DNA from: Nitrospira sp.
GTDB lineage: Bacteria; Nitrospirota; Nitrospiria; Nitrospirales; Nitrospiraceae
Length of the DNA: 64,000 bases
NCBI GenBank assembly: GCA_019636815.1
Contig: JAHBWT010000001.1
Coordinates: 1 to 64,000, forward strand
Reading direction: 5' to 3'
The translations under genes were made by a program, and so were the position numbers. Numbering within the stretch: position 1 is the first letter of the stretch; each line of letters opens with the position of its first letter. The notes beneath the pieces were generated by a model. The model ran no database searches, was not told where the DNA came from, and saw only the letters and a program-made list of their open reading frames with translations. Positions 1 through 64,000 of this stretch are shown in pieces.

Positions 1-342
1 CTTGGACAACGCTTCCAGCTTCTTTTCCAGCTTTTGCTGGTGTTCATCTCTATGGCCAGGTGAGAGGGTAATCCCTTGCTTTAAGGCGAGGAGCTCGATC
101 TGGTGACTGACCTTCTTATGATCCTCCACCATGTGCTGCCCGAACTCCTTGACCTGCTCGTTGCGGGCACGTTGCACGGCGAGCTGCCCCAGCGAGATTT
201 CCACCTGCACTTCGGCCGCGCTTTTATCGAGCACGGATTGCATGTCCGATTGGCTAGCCGGTGGCCCCCCAAAGATGCCGGTGACGGAGACGAATGGCAC
301 CACAGAGATAGCCCACAAAGTTACGCTACGGATCCCCGCCAT
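1..342 (-). CDS. DUF4142-like secreted protein, C-terminus cut by window edge
   Basis: An open frame runs from an ATG at 342 off the left edge, giving 114 residues with no stop. The first 25 or so residues are a hydrophobic export signal (start MAGIRSVTLWAIS). The rest is helical and charged, with the pattern AEVQVEISLGQLAVQRA followed by KEFGQHMVEDHKK, which is typical of the DUF4142 family: small periplasmic ferritin-like helical-bundle proteins of unknown function. An AAAAGGA ribosome site lies just upstream of the ATG. The family assignment rests on pattern memory; the missing C-terminal part cannot be judged. Confidence 0.75.
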   Translation of the reverse strand, partial: MAGIRSVTLWAISVVPFVSVTGIFGGPPASQSDMQSVLDKSAAEVQVEISLGQLAVQRARNEQVKEFGQHMVEDHKKVSHQIELLALKQGITLSPGHRDEHQQKLEKKLEALSK

Positions 343-427
343 AAAGGTCCTTTTTGTTGATATGACGCTCGGCACGGGTTGTTGAATCGAACTAGTCCTG
401 CCGTGGTTCTAGCTGTGCCCCGATCCG

Positions 428-1582
428 TCACTCTCTCGATCTCGGCGAAAGATTAGGATCGTCGAATGACCAATTCATGCCATCTGCGACCAGTTGCACG
501 GCTTGTCTCGCCTCGCTTACAACCGCCCCCATACCGAAAAACTCATGGGTGACTCCCTCGAAGTTCCGGTACATGACCGGAACGCCGGCATCAAAAAGGC
601 GATCGGCATACCGCTTGCCCTCCGATCGCAAGGGATCGATGTCTGCCGTAATGATTGTGGCAGACGGCAATCCACTTACATTGGGGGCGTTCACGAGGTC
701 GATCCAGGGGTTTTTCCCATCCGCCGGTTCTCTTAAATATTTCTCGAAAAACCACGCCATCATCGGCTTGTCCAGTGGCTTGGCTTGAGCGTTTTCCCGA
801 TAAGAGGGGGTATTGAAGTCGTACCCGGCTACGGGGTAGATGAGCGCTTGATGCACGGGCAAGACGTCGCCCCGCGCCCTCGCCATCAAACACACGGCCG
901 CCGCCAAATTGCCCCCGGCGCTTTCACCGGCCACGGCGACCATAGAAGGATCACCGCCGAAGCGTTCGGCGTGACGCAGCACCCACTGATACGCCGCATA
1001 GGCGTCCTCATGGGCCGCCGGAAATTTGTGTTCCGGAGCTTTGCGGTACTCAACGGCCACCACAATGGCGCGCGTGGCCTTGGCTAGCTCCCGTGCCGAC
1101 GCATCGTACGTATCGATTGTCCCGATCACCCACCCTCCTCCGTGATAGTACACAATGACAGGAAATGGGCCGGTTCCTTGAGGCGTATAGATCCGAATAG
1201 GCAAGGGTCCCCCTGGACCGGGAATCGTTTGATTCTTCGCCCTTCCGATCGCCAATGGAGCGGTGCTCCGGTCTCGTGCCTCAAGTAGCGCGATCACGGC
1301 ATCGGCAGGCGTTGGCTGAACCCGCGCCTCCTCCGCAGAAAGCGAAACGATGGGCTTCGGATTGAGAGCCTGTAACTCCTCAAGCACAGCCGCCATATCT
1401 CTGTCTGCCCGAGACTTCGTACCGTCCATGGCTCTTTTGGCGGTCTTGGCAGGTGGCGTCTCGACCTGACGGTCTTGGCGACCGTACGTCTCGGTCCGTT
1501 CGGTTTGGCAACCAGCAAGAGTTGGTGGACCGCAGAGCACGGTCACAAAAAACAGTGCTTTGAGAAAACTGTAATGCTCCAC
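428..1582 (-). CDS. Alpha/beta hydrolase, acetyl-esterase/HSL family, lipoprotein
   Basis: A 384-residue serine esterase of the hormone-sensitive-lipase (Aes-like) family, expected to hydrolyse short-chain acyl esters. The oxyanion-hole motif HGGGW and the nucleophile elbow GESAGGN (catalytic Ser) are both present. The C-terminal VTHEFF carries the catalytic His, and IDPLRSEG lies in the position of the catalytic Asp region. The N-terminus has a hydrophobic stretch ending in a lipobox (LAGC), so the enzyme is probably membrane-anchored outside the cytoplasm, followed by a charged linker of about 60 residues. GTG is used as start; AAAGGA seven bases upstream supports it. The true substrate is unknown. 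Confidence 0.87.
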   Translation of the reverse strand: MEHYSFLKALFFVTVLCGPPTLAGCQTERTETYGRQDRQVETPPAKTAKRAMDGTKSRADRDMAAVLEELQALNPKPIVSLSAEEARVQPTPADAVIALLEARDRSTAPLAIGRAKNQTIPGPGGPLPIRIYTPQGTGPFPVIVYYHGGGWVIGTIDTYDASARELAKATRAIVVAVEYRKAPEHKFPAAHEDAYAAYQWVLRHAERFGGDPSMVAVAGESAGGNLAAAVCLMARARGDVLPVHQALIYPVAGYDFNTPSYRENAQAKPLDKPMMAWFFEKYLREPADGKNPWIDLVNAPNVSGLPSATIITADIDPLRSEGKRYADRLFDAGVPVMYRNFEGVTHEFFGMGAVVSEARQAVQLVADGMNWSFDDPNLSPRSRE

Positions 1583-2097
1583 GTCACATCCTTTCTCTTT
1601 CTTATGCGACCGTTACAATCGATGCGCCGTGGGGGTATATTGTACAGTCAACGGCGGCCATAGACGACTAGCAAATGCCCCAGAGCTGTGCGGTATCCTT
1701 CGTAACCGTATTGTACTGGAACCAGTTTTTGGCATTGCTCGGTTTCGGCACGGAAGCACCGCACTTTCTGTTTGAACCGAAGGCGAGTCCCTTACCATCC
1801 GCCTATTTAGTGACATTATTTAGTTCAATCGCACTGCTCATCGTCGTTCCATACGGTGAGGAGCTCTGGCGGTGTATGTCGACAGCCCGACGCTACCGCA
1901 CTCACCAATCCTCAATGACCCATGCTGTTTAGCAGGTAACGGGCATGAGAAAAACGCGACGACTAGGGACTTAGTCTATGGACGGTACTGCGGTCGTTGC
2001 ATTCATCGCTTCCTCGTTCAACCTCAACAGCCACAATCGCCTTCAACCCCGAAATAGAGCGGCTGTTTTTGTGCCTAAATAAGGTGAGAGACAAACG
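1583..2097. other. Gap without a confident gene
   Basis: Both strands were read. A plus-strand frame of 85 codons (1675-1932) has two hydrophobic stretches but no ribosome site and no recognisable family, so it is not called. A CTAGGG hexamer at 1963-1968 resembles the first half of the element described elsewhere in the window, but its second half (GTCTAT) does not match. Otherwise nothing is seen. Confidence 0.5.
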
Positions 2098-2199
2098 CTA
2101 AAACCCTGCCGTCATGAGTGCGAACACCACCACTGCCATCATCACCAGTCCGATCGCAACTAGGATAATGAGGGGATTGTCACCAAACATACCCGGCAT
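2098..2199 (-). CDS. Possible 33-aa single-pass membrane microprotein
   Basis: A short frame encodes about 33 residues: a brief polar start (MPGMFGDNP), then one strongly hydrophobic segment of about 22 residues (LIILVAIGLVMMAVVVFAL), ending MTAGF. Such a composition is unlikely by chance and fits a small inner-membrane protein. The ribosome site is weak (GATGGGAAATTC before the ATG at 2199); an in-frame ATG at 2190 is an alternative. It follows the gene at 2327-2686 on the same strand by 127 bp and may be co-transcribed. Function unknown. Confidence 0.4.
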   Translation of the reverse strand: MPGMFGDNPLIILVAIGLVMMAVVVFALMTAGF

Positions 2200-2326
2200 G
2201 TCGAATTTCCCATCTTGAAGATCGAATATTCTAATCAGACTATCCACCGCATTTGGAAAGTGACAGAGGATACTCCGGATACTCCAAGAGTTTTCTGCAT
2301 TCGCTCTGCTCTCGGTTTTCCTGCCA

Positions 2327-2686
2327 CTAGCGCTTGCTGCCCGGGTGTTCACCTTCGTAACCAGGAGCCCCTTCCGGGGGCAGCGGATGCGTACCACTCG
2401 GACCGGCGCCACCCACCGACGATTCCCCCATCGGACCTGTAGCCGCCGGGCCGCCGGAGTTCTCATCTTTCTGGGCACCCTTGGGCTTTGGTTGATTGTG
2501 ACGCACACTGCTCCCCTGCCTATCGGTCATATCGGTAGCCCGGTCTTGCAGAGCGTTCGACTGATTTGGCTTCGAATTGGACGTCGTATTGCCGGATCCG
2601 GCAGGCGCCTCGGCCAAAGTCCATCCAGGTATTGCCAGTGTCATGATCACAATCGCCGTATAGCTCATTCGACTCAGTCGATTCAT
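2327..2686 (-). CDS. Small secreted low-complexity protein with PGYEG...SKR tail
   Basis: A 119-residue protein with a signal peptide (MNRLSRMSYTAIVIMTLAIP, cleavage near TLAEA). The mature part is low-complexity, rich in Ser, Gly, Pro, Asn and Lys, and contains DMTDRQG. Its end, APGYEGEHPGSKR, closely matches the end of the PRC-barrel protein at 58831-59493 (APGYEGADTKSKR), and that protein also has a DMTGG segment. A start at 2686 is chosen because AGGAGGT lies seven bases upstream; a longer in-frame extension to 2755 has no ribosome site. Function unknown; the shared tail suggests a common export or anchoring property. Confidence 0.72.
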   Translation of the reverse strand: MNRLSRMSYTAIVIMTLAIPGWTLAEAPAGSGNTTSNSKPNQSNALQDRATDMTDRQGSSVRHNQPKPKGAQKDENSGGPAATGPMGESSVGGAGPSGTHPLPPEGAPGYEGEHPGSKR

Positions 2687-2734
2687 GGAAACCTCCTGTC
2701 TGGTCAATTGCTGACGGACGACTGACCGAACACT

Positions 2735-2756
2735 CATATTGCAAACATATTGCAAA
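2735..2756. repeat. Two tandem 11-bp copies
   Basis: CATATTGCAAA is repeated exactly, head to tail. It lies about 50 bp upstream of the start of the minus-strand secreted protein (2686), so it could be an operator or a promoter duplication. No binding protein can be assigned. Confidence 0.6.
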
Positions 2757-3078
2757 AGGCAGGCTCGCCTTCATTGCCCGTTTGGGGTGTGCTCACAATC
2801 TCTGAACATTGTCCAAAAGATCAATCGATGAGAACCTTGCTGCGTGATCAAAGCAGGGATGGTTTTGAGATTTCGGAACGATATCCGGTGGACAAAGTGT
2901 CCGGCTCGGGACAAAGTATGCTGCAAACCGGCTCCGTATTGCCTCGTCTTACCCGGCTGTACACAAAGGATTTCATGAACTTTACATTTGGACAGACTGA
3001 TCTTCTTTGATTCGGCAGGAAGTTCGGAGATCGGGTACGCGATACAACAGCGTAATCCAATTAGCAGTCCAACCAGCA

Positions 3079-3094
3079 TGGCCTGGTACTTGCT
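3079..3094 (+). promoter_or_regulatory. Sigma-54 (-24/-12) promoter candidate
   Basis: TGGCCTGGTACTTGCT has the invariant GG-N10-GC spacing of RpoN promoters (GG at 3080-3081, GC at 3092-3093) and matches the consensus TGGCAC-N5-TTGCT well. It ends 43 bp before the copper-storage protein ATG. A sigma-54 activator is encoded at 55475-56926, but a direct link is only an inference. Confidence 0.6.
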
Positions 3095-3137
3095 CGTGAA
3101 ATCTCCTCATTGACAACCTAATAAAGGAGATCGAGTC

Positions 3138-3515
3138 ATGCAATCCAATCCACTGTCTCAACAACAGAGAAACTGCATCGATGCCTGTTTCGCCTGCGCG
3201 CAAACCTGCGAGACCTGCGCAGACGACATGATCGGCATGTCACAACATCATAGTGACGAACTCATGGCACACTGTACGCGCCTTTGTCGCGACTGTAGTG
3301 ACCTATGTGTGCTCAGCGCCCGCTGGATCAGCCGCAACTCTCCTCGGTTCGATGCCCTCTGCCAGCTCTGTGCCGAGATATGCGATCAATGTGCGGAGGT
3401 CTGCGAGCGTCATGCACCACATCATGCCCTGTGTGGTCCGTGCGCTGAACAGTGCAGGCGGTGCGCAGAAACCTGCCGTGAAATGATAGGTAGCGGAGCT
3501 CACACGAGAGCATGA
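3138..3515 (+). CDS. Four-helix copper storage protein (Csp family, DUF326)
   Basis: A 125-residue protein whose helices are studded with cysteines in CxxC/CxxxC spacing: CIDACFACAQTCETC, HCTRLCRDCSDLC, LCQLCAEICDQCAEVC and LCGPCAEQCRRCAETC. This is the signature of Csp proteins, four-helix bundles that fill their core with Cu(I) thiolates. There is no signal peptide, so it resembles the cytosolic Csp3 type and would buffer or store copper inside the cell. AAGGAGA precedes the ATG by seven bases. The sigma-54 type promoter immediately upstream suggests expression under a specific activator. Confidence 0.92.
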   Translation: MQSNPLSQQQRNCIDACFACAQTCETCADDMIGMSQHHSDELMAHCTRLCRDCSDLCVLSARWISRNSPRFDALCQLCAEICDQCAEVCERHAPHHALCGPCAEQCRRCAETCREMIGSGAHTRA

Positions 3516-3577
3516 TCTGGTTTTGAAAGAATTCAGCATTCATACAAAGACTTTCCGAATTCATCATGGCATAACAC

Positions 3578-3874
3578 ATGGGCAATATCTTCCTTACGAC
3601 CATCGGGTTGTTTGCTATTGTTCTGATCACGGGGGCGCCGTACGCCACGGCTGCTTCTCCACACCAGACAGTCTTCTTGTCTTTCCCCAGCACCCAATCG
3701 ACTGATGCGGATCCTACTCCGCCGGGTCCGACGCCAGCGCCACCGACTGATCCCAGTCCGGGCCCCACTGATCCAACTCCTCAACCATCCGAACCGATCC
3801 CCGGTCCCAAGCCACCGGCTCCAATGCCAAAGCCACCGCACCCGCTGCCATCACCGGGCTGGGGTTCACCGTGA
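3578..3874 (+). CDS. Secreted proline-rich small protein
   Basis: A 98-residue protein: a clean signal peptide (MGNIFLTTIGLFAIVLITGA, cleavage near TAAS), about 20 ordinary residues, then a tail of nearly fifty residues dominated by PxP repeats (PTPPGPTPAPP, PIPGPKPPAPMPKPP). Such tails form extended polyproline rods that span or stiffen the envelope. No good ribosome site is seen before the ATG, and no enzymatic domain exists. It lies 62 bp after the copper-storage gene and could share its transcript. Function unknown. Confidence 0.5.
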   Translation: MGNIFLTTIGLFAIVLITGAPYATAASPHQTVFLSFPSTQSTDADPTPPGPTPAPPTDPSPGPTDPTPQPSEPIPGPKPPAPMPKPPHPLPSPGWGSP

Positions 3875-4037
3875 TATGAAGTCGGAGACTGTCGATGGCA
3901 CCGACATAGCGGGAATCAATGAGACCCCCCATCCCGCGCTTCCTCCGCCGCCCAATCAATGAAAGGACACCTGCCTAATGAGTAGTTTCAAGCAAGGGAA
4001 TAGCCTAACCTGAGGAAGAGATTCGGAAGCCTGCCTC

Positions 4038-4364
4038 TTAACCCCTGAACTTCCCTAGATTCTCGACCCCATGTAGTAAATAGAACGTCAACTTGCTCAT
4101 CCGATCTCGGTACAATCTTTCAAGCAGGCTGAGTTCTGACCGCAGGACCTGCGTTGGAGATTCGAGTGAATCGACGATACATTTGGCCACTGCCAGGGCT
4201 GCAGTTTCTGCCTCTTCGCGGGATGTAAAGCTGCCGTCAGCGCATCCGTTGTGGTATCCCCAAGAAGTCGGCCTGAATTCAATAATGCGATACGGACAAA
4301 ACCACGTCCCATCAGCCTGCCGTCTCGGAGTCAGCTCGATCTTGTGATGCCCATAGTCCGGCAT
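4038..4364 (-). CDS. Conserved-looking hypothetical protein, 108 aa
   Basis: Encodes a soluble 108-residue protein starting MPDYGHHKIELTPRRQADGTW, with a Trp/Tyr-rich N-terminal half (TWFCPYRIIEF, SWGYHNG) and a charged helical C-terminal half. A GGAGG ribosome site sits eight bases before the ATG, so it is likely expressed. The first half reads like a small beta-sheet domain that faces a polar surface (GSFTSREEAETAALAVAK resembles the helix after a sheet). No family is recognised. It is transcribed in the same direction as the following PRC-barrel gene region but separated from it by 81 bp. Confidence 0.65.
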   Translation of the reverse strand: MPDYGHHKIELTPRRQADGTWFCPYRIIEFRPTSWGYHNGCADGSFTSREEAETAALAVAKCIVDSLESPTQVLRSELSLLERLYRDRMSKLTFYLLHGVENLGKFRG

Positions 4365-4445
4365 TGTTGTTTCCTCCAGTCTCCAGCCATCCGTCCCACA
4401 CGAAAACCATTTGAGCTGATATCGTGGAGTCAGCCGTCGTCCATC

Positions 4446-4973
4446 TCATTTGTGAGTCTCCTTCTTTGCTTTCTTTGACTGTCCCGTTTTGCTCGAATCT
4501 TTGGGCGTTGAGGACGGTGTCTTCTGTTTGAACCCGCCCTTCGCTTCAGGAACGGGGACCTGGTAGAACTCGTATATTGAGGCGTAGTAGACCGGATCGG
4601 CAAAGTCGGGCCAGTTTTTCTTATCGAAGCCTGGAGCATTTTCAAGCTCTTTTTCTGTTATCGCTAAAGCGAAGTGCTCCTTGTTATCGCTGAGCTGCAA
4701 GGCCTCCCAAGGAATCGCAAAATATTTTTCGCCCAAACCGAGAATGCCGCCGAATGAGAGAACCGCATAGCGAACTTGCCCATCAAGTTCGTCTATAGCC
4801 AAATCTGCGATTTCGCCGATTTCCTTGCCACCCATGGTTTGGACCGATTTGCCGATAATCTTACTGCCTTTCACGATCTCCGGCTGCGTGTGATCGGCCC
4901 AGGCTGATGACGACATCACAATCATGGCCACCACAATAACCGCCGCCAGGCTCCACAGTATTCTTGGGTGCAT
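4446..4973 (-). CDS. Periplasmic PRC-barrel domain protein
   Basis: 175 residues with a signal peptide (about 1-27, ending SSAWA) and a PRC-barrel domain at about 35-105: KIIGKSVQTMGGKEIGEIAD, then YAVLSFGGILGLGEKYFAIP and WEAL. PRC-barrels are small beta-barrels that bind partner proteins or RNA/ribosome factors; exported versions are of unclear role and often stress-induced. The C-terminal 35 residues are Lys/Ser-rich and disordered. AGGGAGA precedes the ATG. Two paralogues lie at 58831-59493 and 59572-60168. A CTAGGG element lies 117 bp upstream, pointing to shared regulation with other stress genes here. Confidence 0.85.
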   Translation of the reverse strand: MHPRILWSLAAVIVVAMIVMSSSAWADHTQPEIVKGSKIIGKSVQTMGGKEIGEIADLAIDELDGQVRYAVLSFGGILGLGEKYFAIPWEALQLSDNKEHFALAITEKELENAPGFDKKNWPDFADPVYYASIYEFYQVPVPEAKGGFKQKTPSSTPKDSSKTGQSKKAKKETHK

Positions 4974-5274
4974 GTCGTTCTCCCTTTTCTATAGAAATTG
5001 TGAGTCGTTCATCGTGCTCGCTGTTCCGCCGGTTGTCACGGCTGAGACGACGTATTCCTCTAGCTTCCTCCCTCTCTTGGCGTATTACGACTGGTATTGT
5101 CCCTAGTGTCCCAAGTAGCCCACGCTGCAACTCTCGCAGACCGACGGCACTGCTAGCTTCGACCACCCGATAAGCACGCCCCGAGCGGGAAGCGCGCATG
5201 GACTCATCAATGCCGACATCTATACCCGTCAACGGGAAAACCGCTCTTATACTGCGACCGAACGCTTCTACTAA
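4974..5274. other. Upstream region of the PRC-barrel gene
   Basis: Holds the CTAGGG element at 5090-5106, oriented towards the PRC-barrel gene. No coding frame is supported. Confidence 0.5.
5090..5106 (-). promoter_or_regulatory. CTAGGG-N5-ACCAGT element
   Basis: Minus strand reads CTAGGGACAATACCAGT, 117 bp before the PRC-barrel start at 4973. TAATAC follows two bases after the element, but there is no clear -10 hexamer at the 22-23 nt spacing seen in other copies. Confidence 0.5.
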
Positions 5275-5823
5275 TTAATAGGAATACCCATAGTAGGACC
5301 CATATCCCCAACCATATGGATGGCCGTAGCCGTAATACGGGTTATATCCACCTTTCACCTGATCCCAATCCCAGACCGTGACGTGTTTGAGGGCAAGTTG
5401 AGGAACCTGTTGTTGCGCCTCATCGATTTGGATGGTGGTTGTGCCCAACACCTCACCCACGGCCGTGATGCGTGTGTTTTTGTCGTCGAAGACGGCTGGA
5501 TCAGACACCTGGCCGCTACGGTCGATGACCACAAATCGTCCCTGCGACTCGGTTTCATGACCCGTAGGCATCAGGGCATCGGACAACGGGATCTGCAGGA
5601 CTTCGATCCTCGTCGTGCCATCTTCGAGGCGCTTAGCCGACAGCACTTTGCCACCCGCCAGCATTAGTTTTCCTTTCTTCGCTTCGGGATCGTTTTTGAG
5701 ATCGGAATATCGCAGATCCCGATCGACTTTTCCCTCCAACCGATCCGGAATGATATCCTTCCGTGCACATCCGCCGGCAAACAGTACCAAGCCTGATAGT
5801 ACCGTCATCAGCAGAATATTCAT
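5275..5823 (-). CDS. Slp family outer-membrane lipoprotein
   Basis: 182 residues with a lipoprotein signal (LVLFAGGC, lipidated Cys about residue 19). The body matches the Slp/YeaY family pattern: a beta-rich domain with KVLSAKRLEDGTTRIEVLQ, then GRFVVIDRSGQ, DPAVFDDKNTRITAVGEV and WDWDQVKGG. Slp proteins are starvation- or stress-induced outer-membrane lipoproteins of unsettled function. The last 25 residues are a Tyr/Gly-rich tail (YNPYYGYGHPYGWGYG) common to many envelope proteins. GGGAGGT precedes the ATG. It is a single gene; no partner is evident. Confidence 0.87.
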   Translation of the reverse strand: MNILLMTVLSGLVLFAGGCARKDIIPDRLEGKVDRDLRYSDLKNDPEAKKGKLMLAGGKVLSAKRLEDGTTRIEVLQIPLSDALMPTGHETESQGRFVVIDRSGQVSDPAVFDDKNTRITAVGEVLGTTTIQIDEAQQQVPQLALKHVTVWDWDQVKGGYNPYYGYGHPYGWGYGSYYGYSY

Positions 5824-6426
5824 GGAACACCTCCCTTTCTCTTCTACAATTGCGTAGGGTGATCATCATTCAATGTGTATGTGTAAGGTTCAGTTCCTAC
5901 ATGCAACAGATGCTGTAGCCTACTCCCTCGTATCGATGACTAAACACTAGCGTAACCCCTTGTCCATGAACCTGAAATCATAGGTAACGGCCGAGAACGA
6001 TGCCCACTTAGCCTGTGCGACCGCGCAACCGTACTCCGCACTGGCCAGCACGTCAGGAGTCGCCACATTCCCGGCAATGCGGACACTGACGATGCCCCGA
6101 GCCAAGGTCCAAGGATCAACCTAGAACAACTACCAGCTTGAGGCACAAACGTTTTGCATGACAGCGCACCGAACGAACGGTAATCGGTTGATGGAGGAAA
6201 GGCCATTTTCTTTCCCCGGCAAGGGGTTCGACCAGTCCCTCCATTCGACGGATCATTCTAAGCTGACGTCAGACGCCGTCACGATACCCATACGCTACTG
6301 ATTCGAAGCATGGAGCGTTTGGGTTGGCACACACATCACCGAACGAGCAGTCTCCATGCGCGTGCATGTGCGGCTAATCAGCAACAACGAGGCGCCCACG
6401 TCGGCATTCTGTAGGAGGAGCGGAGC
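5824..6426. other. Gap with a pseudogene remnant
   Basis: Upstream of the transketolase. Contains the carbonic anhydrase remnant at 5947-6120. The end of the gap carries the transketolase ribosome site AGGAGGAG. No intact gene is seen. Confidence 0.6.
5947..6120 (-). pseudogene. Fragment of a beta-carbonic anhydrase, decayed
   Basis: The minus strand reads in one frame VDPWTLARGIVSVRIAGNVA then TPDVLASAEYGCAVAQAKW, ending at a TAG at 5947-5949. The core VRIAGNV...SAEYGCAVA.AK is the hallmark of beta-class carbonic anhydrases, where it follows the CxDSR metal-binding motif and precedes the HxxCG motif. Here no start codon exists, a TAG stands directly before the fragment, the preceding SCSR (another frame) looks like a frameshifted remnant of the first motif, and the expected HxxCG segment is replaced by unrelated sequence. 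It is therefore a broken relic, about 58 codons long, and not functional. Confidence 0.6.
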
Positions 6427-8346
6427 GTGACTCTCACCACACAAACAGATCGAGCGAGTATTCTCCAAACCCTTCGCCCGGGGCTGCACAACATTGCGAC
6501 CCGATTGCGTATTGCCTGCATTCAATCCACCACCAGAGCCGGAAGCGGTCATGTCACAAGTTGCTGTTCGGCGGCCGACATCATGTCGGTCTTGTTCTTC
6601 GCCGTCATGCGATACGACCCCCAACGCCCGGATTACATCGGGAATGACCGATTCATTCTTTCGAAGGGGCACGCGGCTCCTTTGTTGTATGCAGTGTGGG
6701 CCGAAGCGGGCTTTCTACGGTCGGAGGAGTTATTGGAGCTTCGAAAGTTATATTCCGACCTTGAAGGTCATCCGACTCCGCGCCTTCGGTTCGTGGAATT
6801 CGCCACGGGCTCCTTAGGTCAAGGCCTCTCGGTCGCCGCGGGAATCGCGCTGAACGCGAAGCGGTGGAAACAAAACGGAGTCCGTGCCTACGCACTGCTC
6901 GGGGACGGGGAAACAGCTGAAGGTGCGGTGTGGGAAGCCGCAGAATTTGCGGCTGATCAATCGTTGAATAATCTCTGTGCCATCGTTGACGTGAACCGCC
7001 TCGGACAATCCTGGCCCACTCGATTGCAACACCACATGGACGCGTACCGCGTTCGATGGGAGGCAATCGGGTGGCACGTGATTGTGGTCGATGGACATGA
7101 TGTGGGCGCACTTCTCGATGCCTTCGATGAAGCCGGAGCAATTTCCGGCAAGCCGACGGTCATCTTGGCTCGAACCCTGAAAGGAAAAGGCATCCCCTCG
7201 GTGGAAGACCGTGAAGGGAAACATGGGAAACCGCTTTCGGCAAACGAGGCCGCCCAGGCGATTCGGGCCTTGCAGGAAACATTTTTCGACGATGCCCCAC
7301 AACCGTTGATTCCAAAACCCTCGTTCGATGACGCATCCTTGGCGGCCGGACGCACGTCGGGGCAGCTCGGGAAAACTCAGTCTTCTGAAGGAGGGAAAAA
7401 GATTGCGACGCGGTCCGCCTTTGGCGATGCGATGGTCGCCTTAGGGCATGTCGATGATCGCGTCGTCGGGCTGGACGGCGACGTGCAGGATTCCACAAAG
7501 ATGCAAAAGTTCGCCGAGGCATTTCCCGACCGATTCGTTCAATGCTTTATCGCGGAGCAAAACATGATCGGCGTGGCCGCGGGACTATCGGCATGCGGCA
7601 AGATTCCGTTTGCCGCAACCTTCGCCTGTTTTCTCACAAGGGCCCACGACGTCATTCGTATGGCGGCGATCAGCAACGTCAACATCAAGCTCGTGGGTTC
7701 TCATGCCGGAGTCAGTATCGGCCAGGACGGGCCCTCCCAGATGGGATTGGAAGACATCGCGATGATGACGACACAGCCGAACATCGTCGTGCTCTATCCG
7801 GCGGACGGCGCCGCCACGCACCGGTTGGTGCAGCAGGCCGCCAATCATCGTGGGCTCGTGTACATCAGAACGACCAGAGGAGAGACGCCAAGCCTCTATT
7901 CCGATGACGACAAATTCATGATCGGAGGCAGCAAAATTCTCCGTTCGAGCCAGCACGATCAGCTCACCCTCGTCGCGGCGGGCATCACGGTCGGTGAAGC
8001 GCTGGAGGCCCACGACCAACTCAAGAAACACCATATCTCCGCAAGGGTTGTGGATCTGTACTGCCTCAAACCCGTAGATCGCGCGGCACTCGTGGATTGC
8101 GCCCGGGCGACGCATGGCCGCATCTTCACGGTCGAGGATCACTATGAACATGGCGGTCTGGGAGACATCGTGCTCGCATGCCTGAGCACAGAGCGCGTGC
8201 GAGTCCATAAGCTGGCCGTTCGCGAGATCCCGCGCAGCGGCGATCCCGGTGAACTGCTGGACTTGTATGGGATCAGTGCCGGCGCGATCGTCAAGGCGGT
8301 TCGAGAGAACCTTCGTGCGGGAGAACCCGAAGCACGCGCGAGCTGA
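6427..8346 (+). CDS. tkt: Transketolase, single-chain
   Basis: A 639-residue thiamine-diphosphate enzyme that transfers two-carbon ketol units between sugar phosphates in the non-oxidative pentose phosphate and Calvin cycles. The N-terminal ThDP domain carries SKGHAAPLLYAVWAEAG, GSLGQGLSVAAG and the ThDP/Mg motif GDGETAEGAVWEAAEFA; the middle pyrimidine domain has FIAEQNMIGVAAGLSACG with the activating Glu; a C-terminal transketolase domain (about 505-625) follows. GTG is the start, with AGGAGGAG upstream. Its stop overlaps an ATG of nuoA (8346), so it appears to be the first gene of the nuo transcription unit, an unusual partner. The sequence is the kind often annotated from archaeal-type split transketolase fused into one chain. 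Confidence 0.93.
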   Translation: MTLTTQTDRASILQTLRPGLHNIATRLRIACIQSTTRAGSGHVTSCCSAADIMSVLFFAVMRYDPQRPDYIGNDRFILSKGHAAPLLYAVWAEAGFLRSEELLELRKLYSDLEGHPTPRLRFVEFATGSLGQGLSVAAGIALNAKRWKQNGVRAYALLGDGETAEGAVWEAAEFAADQSLNNLCAIVDVNRLGQSWPTRLQHHMDAYRVRWEAIGWHVIVVDGHDVGALLDAFDEAGAISGKPTVILARTLKGKGIPSVEDREGKHGKPLSANEAAQAIRALQETFFDDAPQPLIPKPSFDDASLAAGRTSGQLGKTQSSEGGKKIATRSAFGDAMVALGHVDDRVVGLDGDVQDSTKMQKFAEAFPDRFVQCFIAEQNMIGVAAGLSACGKIPFAATFACFLTRAHDVIRMAAISNVNIKLVGSHAGVSIGQDGPSQMGLEDIAMMTTQPNIVVLYPADGAATHRLVQQAANHRGLVYIRTTRGETPSLYSDDDKFMIGGSKILRSSQHDQLTLVAAGITVGEALEAHDQLKKHHISARVVDLYCLKPVDRAALVDCARATHGRIFTVEDHYEHGGLGDIVLACLSTERVRVHKLAVREIPRSGDPGELLDLYGISAGAIVKAVRENLRAGEPEARAS

Positions 8347-8768
8347 TGGGAGGACGCGAAGTTGAACCGGAGTGGAAGGTGATGCCAGATTCCCTGCAAT
8401 CAGTGCTCTGGCATGCCTCTGTCGTGTTCGTCGTTGTCGGAGCGACGTTGGGCGTGTCCTATCTCCTCGGGGAACGGCATCGAAGTCCGGCGACATCCGA
8501 TCCATACGAGTCAGGCATCGTTCCGACAGGGTCGAGTCGATTTCGTGTGCCGGTTCAGTTTTATTTGGTCGCGATGCTCTTCGTCATTTTCGATTTGGAG
8601 GCGGTCTATGTGTTTGCGTGGGCCCTGGTCGTGCGAGAAGCGGGATGGCTGGCCTTCTGGGAAATGACGATTTTCATCGGCGTTTTGCTTATCGCGCTCA
8701 TCTATGTGTGGCGCGTCGGAGCCTTGGATTGGAGGAATGATGCACCGTCTCCGCGTATCCCCAAGTAA
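8346..8768 (+). CDS. nuoA: NADH-quinone oxidoreductase subunit A
   Basis: Small membrane subunit of complex I with three transmembrane helices and the family loop [20 protein letters not shown] followed by [20 protein letters not shown]. It sits at the junction of the quinone site and the membrane arm. The longest frame starts at 8346, overlapping the transketolase stop, but it lacks a ribosome site; an internal ATG at 8382 ([10 protein letters not shown]) preceded by GGAAGG gives a more usual 128-residue protein and may be the true start. First gene of the nuo series. Confidence 0.92.
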
Positions 8769-8779
8769 CCAGGAACCAA

Positions 8780-9457
8780 GTGGACCACATCACGCCCGAT
8801 GAGAGAACCGACCCGCGTCGGATTCGCCTGTTGGAGGCGGATGGATTTCATGAGGCCGTGCGCCGCGCGATCGTGCTTGCACGGTTGCAAGACCTCATCG
8901 CGTGGGGACGGAAACACTCTCTGTGGCCGTTCAACTTCGGCCTGTCCTGCTGTTACATCGAGATGGCGACGAGCCTGACCAGCCGCTACGACATCGCGCG
9001 CTTCGGTTCGGAAGTCGTGAGGGGAAGCCCCAGAGAGGCGGACGTCATGGTTATTGCAGGAACGGTGTTCCGGAAAATGGCGCCGATTATTAAGCGGCTG
9101 TACGATCAAATGATGGAGCCGCGCTGGGTCATCTCGATGGGATCCTGCGCCAACTCCGGCGGAATGTATGACGTGTATTCCGTCGTTCAAGGGGTGGACA
9201 GATTCCTTCCGGTGGATGTGTATGTTCCCGGTTGCCCACCGGCGCCACACACGCTGATGGAAGGTCTTTTGCTTTTGCAAGAAGCCGTCGGCAACGAACG
9301 ACGCCCGCTGAGCTGGGTGCTCGGTCCCGATCAAATTGAGCGTCCGGCCCTGCCGATCCGTCGGGATCTCGCCAGGGAGTCCCGCCAACGGGCGCAGACA
9401 TTTCCCGGCATGAATGAGGTGGCGTGGTACTCAAGCCCGCGTCAAGGGCCGCGATGA
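8780..9457 (+). CDS. nuoB: NADH-quinone oxidoreductase subunit B
   Basis: 225-residue peripheral-arm subunit that holds cluster N2, the last iron-sulfur centre before quinone. The four ligands are visible: the tandem Cys57-Cys58 in [11 protein letters not shown], Cys123 in GSCANSGG and Cys152 in VPGCPPAP. An N-terminal stretch of about 35 residues and a C-terminal extension of about 45 residues exceed the minimal 160-residue family core. GTG start. Its stop overlaps the ATG of nuoCD (ATGA at 9454-9457), implying translational coupling. Confidence 0.95.
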
Positions 9458-11202
9458 CACACGATCTCCCGATAATCGACGAACTGCGTCTGAAGTTCGG
9501 AACGGACTATGCTCAAATCGAGGAAACGCGGGACGGCGTGCCGACCATCTCGACGGACAAAGCCTCCGTCCTGCCTCTCCTCCGCTTTCTCAAGCAGGAC
9601 GCAGCACAGCCTTACCCGATGTTGTTTGATATGACCGCGATCGACGAGCGAAATCGCAGGGACCGTTCGATGGAAGCCTCGAACGAATTTACGGCGGTCT
9701 ACCAGCTGTTTTCGTTCGATCGGAACCAGGATCTTCGCATCAAGGTTCCCCTCGCCTTGGATGATCTCGCGCTCCCAACGGTCACATCAATCTGGCCATC
9801 GGCGAACTGGTACGAGCGTGAGGTATGGGACATGTTCGGGATCCGGTTCAACGGACATCCGTATCTTCGTCGGCTGTTGTTGCCGAAATCCTGGGACGGT
9901 CATCCTCTTCGGAAAGATCATCCGGCGCGAGCCACCGAGATGGAACCGTTCGAGCTCACCGAGGAGGATGAACAGACCGAGCAGGAGCTGCTCAAATTCA
10001 GTCCGGAAGAATGGGGCATGCAGCGGAGCCAGGACCATCTCGAGTACATGTTCCTCAATTTAGGTCCCGCGCATACCGGCACCCATGGAATCCTCCGTCT
10101 CGTGGTCCAGCTCGCGGGAGAGCAAATCGTCGACATCGTGCCCGACATCGGATTTCACCATCGTGCGGCGGAAAAGATGGGCGAACGCCAAACCTGGCAT
10201 ACCTACATCCCCTACACAGACCGAATCGATTATCTCGGGGGTGTCATGAACGAGCTCCCGTACCTTCTCGCCGTCGAACGGCTCGCGGGCATTCGGGTGC
10301 CGGTTCGGGCTCAGGTCATCCGGGTCATGCTGGCGGAACTGTTTCGAATCGCGAGCCACTTAGTCTGGTACGGCACATTCGCTCAGGACGTCGGCCAGCT
10401 TTCCCCAGTCTTTTACATGTTCACGGATCGCGAGCGGGTCTTTCGCATCATCGAGGCGATTACCGGGGGCCGCATGCATCCGGGTTGGTTTCGTATCGGA
10501 GGAGTGGCCCACGACCTGCCGGAGGGGTGGGATCATCTCGTCCGCGAATTCCTGGAATACCTGCCACCGCGATTGAACGAATATGACACTCTCGTCCTCG
10601 GCAACCAGATTTTTCAGGCGCGGACCAAGGGGGTGGGTTGCTACACCACGCAAGAGGCCATCGACTGGGGCATAACCGGTCCCGGTCTGCGTGCCACTGG
10701 ATTCAGTTGGGATTTCCGAAAGACCCAACCATATTCCGGTTATGAGCAGTTCGACTTTGAGGTGCCGACGGCGGTCAACGGGGACTGCTACGACCGCGGC
10801 CTCGTTCGAGTCGAAGAAATGCGACAGAGTCTCCGCATCATCGGACAATGCTTGGAACATATGCCGGAAGGCCCGACCAAAGCCGACCATCCGCTCGCGA
10901 CTCCGCCCGACAAGGCCCGAACGCTCCAGGATATCGAAACCCTCATCCAACACTTTCTCACCGTCAGCTGGGGTCCCAGGATTCCCGCCGGAGAGGTTAT
11001 GGCGAAGGTCGAAGCGACGAAGGGATGCAATGCGTACTACTTGATCAGCGATGGAGCACCCTGGCCGTATCGAGTCCGCATTCGCACTCCGTCGTTCCCG
11101 CATATCCAGATGGTCCCCTCGATATCCAAGGGGCACGTGCTGTCGGATCTTTTGGCGATCCTGGGAAGTGTGGATTTTGTCTTGGCGGACGTAGACCGAT
11201 AG
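9454..11202 (+). CDS. nuoCD: NADH-quinone oxidoreductase fused subunits C and D
   Basis: 582 residues joining NuoC (about 1-170; [20 protein letters not shown]) to NuoD (about 190-582; [20 protein letters not shown] and the [13 protein letters not shown] quinone-site region). The D part ends with the family C-terminus [11 protein letters not shown]-like sequence ([12 protein letters not shown]). The fusion is the arrangement found in enterobacteria and several other phyla. The start at 9454 is chosen because ATG overlaps the nuoB stop as ATGA; an upstream in-frame GTG at 9424 lies inside nuoB and lacks support. NuoD lines the quinone chamber together with NuoB. Confidence 0.95.
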
Positions 11203-11250
11203 CGGAGGAGACGGGACGCGGCCTGTGATCTTCATGGAGACTGACGACCG

Positions 11251-11757
11251 ATGAGAAACGACGAACACAGTCGATCGATTTTGACCGAGGAAGAGAAGGA
11301 CATGATCGATGAGGAACTGTCGCACTATCCCACCAAGCAAGCCGGTGCGGTCGAAGCATTAATGATCGTGCAGCGTCGCCGAGGATGGATCTCCGACGAG
11401 CTGTTGCTGGCGGTCGCAGACCATGTGGGGATAGCGCCCGCCGAGCTGGATCGTTCGGCGACCTTCTATAACCTCATCTTCCGGCAACCCGTCGGCCAGC
11501 ATGTGGTGCTCGTGTGCGACAGCGTGTCCTGTTGGCTCATGGGAGCAGACCGGTTGAGGAAACGGCTCCAGTCCTGCTTGGGCATCGGAGCCGGCGAGAC
11601 ATCGGCCGACGGACGCGTCACCGTTTTGCCGAACGTGTGTTTGGGAGCCTGTGATCGCGCGCCCGCCGTGATGATTGATGAGACACTGCACGGGCCGTTG
11701 ACGGAGCATGAATTGGACCGACTCCTGGATTCGCATGTTCTCCAAGGAGCGAGATGA
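11251..11757 (+). CDS. nuoE: NADH-quinone oxidoreductase subunit E
   Basis: 168-residue thioredoxin-fold subunit of the NADH-oxidising tip, carrying the [2Fe-2S] cluster N1a. The four ligands are Cys89 and Cys94 (CDSVSC) and Cys130 and Cys134 (CLGAC), the expected C-x4-C...C-x3-C pattern. The N-terminal helical domain (IDEELSHYPTKQAGAVEALM) is standard. Its stop overlaps nuoF (ATGA). The presence of NuoE, F and G shows that this complex I uses NADH and is not one of the versions lacking the dehydrogenase module. Confidence 0.95.
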   Translation: MRNDEHSRSILTEEEKDMIDEELSHYPTKQAGAVEALMIVQRRRGWISDELLLAVADHVGIAPAELDRSATFYNLIFRQPVGQHVVLVCDSVSCWLMGADRLRKRLQSCLGIGAGETSADGRVTVLPNVCLGACDRAPAVMIDETLHGPLTEHELDRLLDSHVLQGAR

Positions 11758-13055
11758 CTATCGACGACCGACCGTTGACAGGGCTGATTCGTCGCCACGG
11801 CCCGCCGCCGACCCTTTCCGAGTATGAAGAGCGCGGGGGGTATGCCTCGATCCGCGCGATGCTGGGAGACATGACCCCGGAAGAGGTTCAACGAGAAGTC
11901 ACCGATTCGAACCTGCGTGGACGCGGCGGCGCCGGTTTTCCTACCGGCAAGAAATGGAGTTTCGTCCCGATGGGGGTCGATGCGCCTCGTCCGAAATATC
12001 TCGTCGTCAATGCCGACGAAATGGAGCCGGGAAGTTTCAAAGACCGCTTGCTCCTGGAAGGGCATCCGCATCAATTGATCGAAGGCATCATCATCGCCGC
12101 CTACGCGATTCAAGCCGAGTACGCGTACATATTCGTTCGCTGGGCGTATCGGTCGTCCGTGACCGCTCTGGAGCGGGCCCTTCGTGAAGCGCGGGAGGCC
12201 GGCCTCCTCGGCCACGACCTGTTTGGCTCAGGATTCAACCTGACCGTCCATATCCATACCAGTGCGGGCCGGTACATCTGCGGGGAAGAGACTGCGCTCC
12301 TCAACGCATTGGAAGGACACGCGGTCATCCCCCGCGCCAAACCACCCTACCCGCAAGTCTGTGGTCTCTGGGGCAAGCCGACCATCGTGCAGAACGTTGA
12401 AACACTCTGCAATCTTCCTCACATCCTCACCCATGGCGCGGAATGGTACAACGATTTGGGACAGGGCAAGGACGCGGGGACCAAGCTCTATGCCGTCAGC
12501 GGACGGGTGAGACGTCCCGGAGTATGGGAACTCCCGATCGGCACGACGGTGCGCGAGATTCTGGAAAACCATGCCGGGGGAATGCAGGAAGGCTACGCGT
12601 TTCGTGCCATGCAGCCGGGAGGAGGATCAACCGGCTTTCTCACTGAAGAGCATCTCGATGTGGCGATGGACTTTGAATCGCTGTCGTCGGTCGGAAGCCG
12701 TCTCGGCACCGGGACGGCGATCGTCTTGGACGACCGCACCTGCCCCGTCGGTTTTGTTCGAAACCTCGAACATTTTTTCGCTCAGGAATCCTGCGGATGG
12801 TGCACGCCCTGTCGTGACGGATTGCCCTGGGTCGAGCGCCTCCTAGGCGCCCTCGACAGTGGAAACGGGCGCCCGCAGGATATGGACATCCTCGAGCGGC
12901 ATGTGACGTTCCTGGGTCCCGGGAGGACCTATTGTGCGCACGCACCCGGAGCGATGGAACCTCTGAAGAGCGCGTTACAACATTTTCGTTCGGACTTCGA
13001 CCGGCACATCGCCGAGCGGGGTTGTCCGTGGCGCTCGCACGCGACAGCAAGGTGA
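11754..13055 (+). CDS. nuoF: NADH-quinone oxidoreductase subunit F
   Basis: 433-residue flavoprotein that oxidises NADH. The NADH/FMN glycine-rich motif GRGGAGFPTGKKW is at about 56-68, a second FMN-binding segment is at NADEMEPGSFKDR, and cluster N3 is bound by Cys347, Cys350, Cys353 (SCGWCTPC) and Cys394 (TYCAHA). Length matches the family (about 430-450). The ATG overlaps the nuoE stop. Together with NuoE it forms the electron entry unit; electrons pass to NuoG. Confidence 0.96.
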   Translation: MTIDDRPLTGLIRRHGPPPTLSEYEERGGYASIRAMLGDMTPEEVQREVTDSNLRGRGGAGFPTGKKWSFVPMGVDAPRPKYLVVNADEMEPGSFKDRLLLEGHPHQLIEGIIIAAYAIQAEYAYIFVRWAYRSSVTALERALREAREAGLLGHDLFGSGFNLTVHIHTSAGRYICGEETALLNALEGHAVIPRAKPPYPQVCGLWGKPTIVQNVETLCNLPHILTHGAEWYNDLGQGKDAGTKLYAVSGRVRRPGVWELPIGTTVREILENHAGGMQEGYAFRAMQPGGGSTGFLTEEHLDVAMDFESLSSVGSRLGTGTAIVLDDRTCPVGFVRNLEHFFAQESCGWCTPCRDGLPWVERLLGALDSGNGRPQDMDILERHVTFLGPGRTYCAHAPGAMEPLKSALQHFRSDFDRHIAERGCPWRSHATAR

Positions 13056-13061
13056 TCACGG

Positions 13062-15815
13062 ATGACCAGGGAAAGGAACCATTCCGTGACGATTCATGTC
13101 GATGGGCGCCCTCTTCAGGCCGACCCCGGACGAAACCTGCTGGAGAGCTGTCTCTCGCTGGGATTCGACCTCCCGTACTTTTGCTGGCATCCCGCCATGG
13201 GTTCCGTCGGCGCCTGCCGGCAATGCGCAGTCAAACAATTCAAGGACGAATCCGACACGAATGGCCTCATCGTGATGGCCTGCATGACTCCCTCGACGGA
13301 GGGAGCGCGTATCTCCATCGAGGACCCTGAAGCGCGGAACTTCCGCGCAAGCGTCATCGAATGGCTGATGCTGAACCATCCCCATGATTGCCCCGTCTGT
13401 GATGAGGGCGGCGAATGCCACCTCCAAGATATGACGGTCATGACGGGCCATGTGTCTCGGCGGTACCGGGAATCGAAACGAACCTATCGGAACCAGTACC
13501 TCGGGCCCTTCGTCACCCATGAGATGAATCGGTGCATCCAGTGTTACCGCTGTGTTCGGTTCTATCGCGACATTGCCGGTGGCGAAGACCTGAACGCATT
13601 CGGTTCGCGCGATCGGCTGTATTTCGGTCGGATGCAAGACGGCACGCTCGAGAGCGAATTCAGCGGCAATCTGGTTGAAATCTGTCCCACCGGCGTCTTT
13701 ACGGACAAGACGCTGTCCCGCCATTACTCGAGAAAATGGGATATGCAGAGCACGCCGTCGATATGCAGCCACTGCAGCCTAGGGTGCAACGTGCATCTGG
13801 CCGAGCGGGCTGGAATCATGCGGAGAGTCACCAATCGTTATCACCGCCGCGTCAACGGCTATTTTTTATGCGACCGCGGCCGATTCGGATATGAATACGT
13901 CAATCACCCTCGGCGCCTTCGTCGCCCGGCCGTTCGCACTTCCCAAACGAATTCCGCCTCCCTGGTCGCGGTCTCATCCTCTGAGGCGCTCGCAACGCTT
14001 CGCGCGCGCCTGTCCGAAAAGAAACGAATCATCGGCGTCGGTTCGCCCAGGGCGTCGCTCGAATCCAACTATGCGCTGAGGGCGCTGGTCGGCGGCGAGC
14101 ATTTTTTCAGCGGGATGTCCGAGGCCGAGCATCACCATGCGGCGTTGATCCTCCGAATACTCAAGGACGGGCCCGCGCCGAGCTGGTCGATTCAAGACGT
14201 CGAACAGGCGGACGCGGCTCTGATCTTAGGGGAAGACCTGGTGCACACCGCACCCCGGCTCGCCCTGGCGCTGCGCCAGTCGGTGCGTGAACAACCGATG
14301 GAACAACTCGATCGGCTGAACATCCCCCGTTGGCAAGATGCCGCCGTACGTACCGCGTTGCATGGTCAGAGGGGGCCGTTATACATCGTGACGGTCACCG
14401 GCACCTCTCTCGATGGCGTGGCTACCAGAACGTTTCATGCCTCTCCCGGTGATATCGCCCGGCTAGGGTGCGCCGTGGCACATGAGATCTGCCATGACGC
14501 CCCCAAGAGCTCCGAGGTCTTGCCCGGCGAAACCGCCCTGATCCGTGAGATCGCCGAAGCCCTGGCTTCGGCAAAGCGTCCGGTCATCGTGGCAGGCGTC
14601 GGAACGGGAGAAGCCTGGGTCGTCAAAGCCGCGGCGAATGTGGCGTGGGCGTTGCGGCGCAGGGGCATTGCAGCCGGCCTCGCCTTCGCACCCCAGGAAT
14701 GTAATACGCTGGGTCTTTCCCTGCTCGGCGGCCGAAGTTTCGAGCAAGACGCTGCGGCCGTTGCCGATCAGGATCGCGATGCATTGGTCATCCTGGAGAA
14801 TGACCTCCACCGACGGCTGGAGACGGCGGCCCTGAATCGCTGGCTGAAGCGTTTCGATCCGGTGATCGTGATCGATCATGTCGATGCCGCCCTTCACGAT
14901 CAGGCCGATTTCCTTTTCCCCGCCTCTCCCATCGCATGCAGCGATGGAACGCTCGTGAATAATGAAGGCCGCGCCCAGCGGTTTTTCTCGGCCATGGCGA
15001 AGGAGCCGGAGGTCCGGGAGAGCTGGCAGTGGATTCGCGACATCGGCTGCATCGCATCCCGGGAGTCGGTCAAATCGACGGTGAATTGGACCAGCCTCGA
15101 ACAGATCCACGCCGCGATCGCGGACGAGTTCCCGCTCTTGCGCCGGATCGGTGAGGCAGCCCCGCCCGCGCAATTCAGAATCTCGGACCAGAAAGTTCCG
15201 CGTGCTCCTCACCGGTTCAGCGGGCGCACCGCGCTTCCCGTACTTGAGACGATCCATGAGCCTCAGCCGCCCGACGACCCCGAAAGTCCCTTGGCTTTTT
15301 CCATGGAAGGGACCCCACGGCAACCGCCTTCCCCTGTCATTCCGTTCTTTTGGTCATCCGGATGGAACTCCAATGAAGCGGTCAATAAATTTCAGGATGA
15401 GGTCGGCGGACCGCTCCGAAACGAAGACGCCGGTGTTCGATTGCTCGAACCGCAATCCCATGCGGGCATCCGGTTCTTCGAGAATGCCCCTCCTCGTTAT
15501 GAGCGCCGAAATAATCAACTGCTTCTCGTGCCGCTGCCACGATTGTTTGGATCGGAAGAACTCAGCGCGCGCGCCTCGGCGATCCAGGAACGGATCCCAA
15601 AGACCGCTGTCGTACTCCATCCTCGAGAAGCCGAGCGATTCGGTTTGCGACAGGGGCAGTCCGTTGACGTTTCGGCACCGGGTTTCGTACGGCGTCTGAC
15701 ACTTGAGACGGACGAGACCATGGCCGGAGGCCTGGCAGGGCTTCTCCTCGGGAATGAGGGAGCGTATGTCTCGCTCCCCGCGTGGGCGACGCTGAGAGGA
15801 GCACCATCCACATGA
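13062..15815 (+). CDS. nuoG: NADH-quinone oxidoreductase subunit G
   Basis: 917-residue iron-sulfur subunit. Ligands seen: [2Fe-2S] N1b at Cys41, Cys52, Cys55 and Cys74; the His/Cys3 cluster N5 at His106, Cys110, Cys113 and Cys119; a [4Fe-4S] group at [10 protein letters not shown] plus a later CPTG. A further CSHCSLGC motif near 240 matches the ligands of the extra cluster N7 found in some bacteria. The remaining two thirds is a degenerate molybdopterin-oxidoreductase fold with no cofactor. It starts six bases after nuoF and its stop overlaps nuoH. It completes the dehydrogenase module. Confidence 0.94.
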
Positions 15816-16762
15816 ACGAATTGGCGTTCATCGTAATCCTGTTGGGAGCGCTGTTTACGATCAGTGCACTCCTCGTCTGGGTGGAACGGAGACTGTTGGG
15901 GCACTGGCAAGAGCGCTACGGTCCGAATCGCGTGGGGCCGGGGGGCATACTCCAATCGGCGGCCGATGCCATCAAGCTTTTGGCGAAGGAGGATTGGACT
16001 CCCCCCTTCGCTGACAAGCCTGTGTTTATTCTGGCTCCGGCCGTGGTGTTGTCCGCCGTGCTGTTGTCGTTCGCCGTCGTGCCGTTCACGCCTTCGCTGG
16101 TCGTGGCCGACCTGAACATCGGACTATTGTTTGTGTTTGCCCTGTCGTCGTTGAGTGCCTACAGCGTCGTGCTGGCGGGGTGGGCATCGAACAGCAAATA
16201 TGCATTGATCGGCGGATTGCGCGGATCGGCACAGATGTTCAGTTACGAAGTGTTCATGGGGCTTTCGGTCATGGGTGTCGTCATGCTGGCCGGCTCCTTC
16301 CGGTTGCGTGACATCGTGGAGGCCCAGCAGGATCTCTGGTTCTGCATTCCACAATTGATCGGAGCCGGCATCTTTTTCATTGCGGCCTTGGCGGAGACGC
16401 ATCGTCTCCCCTTCGATATCCCTGAGGCCGAAGCGGAGCTTGTCGCGGGTTACCACACGGAATACTCGGGTATGAAGTTCGGCATGTTTTTTCTGGGCGA
16501 ATACCTCGGCATTGTCCTCATGTCGTCGCTGATCGTGATCCTGTTTTTCGGCGGATGGCAAGGGCCGTGGTTGCCGCCGCTTGTCTGGTTTTGGCTCAAG
16601 ACCACTGTGATCATCACGGTGTTTTTTTTGATACGGGCCACGCTGCCGAGACCTCGATTCGACCAGTTGATCACGTTCGGATGGACGGTCATGTTGCCGG
16701 CCACGCTGCTCAATCTGCTCGTCACGGCCGCCGTCATCCTGACGAACCGGGACGTGCCATAA
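15812..16762 (+). CDS. nuoH: NADH-quinone oxidoreductase subunit H
   Basis: 316-residue, eight-helix membrane subunit forming the heel and part of the quinone cavity. Family motifs: [19 protein letters not shown] near the N-terminus, LAKEDWTPP, and the acidic loop [20 protein letters not shown], which links quinone chemistry to proton channels. The start at 15812 is preferred because ATG overlaps the nuoG stop and GAGAGGA lies upstream; a GTG thirty bases earlier in frame is unlikely. NuoH connects the peripheral arm to NuoA, J, K and N. Confidence 0.95.
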
Positions 16763-16782
16763 ATGGAGGAGGTCATAGCAAG

Positions 16783-17301
16783 ATGGTGTTGTCCGATCTG
16801 AAAGCCGTGTGGCGAGTGTTCGCGCGCCTGTTCAAACGGCCCGTGACGATTCAATATCCGGACCAGCCCATCCCTGTATCCTCGCGATGGCGCGGACGCA
16901 TCGTCCTGTCTCGTGATCCAGACGGCGAAGAACGCTGTGTCGCCTGTTATCTCTGTTCCGTCGCCTGCCCGGTGGACTGCATCGCGCTCCAAGCGACGGA
17001 GGACGCGCATGGCCGCCGGTATCCGGAATGGTTTCGCATCAATTTTTCACGCTGCATTTTTTGCGGGTATTGTGAAGAGGCCTGTCCGACGTATGCGATC
17101 CAACTCATCCAGGATTTTGAGATGAGCGAGTATCGGCGAACGAGCCTCGTCTACGAAAAGGACGACCTGTTGATCTCTGGGACCGGCAAGTATCCCGAAT
17201 ATAACTTTTACCGGGTCGCGGGGGTGGCGATCGGCGGGAAAGACAAGGGGGAGGCGCAGCAGGAACACCCGCCGGTCGACGTTCGGAGTCTGCTGCCATG
17301 A
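16783..17301 (+). CDS. nuoI: NADH-quinone oxidoreductase subunit I
   Basis: 172-residue ferredoxin-like subunit with two [4Fe-4S] clusters, N6a and N6b: Cys52, Cys55, Cys58, Cys62 ([11 protein letters not shown]) and Cys91, Cys94, Cys97, Cys101 ([11 protein letters not shown]). It relays electrons from NuoG to NuoB. The start is the ATG at 16783, preceded by GGAGGAGGT, twenty bases after the nuoH stop; this is one of the few nuo junctions without overlap. The N-terminal amphipathic stretch and the trailing acidic tail are normal for the family. Confidence 0.95.
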
Positions 17302-17801
17302 CGGGATTCTTTTACCTTTCCGCTTCCGTGGCAGTCCTGGCCACTGTGTTGTTCGTTCTGGCGACCAACGCCATCCATGCCTTGCTGAACCTGATTGTCT
17401 CGTTCCTGGCGATTGCCTTGATCCTGCTTCTGTTGGGCGCTCCCTTCGCCGCGGCGCTGGAAGTCATCATCTATGCCGGAGCGGTCATGGTGTTGTTCGT
17501 GTTCGTGATCATGATGCTCCAGGTCGGTCCCGACGCCGCGGAGCAGGAGCGCCGCTGGATGGGATCCCGGGTCTGGTGGGCACCTGCGATCCTCGCCCTC
17601 ATTCTTGTAGCGGAGATGGGGATCTTGGTCGGGACCGGTGCGGTGACGGCCGAATCCGGACCTCGCCGGGTTGGCCCTGAGGAGGTCGGTCTCGTGCTGC
17701 TCGGTCCGTATGTGTTGGGTGTGGAGCTGGCTTCCATTCTCCTGCTTCCAGGGATTCTCGGCGCCTATTATCTCGGGCGGCGGCGGAGAGAGAAACCATG
17801 A
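17298..17801 (+). CDS. nuoJ: NADH-quinone oxidoreductase subunit J
   Basis: 167-residue membrane subunit with five predicted helices. The family helix with the pi-bulge, [20 protein letters not shown], is clear at about 54-73. NuoJ contributes to the half-channel near the quinone site and to conformational coupling. Both ends overlap neighbours by the ATGA pattern (nuoI stop and nuoK start). The last residues are arginine-rich (LGRRRREKP), giving a cytoplasmic anchor. Confidence 0.94.
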
Positions 17802-18106
17802 GCGGCCCGCTGGTGGTTCACGCCGTGATGTTGGCCGGAATCCTCTTCGCTCTCGGTCTGATCGGACTCCTCGCGCGGCGCAATGTGTTGTTCATGCTGA
17901 TGTCGGTGGAAATCATGCTCAACGCCGCTGCTCTGGGGTTCATCGCGGCGGGCGCGCGATGGGGACAGGCCGACGGGCAAGTCATGTTTATGTTCATTCT
18001 GACGCTGGCTGCGGCGGAAGTGCCCGTTGCCCTCGCGCTGGTCCTGCAGCTGCGTCGCCGGTTCCGTACGCTGGACGCCGATGCCGTCACGCTGATGGGG
18101 GGATGA
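17798..18106 (+). CDS. nuoK: NADH-quinone oxidoreductase subunit K
   Basis: 102-residue, three-helix MrpC-like subunit. The two buried glutamates of the family lie in helix 2 ([15 protein letters not shown]) and helix 3 ([13 protein letters not shown]). It forms the first proton-conducting element adjacent to the quinone module. ATGA overlaps with both nuoJ and nuoL point to tightly coupled synthesis. Length and motif order are standard. Confidence 0.95.
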
Positions 18107-20070
18107 TCATGCTCGACTGGTTCTGGATCATTCCGGCTTTGCCGCTGGCCGGATTTCTCGTCCTGACGCTCGCCCCATCGCTGTCTCGTGCGACCGTTTC
18201 CGGCATGACGCTCGCGACATCCACGCTGGCGGCCGTGCTGTCGGCCTCCTTCGCCGTTGCGCTCCTGCAGCAAGGATTTCATCCCTTCGGGCACACTCGG
18301 ATCCTCTGGACCTGGATGGATCTGGAGGGATTCACCCCTCGGATAGCTCTGTACGTCGACGCGCTGTCGATGACGATGGTGCTGATCATCACCGGAGTCG
18401 GAGTCCTTGTGCAGCTCTATGCGATCGAATACATGTCCGACGACCCTGATTACCAGCGGTTCTTTGCCTACATGAACCTGTTTGTCGGCGCGATGCTCAT
18501 GCTGGTGCTGGCGGACAATTTTCTCCTGCTCTTTCTCGGTTGGGAAAGCGTGGGTCTGTGCAGCTATCTCTTGATCGGGTTCTGGTATCGAGATTCCCTC
18601 AACGGTCTGGCCGCCCGGAAGGCGTTCATCGTGAACAGGATCGGTGACGCGGCCATGATCGTCGGTCTCTGTTTGGTATTCACGGAGCTGGGAACGCTGG
18701 ATATTCAAGCGACGCTCAGGCGGGCGGGAGCAGAGTGGACGATCGGCGATCCCATGGCGGTCGCAGCCACCGTACTCTTGCTCGGCGGCGCGGTCGGCAA
18801 ATCGGCACAGATTCCGCTGCAAGTGTGGTTGCCGGATGCGATGGCCGGACCCACGCCGGTCAGCGCACTGATTCATTCCGCAACCATGGTGACCGCCGGT
18901 GTGTATCTGATCGCCAGGACCCATGCGCTCTTCGCTCTCGCACCGGCTACGCAGGCGGTTATCGTCGTCATCGGAACGACGACGATGTTGTTGGCCGCAT
19001 CAAGCGCGCTGGTACAACGGGATATTAAACGCGTCTTCGCCTATTCAACCATCAGCCAATTGGGCTACATGTTCATGGCCCTGGGTGTCGGTGCGGCCGG
19101 AGCGGCGATTTTTCATCTCTTTACTCATGCCTGTTTCAAGGCGCTCCTGTTCCTGGTGGCCGGAGCGCTGATGTTCGGTCTCCATCATGAGCAAGACCTG
19201 CTGAAGATGGGAGGGCTCCGACGGGAGCTTCCTCTCGTTTTCTGGGCGGCCGTCATCGGGGCCGCCTCGCTTTCTGGCCTTCCCTTCATCACGGCGGGAT
19301 TTTTCAGCAAGGACCAGATACTCCTCCAGGCATGGATTTCGCCCAACGGAGGCCCATGGTTGCTGATCGCCGGCCTATTCGGCAGCGTGCTGACCGCCCT
19401 CTACAGTTTCAGAGTGGTGTTCCTGGCGTTCTTTGGCGACAAGCAGAGGGAGGTTACACAAGCTCCAGGCTGGAGGATGACGGTTCCAATGGGAATATTA
19501 GCCGCATTGTCGCTCGGCGTCGGTTGGCTCGGATGGTCGGCGAAAGCGGAGGAACCTTCCTGGTTTCTTCGGTTGATGGACACCGCCATGCCGGTGCATC
19601 AACCGTATCCTGTCACGGAGGCACAGGCCGGCACGATCGCGTTTTTGGCTTCGGCCGCCGCGTTGCTGGGTGTTGGTTGGGCCTACCTGGCGTACATGCA
19701 TCGGCCGGCAGTCCTCGACGCCATGGGTCAGTCGGAGGCTGTTCGGATGATCCGGCAGTTCCTTCTTCGCGGATGGGCCTTCAATCGGATCTACCGGTGG
19801 ACGGTCCAACTGCCCTTCAGGGTTCTCGCAAGGGCCGCCAAGGTCGATATCGTGGATCAAGGCTATGAGCGTGTGATCATGCATCCATTTCTTCGGATTG
19901 CTGATCTCAATAGAGACGATGTGCTGGATCGCGTCTATCGAGGACTCACCCGGTTGGTTGAACAGTCCGCCATCGCCGCCCGCCGACTACAGACGGGTCA
20001 CGTGCGATGGTACGCCACGGTCTTAGTCGCCGGCGCTCTCGGCCTGGCGGGGTTCGCGGTGCTCGCATGA
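18103..20070 (+). CDS. nuoL: NADH-quinone oxidoreductase subunit L
   Basis: 655-residue antiporter-like subunit at the far end of the membrane arm. Motifs: [17 protein letters not shown], the pump glutamate in [19 protein letters not shown], a lysine helix [20 protein letters not shown], and [12 protein letters not shown]. The C-terminal 100 residues form the long lateral helix and final anchor. The start at 18103 overlaps the nuoK stop; the frame remains open upstream but that part belongs to the nuoJ/K coding region. Proton translocation through this subunit builds the proton motive force. Confidence 0.95.
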
Positions 20071-21608
20071 TCTTGGTGTCGTTGATCGCGCTGCTGATGC
20101 TCGGTGGTCTCATGGCGTGGGGATCAGAACGGGCCGGATCACACTGGCCCCGTTGGGTCACCCTCGGAACCGCTTTCGTCGGTCTCTGCGCGATCGGGTT
20201 CGATACGATTCCTCACCTCGGTCAGGTGGATCCGCCGTCGAATCCATGGCTGCGGGAATACAGTGTTCCTTGGATCCCGCGGTTCGGCATCGGTCTTCAC
20301 CTGGCGATGGACGGACTTAGTTTTTTGCTCATCGCTCTGACGCTCCTGCTCGGGATAGTCGCCGTCATCGCATCCTGGACGGAAATCACGACCGGAATCG
20401 GATTTTTCCATTTCAATTTGCTCTGGGTGTTGGCGGGAATCGCGGGAGTCTTTCTCGCGATGGACCTGTTCCTCTTTTTTGTCTTCTGGGAATTGATGCT
20501 GGTGCCGATGTATCTCATGATCAGTATTTGGGGTCATGAGCGCCGTTCCTACGCGGCGACGAAGTTTTTTCTCTTTACGCAGGCCGGCGGGTTGCTGATG
20601 TTGATCTCGATTCTCGCGCTTTCGATCGTGCATTACCGTCAGACCGGCGTCACGACGTTCGATTATTCCCTTCTGTTGGGGACCTCGCTCCCGCCGCAAA
20701 CGGAATTGTGGCTGATGTTAGGGTTTTTCGCCGCATTTGCGGTGAAGCTGCCGATGGTTCCGTTGCACCCCTGGCTGCCCGACGCCCATACGGAAGCTCC
20801 GACCGGAGGCAGTATCATTTTAGCCGGGTTGTTGCTGAAAACCGGCGCGTACGGCCTCTTGCGGTTTGCCATCCCTCTCTTCCCGAATGCCTCGGAGACG
20901 TTCGCGGTCGTAGCCATGACGCTGGGCGTGGTGGGGATCCTGTATGGCGCGCTGTTGGCGTTCGCACAGACTGACTTCAAGCGATTGGTGGCCTACAGCA
21001 GTGTCGCGCATCTTGGTTTTGTCCTGCTGGGGATCTATGCCGGCAATCTCCACGCGCGGCAAGGAGCGATCATGGCGATGATCGCCCACGGTCTCAGTAC
21101 GGGAGCGTTATTCATGATCGCCGGCCTCTTGCAAGAACGTCTCCATACGCGTGACATGAACCGCATGGGCGGATTATGGCCGGTCATGCCAAAATTGAGC
21201 GGGGTGACGCTCGTGTTCTCCATGGCCTCACTCGGCATCCCGGGACTGGCCAACTTCATCGGAGAGTTCCTCGTCTTGCTAGGCACCTATCGCGTCAATA
21301 TTCTGCTGGCGGTTCTGGCAACGATCGGCGTCGTCGGGGCCGCCTTGTATTCATTAATCCTCATTCAGCGGGCGTTTCACGGAGAGAACACCGAAGGCTG
21401 GAAGGTGCCGGATCTTGGCGGCACCCAGTTCGCAACCTTGGGCGCGATGATCCTGTTCAGCTTGGCACTCGGGCTCTACCCGCAGCCTCTTCTCAATGCC
21501 GCACAGCCTGGAGTTGCGCGGATCCAAACATGGGGGGACCCACCCACCACAGGGGAAAAGCCCGCCGAAGCATCAGACACCACCACTTCTGCGCCGCCAG
21601 GTCCATAG
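20067..21608 (+). CDS. nuoM: NADH-quinone oxidoreductase subunit M
   Basis: 513-residue antiporter-like subunit between NuoL and NuoN. The family signature FWELMLVPMYLMISIWGHE carries the essential glutamate; FFAAFAVKLPMVPLHPWLPD has the essential lysine, followed by AHTEAPTGGSIILAGLLLKT. The start ATG at 20067 overlaps the nuoL stop (ATGA). A polar Ser/Thr/Pro-rich tail of about 25 residues closes the protein. Only one copy of nuoM is in this operon, so it is the ordinary complex I and not the two-M variant reported in Nitrospira. Confidence 0.95.
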   Translation: MILVSLIALLMLGGLMAWGSERAGSHWPRWVTLGTAFVGLCAIGFDTIPHLGQVDPPSNPWLREYSVPWIPRFGIGLHLAMDGLSFLLIALTLLLGIVAVIASWTEITTGIGFFHFNLLWVLAGIAGVFLAMDLFLFFVFWELMLVPMYLMISIWGHERRSYAATKFFLFTQAGGLLMLISILALSIVHYRQTGVTTFDYSLLLGTSLPPQTELWLMLGFFAAFAVKLPMVPLHPWLPDAHTEAPTGGSIILAGLLLKTGAYGLLRFAIPLFPNASETFAVVAMTLGVVGILYGALLAFAQTDFKRLVAYSSVAHLGFVLLGIYAGNLHARQGAIMAMIAHGLSTGALFMIAGLLQERLHTRDMNRMGGLWPVMPKLSGVTLVFSMASLGIPGLANFIGEFLVLLGTYRVNILLAVLATIGVVGAALYSLILIQRAFHGENTEGWKVPDLGGTQFATLGAMILFSLALGLYPQPLLNAAQPGVARIQTWGDPPTTGEKPAEASDTTTSAPPGP

Positions 21609-21610
21609 TC

Positions 21611-23068
21611 ATGACTCTGGCCGACATCCTTGCCTTACTGCCTACCATCATCCTTGCAGCTGCCGCTCTCGTCGTCATACTGTTGGCCGCGTGTAACGGC
21701 TCGCACGGCGTGGTGAGTCGGACGACCGCGACGGCGCAAGCCTTGGCGCTCTTCAGCCTGCCCCTGGCTTCGGACGTGATTCCCCGACCTGTGACTTCGC
21801 TGTTACTGGTGGATGAATTCGCGCTCTTCTATGCCGCGCTCATTCTCATTGGAGGCATCGGGGTGACCATCCTGTCGCACGGATATCTCGATGGCAAGTT
21901 AGACCGGCACAGTGAATACTACGCGCTCTTGTTGCTCGCCTCATTGGGAGGCCTCGTGCTGGTGATGTCCGTTCATGGAGCGTCATTTTTCTTGGGCCTG
22001 GAACTGCTGAGCGTATCGCTCTATGTCCTGCTTGCCTATACGCGGGAAGAGCCGCGCGCCTTGGAAGCCGGAATTAAGTATCTGCTGCTATCGGCTGCGG
22101 CGTCGGCTTTCGTTCTGTTCGGCCTGGCCCTCCTCTACTTCTCGACGGGAGAACTGGCGTTTGCGGCTATGCAACCCTCCCTCGAAGGGACGGGGCGAAC
22201 GGTGTTTCTGGTCGGCTTTTCTCTGATTCTGACCGGTATCGGATTTAAGTTGGCGGTGGTGCCGTTCCACATGTGGGCGGCCGATGTCTTCCAGGGATCA
22301 CCGATACCCGTCACCGCATTCGTCGCGACGATTTCCAAGATCGCCGTCGTTGGGCTTCTCCTCAGGGCGTTGGTCCATACGGGCGGATATGCCGACGAAG
22401 CGGTGACCGGCGCCCTTGGTATCTTGGCGGTCGGTTCTATGTTCGTCGGAAATTTGCTGGCGCTGATCCAAAACAACGTGAAACGACTGTTGGCCTATTC
22501 CTCCATCGCGCACCTGGGATACCTGCTCGTGGCCGTCATCGCAGGCGGCGGGCTGGGAGCAGAAGCGGTCGGATTCTATGTCGCCGGCTACATGGTCACA
22601 ATGCTTGGAATATTCGGAATCTTGATTCTTCTATCAACGCCCTCCGCCGAGGCGGAACGTTTGGAGGATCTCGAGGGATTGCTATGGCGGGATCCTCTCG
22701 CCGGTTCGCTCTGGGTCATCGCCGTTCTGTCTCTGGCCGGTGTGCCGTTGACGGCCGGATTCGTCATTAAGTTCTATGTGGTCGTGGCAGGCTTATCGAG
22801 CGATCGATGGCTGCTGGTTCTGTTCTTCGTTGTGAACAGCGTGCTCGGGCTCTTCTATTACCTCAACTTGATCCGTGTCGTTGTGGCAAGGGATGCTGAA
22901 CCGTCCGACCTACGGAAACGAGCGATTGCCTCCCGGTGGAACTGGTCCGATGGGTTTGTCTTGGCATCCCTTCTCCTCGCCATTGTAGGGTTGGGCGTGT
23001 ACCCGATTCCTTTCATCGATCTGATCAAGCAGACGACGGCGGTCTTAATGACCGGCGTTTTAATGTAA
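21611..23068 (+). CDS. nuoN: NADH-quinone oxidoreductase subunit N
   Basis: 485-residue third antiporter-like subunit, touching NuoK. Key helices: FFLGLELLSVSLYVLLAYTR with the conserved glutamate, FKLAVVPFHMWAADVFQGSP with the lysine, and LLAYSSIAHLGYLLVAV. The start at 21611 lies two bases after the nuoM stop; the open frame upstream of it belongs to nuoM in another phase. Last nuo gene; about 180 bp separate it from the transaldolase. A six-pair hairpin (23084-23098) follows the stop but has no T run, so readthrough is likely. Confidence 0.95.
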   Translation: MTLADILALLPTIILAAAALVVILLAACNGSHGVVSRTTATAQALALFSLPLASDVIPRPVTSLLLVDEFALFYAALILIGGIGVTILSHGYLDGKLDRHSEYYALLLLASLGGLVLVMSVHGASFFLGLELLSVSLYVLLAYTREEPRALEAGIKYLLLSAAASAFVLFGLALLYFSTGELAFAAMQPSLEGTGRTVFLVGFSLILTGIGFKLAVVPFHMWAADVFQGSPIPVTAFVATISKIAVVGLLLRALVHTGGYADEAVTGALGILAVGSMFVGNLLALIQNNVKRLLAYSSIAHLGYLLVAVIAGGGLGAEAVGFYVAGYMVTMLGIFGILILLSTPSAEAERLEDLEGLLWRDPLAGSLWVIAVLSLAGVPLTAGFVIKFYVVVAGLSSDRWLLVLFFVVNSVLGLFYYLNLIRVVVARDAEPSDLRKRAIASRWNWSDGFVLASLLLAIVGLGVYPIPFIDLIKQTTAVLMTGVLM

Positions 23069-23164
23069 TTGGCAAAAGACGGCCGGTCGCTTCGACCGCG
23101 AACGTTCCCAACCGCCGACACGGTGACCCGCGACGCGGACGACGAATGTACTGAAGCGAACTGA

Positions 23165-23181
23165 CTAGGAGGCCTACCAGT
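23165..23181 (+). promoter_or_regulatory. CTAGGA-N5-ACCAGT element with -10 candidate
   Basis: CTAGGAGGCCTACCAGT, one mismatch from the usual first half. TATAGT begins 24 bases after its end (23205-23210), 36 bp before the transaldolase GTG. It could give the transaldolase its own promoter inside the nuo transcription unit. Confidence 0.5.
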
Positions 23182-23245
23182 GGTGTCGTAGAAGGAACCA
23201 TGCTTATAGTGAGGAACGATCGATGACCCACGAGGAGATGAAGAG

Positions 23246-24550
23246 GTGGACCATAAGTCTCCGGACACCGCCACGATAACGGGAAACGCGCCCGAAGCGA
23301 TGAAGGCGTTCGCGAGACCGACGCAACCGCTCCGTGAGCCGAAACTCGTTCCTCATCCGAACCTTGGTGCATTGCGTCGCCTCGGGACGACGAAGATCTA
23401 TGCCGATACGGCCGACGTCAGGGAGCTGACGGAACTCATCGCGATCGGCGAGTCCTCGATTTATTCCGACGTGGACGGCAATACCGCCAATCAACCGCTC
23501 GTGCATAAAGTGATACAGGAATATCTCGGACTGTGGGACCCGCAGGCATGTTCCGACCGCTTCGGCATGTCGACAGACAGACTTGACCGAGTCGCTCTCT
23601 GTTACGCCGTGCTCTGCGCCAGGATCGGGAACGATTTTGATCACCTCTTCGCCAGCCGCAGATCGTGGGAGGTCAGCCTTCAACTCCACATGGGCCTGAC
23701 GAAAAGTCCTGATCTCGCGAAGGACGTCGCGCGCTGGATTCGCCAGATGGCCCCGTCGGCGATCATCAAAGTTCCGTTCGCCCCGCACGCTCCCGAATGC
23801 TTCATGGTCGCCCGCGATCTCGAGCGCGAGAACATACCCGTGAATTTCACCTCGACGTTCTCAGCCCGGCAGGTGGTTGCAGCGGCTCTCCTCTGCAACG
23901 TAACCAGAACCAATGTTTTTCTCGGTCGTCTTGATCAAGGGCTCGAAGCCTGTCTGCTCGGTGCCCATGTGAGCCTGGAAGCCCAGCGCGCCTTGCGGCG
24001 CCTCCGACAACGTGACGGCGTGAAGACGCAGCTGATTGTGGCCAGCCTCCGAAACTGGGAGACCTTCCTTCACACGGCCGGGTGCGATGTGTATACGGCA
24101 CCGGTGAAGGTGCTGCGCGACTGGATGAAGCAAGAACACATCGACCCGGAACAGGTGGCGTCACAGCTCGACCGCTCCTACGGCGATCGCCTCGGCATAT
24201 CTGCTCAGGTCCTGTCCATCCTGGGTGCCGAACGGATCGCGAAGCTGTACGATGTCGAACCCTCCTTCATCGACTTCCTCAAAGCATTCGGGTCGACTCA
24301 GGAATGGCGCGCGATGAGCGATCCCGAAGCCTTGTTCAAACGTTTTGAGGAGGCAGGATTCGGCGATATGTTTTACAGCCCACGGCAGGATGATTGGACG
24401 GAAATTCGTCGCAGGAAGATTCCTGATCCGAACGGCTCGCTCACACAACAGCTTCCGCTGGATACCCTGTACAGCTTGCTCGCGGATGCGGATTTCGAGA
24501 AACATCAGGACGAGATGGACGACCAGATCGCGCGGTATTTGAGTCAATAA
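23246..24550 (+). CDS. tal: Transaldolase-like protein, long form
   Basis: A 434-residue class I aldolase-fold enzyme expected to move dihydroxyacetone units between sugar phosphates. Motifs: TKIYADTADVRELTEL (strand 1 with the proton-relay Asp), IYSDVDGNTANQPLV, the Schiff-base lysine in AIIKVPF, and VNFTSTFSARQVVAA. The protein is longer than TalB (about 317) and the actinobacterial type (about 370), with extra N-terminal residues (1-45) and an extended C-terminus (PEALFKRFEEAGFGDMF onward). GTG start with GAGGAGAT upstream. With the transketolase before nuoA it brackets the complex I genes, suggesting co-regulation of sugar-phosphate rearrangement and NADH oxidation. Confidence 0.82.
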   Translation: MDHKSPDTATITGNAPEAMKAFARPTQPLREPKLVPHPNLGALRRLGTTKIYADTADVRELTELIAIGESSIYSDVDGNTANQPLVHKVIQEYLGLWDPQACSDRFGMSTDRLDRVALCYAVLCARIGNDFDHLFASRRSWEVSLQLHMGLTKSPDLAKDVARWIRQMAPSAIIKVPFAPHAPECFMVARDLERENIPVNFTSTFSARQVVAAALLCNVTRTNVFLGRLDQGLEACLLGAHVSLEAQRALRRLRQRDGVKTQLIVASLRNWETFLHTAGCDVYTAPVKVLRDWMKQEHIDPEQVASQLDRSYGDRLGISAQVLSILGAERIAKLYDVEPSFIDFLKAFGSTQEWRAMSDPEALFKRFEEAGFGDMFYSPRQDDWTEIRRRKIPDPNGSLTQQLPLDTLYSLLADADFEKHQDEMDDQIARYLSQ

Positions 24551-24635
24551 CTTACGATCACTCGTCAGGTCGAGCAATAGGCGGCGTTCTCCACGTCGTA
24601 CAGCTTGATCGGCGAATCGAGCACCGAGGTCATCC

Positions 24636-25067
24636 ATGCAATTCTCAGAATCCTATTTGACCCTCGTCGGTCGCATCCTGATCGGCGTCATTTTTGTCAT
24701 GTCGGGTATCAATAAGATACTCACGCCCGACGCGACACAGCAGTACATGGCCTCGCATGGACTCAACACCCTCACCACGGCACTGTACGTTGCGGCCATC
24801 GTGGTCGAAGTCGGAGCCGGAGTATGTCTGTTGATTGGTTATCAGACCAGGCGCGCCTCATCACTCCTTCTGTTTTTCATGATCCCAGCCACATTGCTCT
24901 TTCACACGAACTTCGCCGATCAGAATCAGATGATTCACTTTCTCAAAAACCTGTCGATGAGCGGAGGACTACTGTATGTGTTGACCTATGGCGCTGGACG
25001 AATCAGTCTGGACGCATGGGAGCGGACTCGCCGTGGATTCACCGCTCCGACCGTGCGAACTGGATAG
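24636..25067 (+). CDS. DoxX family membrane protein
   Basis: 143 residues, four predicted transmembrane helices. The first (TLVGRILIGVIFVMSGINKI) and the following TPDATQQYMASHG match the DoxX/DoxD-like family. These proteins are subunits of thiosulfate:quinone oxidoreductase in some archaea, but most bacterial members are uncharacterised and linked to redox stress. GAGGTCATCC precedes the ATG. It stands alone between the transaldolase and a convergent cytochrome c gene. No thiosulfate-oxidation partner is present. Confidence 0.85.
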   Translation: MQFSESYLTLVGRILIGVIFVMSGINKILTPDATQQYMASHGLNTLTTALYVAAIVVEVGAGVCLLIGYQTRRASSLLLFFMIPATLLFHTNFADQNQMIHFLKNLSMSGGLLYVLTYGAGRISLDAWERTRRGFTAPTVRTG

Positions 25068-25100
25068 GTTCCACGAGTGGGCGTATTACACACATTCGAT

Positions 25101-25673
25101 TTAGTGGCTACCTTTTGACGGATGATCGTGAGATGAAGCATCGATTAAAGATGACAATTCTGATTGCTCCATTAAGTCCTTATAGTCAGGCGGCTGCATC
25201 TCGTCTAACTGCCGGAGAAAGGCCGTGACTTCCCAGATTTCTTCCTCGGTATGCGTAGGACCGAACGCGGGCATCCCGCTCATCTTGATTCCGTATTTGA
25301 TGATCCAAAAGAGCTCGGTGTCGCTTCTTTGTTGAACCCGATCTTCCGTCAACTTGGGAGGCTCCGGATTGAGCCCCTTCCGTACCACCGAATCGTTCAA
25401 TCCTGGCGCCGCATGACAGACGACACACATTTCATGATAGCTTCGGAAGCCTTTGTTGAGATCGATACGTTCAGGCCAGTCGGCAGGCGGAGTAATCCCC
25501 TTTGCGCGAACGGCAATGGCTCGATCTCTGGCGGCGGCAAACAGCGATACGGTGATTGGATAGTGCGGCTCGGTTGCCGCCACGTTGTAGGCGCCGGTCA
25601 TAATAGTCACCCCACCGATTATGCCGACCAGTCCGACCGCTGCTACGAGCACGTTGACGATTCCGGCGACCAT
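25101..25673 (-). CDS. Membrane-anchored monohaem cytochrome c
   Basis: 190 residues with an N-terminal hydrophobic anchor (about 1-28) and one haem-binding motif CVVCH (Cys83 to His87). A candidate axial Met lies in KMSGMPAFGP, the typical loop of class I cytochromes. After the haem domain a polar tail ends DHPSKGSH. It probably carries electrons on the periplasmic face. It is 69 bp after a thioredoxin-fold gene on the same strand and probably shares its transcript, which would start from the CTAGGG element at 26279-26295. Confidence 0.85.
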   Translation of the reverse strand: MVAGIVNVLVAAVGLVGIIGGVTIMTGAYNVAATEPHYPITVSLFAAARDRAIAVRAKGITPPADWPERIDLNKGFRSYHEMCVVCHAAPGLNDSVVRKGLNPEPPKLTEDRVQQRSDTELFWIIKYGIKMSGMPAFGPTHTEEEIWEVTAFLRQLDEMQPPDYKDLMEQSELSSLIDASSHDHPSKGSH

Positions 25674-25742
25674 CGTCGTTCCCGTCTGTCCTCATTGTTG
25701 GGAAAACTCATTCCCTCCGGTCTGAACGACCATGCCGATCGG

Positions 25743-26099
25743 TTATGCATAGCCTTTGAAGTTGGTTTTGTTCTGATTCCCGGTTCCCTCCTCCGGGAAA
25801 GAAGGATCCTCGCCGGGCGCTGCATCACCCGGCGAGGAAGGCTCTTCGACCGGCTCAGGAGGCTTATAGAACTCGATTAAATACGCCAGAATTGCATTCT
25901 CATCTCCCCCCAAGATACGCTCCCGATCACTGTCCACGAGGGTAGGAACTTTGGCCTGCCCCGACACCTTCATGAGCTGCGTGCGTTTTTCGAGATCTCT
26001 CGGTACGTTGCGCAGAATGTAATCGATTCCCCAATCCGACAATCGCTGCCGCACTTTCTGGCTGTGCGGGCATTCTTCAAATTGATACAGTTCAAGCAT
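25743..26099 (-). CDS. Glutaredoxin/GST N-terminal domain protein
   Basis: 118 residues. The first 80 form a thioredoxin fold: MLELYQFEECPHSQKVRQRL with the CPHS active-site motif, then the cis-proline segment AKVPTLVD and ENAILAYLIEFY, as in glutaredoxins and glutathione-transferase N-domains. Only the first cysteine of the usual CxxC is present, which fits a monothiol or GST-like role. The C-terminal 35 residues are acidic, Pro-rich and disordered. GAGG precedes the ATG. Likely first gene of a unit with the cytochrome c. The thiol partner is unknown. Confidence 0.8.
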   Translation of the reverse strand: MLELYQFEECPHSQKVRQRLSDWGIDYILRNVPRDLEKRTQLMKVSGQAKVPTLVDSDRERILGGDENAILAYLIEFYKPPEPVEEPSSPGDAAPGEDPSFPEEGTGNQNKTNFKGYA

Positions 26100-26278
26100 A
26101 TGGGCCTCGCGTATAGATTAAGCGCCGAGTCGGAGGCGAGCTGGCATCCCTTCGATGTTGACGTTCGGTAACGATCGGTTCCTGTTCTGCGTTGGAGCTT
26201 TTCTGCATCGATAGAGGAAGGGTGTTCTGATGAACCTCTCCCTTAATTAAAGCCTACGATGGCAGAGCGCAGCCCGTC

Positions 26279-26295
26279 ACTAGAACAATCCCTAG
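26279..26295 (-). promoter_or_regulatory. CTAGGG-N5-TCTAGT element
   Basis: Minus strand CTAGGGATTGTTCTAGT, nearly a perfect ACTAG/CTAGT dyad. TAGGCT starts 23 bases past the end (26256-26251). It faces the thioredoxin-fold/cytochrome c genes, 180 bp ahead. Confidence 0.55.
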
Positions 26296-26462
26296 TCTCA
26301 TCGAGTCCGAGACCATGAGCCAGAACCCTTTGATGAGGCAACGCGGTTTTTCGTCCTTCCATCGTCAGCTGATCGACATTCCCCGTCCTCGCGTGCGCCT
26401 TCTTGCAGGAACAGACGGTGGAACGATCAGCTTCGCCGGAGCCGTGGCGAAAGAAAGCCGAC

Positions 26463-26479
26463 CTAGGGGTTCTTCTAGT
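26463..26479 (+). promoter_or_regulatory. CTAGGG-N5-TCTAGT element
   Basis: Plus strand CTAGGGGTTCTTCTAGT, facing the gene at 26666 (187 bp ahead). No clear -10 hexamer at the usual spacing. Confidence 0.5.
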
Positions 26480-26665
26480 GGCAAATGAACAGACTAGGGC
26501 GCAGCCTTAGGGTCGTGTTCATGCCGGAGGATCAACGGGCCATATGCAGGAATCAGCATGTAAAGAAATGACCGGTGTCATCATTCGGTCGCCGCCGTCG
26601 TACCGAACATATACGGGAAGAAGACATTATATGGGAGAAGGAGAGAAGATAAGAGGTCGAGGGTC

Positions 26666-27475
26666 ATGAGAACATCAATCAACAGCAAGCTCAGACATCT
26701 TGATTTCAAGTTCATGATGGTCATGCTGTTTTCCGCGATCTGGATTCTAACGTCAATCACCTCCCGCGAAGTGCGATCTCAAAATGGGCAGGCTCTGTTA
26801 AAAGGTTCGACGGTCGTGATGGGAACGGTAGTGGGAATCAGGGGAAAGCAATTCGAGGTGGAGTACGGGGACCCTCTTCAACTCCGCGTTCTTCCACTCG
26901 AAGAAGCGAAGGGAAAAGGAATGGAGATCACAGAAGGAGACAAGATTAACATGGTCTTCAACGAGCGCCATGTCCTTCTTGATTTTCATCCGCTGGGGCA
27001 CCTGCATGAAGAACCTCGGGTCAGCACGCGCGTGATCCACCACCAAATGCCGGTCGGCCAGGAATGCGTCGTGATCAAGACCAGCCAAGACGAAACGACG
27101 AGCTTCTTCGTGAAACCGCTTGCTCGGAGCAAGAGGACGTCAACGCCTGTCGCAGTGGATGCCGTTGTTCTTGCCGGTCAAGCCGGGCCAATTGTGGATG
27201 TGGCATATGGACGTAAAGAGGCGGTGGAGCCAGCCCCGAACGAATACCAACGTATGTCCAGTCCCATGTTTACACACATACGAGTCGACGGAGTCTTATT
27301 CGATTCCTTTGAAAACAATACGATCACCATCGAAACTTCCGGTGGGAACAAGTGGACGTATCATATGCGACCGCTCCTCAAGGGCGAACTCAATGCCTTG
27401 AAACAGGGAGATCATCTGAGGTTGTTGATCGACTCGGACAATTATGTGATCAATGTGGCTACGCCACGGCGGTGA
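26666..27475 (+). CDS. Secreted protein with two related beta-rich domains
   Basis: 269 residues with an N-terminal export segment (about 17-38) and two similar domains. Domain 1 (about 48-110) reads VVMGTVVGIRGKQFEVEYGD, LRVLPLEEAKGKGMEITEGD, VLLDFHPLG; domain 2 (about 200-268) reads HIRVDGVLFDSFENNTITIE, WTYHMRPLLKGELNALKQGD, DHLRLLIDSDNYVINVATP. Both have the form of a small beta-barrel with a GD turn before the final strands, similar in plan to OB-fold or DUF5666-like repeats. A 90-residue linker joins them. Function unknown. A CTAGGG element lies upstream, so it may belong to the same regulon as the other envelope proteins. Confidence 0.72.
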   Translation: MRTSINSKLRHLDFKFMMVMLFSAIWILTSITSREVRSQNGQALLKGSTVVMGTVVGIRGKQFEVEYGDPLQLRVLPLEEAKGKGMEITEGDKINMVFNERHVLLDFHPLGHLHEEPRVSTRVIHHQMPVGQECVVIKTSQDETTSFFVKPLARSKRTSTPVAVDAVVLAGQAGPIVDVAYGRKEAVEPAPNEYQRMSSPMFTHIRVDGVLFDSFENNTITIETSGGNKWTYHMRPLLKGELNALKQGDHLRLLIDSDNYVINVATPRR

Positions 27476-27658
27476 AGCACGTGACATAGCGTCCACGTGT
27501 AAACCGTGACGGAACATGAGATGTGCGCTCTCATCATGCAAGTTCCCTGGACGCTTTCTTTTTCCAGCATGCGAGAGATACAACTCCAACGCGCTTCTCT
27601 CGCGCTTCTCGATTTGAGAAGAAGTTCCGGACCTCTGAGGACGCCGGAGGAGCTGCGA

Positions 27659-28210
27659 TCAGCGTTTTTCGCTATGGCGTTTCAGATAATCAGCGAGTTC
27701 ACTCGCATGTGTTTCGGTTTCTTCGAGGATCTCAAGCAGGATTTCCCGTGTGATGAGATCCTGATCCCCGATTTCCCGAATCAAGGCGCTGTATGCTTCC
27801 ACTTGCCGCCGTTCGAGCAACAGATTCTCGATGACCATATCGGTCAGTGAGGCGCCTTGTTCCGGATGGACGCCGATTGCGGCGGCCTTCCTCGCCAACT
27901 CATGTAAGTCAAAGATCGGCACGCCGCCGAGCTGCTGAATGCGAGTGGCGAGGCGATCGGCATGCGTGAGTTCCCGATTGGCATGCTCTTCAAATTCCGT
28001 CTTGAGACCCGGAGAGAGGAGAGACACCGCCATATAGGCATGTTGCTTATACTGCAGATAGCTCGTGATCTCCGTCGACCTGAGACGGTTGAGAGAACTG
28101 ACAACGTGCTGCGGCTGAGCGAGATATTGTGTGGTCACCGCCCCTTGCTCGATTGCGTCTCGGACCTCTGCACGGGTACCAATGGCCTGATCCTGAGTTG
28201 TTGATTCCAT
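27659..28210 (-). CDS. Ferritin-like (bacterioferritin-type) protein
   Basis: 183 residues, largely helical. Di-iron ligand motifs of the ferritin-like four-helix bundle are visible: STEITSYLQYKQH in helix 1, EFEEHANRELTHADRL in helix 2 (ExxH-type), LLLERRQVEAYSAL in helix 3, and LEETETHASEL in helix 4. The pattern matches bacterioferritin-like or DNA-protecting ferritin-like proteins; a haem-binding Met is not obvious. AGGAGGAATC precedes the ATG. Probably cytosolic, for iron storage or peroxide detoxification. Confidence 0.85.
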   Translation of the reverse strand: MESTTQDQAIGTRAEVRDAIEQGAVTTQYLAQPQHVVSSLNRLRSTEITSYLQYKQHAYMAVSLLSPGLKTEFEEHANRELTHADRLATRIQQLGGVPIFDLHELARKAAAIGVHPEQGASLTDMVIENLLLERRQVEAYSALIREIGDQDLITREILLEILEETETHASELADYLKRHSEKR

Positions 28211-28377
28211 CGTGATTCCTCCTCTTTTACCGTGAGATGATCGTGTCTTTGTTCACCTGTCTATAGACGAATGGCACCGTTCTTGTTGCTTGGTCACGGG
28301 TAAACCATCATGGAGTTGATGGCGGCCATGTCTGGTGCCACAGCTCCCGGGATCGCTCGAGCAGGCCGACGCCTCCT

Positions 28378-30015
28378 TTACGGGATGGCACGCAATCGTT
28401 CGGTCAAACGAATATTCTCATCGTAATCAACGGGACAATCGATGACTGTTGGCACCGGTTGCGTCAGGGCCTCGGCCAGAAGAGGCGCCAGATCCGAAGA
28501 AGAGGCGGCGCGGTAACCGACCGCGCCAAAGCTTTCCGCATAGCGAACGAAATCCGGGTTGCTGAAATCCACGAATGCGCTGCGGCCGAATTTGAGTTGT
28601 TGTTTCCAACGGATGACGCCGTAACCGTCGTCTCGCCAGATTAGAACGACGAAGGGAAGATGCAGTCGGACCGCTGTTTCCAGTTCCTGCGAGTTCATGA
28701 GAAAACCTCCGTCACCGGTGACGGCCACAACGCGTCGTTCGGGATACAGCAATTTGGCGGCAATCGCGCCGGGTACGGCGATCCCCATCGCGGCGAACCC
28801 GTTGGAAATGATGCAGGAATTCGGCATTTCGCATGGGAACCCGCGAGCCATCCAGAGTTTATGAGCGCCGACGTCACACACGACGACATCGTCCGGTTTC
28901 AACGCGGCCCGCAGGTCGGCGATGATTCGTTGGGGACGCAACGGCCATGAGTCCGCATCCGGCTTCTCAGCTGCGAAGCCCTCGACAACGGTCGATCGAG
29001 CACGCTGAGCCCACGACGACAGGAACGGCGTGAGCTCGGCGCCGATCTGGTCCAGCGAAAGGCGGAGGTCGCCGAGCACCCCGACTTGGAGAATGTAGTG
29101 CTCATCGACTTCAGCTGGCGAGACATCAATATGGACAATGCGTTTGTCGCGTCGGACATTCCACAAGCAGGGTGCGTATTCGACGAAATCATACCCCAGA
29201 GCAATGACGACATCGGCTTGTTCCAGGACGACCGAGGAAAAATCACGGGCCTGGAGGCCGATCGTATACAGGGACAATGGATCGCTGTCTGGCAGCACAC
29301 CCTTGGCCATAAACGTATGGACAACGGGGATACGCAAACGGCGCGCGAATCGTCTGGCTGCCTCATGCGCACACCCACGGACGACTCCGTTTCCCGCTAA
29401 AATCACGGGCCGTTTCGCTCCGCGAATGGCATGAATCGCGCGCGTGACTTGGGCCGGTGAGGGTTCCGGCAGTACCGGCGATTGCACGGACAACGGCTCG
29501 ATTGTGCCGGATTCGTCGGTCGATTCCTCCGCAACATCCTCTGGCAGTTCGATATGGGTCGCTCCTGGCTTATCCGTTTCAGCGATCTTGAAGGCTTTTC
29601 TGACAGCCTCGGGAACGACCTCCACCTTCGAAATCGACGTGTTCCATTTCGTGATGGGTCGGAACATCGAAAGGACATCGATGGACTGGTGCGATTCTTT
29701 GTGGCGGCGATCGAGCGAGGCTTGAGCGGTAATGGCGACGAGAGGCACCCGGTCTAGATAGGCATCTACAACGCCGGTGAGCAGGTTGGTCGCGCCAGGC
29801 CCCAACGTAGACAAGCAGACACCTGCCTTACCGCTGAGCCGCCCATGGACATCGGCCATAAATGCCGCCCCTTGCTCATGCCGGGTTTCGATAAATTGAA
29901 TCGATGAATCGGCCAGCGCCTGCATCAATTCCAAGTTTTCTTCACCGGGTAGGCCGAAAACGAAACGGACACCTTCTTGCTCAAGACAGCGGACCATGAC
30001 CTGGGCCGAGTTCAT
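28378..30015 (-). CDS. Thiamine-diphosphate enzyme, acetolactate synthase (large-subunit) type
   Basis: 545 residues of the IlvB/AlsS family. The N-terminal pyrimidine domain has the activating Glu in FIETRHEQGAAFMADVHGRL and GPGATNLLTGVVDAYLDRVP. The central domain carries LAGNGVVRG; the C-terminal domain carries the ThDP/Mg motif GDGGFLMNSQELETA followed by LIWRDDGYGVIRWK. No regulatory small subunit (IlvN) is adjacent, so a catabolic acetolactate synthase or a related 2-oxoacid enzyme is as likely as the branched-chain pathway enzyme. The start at 30015 is chosen because GGGAGGTC lies upstream; a 41-codon extension has none. It is divergent from the gluconokinase gene. Confidence 0.82.
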   Translation of the reverse strand: MNSAQVMVRCLEQEGVRFVFGLPGEENLELMQALADSSIQFIETRHEQGAAFMADVHGRLSGKAGVCLSTLGPGATNLLTGVVDAYLDRVPLVAITAQASLDRRHKESHQSIDVLSMFRPITKWNTSISKVEVVPEAVRKAFKIAETDKPGATHIELPEDVAEESTDESGTIEPLSVQSPVLPEPSPAQVTRAIHAIRGAKRPVILAGNGVVRGCAHEAARRFARRLRIPVVHTFMAKGVLPDSDPLSLYTIGLQARDFSSVVLEQADVVIALGYDFVEYAPCLWNVRRDKRIVHIDVSPAEVDEHYILQVGVLGDLRLSLDQIGAELTPFLSSWAQRARSTVVEGFAAEKPDADSWPLRPQRIIADLRAALKPDDVVVCDVGAHKLWMARGFPCEMPNSCIISNGFAAMGIAVPGAIAAKLLYPERRVVAVTGDGGFLMNSQELETAVRLHLPFVVLIWRDDGYGVIRWKQQLKFGRSAFVDFSNPDFVRYAESFGAVGYRAASSSDLAPLLAEALTQPVPTVIDCPVDYDENIRLTERLRAIP

Positions 30016-30199
30016 ACGGACCTCCCAATCCCTCCATGACGCCCAGGGCAAACAATCACGATCAGTCCTTACCGGGAAAAGAGGTCTGCTTGTACTGGAA
30101 CATTCCCCAGTTGTTTCGACAGCGGGGGCGTACGACACTCAGAATGACGGCGCGGGCAAGCGGCTTCTGTCTAGGGGGTTCTGTGCCGCAGGACGTGTG

Positions 30200-30703
30200 A
30201 TGAACAGGGCTGTGTATGTCATCATTCTCATGGGAGTTGCCGGCTCCGGAAAGTCGACGGTCGGCCGACACTTGGCGAACGAGCTCGGCTGGCGCTTTGT
30301 GGATGGAGATGATTCCCATCCGCCAGACAACATCGAGAAGATCAGTCGCAATCTGCCACTGACTGATGAAGATCGACGTCCGTGGCTCGAACGCCTTCGG
30401 GCGGCGATTACCGAATGGGTGACTACCGGAACCCGCGTCGTTCTGGCAGCTTCTCTTTTGAAGTCCGCTTATCGCACAATCGTCCTTGGACATCACCACC
30501 ACTCGGTGCGAATCGCCTATCTGAAGGCTGACCGAGCTCTGTTGGAACGGCGCCTGCTCCATCGAGCCGACCATGTTATGAAAGCAGACTTGCTCGACAG
30601 TCAACTCGAGACTCTGGAGGAGCCGATCGAGGCACTGTTTCTTGATGCCTCCGAAACTCCACCGAAGCTTGGGCAGCAGATTCGCACCGCTCTCGATCTC
30701 TAG
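30200..30703 (+). CDS. gntK: Gluconokinase, GntK/IdnK family
   Basis: 167 residues, the normal length for this small P-loop kinase, which phosphorylates gluconate to 6-phosphogluconate for the pentose phosphate or Entner-Doudoroff routes. Walker A GVAGSGKST is at the N-terminus, then GWRFVDGDDSHPPDNIEKIS, the substrate-binding segment of the family, and LLESQ-like LLDSQLETLE. The ATG at 30200 is preceded by AGGA. A CTAGGGGG motif at 30171-30178 lies just upstream but lacks the second half of the repeated element. Confidence 0.9.
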   Translation: MNRAVYVIILMGVAGSGKSTVGRHLANELGWRFVDGDDSHPPDNIEKISRNLPLTDEDRRPWLERLRAAITEWVTTGTRVVLAASLLKSAYRTIVLGHHHHSVRIAYLKADRALLERRLLHRADHVMKADLLDSQLETLEEPIEALFLDASETPPKLGQQIRTALDL

Positions 30704-30790
30704 CGGGCCGTGTAATCCCGAGGTATGAATTTTGTTAGGCCGAGGGCGAACGGTTGAGGGATACGACACTGGCGGTTTGTTGGCCGCTTG

Positions 30791-30807
30791 CTAGGGGGTT
30801 ACCTAGG
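30791..30807 (+). promoter_or_regulatory. CTAGGG-N5-CCTAGG element with -10 candidate
   Basis: CTAGGGGGTTACCTAGG, 74 bp before the KaiB ATG. TATCTT begins 24 bases past the end (30831-30836), and an AT-rich stretch with TACAAT lies between. The AT-rich spacer contrasts with the GC-rich surroundings. Confidence 0.55.
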
Positions 30808-30880
30808 TGTACAATATTCAAAAATAAATGTATCTTGCCGTTTTTGTTCAGCTAGTACATACGCCACTAGGGGCAGGCCG

Positions 30881-31228
30881 ATGCCTAAAAAGCCGCTGAA
30901 TGGAGCTGCCGAGTACGAGAAGGCGCTGAAAAAGGCGGATGCGCAGGCCTATGTGCTGCGTCTCTGCATCAGCGGCATGACGCCTCGTTCACGCGCGGCC
31001 CTTGTGAATCTAAAACGTATCTGCGAGACCTACCTCCAGGATCGATATCAACTCGAAGTGATCGACCTCTATCAGCAGCCTGAGCTGGCGGCGAAGCATC
31101 AAGTGCTCGCGACGCCGACGTTGGTGAAGACTCTTCCGCCGCCGCTGCGGCGGTTCCTCGGCGATCTGTCCGATACGGCCGGAACCCTGCGCCGCTTGGG
31201 AGTTTCGGTCACAACGGGGAAAACATGA
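30881..31228 (+). CDS. kaiB: KaiB-like protein
   Basis: 115 residues. The body AYVLRLCISGMTPRSRAALV followed by NLKRICETYLQDRYQLEVID and YQQPELAAKHQVLATPTLVK matches the KaiB domain, ending PPPLRRFLGDLSDT. KaiB is a fold-switching thioredoxin-like protein that binds KaiC in cyanobacteria; outside them, KaiB homologues are linked to stress responses. No KaiC or KaiA is in the window. The stop overlaps the start of the following histidine kinase (ATGA at 31225-31228), so the two proteins are probably made together and may act together, as in SasA where a KaiB-like domain is fused to a kinase. The start is at 30881; an upstream in-frame start is less likely. Confidence 0.88.
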   Translation: MPKKPLNGAAEYEKALKKADAQAYVLRLCISGMTPRSRAALVNLKRICETYLQDRYQLEVIDLYQQPELAAKHQVLATPTLVKTLPPPLRRFLGDLSDTAGTLRRLGVSVTTGKT

Positions 31229-34227
31229 GCGACGAGCCAAGGAAGCCCTATGAGGACCTCCTCAAAGAGAATGAAGACCTGCTCGTGCGATTCGAAGAGG
31301 CGAGCGAAGTCCTGACCGCTATTCGGACCGGTACGGTCGATGCGCTGGTGGTCGAAGGACCGAAAGGCGAACAGGTCTATTCGCTCCAAGGAGCCGACCA
31401 CCCGTACCGAATCTTCGTCGAGCACATGAATGAAGGCGCGGTGACCATCGACGAGAACGGCGTGATCGTCTATGCCAATCGTCTATTCGCCAAGCTCGTC
31501 GGCCTGTCGTTGGAACTGACCGTAGGCAGGGAGCTGGCGAGCTTCTTGTCGCCGGACGAACGACTTCTGTGGGATGAATTGATCCGCGGGGCCAACGGCG
31601 AGCCAAGCCGGTGGGAACTGACCCTCCTCAGCGCAAGCGGCGAATCGATTCCCATCCTCCTGTCCGCCCGCCACCTGCCGATCGAGCCAGGCCGGTTCTA
31701 TTGCTGCATCGTTTCGGACCTTCGGGAGCAGCGTCTGCAGGAACGACTCAAGCAAAGCGAGGAACGCTTCCGCGCCTTTACTAACGTCGCGAACGATGTC
31801 GTGTACCGCATGAGTCCCGACTGGTCCGAAATGCGGTATCTCCAAGGGCGGAAGTTCATCGCCGACACGCTCGAGCCCAGCCGCACGTGGCTCGATACAT
31901 ATATCCATCCGGATGATCAGCGGCATGTGATGGAAACGATTCAGCGAGCCGTTCGGTCCAACAGCGTGTTTGAACTGGAGCATCGCGTGATCAGAGTGGA
32001 CGGTTCGCTTGGATGGACACATTCACGGGCGATCCCGATCCTCGATGACCGCGGCGAGATCGTGGAATGGTTCGGCGCGGCAAGCAATGTGACGCAGCGC
32101 AAGCAGGCGGAGGAAGCCTTGCAGCAACGCCATCGGCAACTGGAACTATTGGCGATGACGTCACAGCGATTGCTCCTCGGCAGGGAGTCGGAGCAAGAGC
32201 TGCTGGCACCTATCTTCGAAGACATTGCGCGGCTCATCGACATGGAAATGTTTTACCACTACCGTCCAAGTGAAAATCCGAAGATGTTACGGCTGCACGC
32301 GTCCGGTGGCATTACCGAGAAAGAACGCGATCTGTTCGCCACTATGGGATTCGGCGAGCTCTTATGCGGACAGGTGGCGGAACGACGCGAACGCCTCATC
32401 ATCGAAGACTTGCAACATTCGTCACATCCCGGAATCGACGTGCTGAGAGCGATGGGCGCGACGAGTTACGCGGGGTTCCCTTTGGTGGCGAATGGTGCAT
32501 TAGTGGGCACGATCGCCTTCATCTCCAACCGTCGCACGCATCTCTGCGAAGACAATGTACGGATGATTCAAACCATCTGTGATCAAATCGCCGCGACGCT
32601 CGAACGGATGAAGCTCCAGCGGGAGTTGCGCGAGAGAGAAGAACGGCTGACGTTAGCCGTAAACGTAGGGCGGATGGGCTTGTGGGATTGGGATGTATTG
32701 ACCGGGAGAGTCGAGTGGTCGGCCGGACACTTCGAGTTGCTCGGGTTGCGTCCAGGCGACGTACAACCTTCATATGGGACGTGGGCCTCGCATGTGCATC
32801 CTGATGACCGGCCTGATGTCGAGCAGAACTTGCAGGAGTCCATGGCCTCACGTGCCGAGTACCGTGCGGATTTCCGTGTAATCTGGGCGGACGGCAGCAT
32901 CCACTGGATGGCAGGCAGAGGACGGTTCCAGTATACGGTCGACGGCCGATGCAGCAGGATGGTGGGAGTGATGGTCGACATTACCCATCGCAAGGAAGCG
33001 GAAGCGGCCTTGCGCGAGAGGGAAGAGAGGGCACGGGAATTCGCGGCACAATTGGAAGGGTTGGTCGCTGAGCGCACGACGGAACTCTTGCAATCACAGG
33101 ACCGGTTGCGCGCCTTGGCCATGGAACTGAACCTCGCCGAGCAACGGGAGCGCAAGCGCTTGGCGACCGAGCTGCACGATTACCTTGCTCAACTCTTGGC
33201 GGTTGGGAAAATGTACTTGGACCGGATCAAGCAAGAGGCCGGAGCGCCTTTGCTTGAAGAACTGGGCGAAACTCTGGACCAAGCCTTGACCTACACCCGC
33301 ACGCTGGTGGCTCAGCTGAGTCCGCCGTTTTTCCACGAGTTGGGATTGGCGTACGCTTTCAAATGGCTGGCCGACCAGCTTGAGTCGCGCGGTCTCCGCG
33401 TCTCGGTGGACGTGGAGGATGGACGCTCGTCGGTGACCGACGATCACGCCACCTTGCTGTTTCAAGCGGCGCGCGAACTTCTCATGAACGTGGTGAAACA
33501 CGCGGGATCCAACCGCGCCCACCTCGCGATGACTACGACAGAAAGGACGCTCCGCATCGAGGTCTCGGACGATGGCAGCGGTTTCGATGTGGCCGCGATT
33601 GATTCGGCATCGGCTACCGGAACGCAAGGGCGGTTTGGGTTGTTCAGTATTCGAGAACGGATGATCGCGATGGGCGGCCATTTCGACCTGGTCTCCCGAC
33701 CTGGCGACGGTACTCGGGCGACGTTGGTCGTGCCGCTCAACAACTCAGCAGCCGCCAGAATTGAGGACGCAGGACTCAGGACCGGATTGTCCGGACTGAG
33801 CTCAGCCCATGGAACTCATGACTCACAATTTCACGAAGGGCTTCCCATTCGCGTGCTTCTCGTCGACGATCATGCCATGGTACGGCAGGGTTTGCGCAGC
33901 ATCTTGGACGCCTATGCCGATGTGAAGGTCGTGGGTGAAGCAGCCACTGGTGACGAGGCGGTCGCGCTGACCGATCAACTCCGCCCGTCGGTCATCGTGA
34001 TGGATATCAACATGCCCAGGATGAACGGCATCGAGGCCACGGCTGCGATCAAGGCGCGTCATTCAACCGCGGTGGTGATCGGCTTGTCGGTTCAAGCGGA
34101 TGAGTTTGCCCGTTCCGAAATGCTCCGGGCCGGTGCCACGGCCCTGATGACCAAAGAAGCGGCCGTGGAGGAGCTGTATCGGGCGATTCAGGAAGCACTT
34201 CATAGGAAAGTAATAAGCGGCCACTAA
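31225..34227 (+). CDS. Hybrid histidine kinase: PAS-PAS-GAF-PAS-HisKA_3-HATPase-REC
   Basis: 1000 residues, cytosolic (no membrane helices). Domains: PAS about 60-170, PAS with PAC 180-295, GAF 310-460, PAS 465-590, coiled coil, HisKA_3 dimerisation domain with His651 in the ATELHDYLAQLL motif, HATPase about 745-850 (ELLMNVVKHAGSNRA, SDDGSGFD, GLFSIRERM), and a C-terminal receiver with Asp927 in VIVMDINMPRMNG. This NarX/DegS-type kinase probably autophosphorylates and passes phosphate to its own receiver and on to a NarL-class regulator. Its receiver is strikingly close to the orphan receiver at 51213-51626. Coupling with KaiB suggests KaiB-dependent control of kinase activity; the signal sensed is unknown. 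Confidence 0.9.
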   Translation: MSDEPRKPYEDLLKENEDLLVRFEEASEVLTAIRTGTVDALVVEGPKGEQVYSLQGADHPYRIFVEHMNEGAVTIDENGVIVYANRLFAKLVGLSLELTVGRELASFLSPDERLLWDELIRGANGEPSRWELTLLSASGESIPILLSARHLPIEPGRFYCCIVSDLREQRLQERLKQSEERFRAFTNVANDVVYRMSPDWSEMRYLQGRKFIADTLEPSRTWLDTYIHPDDQRHVMETIQRAVRSNSVFELEHRVIRVDGSLGWTHSRAIPILDDRGEIVEWFGAASNVTQRKQAEEALQQRHRQLELLAMTSQRLLLGRESEQELLAPIFEDIARLIDMEMFYHYRPSENPKMLRLHASGGITEKERDLFATMGFGELLCGQVAERRERLIIEDLQHSSHPGIDVLRAMGATSYAGFPLVANGALVGTIAFISNRRTHLCEDNVRMIQTICDQIAATLERMKLQRELREREERLTLAVNVGRMGLWDWDVLTGRVEWSAGHFELLGLRPGDVQPSYGTWASHVHPDDRPDVEQNLQESMASRAEYRADFRVIWADGSIHWMAGRGRFQYTVDGRCSRMVGVMVDITHRKEAEAALREREERAREFAAQLEGLVAERTTELLQSQDRLRALAMELNLAEQRERKRLATELHDYLAQLLAVGKMYLDRIKQEAGAPLLEELGETLDQALTYTRTLVAQLSPPFFHELGLAYAFKWLADQLESRGLRVSVDVEDGRSSVTDDHATLLFQAARELLMNVVKHAGSNRAHLAMTTTERTLRIEVSDDGSGFDVAAIDSASATGTQGRFGLFSIRERMIAMGGHFDLVSRPGDGTRATLVVPLNNSAAARIEDAGLRTGLSGLSSAHGTHDSQFHEGLPIRVLLVDDHAMVRQGLRSILDAYADVKVVGEAATGDEAVALTDQLRPSVIVMDINMPRMNGIEATAAIKARHSTAVVIGLSVQADEFARSEMLRAGATALMTKEAAVEELYRAIQEALHRKVISGH

Positions 34228-34347
34228 GGTATGACGCGAATGGCCTCGGCCAAAAGCAATAGTGTGATACGTGGCATAAAAAGTCGGCTTATCCTCGATG
34301 TGTCACCCGCAGCGCGGATTGCTGTGAGTGAACGAACCTAAGGCACC

Positions 34348-34563
34348 TCACGGTATCCCATTAACTATGGTTCCCTGCTCCGCGAACGTAGCCAGCTCCC
34401 GCACGCTGAGTTCGAAGCGAGGCTTCCAGTCCGACTGTGAGGCGAAATGGCCAGGGTTGGCCAGTGATTGCCGATAGAGTTGAACTGCCGCCCGGGCCCA
34501 TTCTTTAGCGGCGTCTTCGCCATCCCGAGCACAGAGCATCGTCAATCGCATCCGTTCGCTCAT
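34348..34563 (-). CDS. Small hypothetical protein, about 71 aa
   Basis: A 71-residue soluble protein (start MSERMRLTMLCARDGEDAAK) with a helical first half that includes KEWARAAVQLYRQSL and a second half with RFELSVRELATFAEQG. A TTG at 34575 would add four residues. The ribosome site is weak, yet the amphipathic patterning, Ala/Arg-rich helices and lack of rare codons are protein-like. No family is recognised. It lies alone, convergent with the hybrid kinase gene. Confidence 0.5.
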   Translation of the reverse strand: MSERMRLTMLCARDGEDAAKEWARAAVQLYRQSLANPGHFASQSDWKPRFELSVRELATFAEQGTIVNGIP

Positions 34564-34863
34564 TCTGTTGCCCAACCACAGTGTATTGTGCAGAGCCAGT
34601 CCGAGCGGCCAGCCGCTGGTCGATATTCAGGGAGCGCCGTCATAGGCCTGCTCCAGCAGGGTCCCGATCGATTCCTCAGTTGGCCACTGGACAATTTTCA
34701 TCATCCTTCAAAAACCGTTTCCTAAAAACTGGACGAACTCCTTGCCGGAACTGGCTAATCGGGTTCGTTGGGCGTGCACCACGATCGAGTTCGGACACGA
34801 AAGACAGGCCCATGGCGGAGTGCCTTGATCGCACACGCCGGCAATCTTCGTTGGACCGGACTC

Positions 34864-37551
34864 CTACTCCAGCGACTGTGTGCGAGCGAGCCGCGCGACG
34901 CGATCGTGCAAGGCCTGGGCAATCTGCTCATATCGTTCCATGCCGGGCGCTTGCGAGTCGACGGACTTTGCGGCGATCGGTTCGCCGAACACGACCGTGA
35001 CCCTTGATGGACGAGGCCACCTGGCTCCGATAGGCATCGCTTCGTAGGTGCCGTGAATCCAGATCGGGACAATGGGGACGGGCTCCGCGGCGAGGAGCAT
35101 GCCGAGGCCGGATTGAAATGGTTGCAGTCGTCCGTCGCGAGACCGCTCTCCCTCGGGGAACCACACGAGCGGATGCCCTCGTCGAAGGAGACAGACGCCG
35201 AACGCCACGTTGGTGAGCGGCCCGGATCGAGGATCAATGGGGACGATCTGCATGGCGCGGCTCAGCCATCGCATGATCATATTGCGAAACATGATGGCCG
35301 ACCATCCCGACCAATAGGTCTGCTGCAAGAGATCGGATGGCAGCGCCGCCGCGATTGCCAAGGAGTCCAGAAAACTGACATGGTTGGAAATCATCAAAAA
35401 TGGACCGCGATCGGGGACATGTGCGCGACCGATGACCCGCAGACGGTACCTCCACCGCATGAGCATCCGGCTGAGACCGTACAATCCCGCCGCGACTGCT
35501 CGATGGACGACATGGCGAGCAGCCAGCCATCGCCGTTGCTCCAGCCCAATCAGGTCTTCGGGATGCTCGAGACGCTCGACGGGATCCATGCCCGTAATCG
35601 ACTCGTCGCCCTGGGCCTCGGCCACCTCTCGGAGCAGGTCCCGGATGGTTTCAACTCGGCCGATCGCCTCCTGTGAAATCTCGACGCCGGTTTGCTCGTG
35701 CAGGGCGAGCGTCAGCGCAATCCAGTCCATGGATTCGATGCCCAGATCGAAGCGGATGTGACTCTCCGGAGAGACTCGACGGTCGGAGAACCGTTTTCCA
35801 AACCACTCCCAGACACGACCGACGTGGGGAATGCCGAGCAACTGTCTGTCTTCCGGAGACAATTGCTCGCTCGAGACCGGCCCCGTCGCCTCCGATTCGG
35901 CTTGCGGATGTTCCCGTGCCGCCCGGAACCGCTCGAGAAGTTTATGACGCCGCAGCTTCCCAAGACGGGTCCGCGGCAGCGGCGTTCTCGTGACCGCCAC
36001 GGCCGTCACCCGTTGATGGGACGGCAATCCGGCGGACGCGCGGCGGATCTCCTTCTCACAACGTTTCCGGAGTTGTTCCATATCCGTCTCGCGTGCGAGT
36101 TGCTCATGTGGCACGACCAGCGCTCCAAGGACATCCTGATCCTGGAGTACTCCCACCTCCTTGATGTGTTCACTCGTTCCAATCACCTCCTCGATTCGCT
36201 CGGGCTGAATCTTTTCTCCCGCCCCCAGCTTGATCAGCGACCCGACTCGACCCGTCAGCATCAGATAGCCGTCGTCGAAATGGCCGCGATCACCCGTGCG
36301 GAAGAATCCGTCCGAGGTAAAGGCCTCGTTCGTTTTGTCAGGGAGGTTCCGATACCCAGCAAACACATTGGGTCCCCGTACCAGCACTTCCCCGGGCTCG
36401 CCGGACTCCGACTCCGCCAGTTGGACCTCGACGCCCTCCAGCGGCCGCCCGGCCGAACCGATGCGCCCTGTGCCCGGCTCGTTGAAGGTCACGATCGGCG
36501 AGGTTTCCGTCAGTCCGTACCCGCTGGCGACTTGCCATCCCAGCCCTTCGAGTGTCCATCCAAAGTCGGAGCCGAGCGCCGCTCCGCCGGAAACGAGGAG
36601 GCGAAGGTTCGGACCCATCTCACGATGCAGCGACGCGAACAGACGCCGACCGAGACGAAGGCCCAGCCAGCGACGCAGCACGACCGAGAGGCGGGTCGCC
36701 GCCTGAAACACCAGCCAGGCCGTCGTTCCCTTCTGTCGGACTTTTCTTATGATGGAAGTCACCAAGACGTGGTAGAGACGAGGCACCCCAATGAGCACGG
36801 TGGCCTCTCCTTCGACGAGCGCTCGGGCGAGCTGCGGGCCGGTCGGCGAGAAGGGCAGTATGATCGGCACGCCGGCAGCCAGCGACGCCAGCATGCCGAC
36901 GACGAAGGGATACACATGATGAAGGGGCAACGGAATCAGGATTCGGTCATTCGGCTTGACGATGCCTAATCGAAGGAGTCCGTGGAGGTTCGCGCTGACG
37001 TTCCTGTGGCTCAGGCAGACGCCCTTCGGCAAGCCGGTCGTGCCCGACGTATAGAACAGCACCGCTGGATCACTCTCATCGACGGGAGGAGCAGCCGGTC
37101 CTGGCTCGACCATCCATCGCGTCCAACTTCTTTCGTCTGTCGGCTCGGTATCGATCATTATTCGAGAGACATCGTGAGACAGTCCGATTTCCTCAAGCCG
37201 CTTTGCAAGCGATCGAGTTGTGACAATCCATTTGACGTCACCATCTTCCAGCACATGCCGGAGATCATCGGCCTCCAACTGCGTATCCACGGGCACCGGC
37301 ACAGCCCCGCACTCCATGAGCGCGCAGGCGATGATGACCCATTCGGCCGTATTGGGCGCACACAGAGCCACCATGCTCCCTGGATTCATGCCCTGTCGCC
37401 GGAACCCGGTGGACAGACGACCGACTGTCGCGGCGAGGTCTCCATACGTCAGGATTTCAGGACCGGCTCGCTTGAATGAGATCAGGGCCGGCCGTGTGCC
37501 TCGATTCCCGAACGATCTGACCAGGGCCTGCAAGGTAGAAAATGAGGACAT
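34864..37551 (-). CDS. Acyl-AMP ligase - acyl carrier - acyltransferase fusion
   Basis: 895 residues with three activities in one chain. Residues about 1-530 are an AMP-forming acyl-CoA/acyl-ACP synthetase (LFYTSGTTGLPKGVCLSHRN, then GYGLTETSP and TGDRGHFDDGYLMLTGR). About 580-660 is an acyl-carrier-like domain with the phosphopantetheine Ser in LGIESMDW. About 690-890 is a PlsC-type 1-acyl-glycerol-3-phosphate acyltransferase (ISNHVSFLDSL, WFPEGERSRDG). The enzyme could activate a free fatty acid, hold it on the carrier and transfer it to a lysophospholipid, a self-contained acyl-recycling route like Aas. The start at 37551 is chosen over an upstream GTG (37566). Last gene downstream of the ABC transporter genes, on the same strand. 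Confidence 0.86.
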   Translation of the reverse strand: MSSFSTLQALVRSFGNRGTRPALISFKRAGPEILTYGDLAATVGRLSTGFRRQGMNPGSMVALCAPNTAEWVIIACALMECGAVPVPVDTQLEADDLRHVLEDGDVKWIVTTRSLAKRLEEIGLSHDVSRIMIDTEPTDERSWTRWMVEPGPAAPPVDESDPAVLFYTSGTTGLPKGVCLSHRNVSANLHGLLRLGIVKPNDRILIPLPLHHVYPFVVGMLASLAAGVPIILPFSPTGPQLARALVEGEATVLIGVPRLYHVLVTSIIRKVRQKGTTAWLVFQAATRLSVVLRRWLGLRLGRRLFASLHREMGPNLRLLVSGGAALGSDFGWTLEGLGWQVASGYGLTETSPIVTFNEPGTGRIGSAGRPLEGVEVQLAESESGEPGEVLVRGPNVFAGYRNLPDKTNEAFTSDGFFRTGDRGHFDDGYLMLTGRVGSLIKLGAGEKIQPERIEEVIGTSEHIKEVGVLQDQDVLGALVVPHEQLARETDMEQLRKRCEKEIRRASAGLPSHQRVTAVAVTRTPLPRTRLGKLRRHKLLERFRAAREHPQAESEATGPVSSEQLSPEDRQLLGIPHVGRVWEWFGKRFSDRRVSPESHIRFDLGIESMDWIALTLALHEQTGVEISQEAIGRVETIRDLLREVAEAQGDESITGMDPVERLEHPEDLIGLEQRRWLAARHVVHRAVAAGLYGLSRMLMRWRYRLRVIGRAHVPDRGPFLMISNHVSFLDSLAIAAALPSDLLQQTYWSGWSAIMFRNMIMRWLSRAMQIVPIDPRSGPLTNVAFGVCLLRRGHPLVWFPEGERSRDGRLQPFQSGLGMLLAAEPVPIVPIWIHGTYEAMPIGARWPRPSRVTVVFGEPIAAKSVDSQAPGMERYEQIAQALHDRVARLARTQSLE

Positions 37552-37699
37552 GGCAACCTCACACACCGACTCACTCGTACCCTAAGGCCGGTGCAACCAA
37601 GCTTCTACTAGGGAGACTCCCGGGCGTCCTCCGGGTCGGGTAGCATAAACGGCCCCGAACCACTTCGCGCTACGCGTCGGGTTGCGGTTCCTCATCCGG

Positions 37700-38644
37700 C
37701 TAGTTGCCGGGTTGGACCGACGGCCGTTGGAATAATACTGCGCGGGAAGGATCTTTCGTGTTACCGGGCCACCCCGCTGCATTCAGGAATTCTCTGGCGA
37801 CGTCGGCCACCTGCCCGCGGCGGCTGACAGCCTGATGGTTGAGCCGGCGCATCGTTTCCCCGCTCAATCGTCCCGTCATTTCATGGAGCACGCTTTCCAA
37901 TCCGGGAACGCGGGCAAGGGCGTCTGAGCGAACGACAATGGCCGCCTCGTAGGCGGGGAAGCATTGCCGGTCGTCGCGAAGAACCGTCACATCGAATACC
38001 GAGAGCGGACCATCCGTAGAATTCCCGGCGATCATGTCGACCTGCCGTTGTTCCAAGGCCCTGTAGAGCAATCCCAAATCCATCGTGGTGGGAGGACCTG
38101 TCAATTGCAGCGCATAGGTCTCCAGTAATCGAGGCAATCCGTCTGGGCGCTGCTGGAACTCATATCCGACTCCCAGTGTCCAAGCCGCCGCACGGTGAGC
38201 GGCATCGCTGAGCGATTCCACATGGTCGCGTTCCGCATCCGCCCTTCGTACGATCATGGCGAACGTATTCTGGAAACCGAGTGGGTCCAGCCATTGAATC
38301 CCGTAGCGCTGTTCGTATTCCCGCTTCACGCGGTCACGTACCGAATGGGCGTCGGCCGAGGGAGGGAGATCGAGCACTGCCGTCAGGGCGGTGCCGGTGT
38401 ATTCCGGATAGAGATCGATGTCCCCGTTGAGCAGGGCTCGATGTGCGAGCATCGTCCCGCCCAGATTGAGCCGTCGGTCCACGGTGATCCCCAGACGACG
38501 TTCGACATGCTGCGCGATCAGTTCCCCCAGCAGCACTTGTTCGAGAAAGTTTTTCGACCCGACCGTGACGCGGCGGCGATCATCCGAGCATCCGGATCCG
38601 ATCAACGCCAGAATCAGGCAGGCGCATAGACATGTTCGAGCCAT
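37700..38644 (-). CDS. Solute-binding lipoprotein of an OpuC/EgtU-like ABC transporter
   Basis: 314 residues. The lipobox LIGSGC near residue 19 marks a lipoprotein. The binding domain begins RVTVGSKNFLEQVLLGELIA and continues LNLGGTMLAHRALLNGDIDL, the pattern of the OpuAC/ProX glycine-betaine/quaternary-amine family, with YPEYTGTALTAVL. Its gene overlaps the permease gene by 31 bp. Because the upstream genes make ergothioneine precursors, the ligand may be ergothioneine or hercynine, as shown for the related EgtU binding domain; a betaine ligand is the conventional alternative. The ligand cannot be told from the sequence. Confidence 0.85.
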   Translation of the reverse strand: MARTCLCACLILALIGSGCSDDRRRVTVGSKNFLEQVLLGELIAQHVERRLGITVDRRLNLGGTMLAHRALLNGDIDLYPEYTGTALTAVLDLPPSADAHSVRDRVKREYEQRYGIQWLDPLGFQNTFAMIVRRADAERDHVESLSDAAHRAAAWTLGVGYEFQQRPDGLPRLLETYALQLTGPPTTMDLGLLYRALEQRQVDMIAGNSTDGPLSVFDVTVLRDDRQCFPAYEAAIVVRSDALARVPGLESVLHEMTGRLSGETMRRLNHQAVSRRGQVADVAREFLNAAGWPGNTKDPSRAVLFQRPSVQPGN

Positions 38645-39225
38645 TCCAATACCCTATCTGCCGACAGCGCCATGAGCGCGGCGGGAATCGCCCCTGACAG
38701 AAGCAGCGCCGAATCCACCGTCGCGAGCCCGCGAAAAATCAAGACACCCAAGCCACCGGCGCCAATCGCCGCGGCGATCGTTGCGGTCCCGATCGTGGCG
38801 ACCGTCGCAATTCGCACGCCGGCAAGAATCGTCGGTGCGGCAAGCGGGAGTTCTACCTGCCACAACACCTGCCGGCTGGTCATTCCGAGCGCGACGGCGG
38901 AGTCCCGCACCGAGGGCTCCACCGCAAGGATCCCCGTGACGGTGTTCCGTAATATGGGAAGGAGGGCATACAGGACGAGCGCGATAATCGCCGTGTGAGA
39001 GCCGATGCCTCCGATGAGCGGAAGCGGAATCATGAAGCCGAAGAGCGCGAGACTGGGCACGGTTTGGATGACATTGGCGAAGCCCAGTACCCAGCGCCGA
39101 AGCCCGGGTCGTCGTGTCACGAGAATGCCGGACGGAAGTGCGACGGCTCCTGCTATCAGCATGGCGGCGCCGACGAGCACGAGATGTTCCAGCGTCAGGT
39201 CAACCAGTTCCCTAAACAACGTCAT
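38614..39225 (-). CDS. ABC transporter permease, OpuC/EgtU-like
   Basis: 203 residues, six predicted transmembrane helices. The permease-ATPase contact loop is visible near VRDSAVALGMTSRQVLWQVE followed by LPLAAPTILAG (EAA-type motif). It is the membrane part of the three-gene importer. In EgtU of other bacteria the permease and binding domain form one chain; here they are separate overlapping genes (31 bp overlap). GGGAGGCC precedes the ATG, and the gene also overlaps the ATPase gene by 14 bp, indicating tight coupling. Confidence 0.87.
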   Translation of the reverse strand: MTLFRELVDLTLEHLVLVGAAMLIAGAVALPSGILVTRRPGLRRWVLGFANVIQTVPSLALFGFMIPLPLIGGIGSHTAIIALVLYALLPILRNTVTGILAVEPSVRDSAVALGMTSRQVLWQVELPLAAPTILAGVRIATVATIGTATIAAAIGAGGLGVLIFRGLATVDSALLLSGAIPAALMALSADRVLEWLEHVYAPA

Positions 39226-39973
39226 GATGGCCTCCCTCCCCAGTCATATCCAGGCTGGCGAGAAACGTGTGAACCTCTGGACTGGATGCCCGAAGAAACT
39301 CCGACGGTGCCGCCACGAGATCCAGCCTCCCGTTCGCGAGCAGCGCAATGCGAGTCCCGAGCCGAAGAGCCTCCCGCACATCATGAGTCACAAACAGCGA
39401 CGTCTTCCCAGTCACGCGGCAAAGCCGAAGGAATTGGCGTTGCAGCTCGAAACGGGTCACGGGATCCAACGCGCCAAACGGCTCGTCGAAGAGGAGCATC
39501 GGAGGATCCGCGGCCAGTGCCCGTGCGATGCCCACTCGTTGCCGTTGGCCTCCCGACAGTTGCTTGGGATACCGCTCGGAAAACCTCTCAGGCGGCAACT
39601 CCACCTGAACGAGTAGCGCGTCGACACGCCGACGGATGTCCGCCGGTGCCCATCCCAGGAGTCGCGGTACGAGCCCGATGTTTTGTGCCACTGTGAGATG
39701 AGGAAATAATCCGCCCTCCTGCATTACGTATCCGGCGCGCCGTCTGAGCCGAATGGGATCCCACTCTGTCGTTGGCGTTCCTTCCACCACGACTTGCCCC
39801 GCGCTGGGAAGGAGCAGCCTATTGACTAATTTCAGCGCCGTGGTTTTGCCCGATCCGCTCCGGCCCAGCAAAACCACGGTCTCCCCTGACTCGACCTGTA
39901 GGTTCATGTCGCGGAGGACCGACACGCTGCCGAGTGTGATGCAGACCTGTTCGAATGAAATCATTGCGCTCAT
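39212..39973 (-). CDS. ABC transporter ATP-binding protein, OpuC/EgtV-like
   Basis: 253 residues. Walker A GRSGSGKTT, Q-loop near GYVMQEGGLFPHL, signature LSGGQRQRVGIA, Walker B MLLFDEPFGALD and the switch VTHD are all present. It belongs to the OpuCA/ProV group that drives quaternary-amine import; it lacks the C-terminal CBS pair of ProV, which is consistent with an EgtV-like protein. The ATG at 39973 overlaps the egtD stop (ATGA). The overlap with egtD is the strongest hint that the importer serves the ergothioneine pathway. Confidence 0.88.
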   Translation of the reverse strand: MSAMISFEQVCITLGSVSVLRDMNLQVESGETVVLLGRSGSGKTTALKLVNRLLLPSAGQVVVEGTPTTEWDPIRLRRRAGYVMQEGGLFPHLTVAQNIGLVPRLLGWAPADIRRRVDALLVQVELPPERFSERYPKQLSGGQRQRVGIARALAADPPMLLFDEPFGALDPVTRFELQRQFLRLCRVTGKTSLFVTHDVREALRLGTRIALLANGRLDLVAAPSEFLRASSPEVHTFLASLDMTGEGGHHDVV

Positions 39974-40992
39974 GGGTCCGCATTGGGATCGGCATTCGGC
40001 GCGGCGACCCAAAGGCTCTCTGCGAACGGCCATTCCTGATCGACCCACCGGGCGAGAGGCACATACCCGGTCCGTTCGGCCATGCCGGCAAGTTCGCCGA
40101 TGCGAAACTTGTGACAGGTTTCAGTCCATATTGTCTCACCCTCTCGGAATTGACAGACCAGATTCGCGGCAGGGATGGAAACAGTTTGGCGATGCCTCGA
40201 ACGCAGATGCATCTCTATGCGGCGCCCCACTGCGTCATAACGCACGACATGTTCAAAACCCGAGAGCTTGAAATCGCCTCCGAGTTCTCGATTGATACGC
40301 GCCAGAAGATTGAGGTTGAAGGCTGCAGTGACTCCGGTAGGATCCGCATAGGCGAGGAGCATTGTCTGCACGTCCTTCTCCAAATCGGTGCCGATCAGTA
40401 GCATATCCCCGGGCTCTTGGCGTCGTCGAATCTCTCGAAGAAAGTGTTCGGCCTGCGGCGTCGAAAAATTGCCGATGGTACTTCCCAGAAACAACACCAG
40501 TAGGGATTGACCGGGGCGCCGTCGAGCCGCGACCTCTTGCAGGCCGTCGAGATAGGAGGCTTCAAGTCCGACCAGGCTGACGGCGCCAAGTTCAGACAAC
40601 TCTTGGCGGCATTTCAGGAGCGCGGTTGCCGAGACGTCGATTGGAAAATAGGAGAGGCGCTCTCGTGCGGCCAAGGCTTCGAGGAGCCAGCGTGTCTTCC
40701 GCCCGCTGCCGCTCCCCAGCTCTGCCACGAGCAATGAGCGCGGCAACTGCTGAACCATGGCCTGCGCCCACAAGCGCAGCAGGCGTTCGTCTGCTCGGCT
40801 GAGCCCGTATTCGGGGAGTAACGTGATGACCTCGAACAGAGCGCTGCCGACGGCATCGTAGAGATAGGTGGACGGCAGTTCTCGCGGCGACCGGCTGAGG
40901 CCGGCGCGTACCGCGCGTGCGAAGTCGTCCTGGGCCGTTCGAGCGGCCTTGACCCGCCGGGGGTTATGAACTGACGCATCGAAAACCGGCAT
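39970..40992 (-). CDS. egtD: Histidine N-alpha-trimethyltransferase
   Basis: 340 residues of the EgtD family, which trimethylates L-histidine to hercynine with S-adenosylmethionine. N-terminal DVSATALLKCRQELSEL-type sequence, SAM motif LVAELGSGSGRKTRWLLEAL, and the family loop LFLGSTIGNFSTPQAEHFL are visible. It lies between egtB (overlap 29 bp) and the ABC ATPase (overlap 4 bp). With EgtB it supplies the methylation and sulfoxide-forming steps of ergothioneine synthesis; EgtE or an alternative C-S lyase is not found in the window. Confidence 0.92.
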   Translation of the reverse strand: MPVFDASVHNPRRVKAARTAQDDFARAVRAGLSRSPRELPSTYLYDAVGSALFEVITLLPEYGLSRADERLLRLWAQAMVQQLPRSLLVAELGSGSGRKTRWLLEALAARERLSYFPIDVSATALLKCRQELSELGAVSLVGLEASYLDGLQEVAARRRPGQSLLVLFLGSTIGNFSTPQAEHFLREIRRRQEPGDMLLIGTDLEKDVQTMLLAYADPTGVTAAFNLNLLARINRELGGDFKLSGFEHVVRYDAVGRRIEMHLRSRHRQTVSIPAANLVCQFREGETIWTETCHKFRIGELAGMAERTGYVPLARWVDQEWPFAESLWVAAPNADPNADP

Positions 40993-42208
40993 ACACGTAT
41001 GAATAGTTTGGGCGATACCAATTCCGGAAGGAGCGCCGCAGTAACCGGGCGGCTGTCAATGGTGATCCGCCCTTCACCACGTGGTGCTGGCCATCGAAAA
41101 ACGGTGCGGAATAGCCCGGATAGAACTCGAACGGCATAAACCGGCGTAACGGAGCAAACACTGTGCTCGTCCATTCCCAACCGTTGCCAAGCATCTGGGC
41201 GACACCGAATGCACTGTCACCCATCGGGCATGCCGTGACAGGAACCGGATCCCAGCGTTGGAAATTGAAATTACCGTGCGCCGGATCTGGCGGTTGCTTG
41301 CCCCACGGATAGTGACGCTCGTCATCGCCCAGCGTGCCATAGGCGGCTCGGTGATACTGCGCTTCCGTGGGAAGGGATTGGCCGGACCAATGGGCGTAGG
41401 CAACCGCTTCGTTGTAGCTCACGAACACCGGCCAGTCCATCGGCAGCGGAATGTGTCCCGTCAGCGTTCTCCACCACCAGGCCCCGTGTCGTCGCCTCCA
41501 GTAGCGGGGTGGAGACGCACCGTCCTCGACGAACCGCCGATACTGAACGTTTGTCACCTTGTATCGGCTAATCTCAAAGGCGGGAACGGCGACCTCCTCC
41601 GCCTCGAATTCGTTATCCCAGTGAAAACCGTTGGAAGGTATGGGAACCGGGTCTTTCCGTCGATACACCCCCAGCGTTGCCTTCCCGGCCGGGATCGTTA
41701 CCATTCGATGGCGAGGCGGAGGGGAGCTCTTGGCGAAGGGCTGAGCTGTCGAGACGGAGCGCCGCACCGGCTGATCAAGGTTGTGCAGCAAATACGCGAA
41801 GGTTTCCGCGTGCATCAGCCGGTGTTCCGAGGCGACCGCGAGCAACATAGGACTCGTATCAGGACGCCGCTCATCGAGCTGGTCCCGAACGTGCCGAACG
41901 TACCGTCGCACTTCGGTCAGCGACGGCCAATCCTCGGGTTGATCATTGGGTAATTGGCTAGGTTTTGGATCGATGCCGAAGGCAAACAATTGGTCGAGGG
42001 TGGTATGGAACGAGGGCGGCTCTCCGGCGGTCAACAGATTCCAATCGAAGGCCTCCATGTGGCCTAAGTAAAAGATTAAACGGTGGCGCTCGGGGACAGG
42101 CCGCGCATACCATTGCTCCTCAGGAACCAGGTCGAAGACGGCATCCATGCGGGCTCGGGCTTCGCCCACCGGGTCACCGATCATTTCTTGAACTCCCAGT
42201 TCACGCAT
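40964..42208 (-). CDS. egtB: Hercynine oxygenase (ergothioneine synthesis)
   Basis: 414-residue non-haem iron enzyme that joins hercynine to a thiol donor with oxygen to form the sulfoxide precursor. The N-terminal DinB-like domain holds the iron triad His50, His129 and His133 (GHMEAF and EHRLMHAE). The C-terminal FGE-sulfatase domain contains FEAEEVAVPAFEISRYKVTN, LPTEAQYHRAAYGT and GNGWEWTSTVF, ending YAGFRCVSS. OvoA-type enzymes carry a methyltransferase at the C-terminus, absent here, so EgtB fits better. Whether the thiol donor is gamma-glutamylcysteine or cysteine cannot be told. It follows the SOD gene by 54 bp. Confidence 0.9.
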   Translation of the reverse strand: MRELGVQEMIGDPVGEARARMDAVFDLVPEEQWYARPVPERHRLIFYLGHMEAFDWNLLTAGEPPSFHTTLDQLFAFGIDPKPSQLPNDQPEDWPSLTEVRRYVRHVRDQLDERRPDTSPMLLAVASEHRLMHAETFAYLLHNLDQPVRRSVSTAQPFAKSSPPPRHRMVTIPAGKATLGVYRRKDPVPIPSNGFHWDNEFEAEEVAVPAFEISRYKVTNVQYRRFVEDGASPPRYWRRRHGAWWWRTLTGHIPLPMDWPVFVSYNEAVAYAHWSGQSLPTEAQYHRAAYGTLGDDERHYPWGKQPPDPAHGNFNFQRWDPVPVTACPMGDSAFGVAQMLGNGWEWTSTVFAPLRRFMPFEFYPGYSAPFFDGQHHVVKGGSPLTAARLLRRSFRNWYRPNYSYVYAGFRCVSS

Positions 42209-42262
42209 CCGTCGTTTCTCTCCACATAATATTGAGCCGCGATGTTGCGAACCAAACCGCGG

Positions 42263-42886
42263 CTAAAGGGACGGCACACCTACGTCCATCCGTTTCTCCA
42301 CCGCCTTCCAGTCCACGTGGGAAAAGAACGCATCGATATAGTCTGAGCGTTCCGACGGCTTGTAATCGAGCAGATAGGCATGTTCCCAGACGTCCATCAC
42401 GAGCAATGGAACAAATCCCGCGATGTGTCCATCTTCGTGGAGATTGATCCAGTGATTGGATACCACTTCCCGTGCAAGATCCAAATAACAGATCGCCCAT
42501 CCGACACCCCGCATCATGCCCACGCTCGAGAAGTCTGTTTTCCAGATGTCGAACGATCCGAAGCTTTGTTCCGCGATCTGCGCGAACGGGCCATGTGGTT
42601 CCGGCTGTTTGTTCGCTTCGCGCTTCAAGTTGCCGAAATAATATTCGTGGAGCACCACTCCGTTATACTCAAAGCCAAGACGCCTGGTGAGTTCCGAATA
42701 TATGGGCATTTCTCCTTTCTTGACGTTCTCGTCTTGGACGATTGCGAAGAGTTGCTCACGCAGCGTGTTGGTCGCTTGCACATACCCCTCGTAGAGCTTG
42801 AAATGTGTCTCGAGCGTCTGATCGGAGATGCCGTTGAGTCCATGCAGCTCGAACGTTTGTGCTTGACGCGGTTGGGGCAGCCTCAT
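42263..42886 (-). CDS. sod: Fe/Mn superoxide dismutase
   Basis: 207 residues. Metal ligands are His28 (ETHFKLYEGY), His80 (VVLHEYYFGNL), Asp165 and His169 (VMDVWEHAYLLDYKP), the order of the iron/manganese SOD family. The sequence is divergent from typical SodA/SodB and lacks a signal peptide, so it is cytosolic. An excellent GAGGAGGATC ribosome site fixes the start at 42886 although the frame continues upstream. It is the first gene of a unit followed by egtB and egtD, so superoxide defence and the antioxidant ergothioneine appear co-expressed from the CTAGGG element upstream. Confidence 0.9.
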   Translation of the reverse strand: MRLPQPRQAQTFELHGLNGISDQTLETHFKLYEGYVQATNTLREQLFAIVQDENVKKGEMPIYSELTRRLGFEYNGVVLHEYYFGNLKREANKQPEPHGPFAQIAEQSFGSFDIWKTDFSSVGMMRGVGWAICYLDLAREVVSNHWINLHEDGHIAGFVPLLVMDVWEHAYLLDYKPSERSDYIDAFFSHVDWKAVEKRMDVGVPSL

Positions 42887-43213
42887 AGGTCGATCCTCCT
42901 CTCGGTCGTGATGCCGGTTTCCAGAAGCATGGTCATTCACCATCCATACATGCACTAATCAATCGGTAGCCGTTGTAACGTGCCCAGGGCAGAGGGTCGT
43001 AGAGCAAGTTTCCGAAGTGTCCGAACCGCCCTCTTCATCGTCTCCTTTCTACAGCGTTGTTCGTACCTGCACGACTGGTATTCTCCCTAGAGAGGCTTTT
43101 ATACCCATCAAAGCCTCCACTGATTAGCTGACAACCGGCATCGAACGGCACCACCGGAATCACAGTAAGGGCCCCGGGCCATTGATTTCCGCTCGGGCAC
43201 GCATGAGACACGA
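42887..43213. other. Promoter region of the SOD-ergothioneine unit
   Basis: No coding frame is supported. Contains the CTAGGG element at 43074-43090 and its -10 candidate TAGAAA at 43051-43046 (minus strand), giving a leader of about 150 nt before the SOD gene. Confidence 0.55.
43074..43090 (-). promoter_or_regulatory. CTAGGG-N5-ACCAGT element with -10 candidate
   Basis: Minus strand CTAGGGAGAATACCAGT, facing the SOD gene 188 bp ahead. TAGAAA starts 23 bases past the end. Nearly identical to the copy at 5090-5106. Confidence 0.55.
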
Positions 43214-44755
43214 TCAATGAACCGACGGTTCTTCCACAGGAGAGAGATCGGTAATTGCAGGCCCGGCGACCACCTTCCCGAACCGATCAAATCGCGATCC
43301 ATGACAAGGGCAGTCCCAAGTCTTCTCGGAATCGTTCCACGTCACGATGCCTTCCAAATGAGGGCAGACGGCCGATCGTTCGTACAGTCGACCTTCACGA
43401 TCACAATACACGGCGACTTTCGTCATCCCGCGTCGTATCACGGCTCCGCAATCTGGAGGGATGGCGGACTCCTCTTTCACATCCCCGGGAGTGACCCAAT
43501 CGACATATTGCGCCGCCATATTGACGGCTTCGTTGACGAAGTTGTTTAGCGCACCGATTGTTTTACGAGATGGCTCGTACAGGGTTGACCATGCATTGGC
43601 TCGGCCTTGCACGAGATCGCTGAGCAGTATTCCTGCAATGGTCCCGTGGGTCATGCCGTTCCCTGAATCTCCGGTCGCAATGAACACATTTGGTTTATCC
43701 ATCGGATTGTGCCCGATATAAGCCAACCCATCGACCGATTCCATGATTTGACCCGACCATCGGAAGTCGATCGTGGTGATCATGGGGAAACGGGCACGTG
43801 CCCATGTTTCCAGAGCGGCATAGCGGTCATCAGCGTCATTGGCCTGCCCGGTTTTATGATCTTCTCCACCCACAAGTAACAAATCGGCCTCACTCGACGG
43901 CGAACGGTTCAGGCGGACATAGTGGTAAGGATCCGACGTGTCCCAATAGAGCCCTTTAGGAATTGAACCGGTTGGAACTGGTGCGCCAATGACGAACGTT
44001 CGATACGCAGCCTGTTTAGTATGAATCGCGACGAGATCATTGACTGGCGTATTGGTCGCCACCACAACCGCGTCGGCCCTCACCGTGAAGCCATTCTGTG
44101 TCGTGACACGGGCGGATCCGCCGCCTTCGACGTGATCCACATGCGTATCCGTATAGATATGCCCACCATCTCGCACAATGGCCTTCACGATCGCGGCCAC
44201 GTATTTAATGGGATGGAATTGTGCTTGATAAGGAAAGCACAGTGCGCGCCCTGTATCGAAAGAAGTGATGGGCGCTCGTGCGACCATATGAATATCGCGT
44301 ACGCCGATCCGATGGGCCACGGCCAGTTCTCTATCGAGCATGTCGGAAGATTCTCCTGGCGGCACAAAAAGATAGCCATTCAGTCGCTCGAAGTCACAAT
44401 CAATCGATTCGCCACGAACTATTTGCTCAATGACATCAATGGCGGTCGCATGACTCTCTGCAGCCAGCCGTGCCCCTTTTTCTCCATGCCACCGTGTGAG
44501 ATCTACATAATGATTATCCAATGCGGTGGAGAGGTGTGCGGTGGTGCGTTCAGTCTCACCGGACGAAATCGGGCCATCATCCAGCACGATGACGGACTTT
44601 CCAGCGCGGCCTAAGAGATAGGCCGTCGTTAATCCCGCAATCCCTGCTCCCACAACGCAGACATGCCCTTGCTCGTTCATGTGAAGCTTGGAAAGCCTCG
44701 GTACCGTACCCGTGGCCATCCATATTGAATTGGTCCGCCCTGAGTGTTCGGTCAT
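43214..44755 (-). CDS. FAD-dependent oxidoreductase with C-terminal Rieske domain
   Basis: 513 residues. The dinucleotide-binding motif VVGAGIAGLTTAYLLGRAG is at about 34-52, typical of the DAO family (glycine/amine oxidase fold). The C-terminal 90 residues are a Rieske [2Fe-2S] domain: CPHLEGIV and CPCHGSRFD provide the Cys/His pairs. The domain order is seen in putative oxidoreductases of unknown substrate, which may pass electrons from the flavin to the cluster. AAGGAG precedes the ATG. A CTAGGG element lies 122 bp upstream, which places it with the stress-linked genes. Confidence 0.88.
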   Translation of the reverse strand: MTEHSGRTNSIWMATGTVPRLSKLHMNEQGHVCVVGAGIAGLTTAYLLGRAGKSVIVLDDGPISSGETERTTAHLSTALDNHYVDLTRWHGEKGARLAAESHATAIDVIEQIVRGESIDCDFERLNGYLFVPPGESSDMLDRELAVAHRIGVRDIHMVARAPITSFDTGRALCFPYQAQFHPIKYVAAIVKAIVRDGGHIYTDTHVDHVEGGGSARVTTQNGFTVRADAVVVATNTPVNDLVAIHTKQAAYRTFVIGAPVPTGSIPKGLYWDTSDPYHYVRLNRSPSSEADLLLVGGEDHKTGQANDADDRYAALETWARARFPMITTIDFRWSGQIMESVDGLAYIGHNPMDKPNVFIATGDSGNGMTHGTIAGILLSDLVQGRANAWSTLYEPSRKTIGALNNFVNEAVNMAAQYVDWVTPGDVKEESAIPPDCGAVIRRGMTKVAVYCDREGRLYERSAVCPHLEGIVTWNDSEKTWDCPCHGSRFDRFGKVVAGPAITDLSPVEEPSVH

Positions 44756-44876
44756 GTGAGGGCTCCTTTTTTTCCCGCTGCCCAGGTATTTTTATACGGA
44801 TCTATATCCCTGTGAGCTGCTGCCACATCCCGAATTATCTCGTGCGCATCATAGAATCGAAGTAGTGGCACAAGAA

Positions 44877-44893
44877 GCTCGGATTGTCCCTAG
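44877..44893 (-). promoter_or_regulatory. CTAGGG-N5-CCGAGC element with -10 candidate
   Basis: Minus strand CTAGGGACAATCCGAGC. The first half and spacer match the 5090-5106 copy; the second half is degenerate. TATGAT starts 24 bases past the end (44853-44848), the best -10 of the set. Faces the FAD-Rieske gene. Confidence 0.5.
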
Positions 44894-44949
44894 TTCATGC
44901 CGGTGCCCCTCATCGAAATGGTACTCTTCGCACGCCGAGGTCCTCCTTC

Positions 44950-44969
44950 AAATGCTCGCAAATGCTCGC
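44950..44969. repeat. Two tandem 10-bp copies
   Basis: AAATGCTCGC is present twice, exactly, in a gap without genes. Significance unknown. Confidence 0.55.
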
Positions 44970-45013
44970 AGAATCAGTACAGCGTTATGCCTTAGGATGA
45001 CTATGTCGAAGCT

Positions 45014-47245
45014 TCATGGTTGGTCGTTAGGATCATGCGTACGCCGTGTAAGCCATCGCCTGAATCCCCACGCGGCGCCTATCATGACGCCGGCCGATCC
45101 GACCAGAACCATGTAACTTTGTGGACCCGGCGCGCGCAATGTCGTCGTGACTTGATCAACGAATATGGCGATTGCCAAGAGACCGGGCAATTCGCCCAGC
45201 ACAGTCCCCCAAATAAAATCTTTGGTTCGAATATGCGTGGCGCCGGCGATCACATTGACGACCGTAAAGGGAGCCACTGGAATCACTCTCACAGCAATGA
45301 TAGCCAGGACCCCTTTCCTCGCGAAGTTGCGGCTCAAACGATAGAGGCGATTGGAGCAACGTTCCACCAGCTGCCGCCCCACCAACCGCCCGATACCGAA
45401 CGTCACCATCGCACTGAGCGTCATTCCAATAAAGCTATAGACAAATCCGTGGAAAGGGCCGAACACCAACACGGTCACTGCCACAAGCACAGTCACGGGT
45501 GCCACGACGAGCCCGCCTGCGACAAAGGATCCTATGACGACAAATGGCGCTGCCGGGCTGCGCTCAAATTCTTCTGCATAGGTCATCAGCCGCGACAGCT
45601 CTAGCCAGTCTCCGAGGGGTGACCAGCTCCAGGCTGCCGCAAGCGCAGCCACGAAAAGCAATACGGCAACACCTATGATCATCTGCCGCTGCGCCGAGGA
45701 CCGGTGTTCGGTGGGGACAAGTTGACTCTCATAGGGATGACTCGGGTCGATGAATTCATCATCCGGGACCAACTCATCGACTCCATCCGGTATGTGTCTG
45801 TCGAACACTTCAAGCGTCCGATCTTTTCCGCGAAGAGCTTCCACGGCGTCGATCAACCCCACATGAGACGATACTGCCCGTGCCATTTCCTCGGCAGTGA
45901 CCGCCAAATGTTCGCCAAGCAAACGACTACGGAATGCAGCAATTTGCTCCTCTATCTTCGGATTGCCTGACGCCTGCAGTGCCAGGTCACATTCGGTGTC
46001 GAATCCCAAACTGCGATTACTCATATTGGCCGATCCGATGCGCAGATACGTGTCATCAATAACACAGACCTTGCTGTGTACGCTGATGCAATGCCCCTCC
46101 CGTTCAGGCACGAAAGGACAGTACAACGCGAGCCGGTGATGGCGATCAACGCTCCGAAGATATTTAAGCACCCTCCCCCGCAATACATCCATCGTATGTT
46201 GCTCCAGCCATCCCTCGCTGTTGGGATGCAGAATCATGACGATATCCGGCCCATCTTCACGCTGTAGCCCGTCCGCCAAAACCTCCGCCAAGACTTTGGA
46301 AGTAAAGTACTGCGTTTCGATGTAGATGCATCGACGGGCAACCCGGAAGAGATCGATCAGCAGCTGTTCGACTTCTCGCACCGGAGGTGAGTCCGCCGTG
46401 GCCGGCATCGTGCGCGCAATGGCAACCCGAATGTGTCGAAAATGAGGAGCGACCGAGGCAGGCCAGGGATCATGGGCCGTGGTGGAGACAGCCGCCTCCA
46501 GTCGATCGCCCGTTGCGTGTTCCCAGCGCGCTCGTGCCAGTTCTCCCAACGCCGCGGCCGCGATTCCATCCACCACCATCTGCACATCGTGAAAGGGACG
46601 GCATGGTGTGCCATCGGAAAGCAACGTGCGGTCTGGATGGTCCATGCGGTGTTCCGACGTATCCCATCGGCATTGAGCAAAGTCAAACCCTCCTACAAAC
46701 GCGACAGCATTATCCACGACAACGACCTTTTGATGGTGTGACGCACCGACCGGATGCGTACCGTCTTTCCAGAAATGGAGACGTCGGTGTGCCAAGAGAT
46801 GCATGGGAATCCACCACTGCCGTTCCCCGAAATAGATGAGATGGAAATCCCACACCAGAATGTAGATCTGTAAGTTCTTCCGTTTCATAAGAAGGGCGTC
46901 GAGGAACAGCCCCATGCGATCGGGATATCCATCCGGCGGACGGCCGATCATCGTGCGGACACGCGTATCGAAATCCCATCCTAGGATGAAGATGGACCGC
47001 TCCGCCTTATGAGCCGCCTCTCGGAAAGCAGTGAAATATTCCTGTCCGTCAATTAGAAAGGCGGCACGACGCGCTTCTTCTACGCGCCAACAATTGCACC
47101 CGGGGTTGAAAAGGCTATGAAGAGGGTGTCGGTCGGATTCATCATGAACGGGATCACCTTTGTCATTTCGTGCATGCCCCTCTACCGGGACATCAGAACA
47201 AAGAGTTCTTTTGGATGATCGACTTCGTTTGATACGTACCTCCAC
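45014..47245 (-). CDS. Phospholipase D - VTT (DedA/TVP38-like) membrane fusion
   Basis: 743 residues. Two HKD-type active-site motifs, HQKVVVVDNAVAFVGGFD (about 171) and HSKVCVIDDTYLRIGSANMS (about 390), show a phospholipase D fold; cardiolipin-synthase-like proteins share it. After a charged linker (about 480-530) come several membrane helices and a VTT domain (FGPFHGFVYSFIGMTLSAMV, VRVIPVAPFTVVNVIAGATH). Such fusions probably act on membrane lipids and lipid scrambling/transport. A GTG at 47245 is the only start in the frame; the ribosome site is weak. A possible sigma-54 promoter lies at 47306-47321. Confidence 0.86.
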   Translation of the reverse strand: MEVRIKRSRSSKRTLCSDVPVEGHARNDKGDPVHDESDRHPLHSLFNPGCNCWRVEEARRAAFLIDGQEYFTAFREAAHKAERSIFILGWDFDTRVRTMIGRPPDGYPDRMGLFLDALLMKRKNLQIYILVWDFHLIYFGERQWWIPMHLLAHRRLHFWKDGTHPVGASHHQKVVVVDNAVAFVGGFDFAQCRWDTSEHRMDHPDRTLLSDGTPCRPFHDVQMVVDGIAAAALGELARARWEHATGDRLEAAVSTTAHDPWPASVAPHFRHIRVAIARTMPATADSPPVREVEQLLIDLFRVARRCIYIETQYFTSKVLAEVLADGLQREDGPDIVMILHPNSEGWLEQHTMDVLRGRVLKYLRSVDRHHRLALYCPFVPEREGHCISVHSKVCVIDDTYLRIGSANMSNRSLGFDTECDLALQASGNPKIEEQIAAFRSRLLGEHLAVTAEEMARAVSSHVGLIDAVEALRGKDRTLEVFDRHIPDGVDELVPDDEFIDPSHPYESQLVPTEHRSSAQRQMIIGVAVLLFVAALAAAWSWSPLGDWLELSRLMTYAEEFERSPAAPFVVIGSFVAGGLVVAPVTVLVAVTVLVFGPFHGFVYSFIGMTLSAMVTFGIGRLVGRQLVERCSNRLYRLSRNFARKGVLAIIAVRVIPVAPFTVVNVIAGATHIRTKDFIWGTVLGELPGLLAIAIFVDQVTTTLRAPGPQSYMVLVGSAGVMIGAAWGFRRWLTRRTHDPNDQP

Positions 47246-47305
47246 TGAGTCATCGGGATGCTTCGCTCTCGGTAGGATCCGAGTCCCCTCGCATTAACTG
47301 TGCGT

Positions 47306-47321
47306 TGCAAAGTCAGTACCT
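47306..47321 (-). promoter_or_regulatory. Weak sigma-54 promoter candidate
   Basis: Minus strand AGGTACTGACTTTGCA keeps GG-N10-GC spacing, about 60 bp before the GTG of the phospholipase D fusion. The -24 part (AGGTAC) is only a moderate match to TGGCAC, so this is tentative. Confidence 0.3.
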
Positions 47322-47589
47322 TGCCCAGAGAGTCAAAGTCTACGTGGGTTCTGCTGGATGCATCATTGATCAATATCGTCCCGCGATCTACCGCAGGGAT
47401 TTCTTGTCCATGCCGAGACAACGTGTCCGCCGATTCACTGCTTCTCTCATTCTAACCAACGCACAATCGCGTCAGTGCACGACAGAAAGCCGATGAGACT
47501 CTGTATCTGACCATTCATCCGATTGGGGTCTACATTTTGCAGTTTCGTAGGCTGCCCATGCGCGTGTGAGTTTCGAGACCGTGTTCAAA

Positions 47590-47619
47590 TGAAAATGCAT
47601 CAAGTGAAAATGCATCAAG
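47590..47619. repeat. Two tandem 15-bp copies
   Basis: TGAAAATGCATCAAG is repeated exactly, about 40 bp upstream of the SDR start at 47659. Each copy contains the palindrome ATGCAT. It may be an operator pair or a recent slippage duplication. Confidence 0.6.
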
Positions 47620-47658
47620 GGCGATAATTTGATCCGCCAGTTAAAGGAGAACGCTCGC

Positions 47659-48513
47659 ATGTCGGGACAGCAACGCCCTGCTCAACAACAACATCGACAG
47701 CCCGGCCTTGAATCTGAGATGACCCCGAGGCCGAAATCAGAAGACAAGAAACATCACGGGAAAGGCAAATTGAATCAAAAGGTCGCTCTCATCACCGGAG
47801 GAGACAGCGGCATCGGACGCGCGGTTGCAATATCCTTCGCCCGCGAAGGGGCCGATATCGCCGTCGCGTACCTCGATGAACATAAAGACGCGGAAGAAAC
47901 CAAACGGTTAGTCGAACAGGAAGATCGGCGCTGCCTCCTCATCCCCGGAGATGTCGGCAACCACGAACACTGCGTGCATGCCGTCAGTACGGTGCTACGG
48001 GAACTGGGGCAACTCGACATCCTGGTCAACAATGCCGCACAGCAGCAGCCCCAAGACAGTCTCGACAAGATTACACCGACTCAGCTCGAACGGACGTTTC
48101 GCACCAATATCTTTTCCTATTTCTTCATGGTGCAAGCGGCACTGCCACACCTGACGGAAGGCGCCAGCATCATCAATACGACGTCGGTGACCGCTTATAA
48201 AGGAAGTCCTCACCTACTCGACTATTCGTCCACCAAAGGCGCTATTGTTTCGTTCACCCGTTCGCTTTCCCTGGGGTTGGCTGAAAAGAAGATCCGCGTG
48301 AACGCGGTAGCTCCGGGACCTATATGGACACCACTGATTCCTTCCACATTTCCTCCTGAGAGCGTAGCCACATTCGGATCCGACGTACCATTGCAACGCG
48401 CCGGCCAACCTGAGGAAGTGGCACCGAGTTACGTCTTCCTTGCCTCGGACGACGCCTCCTATATGACCGGACAGGTTCTGCATCCTAACGGAGGAACGGT
48501 TGTGAACGGGTAA
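47659..48513 (+). CDS. Short-chain dehydrogenase/reductase, general-stress type
   Basis: 284 residues. NAD(P)-binding TGGDSGIGRAVAISFAREGA, NNAAQQQ and the catalytic YSSTKGA (Tyr-x3-Lys) identify a classical SDR. The first 45 residues form a polar extension (QQRPAQQQHRQPG, KSEDKKHHGKGK) seen in general-stress SDRs such as the YdaD/YhdF group. The substrate is unknown. AAGGAGA lies eight bases before the ATG at 47659. It is followed 41 bp later by a hemerythrin gene and both may be stress-induced. Confidence 0.88.
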   Translation: MSGQQRPAQQQHRQPGLESEMTPRPKSEDKKHHGKGKLNQKVALITGGDSGIGRAVAISFAREGADIAVAYLDEHKDAEETKRLVEQEDRRCLLIPGDVGNHEHCVHAVSTVLRELGQLDILVNNAAQQQPQDSLDKITPTQLERTFRTNIFSYFFMVQAALPHLTEGASIINTTSVTAYKGSPHLLDYSSTKGAIVSFTRSLSLGLAEKKIRVNAVAPGPIWTPLIPSTFPPESVATFGSDVPLQRAGQPEEVAPSYVFLASDDASYMTGQVLHPNGGTVVNG

Positions 48514-48554
48514 GTCGAATACGGCCCATTATCATCATGAGAAAGGAGGCTCTT

Positions 48555-49169
48555 ATGCCGAAGCACGATTCCGGCCAAGCGAAAGCAAAGGCATCGTCCA
48601 AAAAGAAGCCGACTGATGCCATACAGATATTGCAAGAGGATCATCGTAAAGTCGAAAAGCTGTTTGATCGATTTCTGGAAGCAGACGGTAAAAGGCGGCA
48701 ACAGATCGCCCAACAGATTTTCCAGGAACTCGAGGTGCACAGTACCTTGGAGGAAGAGATTTTTTATCCCGCGCTTCAGAATCAGGTCGATTCAGAAGAG
48801 CGCACGCCGTCTCGCCAGAGCGAAACCCTCGACGAAGGCGAAGAAACAGTGGATGCCATGAAGCATGACGACACTGAACCCAAGTTCGAAGAAGAGAACG
48901 AAGGCCCGGACGAGGCGACCCAAATGATGATCGCGACCGCGTATGACGAACACCGGGCGGTACGAGACATGATCGCTCAGCTCAAGCAGAAAGATGCCTC
49001 AAGCCCGGACTATCACCAAAGCATGACTGAACTACAGCAGGCCGTGGTGGATCATGTGACAACTGAAGAGGATGAGATGTTCCCCGAAGCGCAATTGAGC
49101 CTGGATATAAAGGCGCTTGGCAAGCGAATGCAGCAACGAAAACGCGAGATTCTTTCCGCCGCCGCCTAA
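48555..49169 (+). CDS. Hemerythrin-like (HHE domain) protein
   Basis: 204 residues, helical. Three HHE-type segments are visible: EDHRKVEKLFDRFLEA, ELEVHSTLEEEIFYPAL and AYDEHRAVRDMIAQL followed by VVDHVTTEEDEMFPEA. The histidine and acid pattern binds a di-iron site, which senses or carries oxygen or protects against nitrosative/oxidative stress. The N-terminus is Lys/Ser-rich and disordered. GGAGG precedes the ATG. A strong hairpin follows the gene. Confidence 0.88.
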   Translation: MPKHDSGQAKAKASSKKKPTDAIQILQEDHRKVEKLFDRFLEADGKRRQQIAQQIFQELEVHSTLEEEIFYPALQNQVDSEERTPSRQSETLDEGEETVDAMKHDDTEPKFEEENEGPDEATQMMIATAYDEHRAVRDMIAQLKQKDASSPDYHQSMTELQQAVVDHVTTEEDEMFPEAQLSLDIKALGKRMQQRKREILSAAA

Positions 49170-49191
49170 TCGCACGTGATACGGCCAGCTG

Positions 49192-49223
49192 GGTGGACCT
49201 TCGGTTGTGGCCGAAGGTCCACC
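49192..49223 (+). terminator. Strong bidirectional hairpin
   Basis: A perfect 13-bp stem (49192-49204 with 49211-49223) and a 6-nt loop lie between the convergent hemerythrin and hybrid-kinase genes. TTTAAG follows on the plus strand. It starts right after the kinase stop on the minus strand, so it can end both transcripts. Confidence 0.8.
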
Positions 49224-49224
49224 T

Positions 49225-50826
49225 TTAAGAATTGCTGGGCAACGGTTCCCGGGCGAGCAAGGCGCGCTCGATTGCCTCGTACAATTCTTCCATCACCGCT
49301 GCTTTTGACACAAACGCCGCAGCGCCCGATGCGTGCATGGATTCCATGACATGGCGATCACCATGGACCGACAATGCCACTACGACCGTCTCCGGACAGT
49401 CGCGTGTGATCTGCCGTGTCGCGGCAATCCCATCGAGAACGGGAAGATTCACGTCCATAATCACGACATCGGGCCGTAAATCCAGCGTCATTGCGAGGGC
49501 CTGTTGTCCATCGGAAGCCTCCCCGATCACCACAAAGTGTTCGTGTCCTTCCAAGAGGCTTTTGATTCCATGGCGAACCATGACATGATCATCGACTAAA
49601 AGCACGCGAATCACCGCGCTTTCTTGAGGGAGCTGCGGAGAGAGCGGCGGGCGGCGGGTGGGAAGTCGTTGGCCTTCTTTCATAGCCCCCTTTTCTTTAC
49701 CAATGTCGCCGGACTTAGCCGTCTGGGCTATGGGCCAGTATGGAAGAACCAGAGAAACCTTCGTTCCGCGGCCCGGAGCAGAAGAGATTTCCTGTCGCCC
49801 CCCCATCGCGCTCATCCGTTCATGGATACTGAACAACCCGAACCTGGACGAAGCGGCCGAATCATGATCGGCCATTACGGAAGGATCGAACCCATGTCCG
49901 CCGTCAGTAACCGTTATAAGAAGTTCAGTGGAAGTCGTCTCCACTGCAACCATGGCATGGTTCGTCCCCCCGTGCTTCACGACGTTGAGTAACAATTCCC
50001 GGACAGACTGAAAGATTAAGATGGCCTGATCATCCGGCAAATTAATCCGATCCGCGTTAACATGTACCTCTACGGTAAGCCCGTGAGGACGCATGTGCTC
50101 GGACAGCCATTGAAGGGCGTGCGTCAAGCCGAATTCCTGTAGAGCTGGAGGAGCCAGATCCGCGATGAGAGTGCGAGTATACTGTAAGGAGTCCTGAAAG
50201 ATCTGGTCCAACTCCTGGAGCAGTTGAGATCCAGATGAATCTGTCATGGACGCGGCGGCACGCCTAAGCTTCATCCGGCCCGCGACCAACAGTTGAGCAA
50301 GGTAGTCATGGAGGTCACCGGCCACTTTCCGCCGTTCCCGCTGCTCTGTCAGCGTCAAGTCACTCGCCAAGGCACGCAGCCTCTCTTGAGACTCAATTAA
50401 TTCCTTCGTGCGCGCGCGCAGCGCGGCGTGGGCCAAGCGATTGTCGTTGCGAAGTCGCTTTTGCTCTAGAACGTGCTCGACTGCAGCCCCGAGGCGGTGG
50501 ATACGGTCTTTCATGATGTAATCAGCGGCGCCATGGTGTAATAAAGAAACGGCCTGCTCTTCACCGATGGATCCCGACACGATGATCACTGGAATATCCA
50601 ACTGTCGCTCCTGCAGACGCTTGAGGGCCCTCAACGCATCAAAAGACGGCATCGTATTATCCGAGAGAATCAACTCATACGGCTGCTCAAGACACTTCAA
50701 GAACATATCCTCCGTATCGACTTGATCCCAGGTAGGATCAAAACCAGCCCGCTTCAACTCACGCACCATCAATTCAGCGTCTGTATCAAGATCTTCCAAC
50801 AGCAAGACGCGTAACGGTTGAGCCAT
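49225..50826 (-). CDS. Hybrid histidine kinase: REC-HisKA_3-HATPase-REC
   Basis: 533 residues, soluble. N-terminal receiver (about 5-120, Asp56 in ELILSDNTMP), coiled coil, HisKA_3 with His173 in AGDLHDYLAQLL, HATPase (about 275-370; ELLLNVVKHGGTNHA, TDGGHGFD, GLFSIHERM), then a linker and a C-terminal receiver with the phospho-acceptor in VVIMDVNLPVLDG. There is no sensor domain, so input probably comes by phosphotransfer to the first receiver. Its kinase core is closely related to that of the KaiB-linked hybrid kinase. Divergent from the orphan receiver gene; CTAGGG elements lie on both sides of the promoter region. Confidence 0.9.
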   Translation of the reverse strand: MAQPLRVLLLEDLDTDAELMVRELKRAGFDPTWDQVDTEDMFLKCLEQPYELILSDNTMPSFDALRALKRLQERQLDIPVIIVSGSIGEEQAVSLLHHGAADYIMKDRIHRLGAAVEHVLEQKRLRNDNRLAHAALRARTKELIESQERLRALASDLTLTEQRERRKVAGDLHDYLAQLLVAGRMKLRRAAASMTDSSGSQLLQELDQIFQDSLQYTRTLIADLAPPALQEFGLTHALQWLSEHMRPHGLTVEVHVNADRINLPDDQAILIFQSVRELLLNVVKHGGTNHAMVAVETTSTELLITVTDGGHGFDPSVMADHDSAASSRFGLFSIHERMSAMGGRQEISSAPGRGTKVSLVLPYWPIAQTAKSGDIGKEKGAMKEGQRLPTRRPPLSPQLPQESAVIRVLLVDDHVMVRHGIKSLLEGHEHFVVIGEASDGQQALAMTLDLRPDVVIMDVNLPVLDGIAATRQITRDCPETVVVALSVHGDRHVMESMHASGAAAFVSKAAVMEELYEAIERALLAREPLPSNS

Positions 50827-50989
50827 ATGACCTCCACATCCACAGGAACACGTTCATCCCACCCCGCCAAGTCGGCCATGTTCTATTCGTTCAACCAGCA
50901 GCCCATGGTTTGCCTGCCGAAGTCATGCCGTTCCGGTGGGATCAAGAGCAGCGACGTCTGGCCGATGAATTCCATCAGGTCGCCACAAT

Positions 50990-51013
50990 AGTTGACTGTT
51001 CAGTTGACTGTTC
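50990..51013. repeat. Two tandem 12-bp copies
   Basis: AGTTGACTGTTC is repeated exactly, head to tail, in the leader of the hybrid kinase gene. It contains TTGAC, which resembles a -35 hexamer, so duplication could affect promoter strength. No -10 is assigned. Confidence 0.55.
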
Positions 51014-51088
51014 GTCTGCAGTAATCGCCCCTGACGAGGACACTTGAACGCTGCCCGGCTAGTATCGAAGAAACGTTCGTGAAGGCAA

Positions 51089-51105
51089 ACTGGTGTTTCC
51101 CCTAG
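51089..51105 (-). promoter_or_regulatory. CTAGGG-N5-ACCAGT element with -10 candidate
   Basis: Minus strand CTAGGGGAAACACCAGT, facing the hybrid kinase gene (263 bp ahead). GATACT starts 23 bases past the end (51066-51061). Confidence 0.5.
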
Positions 51106-51135
51106 GAGCCAGAGCATAACCGTTGATTGGCCAAA

Positions 51136-51152
51136 CTAGGGTTTGGCCTAGG
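51136..51152 (+). promoter_or_regulatory. CTAGGG-N5-CCTAGG element with -10 candidate
   Basis: Plus strand CTAGGGTTTGGCCTAGG, facing the orphan receiver gene 61 bp ahead. TATAGT starts 23 bases past the end (51175-51180), giving a predicted leader of about 25 nt. Confidence 0.6.
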
Positions 51153-51212
51153 GTCTGCTGCGTTTAGAAGCGCATATAGTAAAGCATCTCGGTAACTATT
51201 GTTCTTTAAATC

Positions 51213-51626
51213 ATGACTGCGATGCCGGATCACCCCCCAATTCACCCGAAGGTCTCTATCCGCGTCCTGTTGGTGGACGACCATGCGATGGTGCGGCAAG
51301 GTCTACGCAGTGTTTTGGAAAGCTATGATGATATTGAAGTGGTCGGCGAAGCCGCCGATGGAAAGGAATCTCTTGATTACGTCGAACGGTTGCGGCCGTC
51401 AGTGGTCGTCATGGATCTGAGTATGCCCCAGATGAATGGGGTCGATGCCACAACGGTCATTAAAGCGCGACATCCTGAGACGATTGTGCTCGGGTTGTCG
51501 GTGAACGCGAGCCATGATAACCGCGCAGCCATAACGAAAGCCGGTGCATCTGCCCTCCTGACGAAGGAAGCTGCCGTAGATCAACTCTACGACTTAATTC
51601 AGCAAACCTTGGCGGGAAGACCATGA
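51213..51626 (+). CDS. Stand-alone receiver-domain protein
   Basis: 137 residues: a short N-terminal arm (about 1-15) and one receiver domain (IRVLLVDDHAMVRQGLRSVL, VVVMDLSMPQMNG with the acceptor Asp, LLTKEAAVDQLY with the conserved Lys). There is no DNA-binding or output domain. The receiver shares long identical stretches with the C-terminal receiver of the KaiB-linked kinase (VDDHAMVRQGLRS, KARHPE/KARHST, LTKEAAV), so it is probably a phosphate relay or sink for that kinase family. No ribosome site is visible before the ATG. A CTAGGG element and TATAGT stand just upstream. Confidence 0.87.
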   Translation: MTAMPDHPPIHPKVSIRVLLVDDHAMVRQGLRSVLESYDDIEVVGEAADGKESLDYVERLRPSVVVMDLSMPQMNGVDATTVIKARHPETIVLGLSVNASHDNRAAITKAGASALLTKEAAVDQLYDLIQQTLAGRP

Positions 51627-51796
51627 TGCCGTGTTTTTCGATGCGCTGACGAACATGATAACCATCCAGATCATATTTCTTTTCGTGAAACATATTGCGT
51701 GCCGGTTCGACGACTGCAAGGGCAACTCTTGCGCTTCGCTTTGACATTCTAAAACTGTAGAGATCGCGATTACTCAGGATTGAAGGAGGTGGAACA

Positions 51797-52456
51797 ATGA
51801 ACATACGACCGACCATCTTGTTGGCAGATGATCATGTTCTTGTTGCCGAGGGGGTTCGCAAACTGCTAGAGCCTGAATTCGAGCTGCGTGCCATCCTCCC
51901 GGACGGTCGCGCGTTACTCAAAGCCATTGAAGAGTTTGCACCGGACATCGCTATCGTGGACATCTCCTTACCCCTACTCAACGGGCTGGATGCTTCGCGA
52001 CAACTTCGCAAGCATAGTCCCTCCACCAAAATCATCGTTCTCACCATGCATTCGGAGCCAAGTTGTGTAACGGAAGCATTCCGCATAGGTGTATCCGGTT
52101 ACGTGCTCAAACAATCCGTTGGTTCGGAACTGGTGCAGGCGATCAAAGAGGTACTGCAGGGGAACACCTTCATCTCTCCCATCGCGCAACATGCAGTCGA
52201 TCAAGCGACGCGTGCCTCGATGACTGAACGCAAAGGAGAATCAAAAGGATTTGATCACACCCTCAGCTTGCGCCAGCGGGAAGTGCTGCAGCTCGTGGCA
52301 GAAGGGAAGTCCATCAAAGAAGTGGCCGCCGTGTTGAATGTATCGAACAAGACGATTGAGTTTCACAAAACACGAATCAAGAAGCAACTCGGCATGCGCT
52401 CAACCGCTCAACTGACGAAATACGCGATCGCGAACGGGCTCATCTCCATTTACTGA
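51797..52456 (+). CDS. NarL/LuxR-class response regulator
   Basis: 219 residues: receiver (about 5-125, IVDISLPLLNGLDA with the acceptor Asp) and a C-terminal LuxR helix-turn-helix (about 150-215; LSLRQREVLQLVAEGKSIKE then VLNVSNKTIEFHKTRIKKQL). It should bind DNA as a dimer when phosphorylated and regulate promoters, typically inverted repeats. AAGGAGGTG precedes the ATG. It follows the stand-alone receiver on the same strand and is a candidate reader of the CTAGGG elements; this link is inferred from context only. Confidence 0.92.
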   Translation: MNIRPTILLADDHVLVAEGVRKLLEPEFELRAILPDGRALLKAIEEFAPDIAIVDISLPLLNGLDASRQLRKHSPSTKIIVLTMHSEPSCVTEAFRIGVSGYVLKQSVGSELVQAIKEVLQGNTFISPIAQHAVDQATRASMTERKGESKGFDHTLSLRQREVLQLVAEGKSIKEVAAVLNVSNKTIEFHKTRIKKQLGMRSTAQLTKYAIANGLISIY

Positions 52457-52505
52457 CGGGCGGGGCCCGGTGCGTGGACACGGCGGCTTCGCCATGGAGG
52501 GAGCG

Positions 52506-53147
52506 TTACAGCGTCGTCAGGCCTGCCGCGAGGGCAAAGCGGATTAACTCGGAGGTGGTATGGACCCCCAGCTTGCGCGCGAGATTGGCCTTGTGAAATT
52601 CGACGGTCTTCATCGAAATATGCAGCTCCTCGGCAATCTGCTTGGTGTGGCCTCCATTGGCGAGCAGGACGAGAATCTGCCGCTGGCGCTCCGTCAAGTG
52701 CGCCGTATACCCTTCCGGCCTCGACCAGTCCGCCTCGATGACGTCGCGGATCTCCAGGCTGAGCTGGGCCGACACATAGCGTCGATTCAGCAGCACGCTG
52801 TGGACCGCCGCCAGCAATTCTTCCGCGGCGTCCTGCTTGAGCACATACCCCGTGGCGCCCGCGCGAAAGGCCTCACTGACGGCCACCGCATCGGTCCGCA
52901 TGGTCACAAAAATGATCCGCACCAGGGGCAGCACGCGTTTCAGCGTTTTTGCCGCGTCAAAGCCCCCCATTTCCGGCATGTTCGCATCGAGAAAGACGAT
53001 ATCCGGATGCAACGTCGTGGCGGCCTCGATGACCTCGTGGCCCGTCCGCGCGGTGCCCACCACCGCAAAGGTCGGCTCCAGTAATTGGGTGACACTTTCC
53101 ACGACGAGGGGGTGATCATCCGCGATGACAATCCGGGCCCGAGCCAT
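52506..53147 (-). CDS. NarL/LuxR-class response regulator
   Basis: 213 residues: receiver (VIADDHPLVVESVTQLL, acceptor Asp in IVFLDANMPEMGG) and LuxR helix-turn-helix (LTERQRQILVLLANGGHTKQ then LHISMKTVEFHKANLARKLG). It is a paralogue of the regulator at 51797-52456, transcribed convergently towards it. The start at 53147 (MARARIVI) is supported by AGAGGAC upstream; 23 extra in-frame codons to 53216 lack support. A CTAGGG element 112 bp upstream suggests control by the same or a sister regulator, possibly itself. Confidence 0.9.
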   Translation of the reverse strand: MARARIVIADDHPLVVESVTQLLEPTFAVVGTARTGHEVIEAATTLHPDIVFLDANMPEMGGFDAAKTLKRVLPLVRIIFVTMRTDAVAVSEAFRAGATGYVLKQDAAEELLAAVHSVLLNRRYVSAQLSLEIRDVIEADWSRPEGYTAHLTERQRQILVLLANGGHTKQIAEELHISMKTVEFHKANLARKLGVHTTSELIRFALAAGLTTL

Positions 53148-53546
53148 AGCACGTCCTCTTTCCCACCCCTCGCGAGGGGTCCGTCCTGAGAGGGAATCTC
53201 CTCTGCTGGCCTCCACGCCTTCTCGCCTTAATCCTGACAGGAGCGGTCGTCCTCGCCGACTAGACCAATCCCTAGCGCCATCGACCTCGCTGTAGTGGCC
53301 GCACGAAAGGCTGTCTGAATTCGAAGCTGCACGCCGGTGCGCCTGGTGCTGACGGCAGGACAGACAAACGATTACACAGGCGCGAGACGCTTTCTACCCA
53401 ATCTTCCCAAAGCAAAACAACTGATCGTGTGTCACGGTACGGCACAATCAGTTCGGTATGGGTCTGCTGTCTGTGTTCTGACAACGTGTTCATCAAGGGT
53501 AATTCCGAGTATCGTGAGAAGAGCGGGGACGATATGGTGTCTTATC
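53148..53546. other. Divergent region between a regulator and a TPR protein
   Basis: Contains the CTAGGG element at 53259-53275. The plus strand is open in the frame of the TPR gene from 53337, but no ribosome site supports that extension and its residues do not form a plausible domain. Confidence 0.5.
53259..53275 (-). promoter_or_regulatory. CTAGGG-N5-TCTAGT element
   Basis: Minus strand CTAGGGATTGGTCTAGT, almost identical to the copy at 26279-26295. It faces the NarL-type regulator gene. CAGGAT starts 23 bases past the end (53236-53231), a poor -10. Confidence 0.55.
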
Positions 53547-54254
53547 ATGCTGTTTCGAATAGCGGGCTTATTCTCCATTCTACTGATCATACTGTTTCTG
53601 CTGGTCGACCGTATGTCAAGTGGGGCCCAAGTCACGTTGTGGGAAACGTATCAGTCTGAAGGGCACCAAGCCATTCTCGAACAACGCGTCGCCGATGCGG
53701 AACAGCTACTGCTCGCCGCGGCCAAACATATCGAGATCATCAATCCCGAAGATCCGCGCCTGGCGAGTACGCTCAACGATCTTGGCGTCCTGTACAGCAT
53801 GCAGAATCGAGACAGTGAAGCTGAAGCGTTCTTTCACCGTTCGCTGACCATCAATGAAAATATATTCGGCCGACACCATCCTTCCATCATCTTGGTCTTG
53901 CAAAATCTCAGCGTCATTTATGCCTCGCAAGACAAGTTTTTCGAGGCACATCAAGCAGCGCGGGAAAGTTTAGCGATCAGCCTTCAGCTTTTTGGACCCC
54001 ATCACCCCCGCACTGGATCCACATGCAGAACCATCGCGACAGTTTATGAATTGCATGGTTCTTACGAGGAGGCTGAACAGTTCGTAGAACGAGCCCTCAC
54101 GATCTTCGACAATACGCTGGGAGAACGTCACCCAGAAACTGAGCAAAGTTTGGAGATGATGATCAGACTCATGTGGGCGACACACCGGGAACGCGATGCT
54201 CAGAGGTTTGAGACACGCCTCAATGCCCTCCGCCAGGGTTCAGATTCTGAATGA
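53547..54254 (+). CDS. TPR-repeat protein with N-terminal membrane anchor
   Basis: 235 residues. The N-terminus has a hydrophobic segment (AGLFSILLIILFLLVDRM) that could be a signal anchor. Then follow kinesin-light-chain-like TPR motifs of the form LASTLNDLGVLYSMQNRDSE, SIILVLQNLSVIYASQDKFF and RTGSTCRTIATVYELHGSYE (about 42-residue spacing, HHP linkers). TPR arrays bind partner proteins. The start at 53547 is preferred to an upstream in-frame start at 53337, but the ribosome site is weak. No partner is evident; the neighbouring regulators suggest a signalling role. Confidence 0.7.
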   Translation: MLFRIAGLFSILLIILFLLVDRMSSGAQVTLWETYQSEGHQAILEQRVADAEQLLLAAAKHIEIINPEDPRLASTLNDLGVLYSMQNRDSEAEAFFHRSLTINENIFGRHHPSIILVLQNLSVIYASQDKFFEAHQAARESLAISLQLFGPHHPRTGSTCRTIATVYELHGSYEEAEQFVERALTIFDNTLGERHPETEQSLEMMIRLMWATHRERDAQRFETRLNALRQGSDSE

Positions 54255-54917
54255 ATGAGGATACAGTCTTGAACGAGATACCAGATAAAGCAAGAGTCCT
54301 CCCGGCATGAATGGATTACCGAAGGGATAACCTGGTAGGACCATTGCATATCCCCCGTACAATCGACGCATGCTGTGGGCTCCTGAAGAACAACGAGTGC
54401 CCCCCGCGACCGCATCGTTGGGACAATCGCACGTGCATATACACGCCATGTCTGCTCTGTGGCGGGACGGACTCCTCATCATTGCCGATCGCAACAATAT
54501 TGTGTTTCAACAGATGTACCTAGAGCGTTTTCATCGGCAACGACTCTCAGAAGGGTGGAGTTCTAAGCCACGGCGCTTATCACGTGGGCGGAGATCCGAT
54601 GCAGATCACCGCAGGATGGCTCGATGTGTACTATCGCAAGTCGGAACATACATTATTGGCTCAGCAAGTCTCCTAGGGACACCACCAGTGGGCGAGCACG
54701 ATGCCTTCGCTCACACTATTGCCAAACGAGATCGCTCAATCTGGACGCCGTAGGCGCAACAAGTTGTGTTCTCGGTTGATGGAAGGAGATCTTCAGTCAT
54801 CGAAATTTCCATCATCCCACGACGAGGCGAAGCGCGATGATGATGGTGAATGCTCACTTGTCTGTGAGCACCCGCGCAGGCCCATGGATGGTCATGCTGA
54901 CTCTCCATGTCAAGCGA
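54255..54917. other. Gap without a confident gene
   Basis: About 660 bases. One element, CTAGGGACACCACCAGT, lies at 54673-54689. An in-frame stretch of about 50 sense codons without a start (54524-54676, GAYHVGGDPMQITAGWLDVY) looks protein-like and may be a decayed gene, but no family was recognised. A plus-strand frame at 54370-54753 is not credible as a gene. A sigma-54-like TGGTAGGACCATTGCA at 54333-54348 has correct spacing but a poor -24 part. Confidence 0.4.
54673..54689 (+). promoter_or_regulatory. CTAGGG-N5-ACCAGT element
   Basis: Plus strand CTAGGGACACCACCAGT, matching the 5090-5106 copy in both halves. No gene starts within 200 bp on this strand; the next credible start is the sigma-54 activator at 55475. 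CACACT starts 23 bases past the end, a poor -10. Confidence 0.4.
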
Positions 54918-55101
54918 TCACGATAACGTGATCCGCTGCCTTACCCGCTGTCTGTCGTCTGGTTTGGTGGAATGCACGGGAGAAATTGGGGTGATCGCGC
55001 CACATTATACAGCGCATACCAACGTATTGCCAGGCAAAGCATTCACTGGCGCCATAGAAATAGTTATGTACTTTAAAGCCCCCGCATCGTTCGCAGATCA
55101 T
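54918..55101 (-). pseudogene. Zinc-ribbon-like small protein, frameshifted
   Basis: From an ATG at 55101 with AAGGAAAGGATAAG upstream the minus strand reads MICERCGGFKVHNYFYGASE then CFAWQYVGMRCI. The CERCGG pair should be matched by a second CxxCG knuckle, and indeed the next frame reads TGT GGC GCG (CGA) immediately, followed by ITPISPVHSTKPDD and a stop at 54918. The frame change occurs at about 55007-55011. Restoring it gives about 60 residues with CxxC and CxxC, a zinc ribbon. In the given sequence the first frame instead runs through MWRDHPN. This is either a broken gene or a sequencing error; the plus-strand frame over this region is considered spurious. Confidence 0.55.
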
Positions 55102-55474
55102 GGTCTTATCCTTTCCTTCAATGTGACCCGGCGCCCGTCCGATACTCCGTTTCTGATCGTTAAGCATAAAAGCTGCCATGGAGAAGACTGGGACAAACGC
55201 ATTGAAATCACAGTATTACCTGGGACGTTGATCCGGGCTTGGCGGTGGGCGGGTTGGACAAATTGTCCCCGTCAAGGAAAGAGAGATTCGAATGATAACG
55301 ACGAACACCAGCTTCTCTCTGCTTGGGCATCTATGAGGCACATCTCCCTGGATGTCTCATTCGATGGTCTCAAGCGTGACCAAATCCAAGCATGCGTCAG
55401 CACACTAGCCGGGAAAGCGTACGGCGACCAAACCAAACATGCACTCCCCTCGCCCACTTAGGGAGGTTAACAAC
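55102..55474. other. Leader region of the sigma-54 activator gene
   Basis: No confident gene. A plus-strand frame runs through from 54907 to 55461, but it has no ribosome site, is antisense to the zinc-ribbon remnant in its first third, and shows no family. Confidence 0.4.
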
Positions 55475-56926
55475 ATGCGTAATCCAAACATCTTGATCGT
55501 CGATGATAACGGAGATACTCAAGCTCAGCTCCGTGGCGTTCTGTCAAAAGAAGGTTATGAAATTGACGCAGCCGCCAATGGACAAGCTGCCTTAGGAGTC
55601 GTTACCCGCCAGGTTCCGGACCTTGTGATGTCCGATATCAACATGCCGGAACTCGATGGCCTCTCCTTGTTGGAGGAGTTGCGCTCGCGCGGATATGACA
55701 TGCCCGTCATTCTGATGACGGCCTATGGCAGCCTCAAGACGGCGGTGGATGGGATTCGAGCAGGGGCTTTCGACTACATCAGCAAACCGTTTATCCTGAA
55801 CGATGTCAGGCTGGTTGTCCGTCGAGCGCTTGAAGACACACAACTGTCGCGCGAAAACCAGCAATTAAGAGAACAACTCCGCAATCGATACCGCTCCGAT
55901 AATCTGATTGGTAGCAGCCCGGCCGTGGTGTCGGTCTACAAATCCATCGCACGAGTGGCACAGACTGAAAGCACCGTGCTGCTCGAGGGGGAGAGTGGAA
56001 CCGGTAAAGAACTCATTGCCCGGGCCATTCATACCAACAGCACGCGCAGTTCAGCTCCTTTTGTAACGGTGGATGGTGGAGCGTTGACTGAGACACTGCT
56101 CGAGTCCGAGTTGTTTGGGCACGAACGCGGCGCCTTCACCGGTGCGGTGGGAGTGAAGAAGGGGCTTCTCGAGAAGGCCCATCTCGGCACCTGTTTCCTG
56201 GATGAAGTAGCCGATCTTTCGCCGGCATTGCAGGGCAAGCTGCTTCGTATAATTCAGGAGAGGGAATTTCGGCGCGTCGGAAGCACCACAACCATGACGG
56301 TCGATGTACGTATCATTGCCGCTTCGAAAAAGAACCTAAGTTCGCTCGTTCAGGCTGGAACGTTTCGCGAAGATCTGTACTACCGCCTCAATGTCGTGAC
56401 GATTCACATCCCGCCATTGCGAGAGCGCATGGAAGACGTCCCTCTTCTGGCGCAACATTTCGTTCAACGTTATGGCGGATCGAAACCCAAACCCGTGACG
56501 GGTATTTCAGCCGAGGCCATGAACGTACTCACGCGGTATTGGTGGCCGGGCAACGTCCGTGAACTTGAACATGCCATCGAACAGGCCGTGGCTTTCACCC
56601 CGCATCCCATCATCTTTCCGGAAGATCTTCCTCAAGTAGTACAAGCGGCGCCTGTGCAGGCAGTGGCGCAAGCTCGCGGATGGGTCACCTTAGCCGAATT
56701 GGAGCGGGAGCATATCCTCCGAGTGCTGAAGCATCATCAGGATCTCGGTCGGTCAGCTGCGATTCTGGGAATCCACCGCAAAACACTGCTGCGAAAACTA
56801 CGGCAGTTTGGTCTTGTGGACGGTCCACGGACAACCTATCTACACCCAGACATCTTGTCCGCTCTATCGCCAACGGATTCGTCGATGAACCCCAATCCCC
56901 AGGAATCGACTCATTGTCATTCGTAA
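55475..56926 (+). CDS. NtrC-type sigma-54-dependent response regulator
   Basis: 483 residues: receiver (about 6-118, acceptor Asp54 in LVMSDINMPELDG), AAA+ activator domain (about 142-375) with Walker A GESGTGKE, the sigma-54 contact loop GAFTGA (in HERGAFTGAVGVKKG) and GLLEKAHLGTCFLDEVADLS, and a C-terminal Fis-type helix-turn-helix (ILGIHRKTLLRKLRQFGL). It would activate RpoN promoters such as the candidate before the copper-storage gene. No sensor kinase is adjacent. GGGAGGTTAAC fixes the ATG at 55475. A small hairpin (56964-56978) follows the gene. Confidence 0.93.
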   Translation: MRNPNILIVDDNGDTQAQLRGVLSKEGYEIDAAANGQAALGVVTRQVPDLVMSDINMPELDGLSLLEELRSRGYDMPVILMTAYGSLKTAVDGIRAGAFDYISKPFILNDVRLVVRRALEDTQLSRENQQLREQLRNRYRSDNLIGSSPAVVSVYKSIARVAQTESTVLLEGESGTGKELIARAIHTNSTRSSAPFVTVDGGALTETLLESELFGHERGAFTGAVGVKKGLLEKAHLGTCFLDEVADLSPALQGKLLRIIQEREFRRVGSTTTMTVDVRIIAASKKNLSSLVQAGTFREDLYYRLNVVTIHIPPLRERMEDVPLLAQHFVQRYGGSKPKPVTGISAEAMNVLTRYWWPGNVRELEHAIEQAVAFTPHPIIFPEDLPQVVQAAPVQAVAQARGWVTLAELEREHILRVLKHHQDLGRSAAILGIHRKTLLRKLRQFGLVDGPRTTYLHPDILSALSPTDSSMNPNPQESTHCHS

Positions 56927-57030
56927 GGGATAGACCGCTCTTTGCTAGTGGAAATCAGACGAGCAGGCTGATAGCCTGTTCCTGCGTCAAGGCTGGACGG
57001 AACGGCATCCAGGCCGCTTCCTCCAGCCTT

Positions 57031-58752
57031 TTACACATCTGTGACGGGAACTGTATACCGGTCTTCGATCGCTGAGCGTACCAGTTGTCGGCTGCGATTG
57101 GCGTCGATAAATGGCTGTTGTTCGATCTGTCGGACTCTGTCGGCCAATGAAGGATCCTTGATCCCTTCTGACATCCATGTGCTGTAATCACCCCGTTGAA
57201 GGTGATACAACCAGGTTTGGTCATCAAGGCCTTCTGCCAATTCTATGAATTGGAAGAGGTTGTGAGCCCGGAGGTTCAATCGATCGCCTGGACCGCGGAA
57301 AAAGAAGCTCCGGTCCGCGGGCAACTCCCCTTCAGCGTACTTCCGACGGTGGCGCCGGCGGTCCGCCTCACAAGGCGCAATACGCAATCGATAGGGTGGC
57401 TCGCTGGATTTGCGATCCCAAAAGATTCCATCACCGGGATCCAAGGCCGAAAAATCTCCAACAGGTTCAGGGAGATTAAGGACTTGACAAAACCGCCCGA
57501 TCGCATCGGCTGGATCCTCTCCCAAGCACACCGCCACGTCCACGGTTTGAAGCACCGGTTTTGCAACATGATCGGGATGAACGGTGACATACACCATGCC
57601 AGTCAAGTCTTGTGCCATAACGGCCTGTACTGGTTGCCATTCCCGCGGCAGTAAATGATGTGCTTCGTCGACGAGAATCCAATGAGGGCGACCGAGTTTG
57701 GCTCGACGCTCCTGAAGGGCGGGCAAGAGAGCCAGAAAAAAAGCCGGTCGATCTTGCAATGGTAAGCCCACAAGGTTGACGATCACATTCGTGTCCGGAC
57801 TTTCCAACGCGGTGAGAATCTCCGTCACGGCCGGAGCCCGTTGTGAAGTTCCAAACATGACCGCCCCTCCAATCCCCTCGTAGTCTCCTTCAGGATCGAT
57901 CACGCACATTTGATAACCGTGTTCGGTCACCCGCTCAAAAATGCCTGTCGCCAACGTTGACTTGCCGCTACCCGACGAACCGGTCAGCAATACATTTAAT
58001 CCTTTGGCGGGAATATGGACTTCCGCACCATTTTTTCGCACACCGACAAGAAGCGTGCGACGGCTCGTGTTGAAAGGAGGAACGCTTAAGTCATGGCCGA
58101 CCAACTCGCCGATGAGCTCGGCAACTCCCTGTCCTTCTGCATTGGTGGTAACCCAATCGGCGATTGTCTTGAGCATGGGCACGGAATTAGCCACCGCGAC
58201 CGCGTATTCACACTGATTCAGTAAAGCGTGGTCATTCTCCGCATCACCGATCCCTACAATATTGCGCGGCGACAAGCCTATCTCGCGCAAGGCGACAGCC
58301 AGCCCAGAGGCCTTGTTAATGCCGGCTGGAACGACCATGACGGACTCGCGATTGAAGATCACCTGCAATTCAAGTCCTAGATCACGAATGACCTCGAGCA
58401 GCGTCAGCTCATGCGGCCGAATCGTGCCCACGATAGACTCTCCGACCGAAAGCGACGGGATCTGTCGACGGCGAAGCTCCTCGATGAATGCTGGAGGTAT
58501 TGGAGGTGCCAAGACCGTATGTTCTCGCGTGCCTGGACGGTAAAGTACGGCTCCATTGTCCGCGACGACTCGCTCACATAGTCCGATTTCTGGAAAGACC
58601 GCCACAATATCAGACAGCAAGCGGCCGGTGACCAGAATGATTTTGCGCCCGGATTGAATGAGGTTCTCAAGCGCGGTGACCGTCTCTCGCTGAACCCGGC
58701 CATTGACGGCCAAGGTGTTATCGTAATCCGTTGCGATGGCTACATATCTCAT
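57031..58752 (-). CDS. HAD-IIB phosphatase fused to HerA/DUF87-type ATPase
   Basis: 573 residues in two parts. Residues 1-220 are a HAD hydrolase of the Cof/SPP type: motif I TDYDNTLA (Asp9, Asp11), a cap between, motif III lysine region INKASGLAVAL, and motif IV GIGDAENDHALL. Residues about 230-573 form a P-loop ATPase: Walker A GSSGSGKST (about 258-266), VIDPEGDYEG, Walker B WILVDEAHHLLP (about 358-369), resembling HerA/DUF87 motor domains. The combination of a sugar-phosphatase-like domain and a nucleic-acid or translocase-like ATPase is unusual. No ribosome site is visible before the ATG. Function unknown; no partner nuclease (NurA) is near. Confidence 0.85.
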   Translation of the reverse strand: MRYVAIATDYDNTLAVNGRVQRETVTALENLIQSGRKIILVTGRLLSDIVAVFPEIGLCERVVADNGAVLYRPGTREHTVLAPPIPPAFIEELRRRQIPSLSVGESIVGTIRPHELTLLEVIRDLGLELQVIFNRESVMVVPAGINKASGLAVALREIGLSPRNIVGIGDAENDHALLNQCEYAVAVANSVPMLKTIADWVTTNAEGQGVAELIGELVGHDLSVPPFNTSRRTLLVGVRKNGAEVHIPAKGLNVLLTGSSGSGKSTLATGIFERVTEHGYQMCVIDPEGDYEGIGGAVMFGTSQRAPAVTEILTALESPDTNVIVNLVGLPLQDRPAFFLALLPALQERRAKLGRPHWILVDEAHHLLPREWQPVQAVMAQDLTGMVYVTVHPDHVAKPVLQTVDVAVCLGEDPADAIGRFCQVLNLPEPVGDFSALDPGDGIFWDRKSSEPPYRLRIAPCEADRRRHRRKYAEGELPADRSFFFRGPGDRLNLRAHNLFQFIELAEGLDDQTWLYHLQRGDYSTWMSEGIKDPSLADRVRQIEQQPFIDANRSRQLVRSAIEDRYTVPVTDV

Positions 58753-58830
58753 GGAATATCGATGTCGAACGTCGACTATGCACCATCTCGTATGGTGAGA
58801 CGAGCCGTACAGCGCCTTTGCAAAAATCCT

Positions 58831-59493
58831 TTACCGTTTGCTCTTTGTGTCAGCACCTTCATAGCCTGGAGCCGGGCCGGGCGGGGGCCCCGACGATCCA
58901 AAACCTCCCACCGAACTAAATGGAAACCCTGAGGCGCCTGGACCTCCACCTTGCGCCTTCGGTTGATCGCGAACTTTATTGATTTCATCCATGTAGTGGG
59001 AGATGTCCGGTGACATATCCTTGGAATAGATAGAATCCGTTGTTGGATACAAATCGTTCTTTGAGGCATTCAACGTCAAATGGCCCCCTTCCTGCTTGAA
59101 CTGGCTCCATTGGAGGGGCAACTGAAATTTTGTCTCTTCCAATTCAAGGACCGCATACTCGATCTTCCCGGTTTTGGTATCCTTCAGCAACTTCTCGATG
59201 GTGCCGAGTATTTCTCCTTTCTTATTTTTGACGGTTTGATCCAGTGTTGCTCCTTTTTCGTCGACCAACCCCCCGAGACGCACAGGCACGACGTCATATT
59301 CTCCGACGATCCCTTCCCGACCGCCGGTCATATCGGTCGATTGTTTCTCATGGGACTTTTTCGGCTGATTCATATGCTGGTCGGACATTGCGTCACCGGC
59401 TCTCTCACTAAGAGTCCCCTCGGCGAAGACGTGAACCGGTGTCAACACTATCGTGGCAATGAGTGTCAGACGGCACAATCTTTCCTGCTTCAT
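58831..59493 (-). CDS. Periplasmic PRC-barrel-like protein with PGYEG...SKR tail
   Basis: 220 residues with a signal peptide (MKQERLCRLTLIATIVLTPV, cleavage near VFAEG). The PRC-barrel-like core reads VPVRLGGLVDEKGATLDQTV, KKGEILGTIEKLLKDTKTGK and IEYAVLELEETKFQLPLQWS. The C-terminal 40 residues are Gly/Pro/Ser-rich and end APGYEGADTKSKR, nearly the tail of the protein at 2327-2686. GGAGGTCC fixes the ATG at 59493; an upstream in-frame start at 59526 is unlikely. Second of three PRC-barrel proteins in the window. Confidence 0.8.
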   Translation of the reverse strand: MKQERLCRLTLIATIVLTPVHVFAEGTLSERAGDAMSDQHMNQPKKSHEKQSTDMTGGREGIVGEYDVVPVRLGGLVDEKGATLDQTVKNKKGEILGTIEKLLKDTKTGKIEYAVLELEETKFQLPLQWSQFKQEGGHLTLNASKNDLYPTTDSIYSKDMSPDISHYMDEINKVRDQPKAQGGGPGASGFPFSSVGGFGSSGPPPGPAPGYEGADTKSKR

Positions 59494-59571
59494 GATGGAC
59501 CTCCAGTCTGCCTGTATGTCGTCCATGGCTTATATGGACTTCTAAAATAGTTCACTGTCCCGTTATGACCT

Positions 59572-60168
59572 TTATCTGCTGAACTCCTGTTCCAAGGCAT
59601 CCTGTGCCTCGAACCTCCTTATTCCCGAAACATTTGCAGCAGACTCAATAGTGTTCTTCATTATTACATGGGCGGATGAAGCGGCTGCCGGTCGACCGGC
59701 TCCGAGAGCGGCAGCTAATGAGCGATCATAAAAGCGATACAGCACGAATTCGGAGAGATCTTTAAGCTGGACTTTCTTCATATTCAGCACGAAATGATCC
59801 TTCCTCACGTTCAGCGTCAACGCCTCCCATGGCACTGCAACATATTCTTCTCTTAGACCGAACAATCCTCCTAGGGACAGTACGGCATACTCGGTATATC
59901 CGTCGCTGTGCCAGTGGAATACCAAGTCTTGAATCCGACCGAGAGAGTTCCCCTCTTGGTCTTTCACCAGTTTGCCGATCATGTCTGCGGCATTCGACAT
60001 CCTCACCATCTGATCGTCCTGATCGTCGGCGTACGCCGTGGTTCCAATCCAAACAACCAGGACAATCGTCACAATGATGATGTCCCACCCCAATATGATG
60101 GCATTTGGTACCGCCCGAACAGCAATAGACACTTGCTCAACGTTGCTCTTTGACATTCCTATGCTCAT
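59572..60168 (-). CDS. Periplasmic PRC-barrel domain protein
   Basis: About 198 residues. A hydrophobic export segment (AIILGWDIIIVTIVLVVWIG, cleavage near AYADD) is followed by a PRC-barrel: NAADMIGKLVKDQEGNSLGR, YTEYAVLSLGGLFGLREEYV, AVPWEALTLN. The last 50 residues are Ala-rich and charged. It is a close relative of the 4446-4973 protein (both share the YAVLS.GG..GL.E.Y.A.PWEAL pattern). The exact start is uncertain: ATGs at 60168 and 60156 are the best options and no clear ribosome site exists; a long upstream open frame is spurious. Confidence 0.72.
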   Translation of the reverse strand: MSIGMSKSNVEQVSIAVRAVPNAIILGWDIIIVTIVLVVWIGTTAYADDQDDQMVRMSNAADMIGKLVKDQEGNSLGRIQDLVFHWHSDGYTEYAVLSLGGLFGLREEYVAVPWEALTLNVRKDHFVLNMKKVQLKDLSEFVLYRFYDRSLAAALGAGRPAAASSAHVIMKNTIESAANVSGIRRFEAQDALEQEFSR

Positions 60169-60535
60169 GCTGCGCCCAACGGAGGATGAATCACCCGTAA
60201 AGACCGGGTAGATCAAAAATTTGCAAAACATGGGCCATGTTATAGAGGTCTCTCTGACTGGGGTTTTTCCTATCTTCCAGCGTGAACAGCCATGAGAAGG
60301 AATCTTACGGAAAAGAGGAAAGCAACAACTCAAATAACCTGCTTGGACAAGATGTCTAGACCGAGACAAGTCTTCCAAGCGTACAATCTGAACATGCCCT
60401 GCCTGATGGGAATGTATTGCTCCCTCCATGCCGCTGTCGAAGTCACGACACTCCTGTCACCAGGGAATGAACCAGTACCATAACAGCATGGGTTGGCTTA
60501 GATTCAACAGTGTGCACGTTGGAGGACTTCGTGAA
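60169..60535. other. Gap without a confident gene
   Basis: Divergent region between the PRC-barrel gene (minus) and the DUF6335 gene (plus). No ribosome-site-backed frame, repeat or CTAGGG element was seen. Confidence 0.5.
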
Positions 60536-61072
60536 ATGGCTAAACCGAAGCCGAAAGACGTCAATCAGAAGAGCGCCGACCAAGTCATCCGCCAGTATTA
60601 CGAAGGAGAAGACTCTCAGCAAGAGGGGGCTTTTCCGGAAGACACGCTGGCCCCTGTTTCCACGACCGATCCGGCACTCCCCGACGCAACGCTACACGGC
60701 GGCGATATCGATGCCGCGCAGCATCAGACAGACGCCGGTGAGAACACTGTGGGCGGGTCGAGCCCTACCCCTGATCAGGACGTGGTCGAAGAGTTAGGGG
60801 AGGCCGTGGGCATTACATATGAAGACAATGAGCCGCTTCGGGTCGGCGACAAATTGGGAGATCGCGATGCGCAGCGATGGGAACTGAACCCCGCTTCCTC
60901 CGAGGACTACCATGAGCGACTGCGCGAACTCTCAGGGGGCGGCAAGTCGTCGGCAGAGCAAGCTCAACCAGCCGAACGATCGACACGAGCACGAAAAGCT
61001 GGGAAACGCACATCACGCGCTGGCCGTCGGACCGCACCTCGCGCCCGCAAGGCGCCAAAGAAAAGACGCTGA
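60536..61072 (+). CDS. DUF6335 family protein
   Basis: 178 residues, strongly polar. The recognisable core is LHGGDIDAAQ, GENTVGGSSPTPDQDVVEEL, GEAVGITYEDNEPLRVGDKL and DRDAQRWELNPASSEDYHER, which matches the DUF6335 pattern seen in cyanobacteria and Nitrospira (function unknown). The C-terminal 40 residues are Arg/Lys/Ala-rich (RARKAGKRTSRAGRRT), a nucleic-acid-binding-like tail. GGAGG precedes the ATG at 60536; the frame is open further upstream but without support. Probably cytosolic. Confidence 0.8.
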   Translation: MAKPKPKDVNQKSADQVIRQYYEGEDSQQEGAFPEDTLAPVSTTDPALPDATLHGGDIDAAQHQTDAGENTVGGSSPTPDQDVVEELGEAVGITYEDNEPLRVGDKLGDRDAQRWELNPASSEDYHERLRELSGGGKSSAEQAQPAERSTRARKAGKRTSRAGRRTAPRARKAPKKRR

Positions 61073-61174
61073 TAACCGACCGACCCCCCTCCCAACCCTG
61101 TGAGTCGATTCCTCCTCCGCAACCTCCCGTTTCAAAACCAACCCATCGCACCCGCCCCCCTCCGCCCGTTGAGT

Positions 61175-61834
61175 TCACCATTCCATGACCGCCCGGACCG
61201 GAAGATGATCCGAAGCCACTCGGCTACGCGCCGTTGTGTGAATCCGAATATCGATGACGCTGCCCGGTGGCCTGATCCAAATGCGATCCAAGGCAAAAAC
61301 AGGGAAAGGAGAAGGGAATGATCGAAGTGGCGGCGAGTGTCCGAAGATCCTGTTGATCCGACGAAGCGGCCGTCCCCACAGCAACCATTCGTTGATGTCA
61401 CCCATGAGAATGCAATGGCGGGTGCCAAACCGCTTGAGGAGTTCGTTGACCTGCCACCGCCTCTCGCCCGGGCGTAGTCCCAGATGAGTTGCAATGACCT
61501 GAACCCTTTCCCCCTCACAGCTTACATCGACATCGATAGCTCCTCGAGGCTCATAACCAAGAACACTGAGGTCCACGAGCCGGATTTCATCCAGTGTACA
61601 CGTCGTCAGCACGCCGTTCCCGTAGGTTGCGGCATGCTGGACGCCGAGGTCGGCTATCGCCGTCATGCCAAGGCTCTCGGCGAACCACTGTAAGGTTTCT
61701 TCTCGTTCCACTTCTTGAAGCGCGATGAGATCGGCCTGCAATTCCTGCAAGACTTCCAGAATGCGTTCGCGGCTGTATAACCCATCCCACCCGACACAGC
61801 GATGCACATTGTACGTGGCCACAATTAGGCGCAT
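61175..61834 (-). CDS. Endonuclease/exonuclease/phosphatase family protein
   Basis: 219 residues. The fold is shown by LIVATYNVHRCVGWDGLYSR at the N-terminus, DLIALQEVEREE (catalytic Glu), VIATHLGLRPGERRWQVNEL, CILMGDINEWLL (catalytic Asp-Asn) and SDHLPVRAV (catalytic Asp-His). These proteins cleave phosphodiester or phosphate esters of nucleic acids, inositol phosphates or lipids; the substrate is unknown. The size is minimal for the family and no export signal is present. The ribosome site is weak. Confidence 0.87.
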   Translation of the reverse strand: MRLIVATYNVHRCVGWDGLYSRERILEVLQELQADLIALQEVEREETLQWFAESLGMTAIADLGVQHAATYGNGVLTTCTLDEIRLVDLSVLGYEPRGAIDVDVSCEGERVQVIATHLGLRPGERRWQVNELLKRFGTRHCILMGDINEWLLWGRPLRRINRIFGHSPPLRSFPSPFPVFALDRIWIRPPGSVIDIRIHTTARSRVASDHLPVRAVMEW

Positions 61835-61967
61835 CGCTCAAATAGGTGCGGCCACCAGCAGCGACCATTCGGCGCGGTAATCCGCCCACATGTCACGCTC
61901 TATGAAGAACTCACTTATTGACCACGTAACCCGGTTCCTTCAGCCTTCCTTCACCGGAGATTGCCAT

Positions 61968-62339
61968 TCATGTCGCGGTGGGAAATCCATCCTCTTTCCA
62001 CCAGCGCCACCCTCCTTCTAACTCCATGACCGGATAGCCTTTCGTTGAAAATTCAACAGCTGCGGTCGCGGCTAAATGACAGACCTGAGAATAGCAATAC
62101 AGCACGTTCCTCCTGTCCTTCTGCAATCCATCCAGCGTGTGCCAACGCTCCCGTGGTAGGTTAATAGCACCTGGAATATGCCCAGCCGCGAAATCATCGG
62201 CCGCTCTGACATCAACGACGTTCACTTCTCCGCTCTTCATCATATGCTCGAGTTCGACGGGTCCAGTGGTAAAAGCCATTTTGGCCTCGAAATAGGCCCT
62301 CGCCTTGGCAGGATCTTGGACGATTGTGTGAGTAGTCAC
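61968..62339 (-). CDS. Rhodanese-like domain protein
   Basis: 123 residues. A single rhodanese domain: MKSGEVNVVDVRAADDFAAG, HIPGAINLPRERW and the active-site loop VLYCYSQVCHLA with the catalytic Cys (first of CYSQVC). The start is a GTG at 62339, backed by AAAGGAGGAC; the frame extends further upstream but lacks a ribosome site. Such proteins carry persulfide sulfur for tRNA thiolation, cofactor synthesis or cyanide/thiosulfate handling; the partner is unknown. Confidence 0.87.
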   Translation of the reverse strand: MTTHTIVQDPAKARAYFEAKMAFTTGPVELEHMMKSGEVNVVDVRAADDFAAGHIPGAINLPRERWHTLDGLQKDRRNVLYCYSQVCHLAATAAVEFSTKGYPVMELEGGWRWWKEDGFPTAT

Positions 62340-62549
62340 TGGCGTCCTCCTTTGGTGTGATCGGTTAACATTAAGAAATCGGCGCGCATTTCCCCCTCCT
62401 ATCAGCATGTATTGTGTCGCAAGCAGCCGCCGACACGCTGCTCGTTGCCGCGCCGGACTGAGTTGACTCAGATTAGTCGTCGAACGCAACAAAAGCAGTT
62501 GATACATGGCCATAGGATGGGCAGCATGATAATAGCCGGCAGCGCCGCA

Positions 62550-63431
62550 TTATGTCGCCGGTTCTTGCGCTTCCGTTTCCTTATGGTTCAGCGCGGAACC
62601 CGTTGCAAACGTCCGGTCGCCCAGACGACCGTCTTGCTCTTCATGAAACCGCTCGCTAACGAATTTGGTGTCAGCGGCTGTGAGCGATCCTCGTGGAACC
62701 TGACGCGCATCCTCGTAGTCTCCGCGCTCGATATGATCTAAATATTGCCCCCAGGACAGCAGCGTCCCTTGACAAATATGACGGTCTGGGGAGAGGGTCT
62801 CAATTTCCAGCTCCAACCGCCGTATCATTTCACGCATCAGCCACTGAGGGAGTTCCAGTCGGCGGCCCGGATAAATGAAACCGAACAAGACAAGATGGCT
62901 GAAGAGCACGCGCCAATGACGATTGAATCTCCACAATAACCTCGCCCAATCCATATCTTTGGATCGTGCGTGCAATAGATGCGCGATATCCGCTCCATCA
63001 TAACGGTCACGTTCCATGATAAAAGCCTTGGACCAGATCATCTCCTCGACGGGCACTAATCGAACCTGCTCATCCATGATCGTCGCCCTCGGCGCCACGT
63101 CGAACCATTTCTGATCGACGGCAGCCACTCCGTTGCCCGACCCGAAAATAATGTCGATGATATGGTCATTTTTTCGCGCTTTACTGATCCAATGAGGAAA
63201 GCGCGCCTCTGTGCAATACCCCTTCTCCGCGAGAAACAGCATCAGCCGATCACTATGCATTCGATGCACGAAGACATCGAGATCTTTGGTTCGGCGCACC
63301 ACACCGGTATAGCGTTCTAACGCGAACGCACCCCCGACCAAAAAAGGAATCTCCGAATGCTGAATATCCTGCAATGCCTGGCGACAGAATGTCTGCGAGG
63401 CCGGATCGGTAAGCTCTTCGGATGTACTCAT
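62550..63431 (-). CDS. Nucleotidyltransferase-fold protein (NTP_transf_5-like)
   Basis: 293 residues. FLVGGAFALERYTGVVRRTK followed by DLDVFV is the G(G/S)...DxDV pattern of the nucleotidyltransferase superfamily. It is followed by DIIFGSGNG, and by VEEMIWSKAFIMERDRYDGA and DIAHLLHARS, typical of uncharacterised enzymes in which a helical domain follows the NTase core. The substrate is unknown. The ATG at 63431 overlaps the stop of the upstream metallophosphoesterase gene (ATGA), so the two enzymes are probably made together. An upstream in-frame start at 63551 lies inside the neighbour. Confidence 0.78.
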   Translation of the reverse strand: MSTSEELTDPASQTFCRQALQDIQHSEIPFLVGGAFALERYTGVVRRTKDLDVFVHRMHSDRLMLFLAEKGYCTEARFPHWISKARKNDHIIDIIFGSGNGVAAVDQKWFDVAPRATIMDEQVRLVPVEEMIWSKAFIMERDRYDGADIAHLLHARSKDMDWARLLWRFNRHWRVLFSHLVLFGFIYPGRRLELPQWLMREMIRRLELEIETLSPDRHICQGTLLSWGQYLDHIERGDYEDARQVPRGSLTAADTKFVSERFHEEQDGRLGDRTFATGSALNHKETEAQEPAT

Positions 63432-64000
63432 GCCGTCTCCGCTGATTTCGTCAGCTTGAGCGTGATCGCTCGGAAGGGCGGGTGCTGTGCACGTTGTCGG
63501 CGTAACAACGGCAGCGCGACGTTGTAGACTGGGATTCCTGTCTGTGTACACCCTTCCACGGTCCCATGGTGTGCATGACCATGAAATACCGCCGTTGTTC
63601 CGTACCGATTAATCGGATCCTCCAAACGGCTGGTTCCCAAAAACGGAATAATTTCCGGAGCTTCTCCGATTACGGTTTCAATGATGGGGGCATAATGGAG
63701 CAACACGATCCGATGTGCGGTCCTGAGTTTAGCCAATGCGGACTCTAATTTGAGCGCTTCCTCGACCGATTCACGCACGAACTGTTTGAGCGCTGATTCT
63801 CCCCACGACTGCAAGAGGCGATCCCCAAATCCCCCCGCAAATCCCTTCACCCCCACAAACTCTACTCCGCCTATTTCCGTGGAGGTTCCGTCAAGGACGT
63901 GAATACCCTGGCGCTCTAAAATCTGCGTAATGGTCTCCGCATCCCCTGATTCATAGTCATGGTTCCCCAATACGGCGACAACAGGAATACCTTTCAGAAC
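63428..64000 (-). CDS. Metallophosphoesterase, N-terminus cut by window edge
   Basis: The frame is open to the right edge; 190 residues are visible. VVAVLGNHDYESGD holds the GNHD motif of calcineurin-like phosphoesterases, and VLLHYAPI and VFHGHAHHG supply the later His-containing metal-binding segments (the GHxH motif). The N-terminal DxH and GD motifs must lie outside. The gene overlaps the following nucleotidyltransferase-like gene by four bases. Such pairs could form a small nucleotide-based module, but no target is visible. Confidence 0.85.
   Translation of the reverse strand, partial: VLKGIPVVAVLGNHDYESGDAETITQILERQGIHVLDGTSTEIGGVEFVGVKGFAGGFGDRLLQSWGESALKQFVRESVEEALKLESALAKLRTAHRIVLLHYAPIIETVIGEAPEIIPFLGTSRLEDPINRYGTTAVFHGHAHHGTVEGCTQTGIPVYNVALPLLRRQRAQHPPFRAITLKLTKSAETA

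Follow-up and report, generated by a model that had tools for sequence, protein, structure and literature searches.

The open reading frame at positions 57031-58752 on the minus strand of the window, i.e., of the whole 64,000-nucleotide stretch of Nitrospira sp. DNA analysed here, encodes a 573 aa protein in a single uninterrupted frame, the strand and coordinates being exact. This protein joins a HAD-IIB phosphatase, a HerA-type RecA core ATPase, and a C-terminal domain of the OrfY/DUF5752 type; all three parts are known, and their combination is common in genomes yet uncharacterised. The reading that we tentatively favor, at somewhat short of even confidence, is that of a stress-linked sugar-phosphate phosphatase in which the HerA-like core, driven by ATP, and the OrfY-type domain would control activity or assembly, rather than a protein serving mainly as a DNA pump. 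The initial annotation of a HAD phosphatase fused to a HerA/DUF87-like ATPase is borne out by the open frame and by both Pfam and fold comparisons. Its suggestion of a self-contained two-part enzyme, however, omits the third conserved domain, which points to trehalose and stress metabolism.

A predicted structure of the 573 aa protein was generated with AlphaFold2 on the basis of an alignment, with a mean pLDDT of 90.2. The phosphatase domain (residues 1-224; positions 58081-58752, minus strand) matches Pfam Hydrolase_3 (3e-28), scores 86 bits against the NCBIfam HAD-IIB model TIGR01484 (cut-off 41.8), and superposes on the solved structure of PH1421 (PDB entry 1wr8) with a Z score of 27.8 over 221 aligned residues at 2.4 A. 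HAD-IIB motifs I-IV (DxD, T/S, K, and GDxxND) are complete, including motif I, DYDNT (residues 9-13; 58714-58728, minus strand; D9, D11, and T13 invariant), and motif IV, GDAENDH (residues 169-175; 58228-58248, minus strand; invariant, n = 48 sequences). The fold, the HAD-IIB profile, and the catalytic motifs are thus shared with HAD-IIB phosphatases such as PH1421, YbiV (1rlm), and the sucrose-phosphatase and MpgP types, whereas the fusion adds an ATPase and a third domain and falls under the cut-off of every substrate-specific (equivalog) NCBIfam model among the matches listed. The best matches are to sugar-phosphate-type HAD-IIB proteins, namely of the SPP subfamily and the archaeal phosphoglycolate phosphatase type, the model for the latter being matched at 98.6, below its cut-off of 122.75. 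The canonical OtsB models TIGR00685 and PF02358 are absent among the best 25 matches listed for the fusion, while an OtsB control scored 162.6 bits. PNKP-type fusions join a HAD phosphatase to a P-loop kinase. The window's protein likewise joins a phosphatase to a P-loop enzyme, but its phosphatase is of the HAD-IIB and not the PNK3P type, and its ATPase is a HerA-type core and not a kinase.

The ATPase core (residues 231-466; 57355-58062, minus strand) exceeds the cut-off of Pfam DUF87 (6.9e-6; 26.7 bits against 23.2). Its predicted structure matches the HerA of a HerA-NurA complex (9x1m; Z 21.1, 224 aligned residues, 2.8 A), SsoHerA (4d2i; Z 21.1, 223 aligned residues, 3.0 A), and VirB4 (4ag5; Z 19.8), so that a RecA core of about 223 residues with Walker A and B motifs is common to all of these at Z scores of roughly 20-21. 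Walker A reads GSSGSGKS (residues 258-265; 57958-57981, minus strand) and Walker B reads WILVDEAHH (residues 358-366; 57655-57681, minus strand). HerA-type motors are known to move DNA. In contrast to HerA, the fusion lacks the N-terminal HAS barrel, in the place of which the HAD domain stands, and since SsoHerA spends about 350 residues on the same 223 aligned positions, the core of the fusion is also the smaller one. No NurA or nuclease partner gene is conserved beside the fusion loci, per neighbour clustering and a Pfam tally based on crude gene calls. An APS-kinase-like P-loop was considered and rejected because its weak hits come from the Walker A region and the fold is that of HerA; matches of the ATPase profile to ABCB1 were discounted as covering only the P-loop.

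The C-terminal domain (residues 472-573; 57034-57339, minus strand) is one OrfY/DUF5752-type helical domain. Searched with the window's protein alone, Pfam DUF5752 gives only a hint, at 14.1 bits and an E-value of 0.029, below the cut-off of 23; members of a sister subfamily, described below, exceed that cut-off with up to 29.8 bits. A profile-profile comparison with hhalign aligned the domain to the second half of DUF5752 at 95.7% and an E-value of 1e-8 over 87 columns, and the domain's model (pLDDT 89.9) matches OrfY of Thermoproteus tenax (4cso) with a Z score of 10.9 over 94 residues, the next best match reaching 4.6. OrfY is also the top sequence match of the domain profile in hmmsearch (5.5e-4) and itself belongs to DUF5752 by profile (6e-41). 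The two differ in that the fusion holds a single copy of about 100 residues joined to two enzymes, whereas OrfY stands alone and, like DUF5752, contains two halves. OrfY carries the label of a transcription factor in the PDB, and our literature search on DUF5752 and OrfY returned no paper.

A survey of about 30 Nitrospirota loci (L091 and L114-L142) found, by reading, most stand-alone DUF5752 genes adjoining genes for trehalose synthesis, i.e., TreS, TreT, TreY, or OtsB. In representatives, these neighbours were confirmed for TreS (TIGR02456, above cut-off), TreT (PF21269), and OtsB (TIGR00685, above cut-off), while for TreY the models hit a partial gene. A single DUF5752 gene is present in the genome from which the window comes, and the gene after it reads as TreS-like. 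We also observed DUF5752 fused to an MscS-like mechanosensitive channel, confirmed at one locus (L126) and seen by reading at three others (L129, L132, and L137). A trehalose operon of T. tenax (msc-gt-tpsp) combines a mechanosensitive channel, a GT4 glycosyltransferase, and TPSP, although OrfY is not named there (PMC3634074).

Scanning a single genome for each species recovered at least 80 loci with the fusion, nearly all full length and at 43-77% identity, from about nine phyla as given by the record titles: Nitrospirota, Planctomycetota, Cyanobacteriota, Pseudomonadota, Acidobacteriota, Chloroflexota, 'Deltaproteobacteria', Ignavibacteria, and Myxococcota. The closest relatives among the loci found belong to Nitrospira MAGs, and the source genome (4.01 Mb) has a single copy. 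The distribution is patchy, as only 29 of 246 Nitrospirota genomes have a member. Plasmids of Sinorhizobium, Aminobacter, Paraburkholderia, and Nonomuraea also carry members, which, where annotated, are named merely as HAD-IIB or HAD hydrolase family proteins. With no full-length copy in phage records and none in an IMG/VR scan, a phage origin was rejected. The possibility that the fusion is common and already characterised, raised in the initial annotation, thus held as to its frequency, while our literature search found no published description of it. Two atypical copies were observed: a Nostoc plasmid (L089:8001-8666) encodes the HAD half only, with 221 aa at 54% identity that stop at the domain border, and one genome (L096, G149:C1:1078034-1079732) encodes the two halves in different frames that overlap, the HAD part containing a stop; this split copy is probably decayed or frameshifted.

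Across 48 diverse aligned members, D9, D11, K147, D170, and D174 of the phosphatase and G258, G263, K264, and E363 of the ATPase are invariant; T42 is T or S, S265 is S or T, and D362 is D in 47. Hydrolase_3 is matched in all 48 and DUF87 in 47. The earlier observation that both halves keep their catalytic motifs therefore extends to the relatives, in which Walker B was not lost. Against the closest relative, which is 85% identical, Ka/Ks of the window's gene is about 0.13 for the HAD domain, 0.15 for the ATPase, and 0.19 for the C-terminal domain; purifying selection acts on each of the three. The C-terminal domain is also conserved nearly as well as the phosphatase (mean identity 0.55 and 0.59, respectively). 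Across members, the correlation between the domains in their distances is weak (Spearman 0.27-0.41), and strict co-evolution is therefore not demonstrated.

The initial annotation had noted no adjacent partner genes, and the wider comparison agrees. Neighbour clustering yielded mainly overlapping antisense frames and lineage-specific genes, and no family occurred in more than three of 118 neighbouring ORFs in the Pfam tally, both based on crude gene calls; as no neighbour is common across lineages, the idea of a conserved operon partner was rejected. In 4 of about 50 lineages, by raw count, the fusion has trehalose genes at a distance of no more than about 6 kb: TreT in Nitrospira BO4 (L004), OtsA/OtsB in a member of Rhodocyclaceae (L057), a TreS-like gene in a member of Chloroflexi (L071), and TPS with a debranching enzyme and GT4 in Aminobacter. 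Other neighbours on annotated plasmids are the stress genes Dps, hemerythrin, CBS, USP, and Mn catalase. In one Nitrospiraceae clade, Ku is encoded within several kb of the fusion, sometimes together with LigD (L109, L111, L149, L152-L155, and L007). All of these neighbours, the trehalose, stress, and Ku genes alike, are suggestive, not proof. Just upstream of the fusion in the window, a gene on the same strand (58831-59526, minus strand) that is found again next to the fusion in several Nitrospira loci resembles a PRC-barrel by eye and matches nothing in Pfam at 1e-5.

About 13 Nitrospiraceae loci carry a full-length relative at roughly 30% identity, which we treat as a sister subfamily; the motifs are kept in the eight members aligned. 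In three genomes of three genera (L097, L098, and L099, from G121, G085, and G088, respectively), the sister gene is flanked by hypF and hypC within a [NiFe]-hydrogenase operon. At L097, HypF, HypC, HypD, and HypE score above cut-off and HypA is weak, and no HypB above its family cut-off was found in any of the three genomes. The hydrogenase link is not general, since other sister loci have different neighbours, reading as CBS, phosphoribosyltransferase, or AMP-ligase-like genes.

Counted in favor of the stress-linked phosphatase are the matches of the HAD half, the kinship of the third domain with DUF5752/OrfY, the trehalose and stress neighbours, and the low Ka/Ks values. The HAD half would be a sugar-phosphate phosphatase, with trehalose-6-phosphate or a related glycosyl phosphate as the first candidate substrate; the HerA-like core may form a ring or another oligomer and gate or organise the phosphatase at the expense of ATP; and the OrfY-type domain may sense a ligand or dock on enzymes of trehalose or other solute synthesis. 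DNA pumping would not be the main job of the fusion. For the earlier proposal that the HAD half processes something which the motor binds or makes, we found no support. Counted against the favored reading are a trehalose link drawn from relatives of the third domain and from a minority of the loci, the distance of the HAD half from canonical OtsB (TIGR00685 not being among the matches listed), the resemblance of the RecA core to DNA motors above all, the Ku/LigD neighbours in one Nitrospiraceae clade and the hydrogenase genes at some sister loci, and OrfY's transcription-factor label.

Several of these points speak for other explanations. With a RecA core closest to HerA and VirB4, the protein could be a DNA translocase or end-processing enzyme of stress-related DNA repair, the core moving on DNA and the HAD domain removing a terminal phosphate in a PNKP-like manner, and some of the Ku-bearing loci also have LigD, PLD, and an endonuclease/exonuclease/phosphatase gene. 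Most of these loci, however, come from one clade, to which the Ku link is essentially confined, and the missing barrel, the smaller core, the type IIB phosphatase with no PNK3P among the Pfam matches listed, and the trehalose-linked third domain all make this unlikely, although it ranks first among the rivals. Lower in probability is a mere joining of two independent enzymes with no functional coupling: the HAD-only copy in Nostoc, the split copy with its internal stop, and the weakly correlated domain distances speak for it, but members from about nine phyla, and both of two subfamilies some 30% identical to each other, share the same arrangement of the three domains.

Less probable again is that the protein acts as a chaperone or assembly ATPase without a fixed pathway, with a sister form that would replace HypB in [NiFe]-hydrogenase maturation. 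An ATPase-type HypB known in T. kodakarensis provides a precedent (PMC7055735), and the sister gene's position between hypF and hypC in genomes with no HypB over the cut-off fits; nevertheless, hyp operons hold only 3 of the approximately 13 sister loci, and members of the subfamily to which the window's gene belongs were not seen in them. The least probable of the four is an anti-phage system in which the ATPase senses phage and the HAD half depletes a nucleotide. HerA defence complexes (8xav and 8xau) are among the fold matches, and PADLOC reports a match to mad8 (7e-11), but the latter covers only 58 residues around the P-loop, phage records and the IMG/VR scan yielded no full-length copy as noted above, and the annotated neighbours belong to stress metabolism and not to defence. 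As the PADLOC matches concern the P-loop only, they were not taken to mark a defence system.

If the stress-linked phosphatase reading is true, the fusion would be an example of a HerA-type engine put to use outside DNA work, joined there with a metabolic phosphatase and a domain known from trehalose operons. The broader claim, that the family forms a new class of ATP-driven metabolic phosphatases in which a RecA core of the DNA-motor kind controls an enzyme that dephosphorylates small molecules in stress and osmolyte metabolism, while the sister subfamily acts in [NiFe]-hydrogenase maturation where HypB is absent, is one that we regard as doubtful, about half as credible to us as the favored reading itself. 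The finding also offers a clue to what DUF5752/OrfY does, as well as to the role of proteins that databases name only as 'HAD-IIB family hydrolase'.
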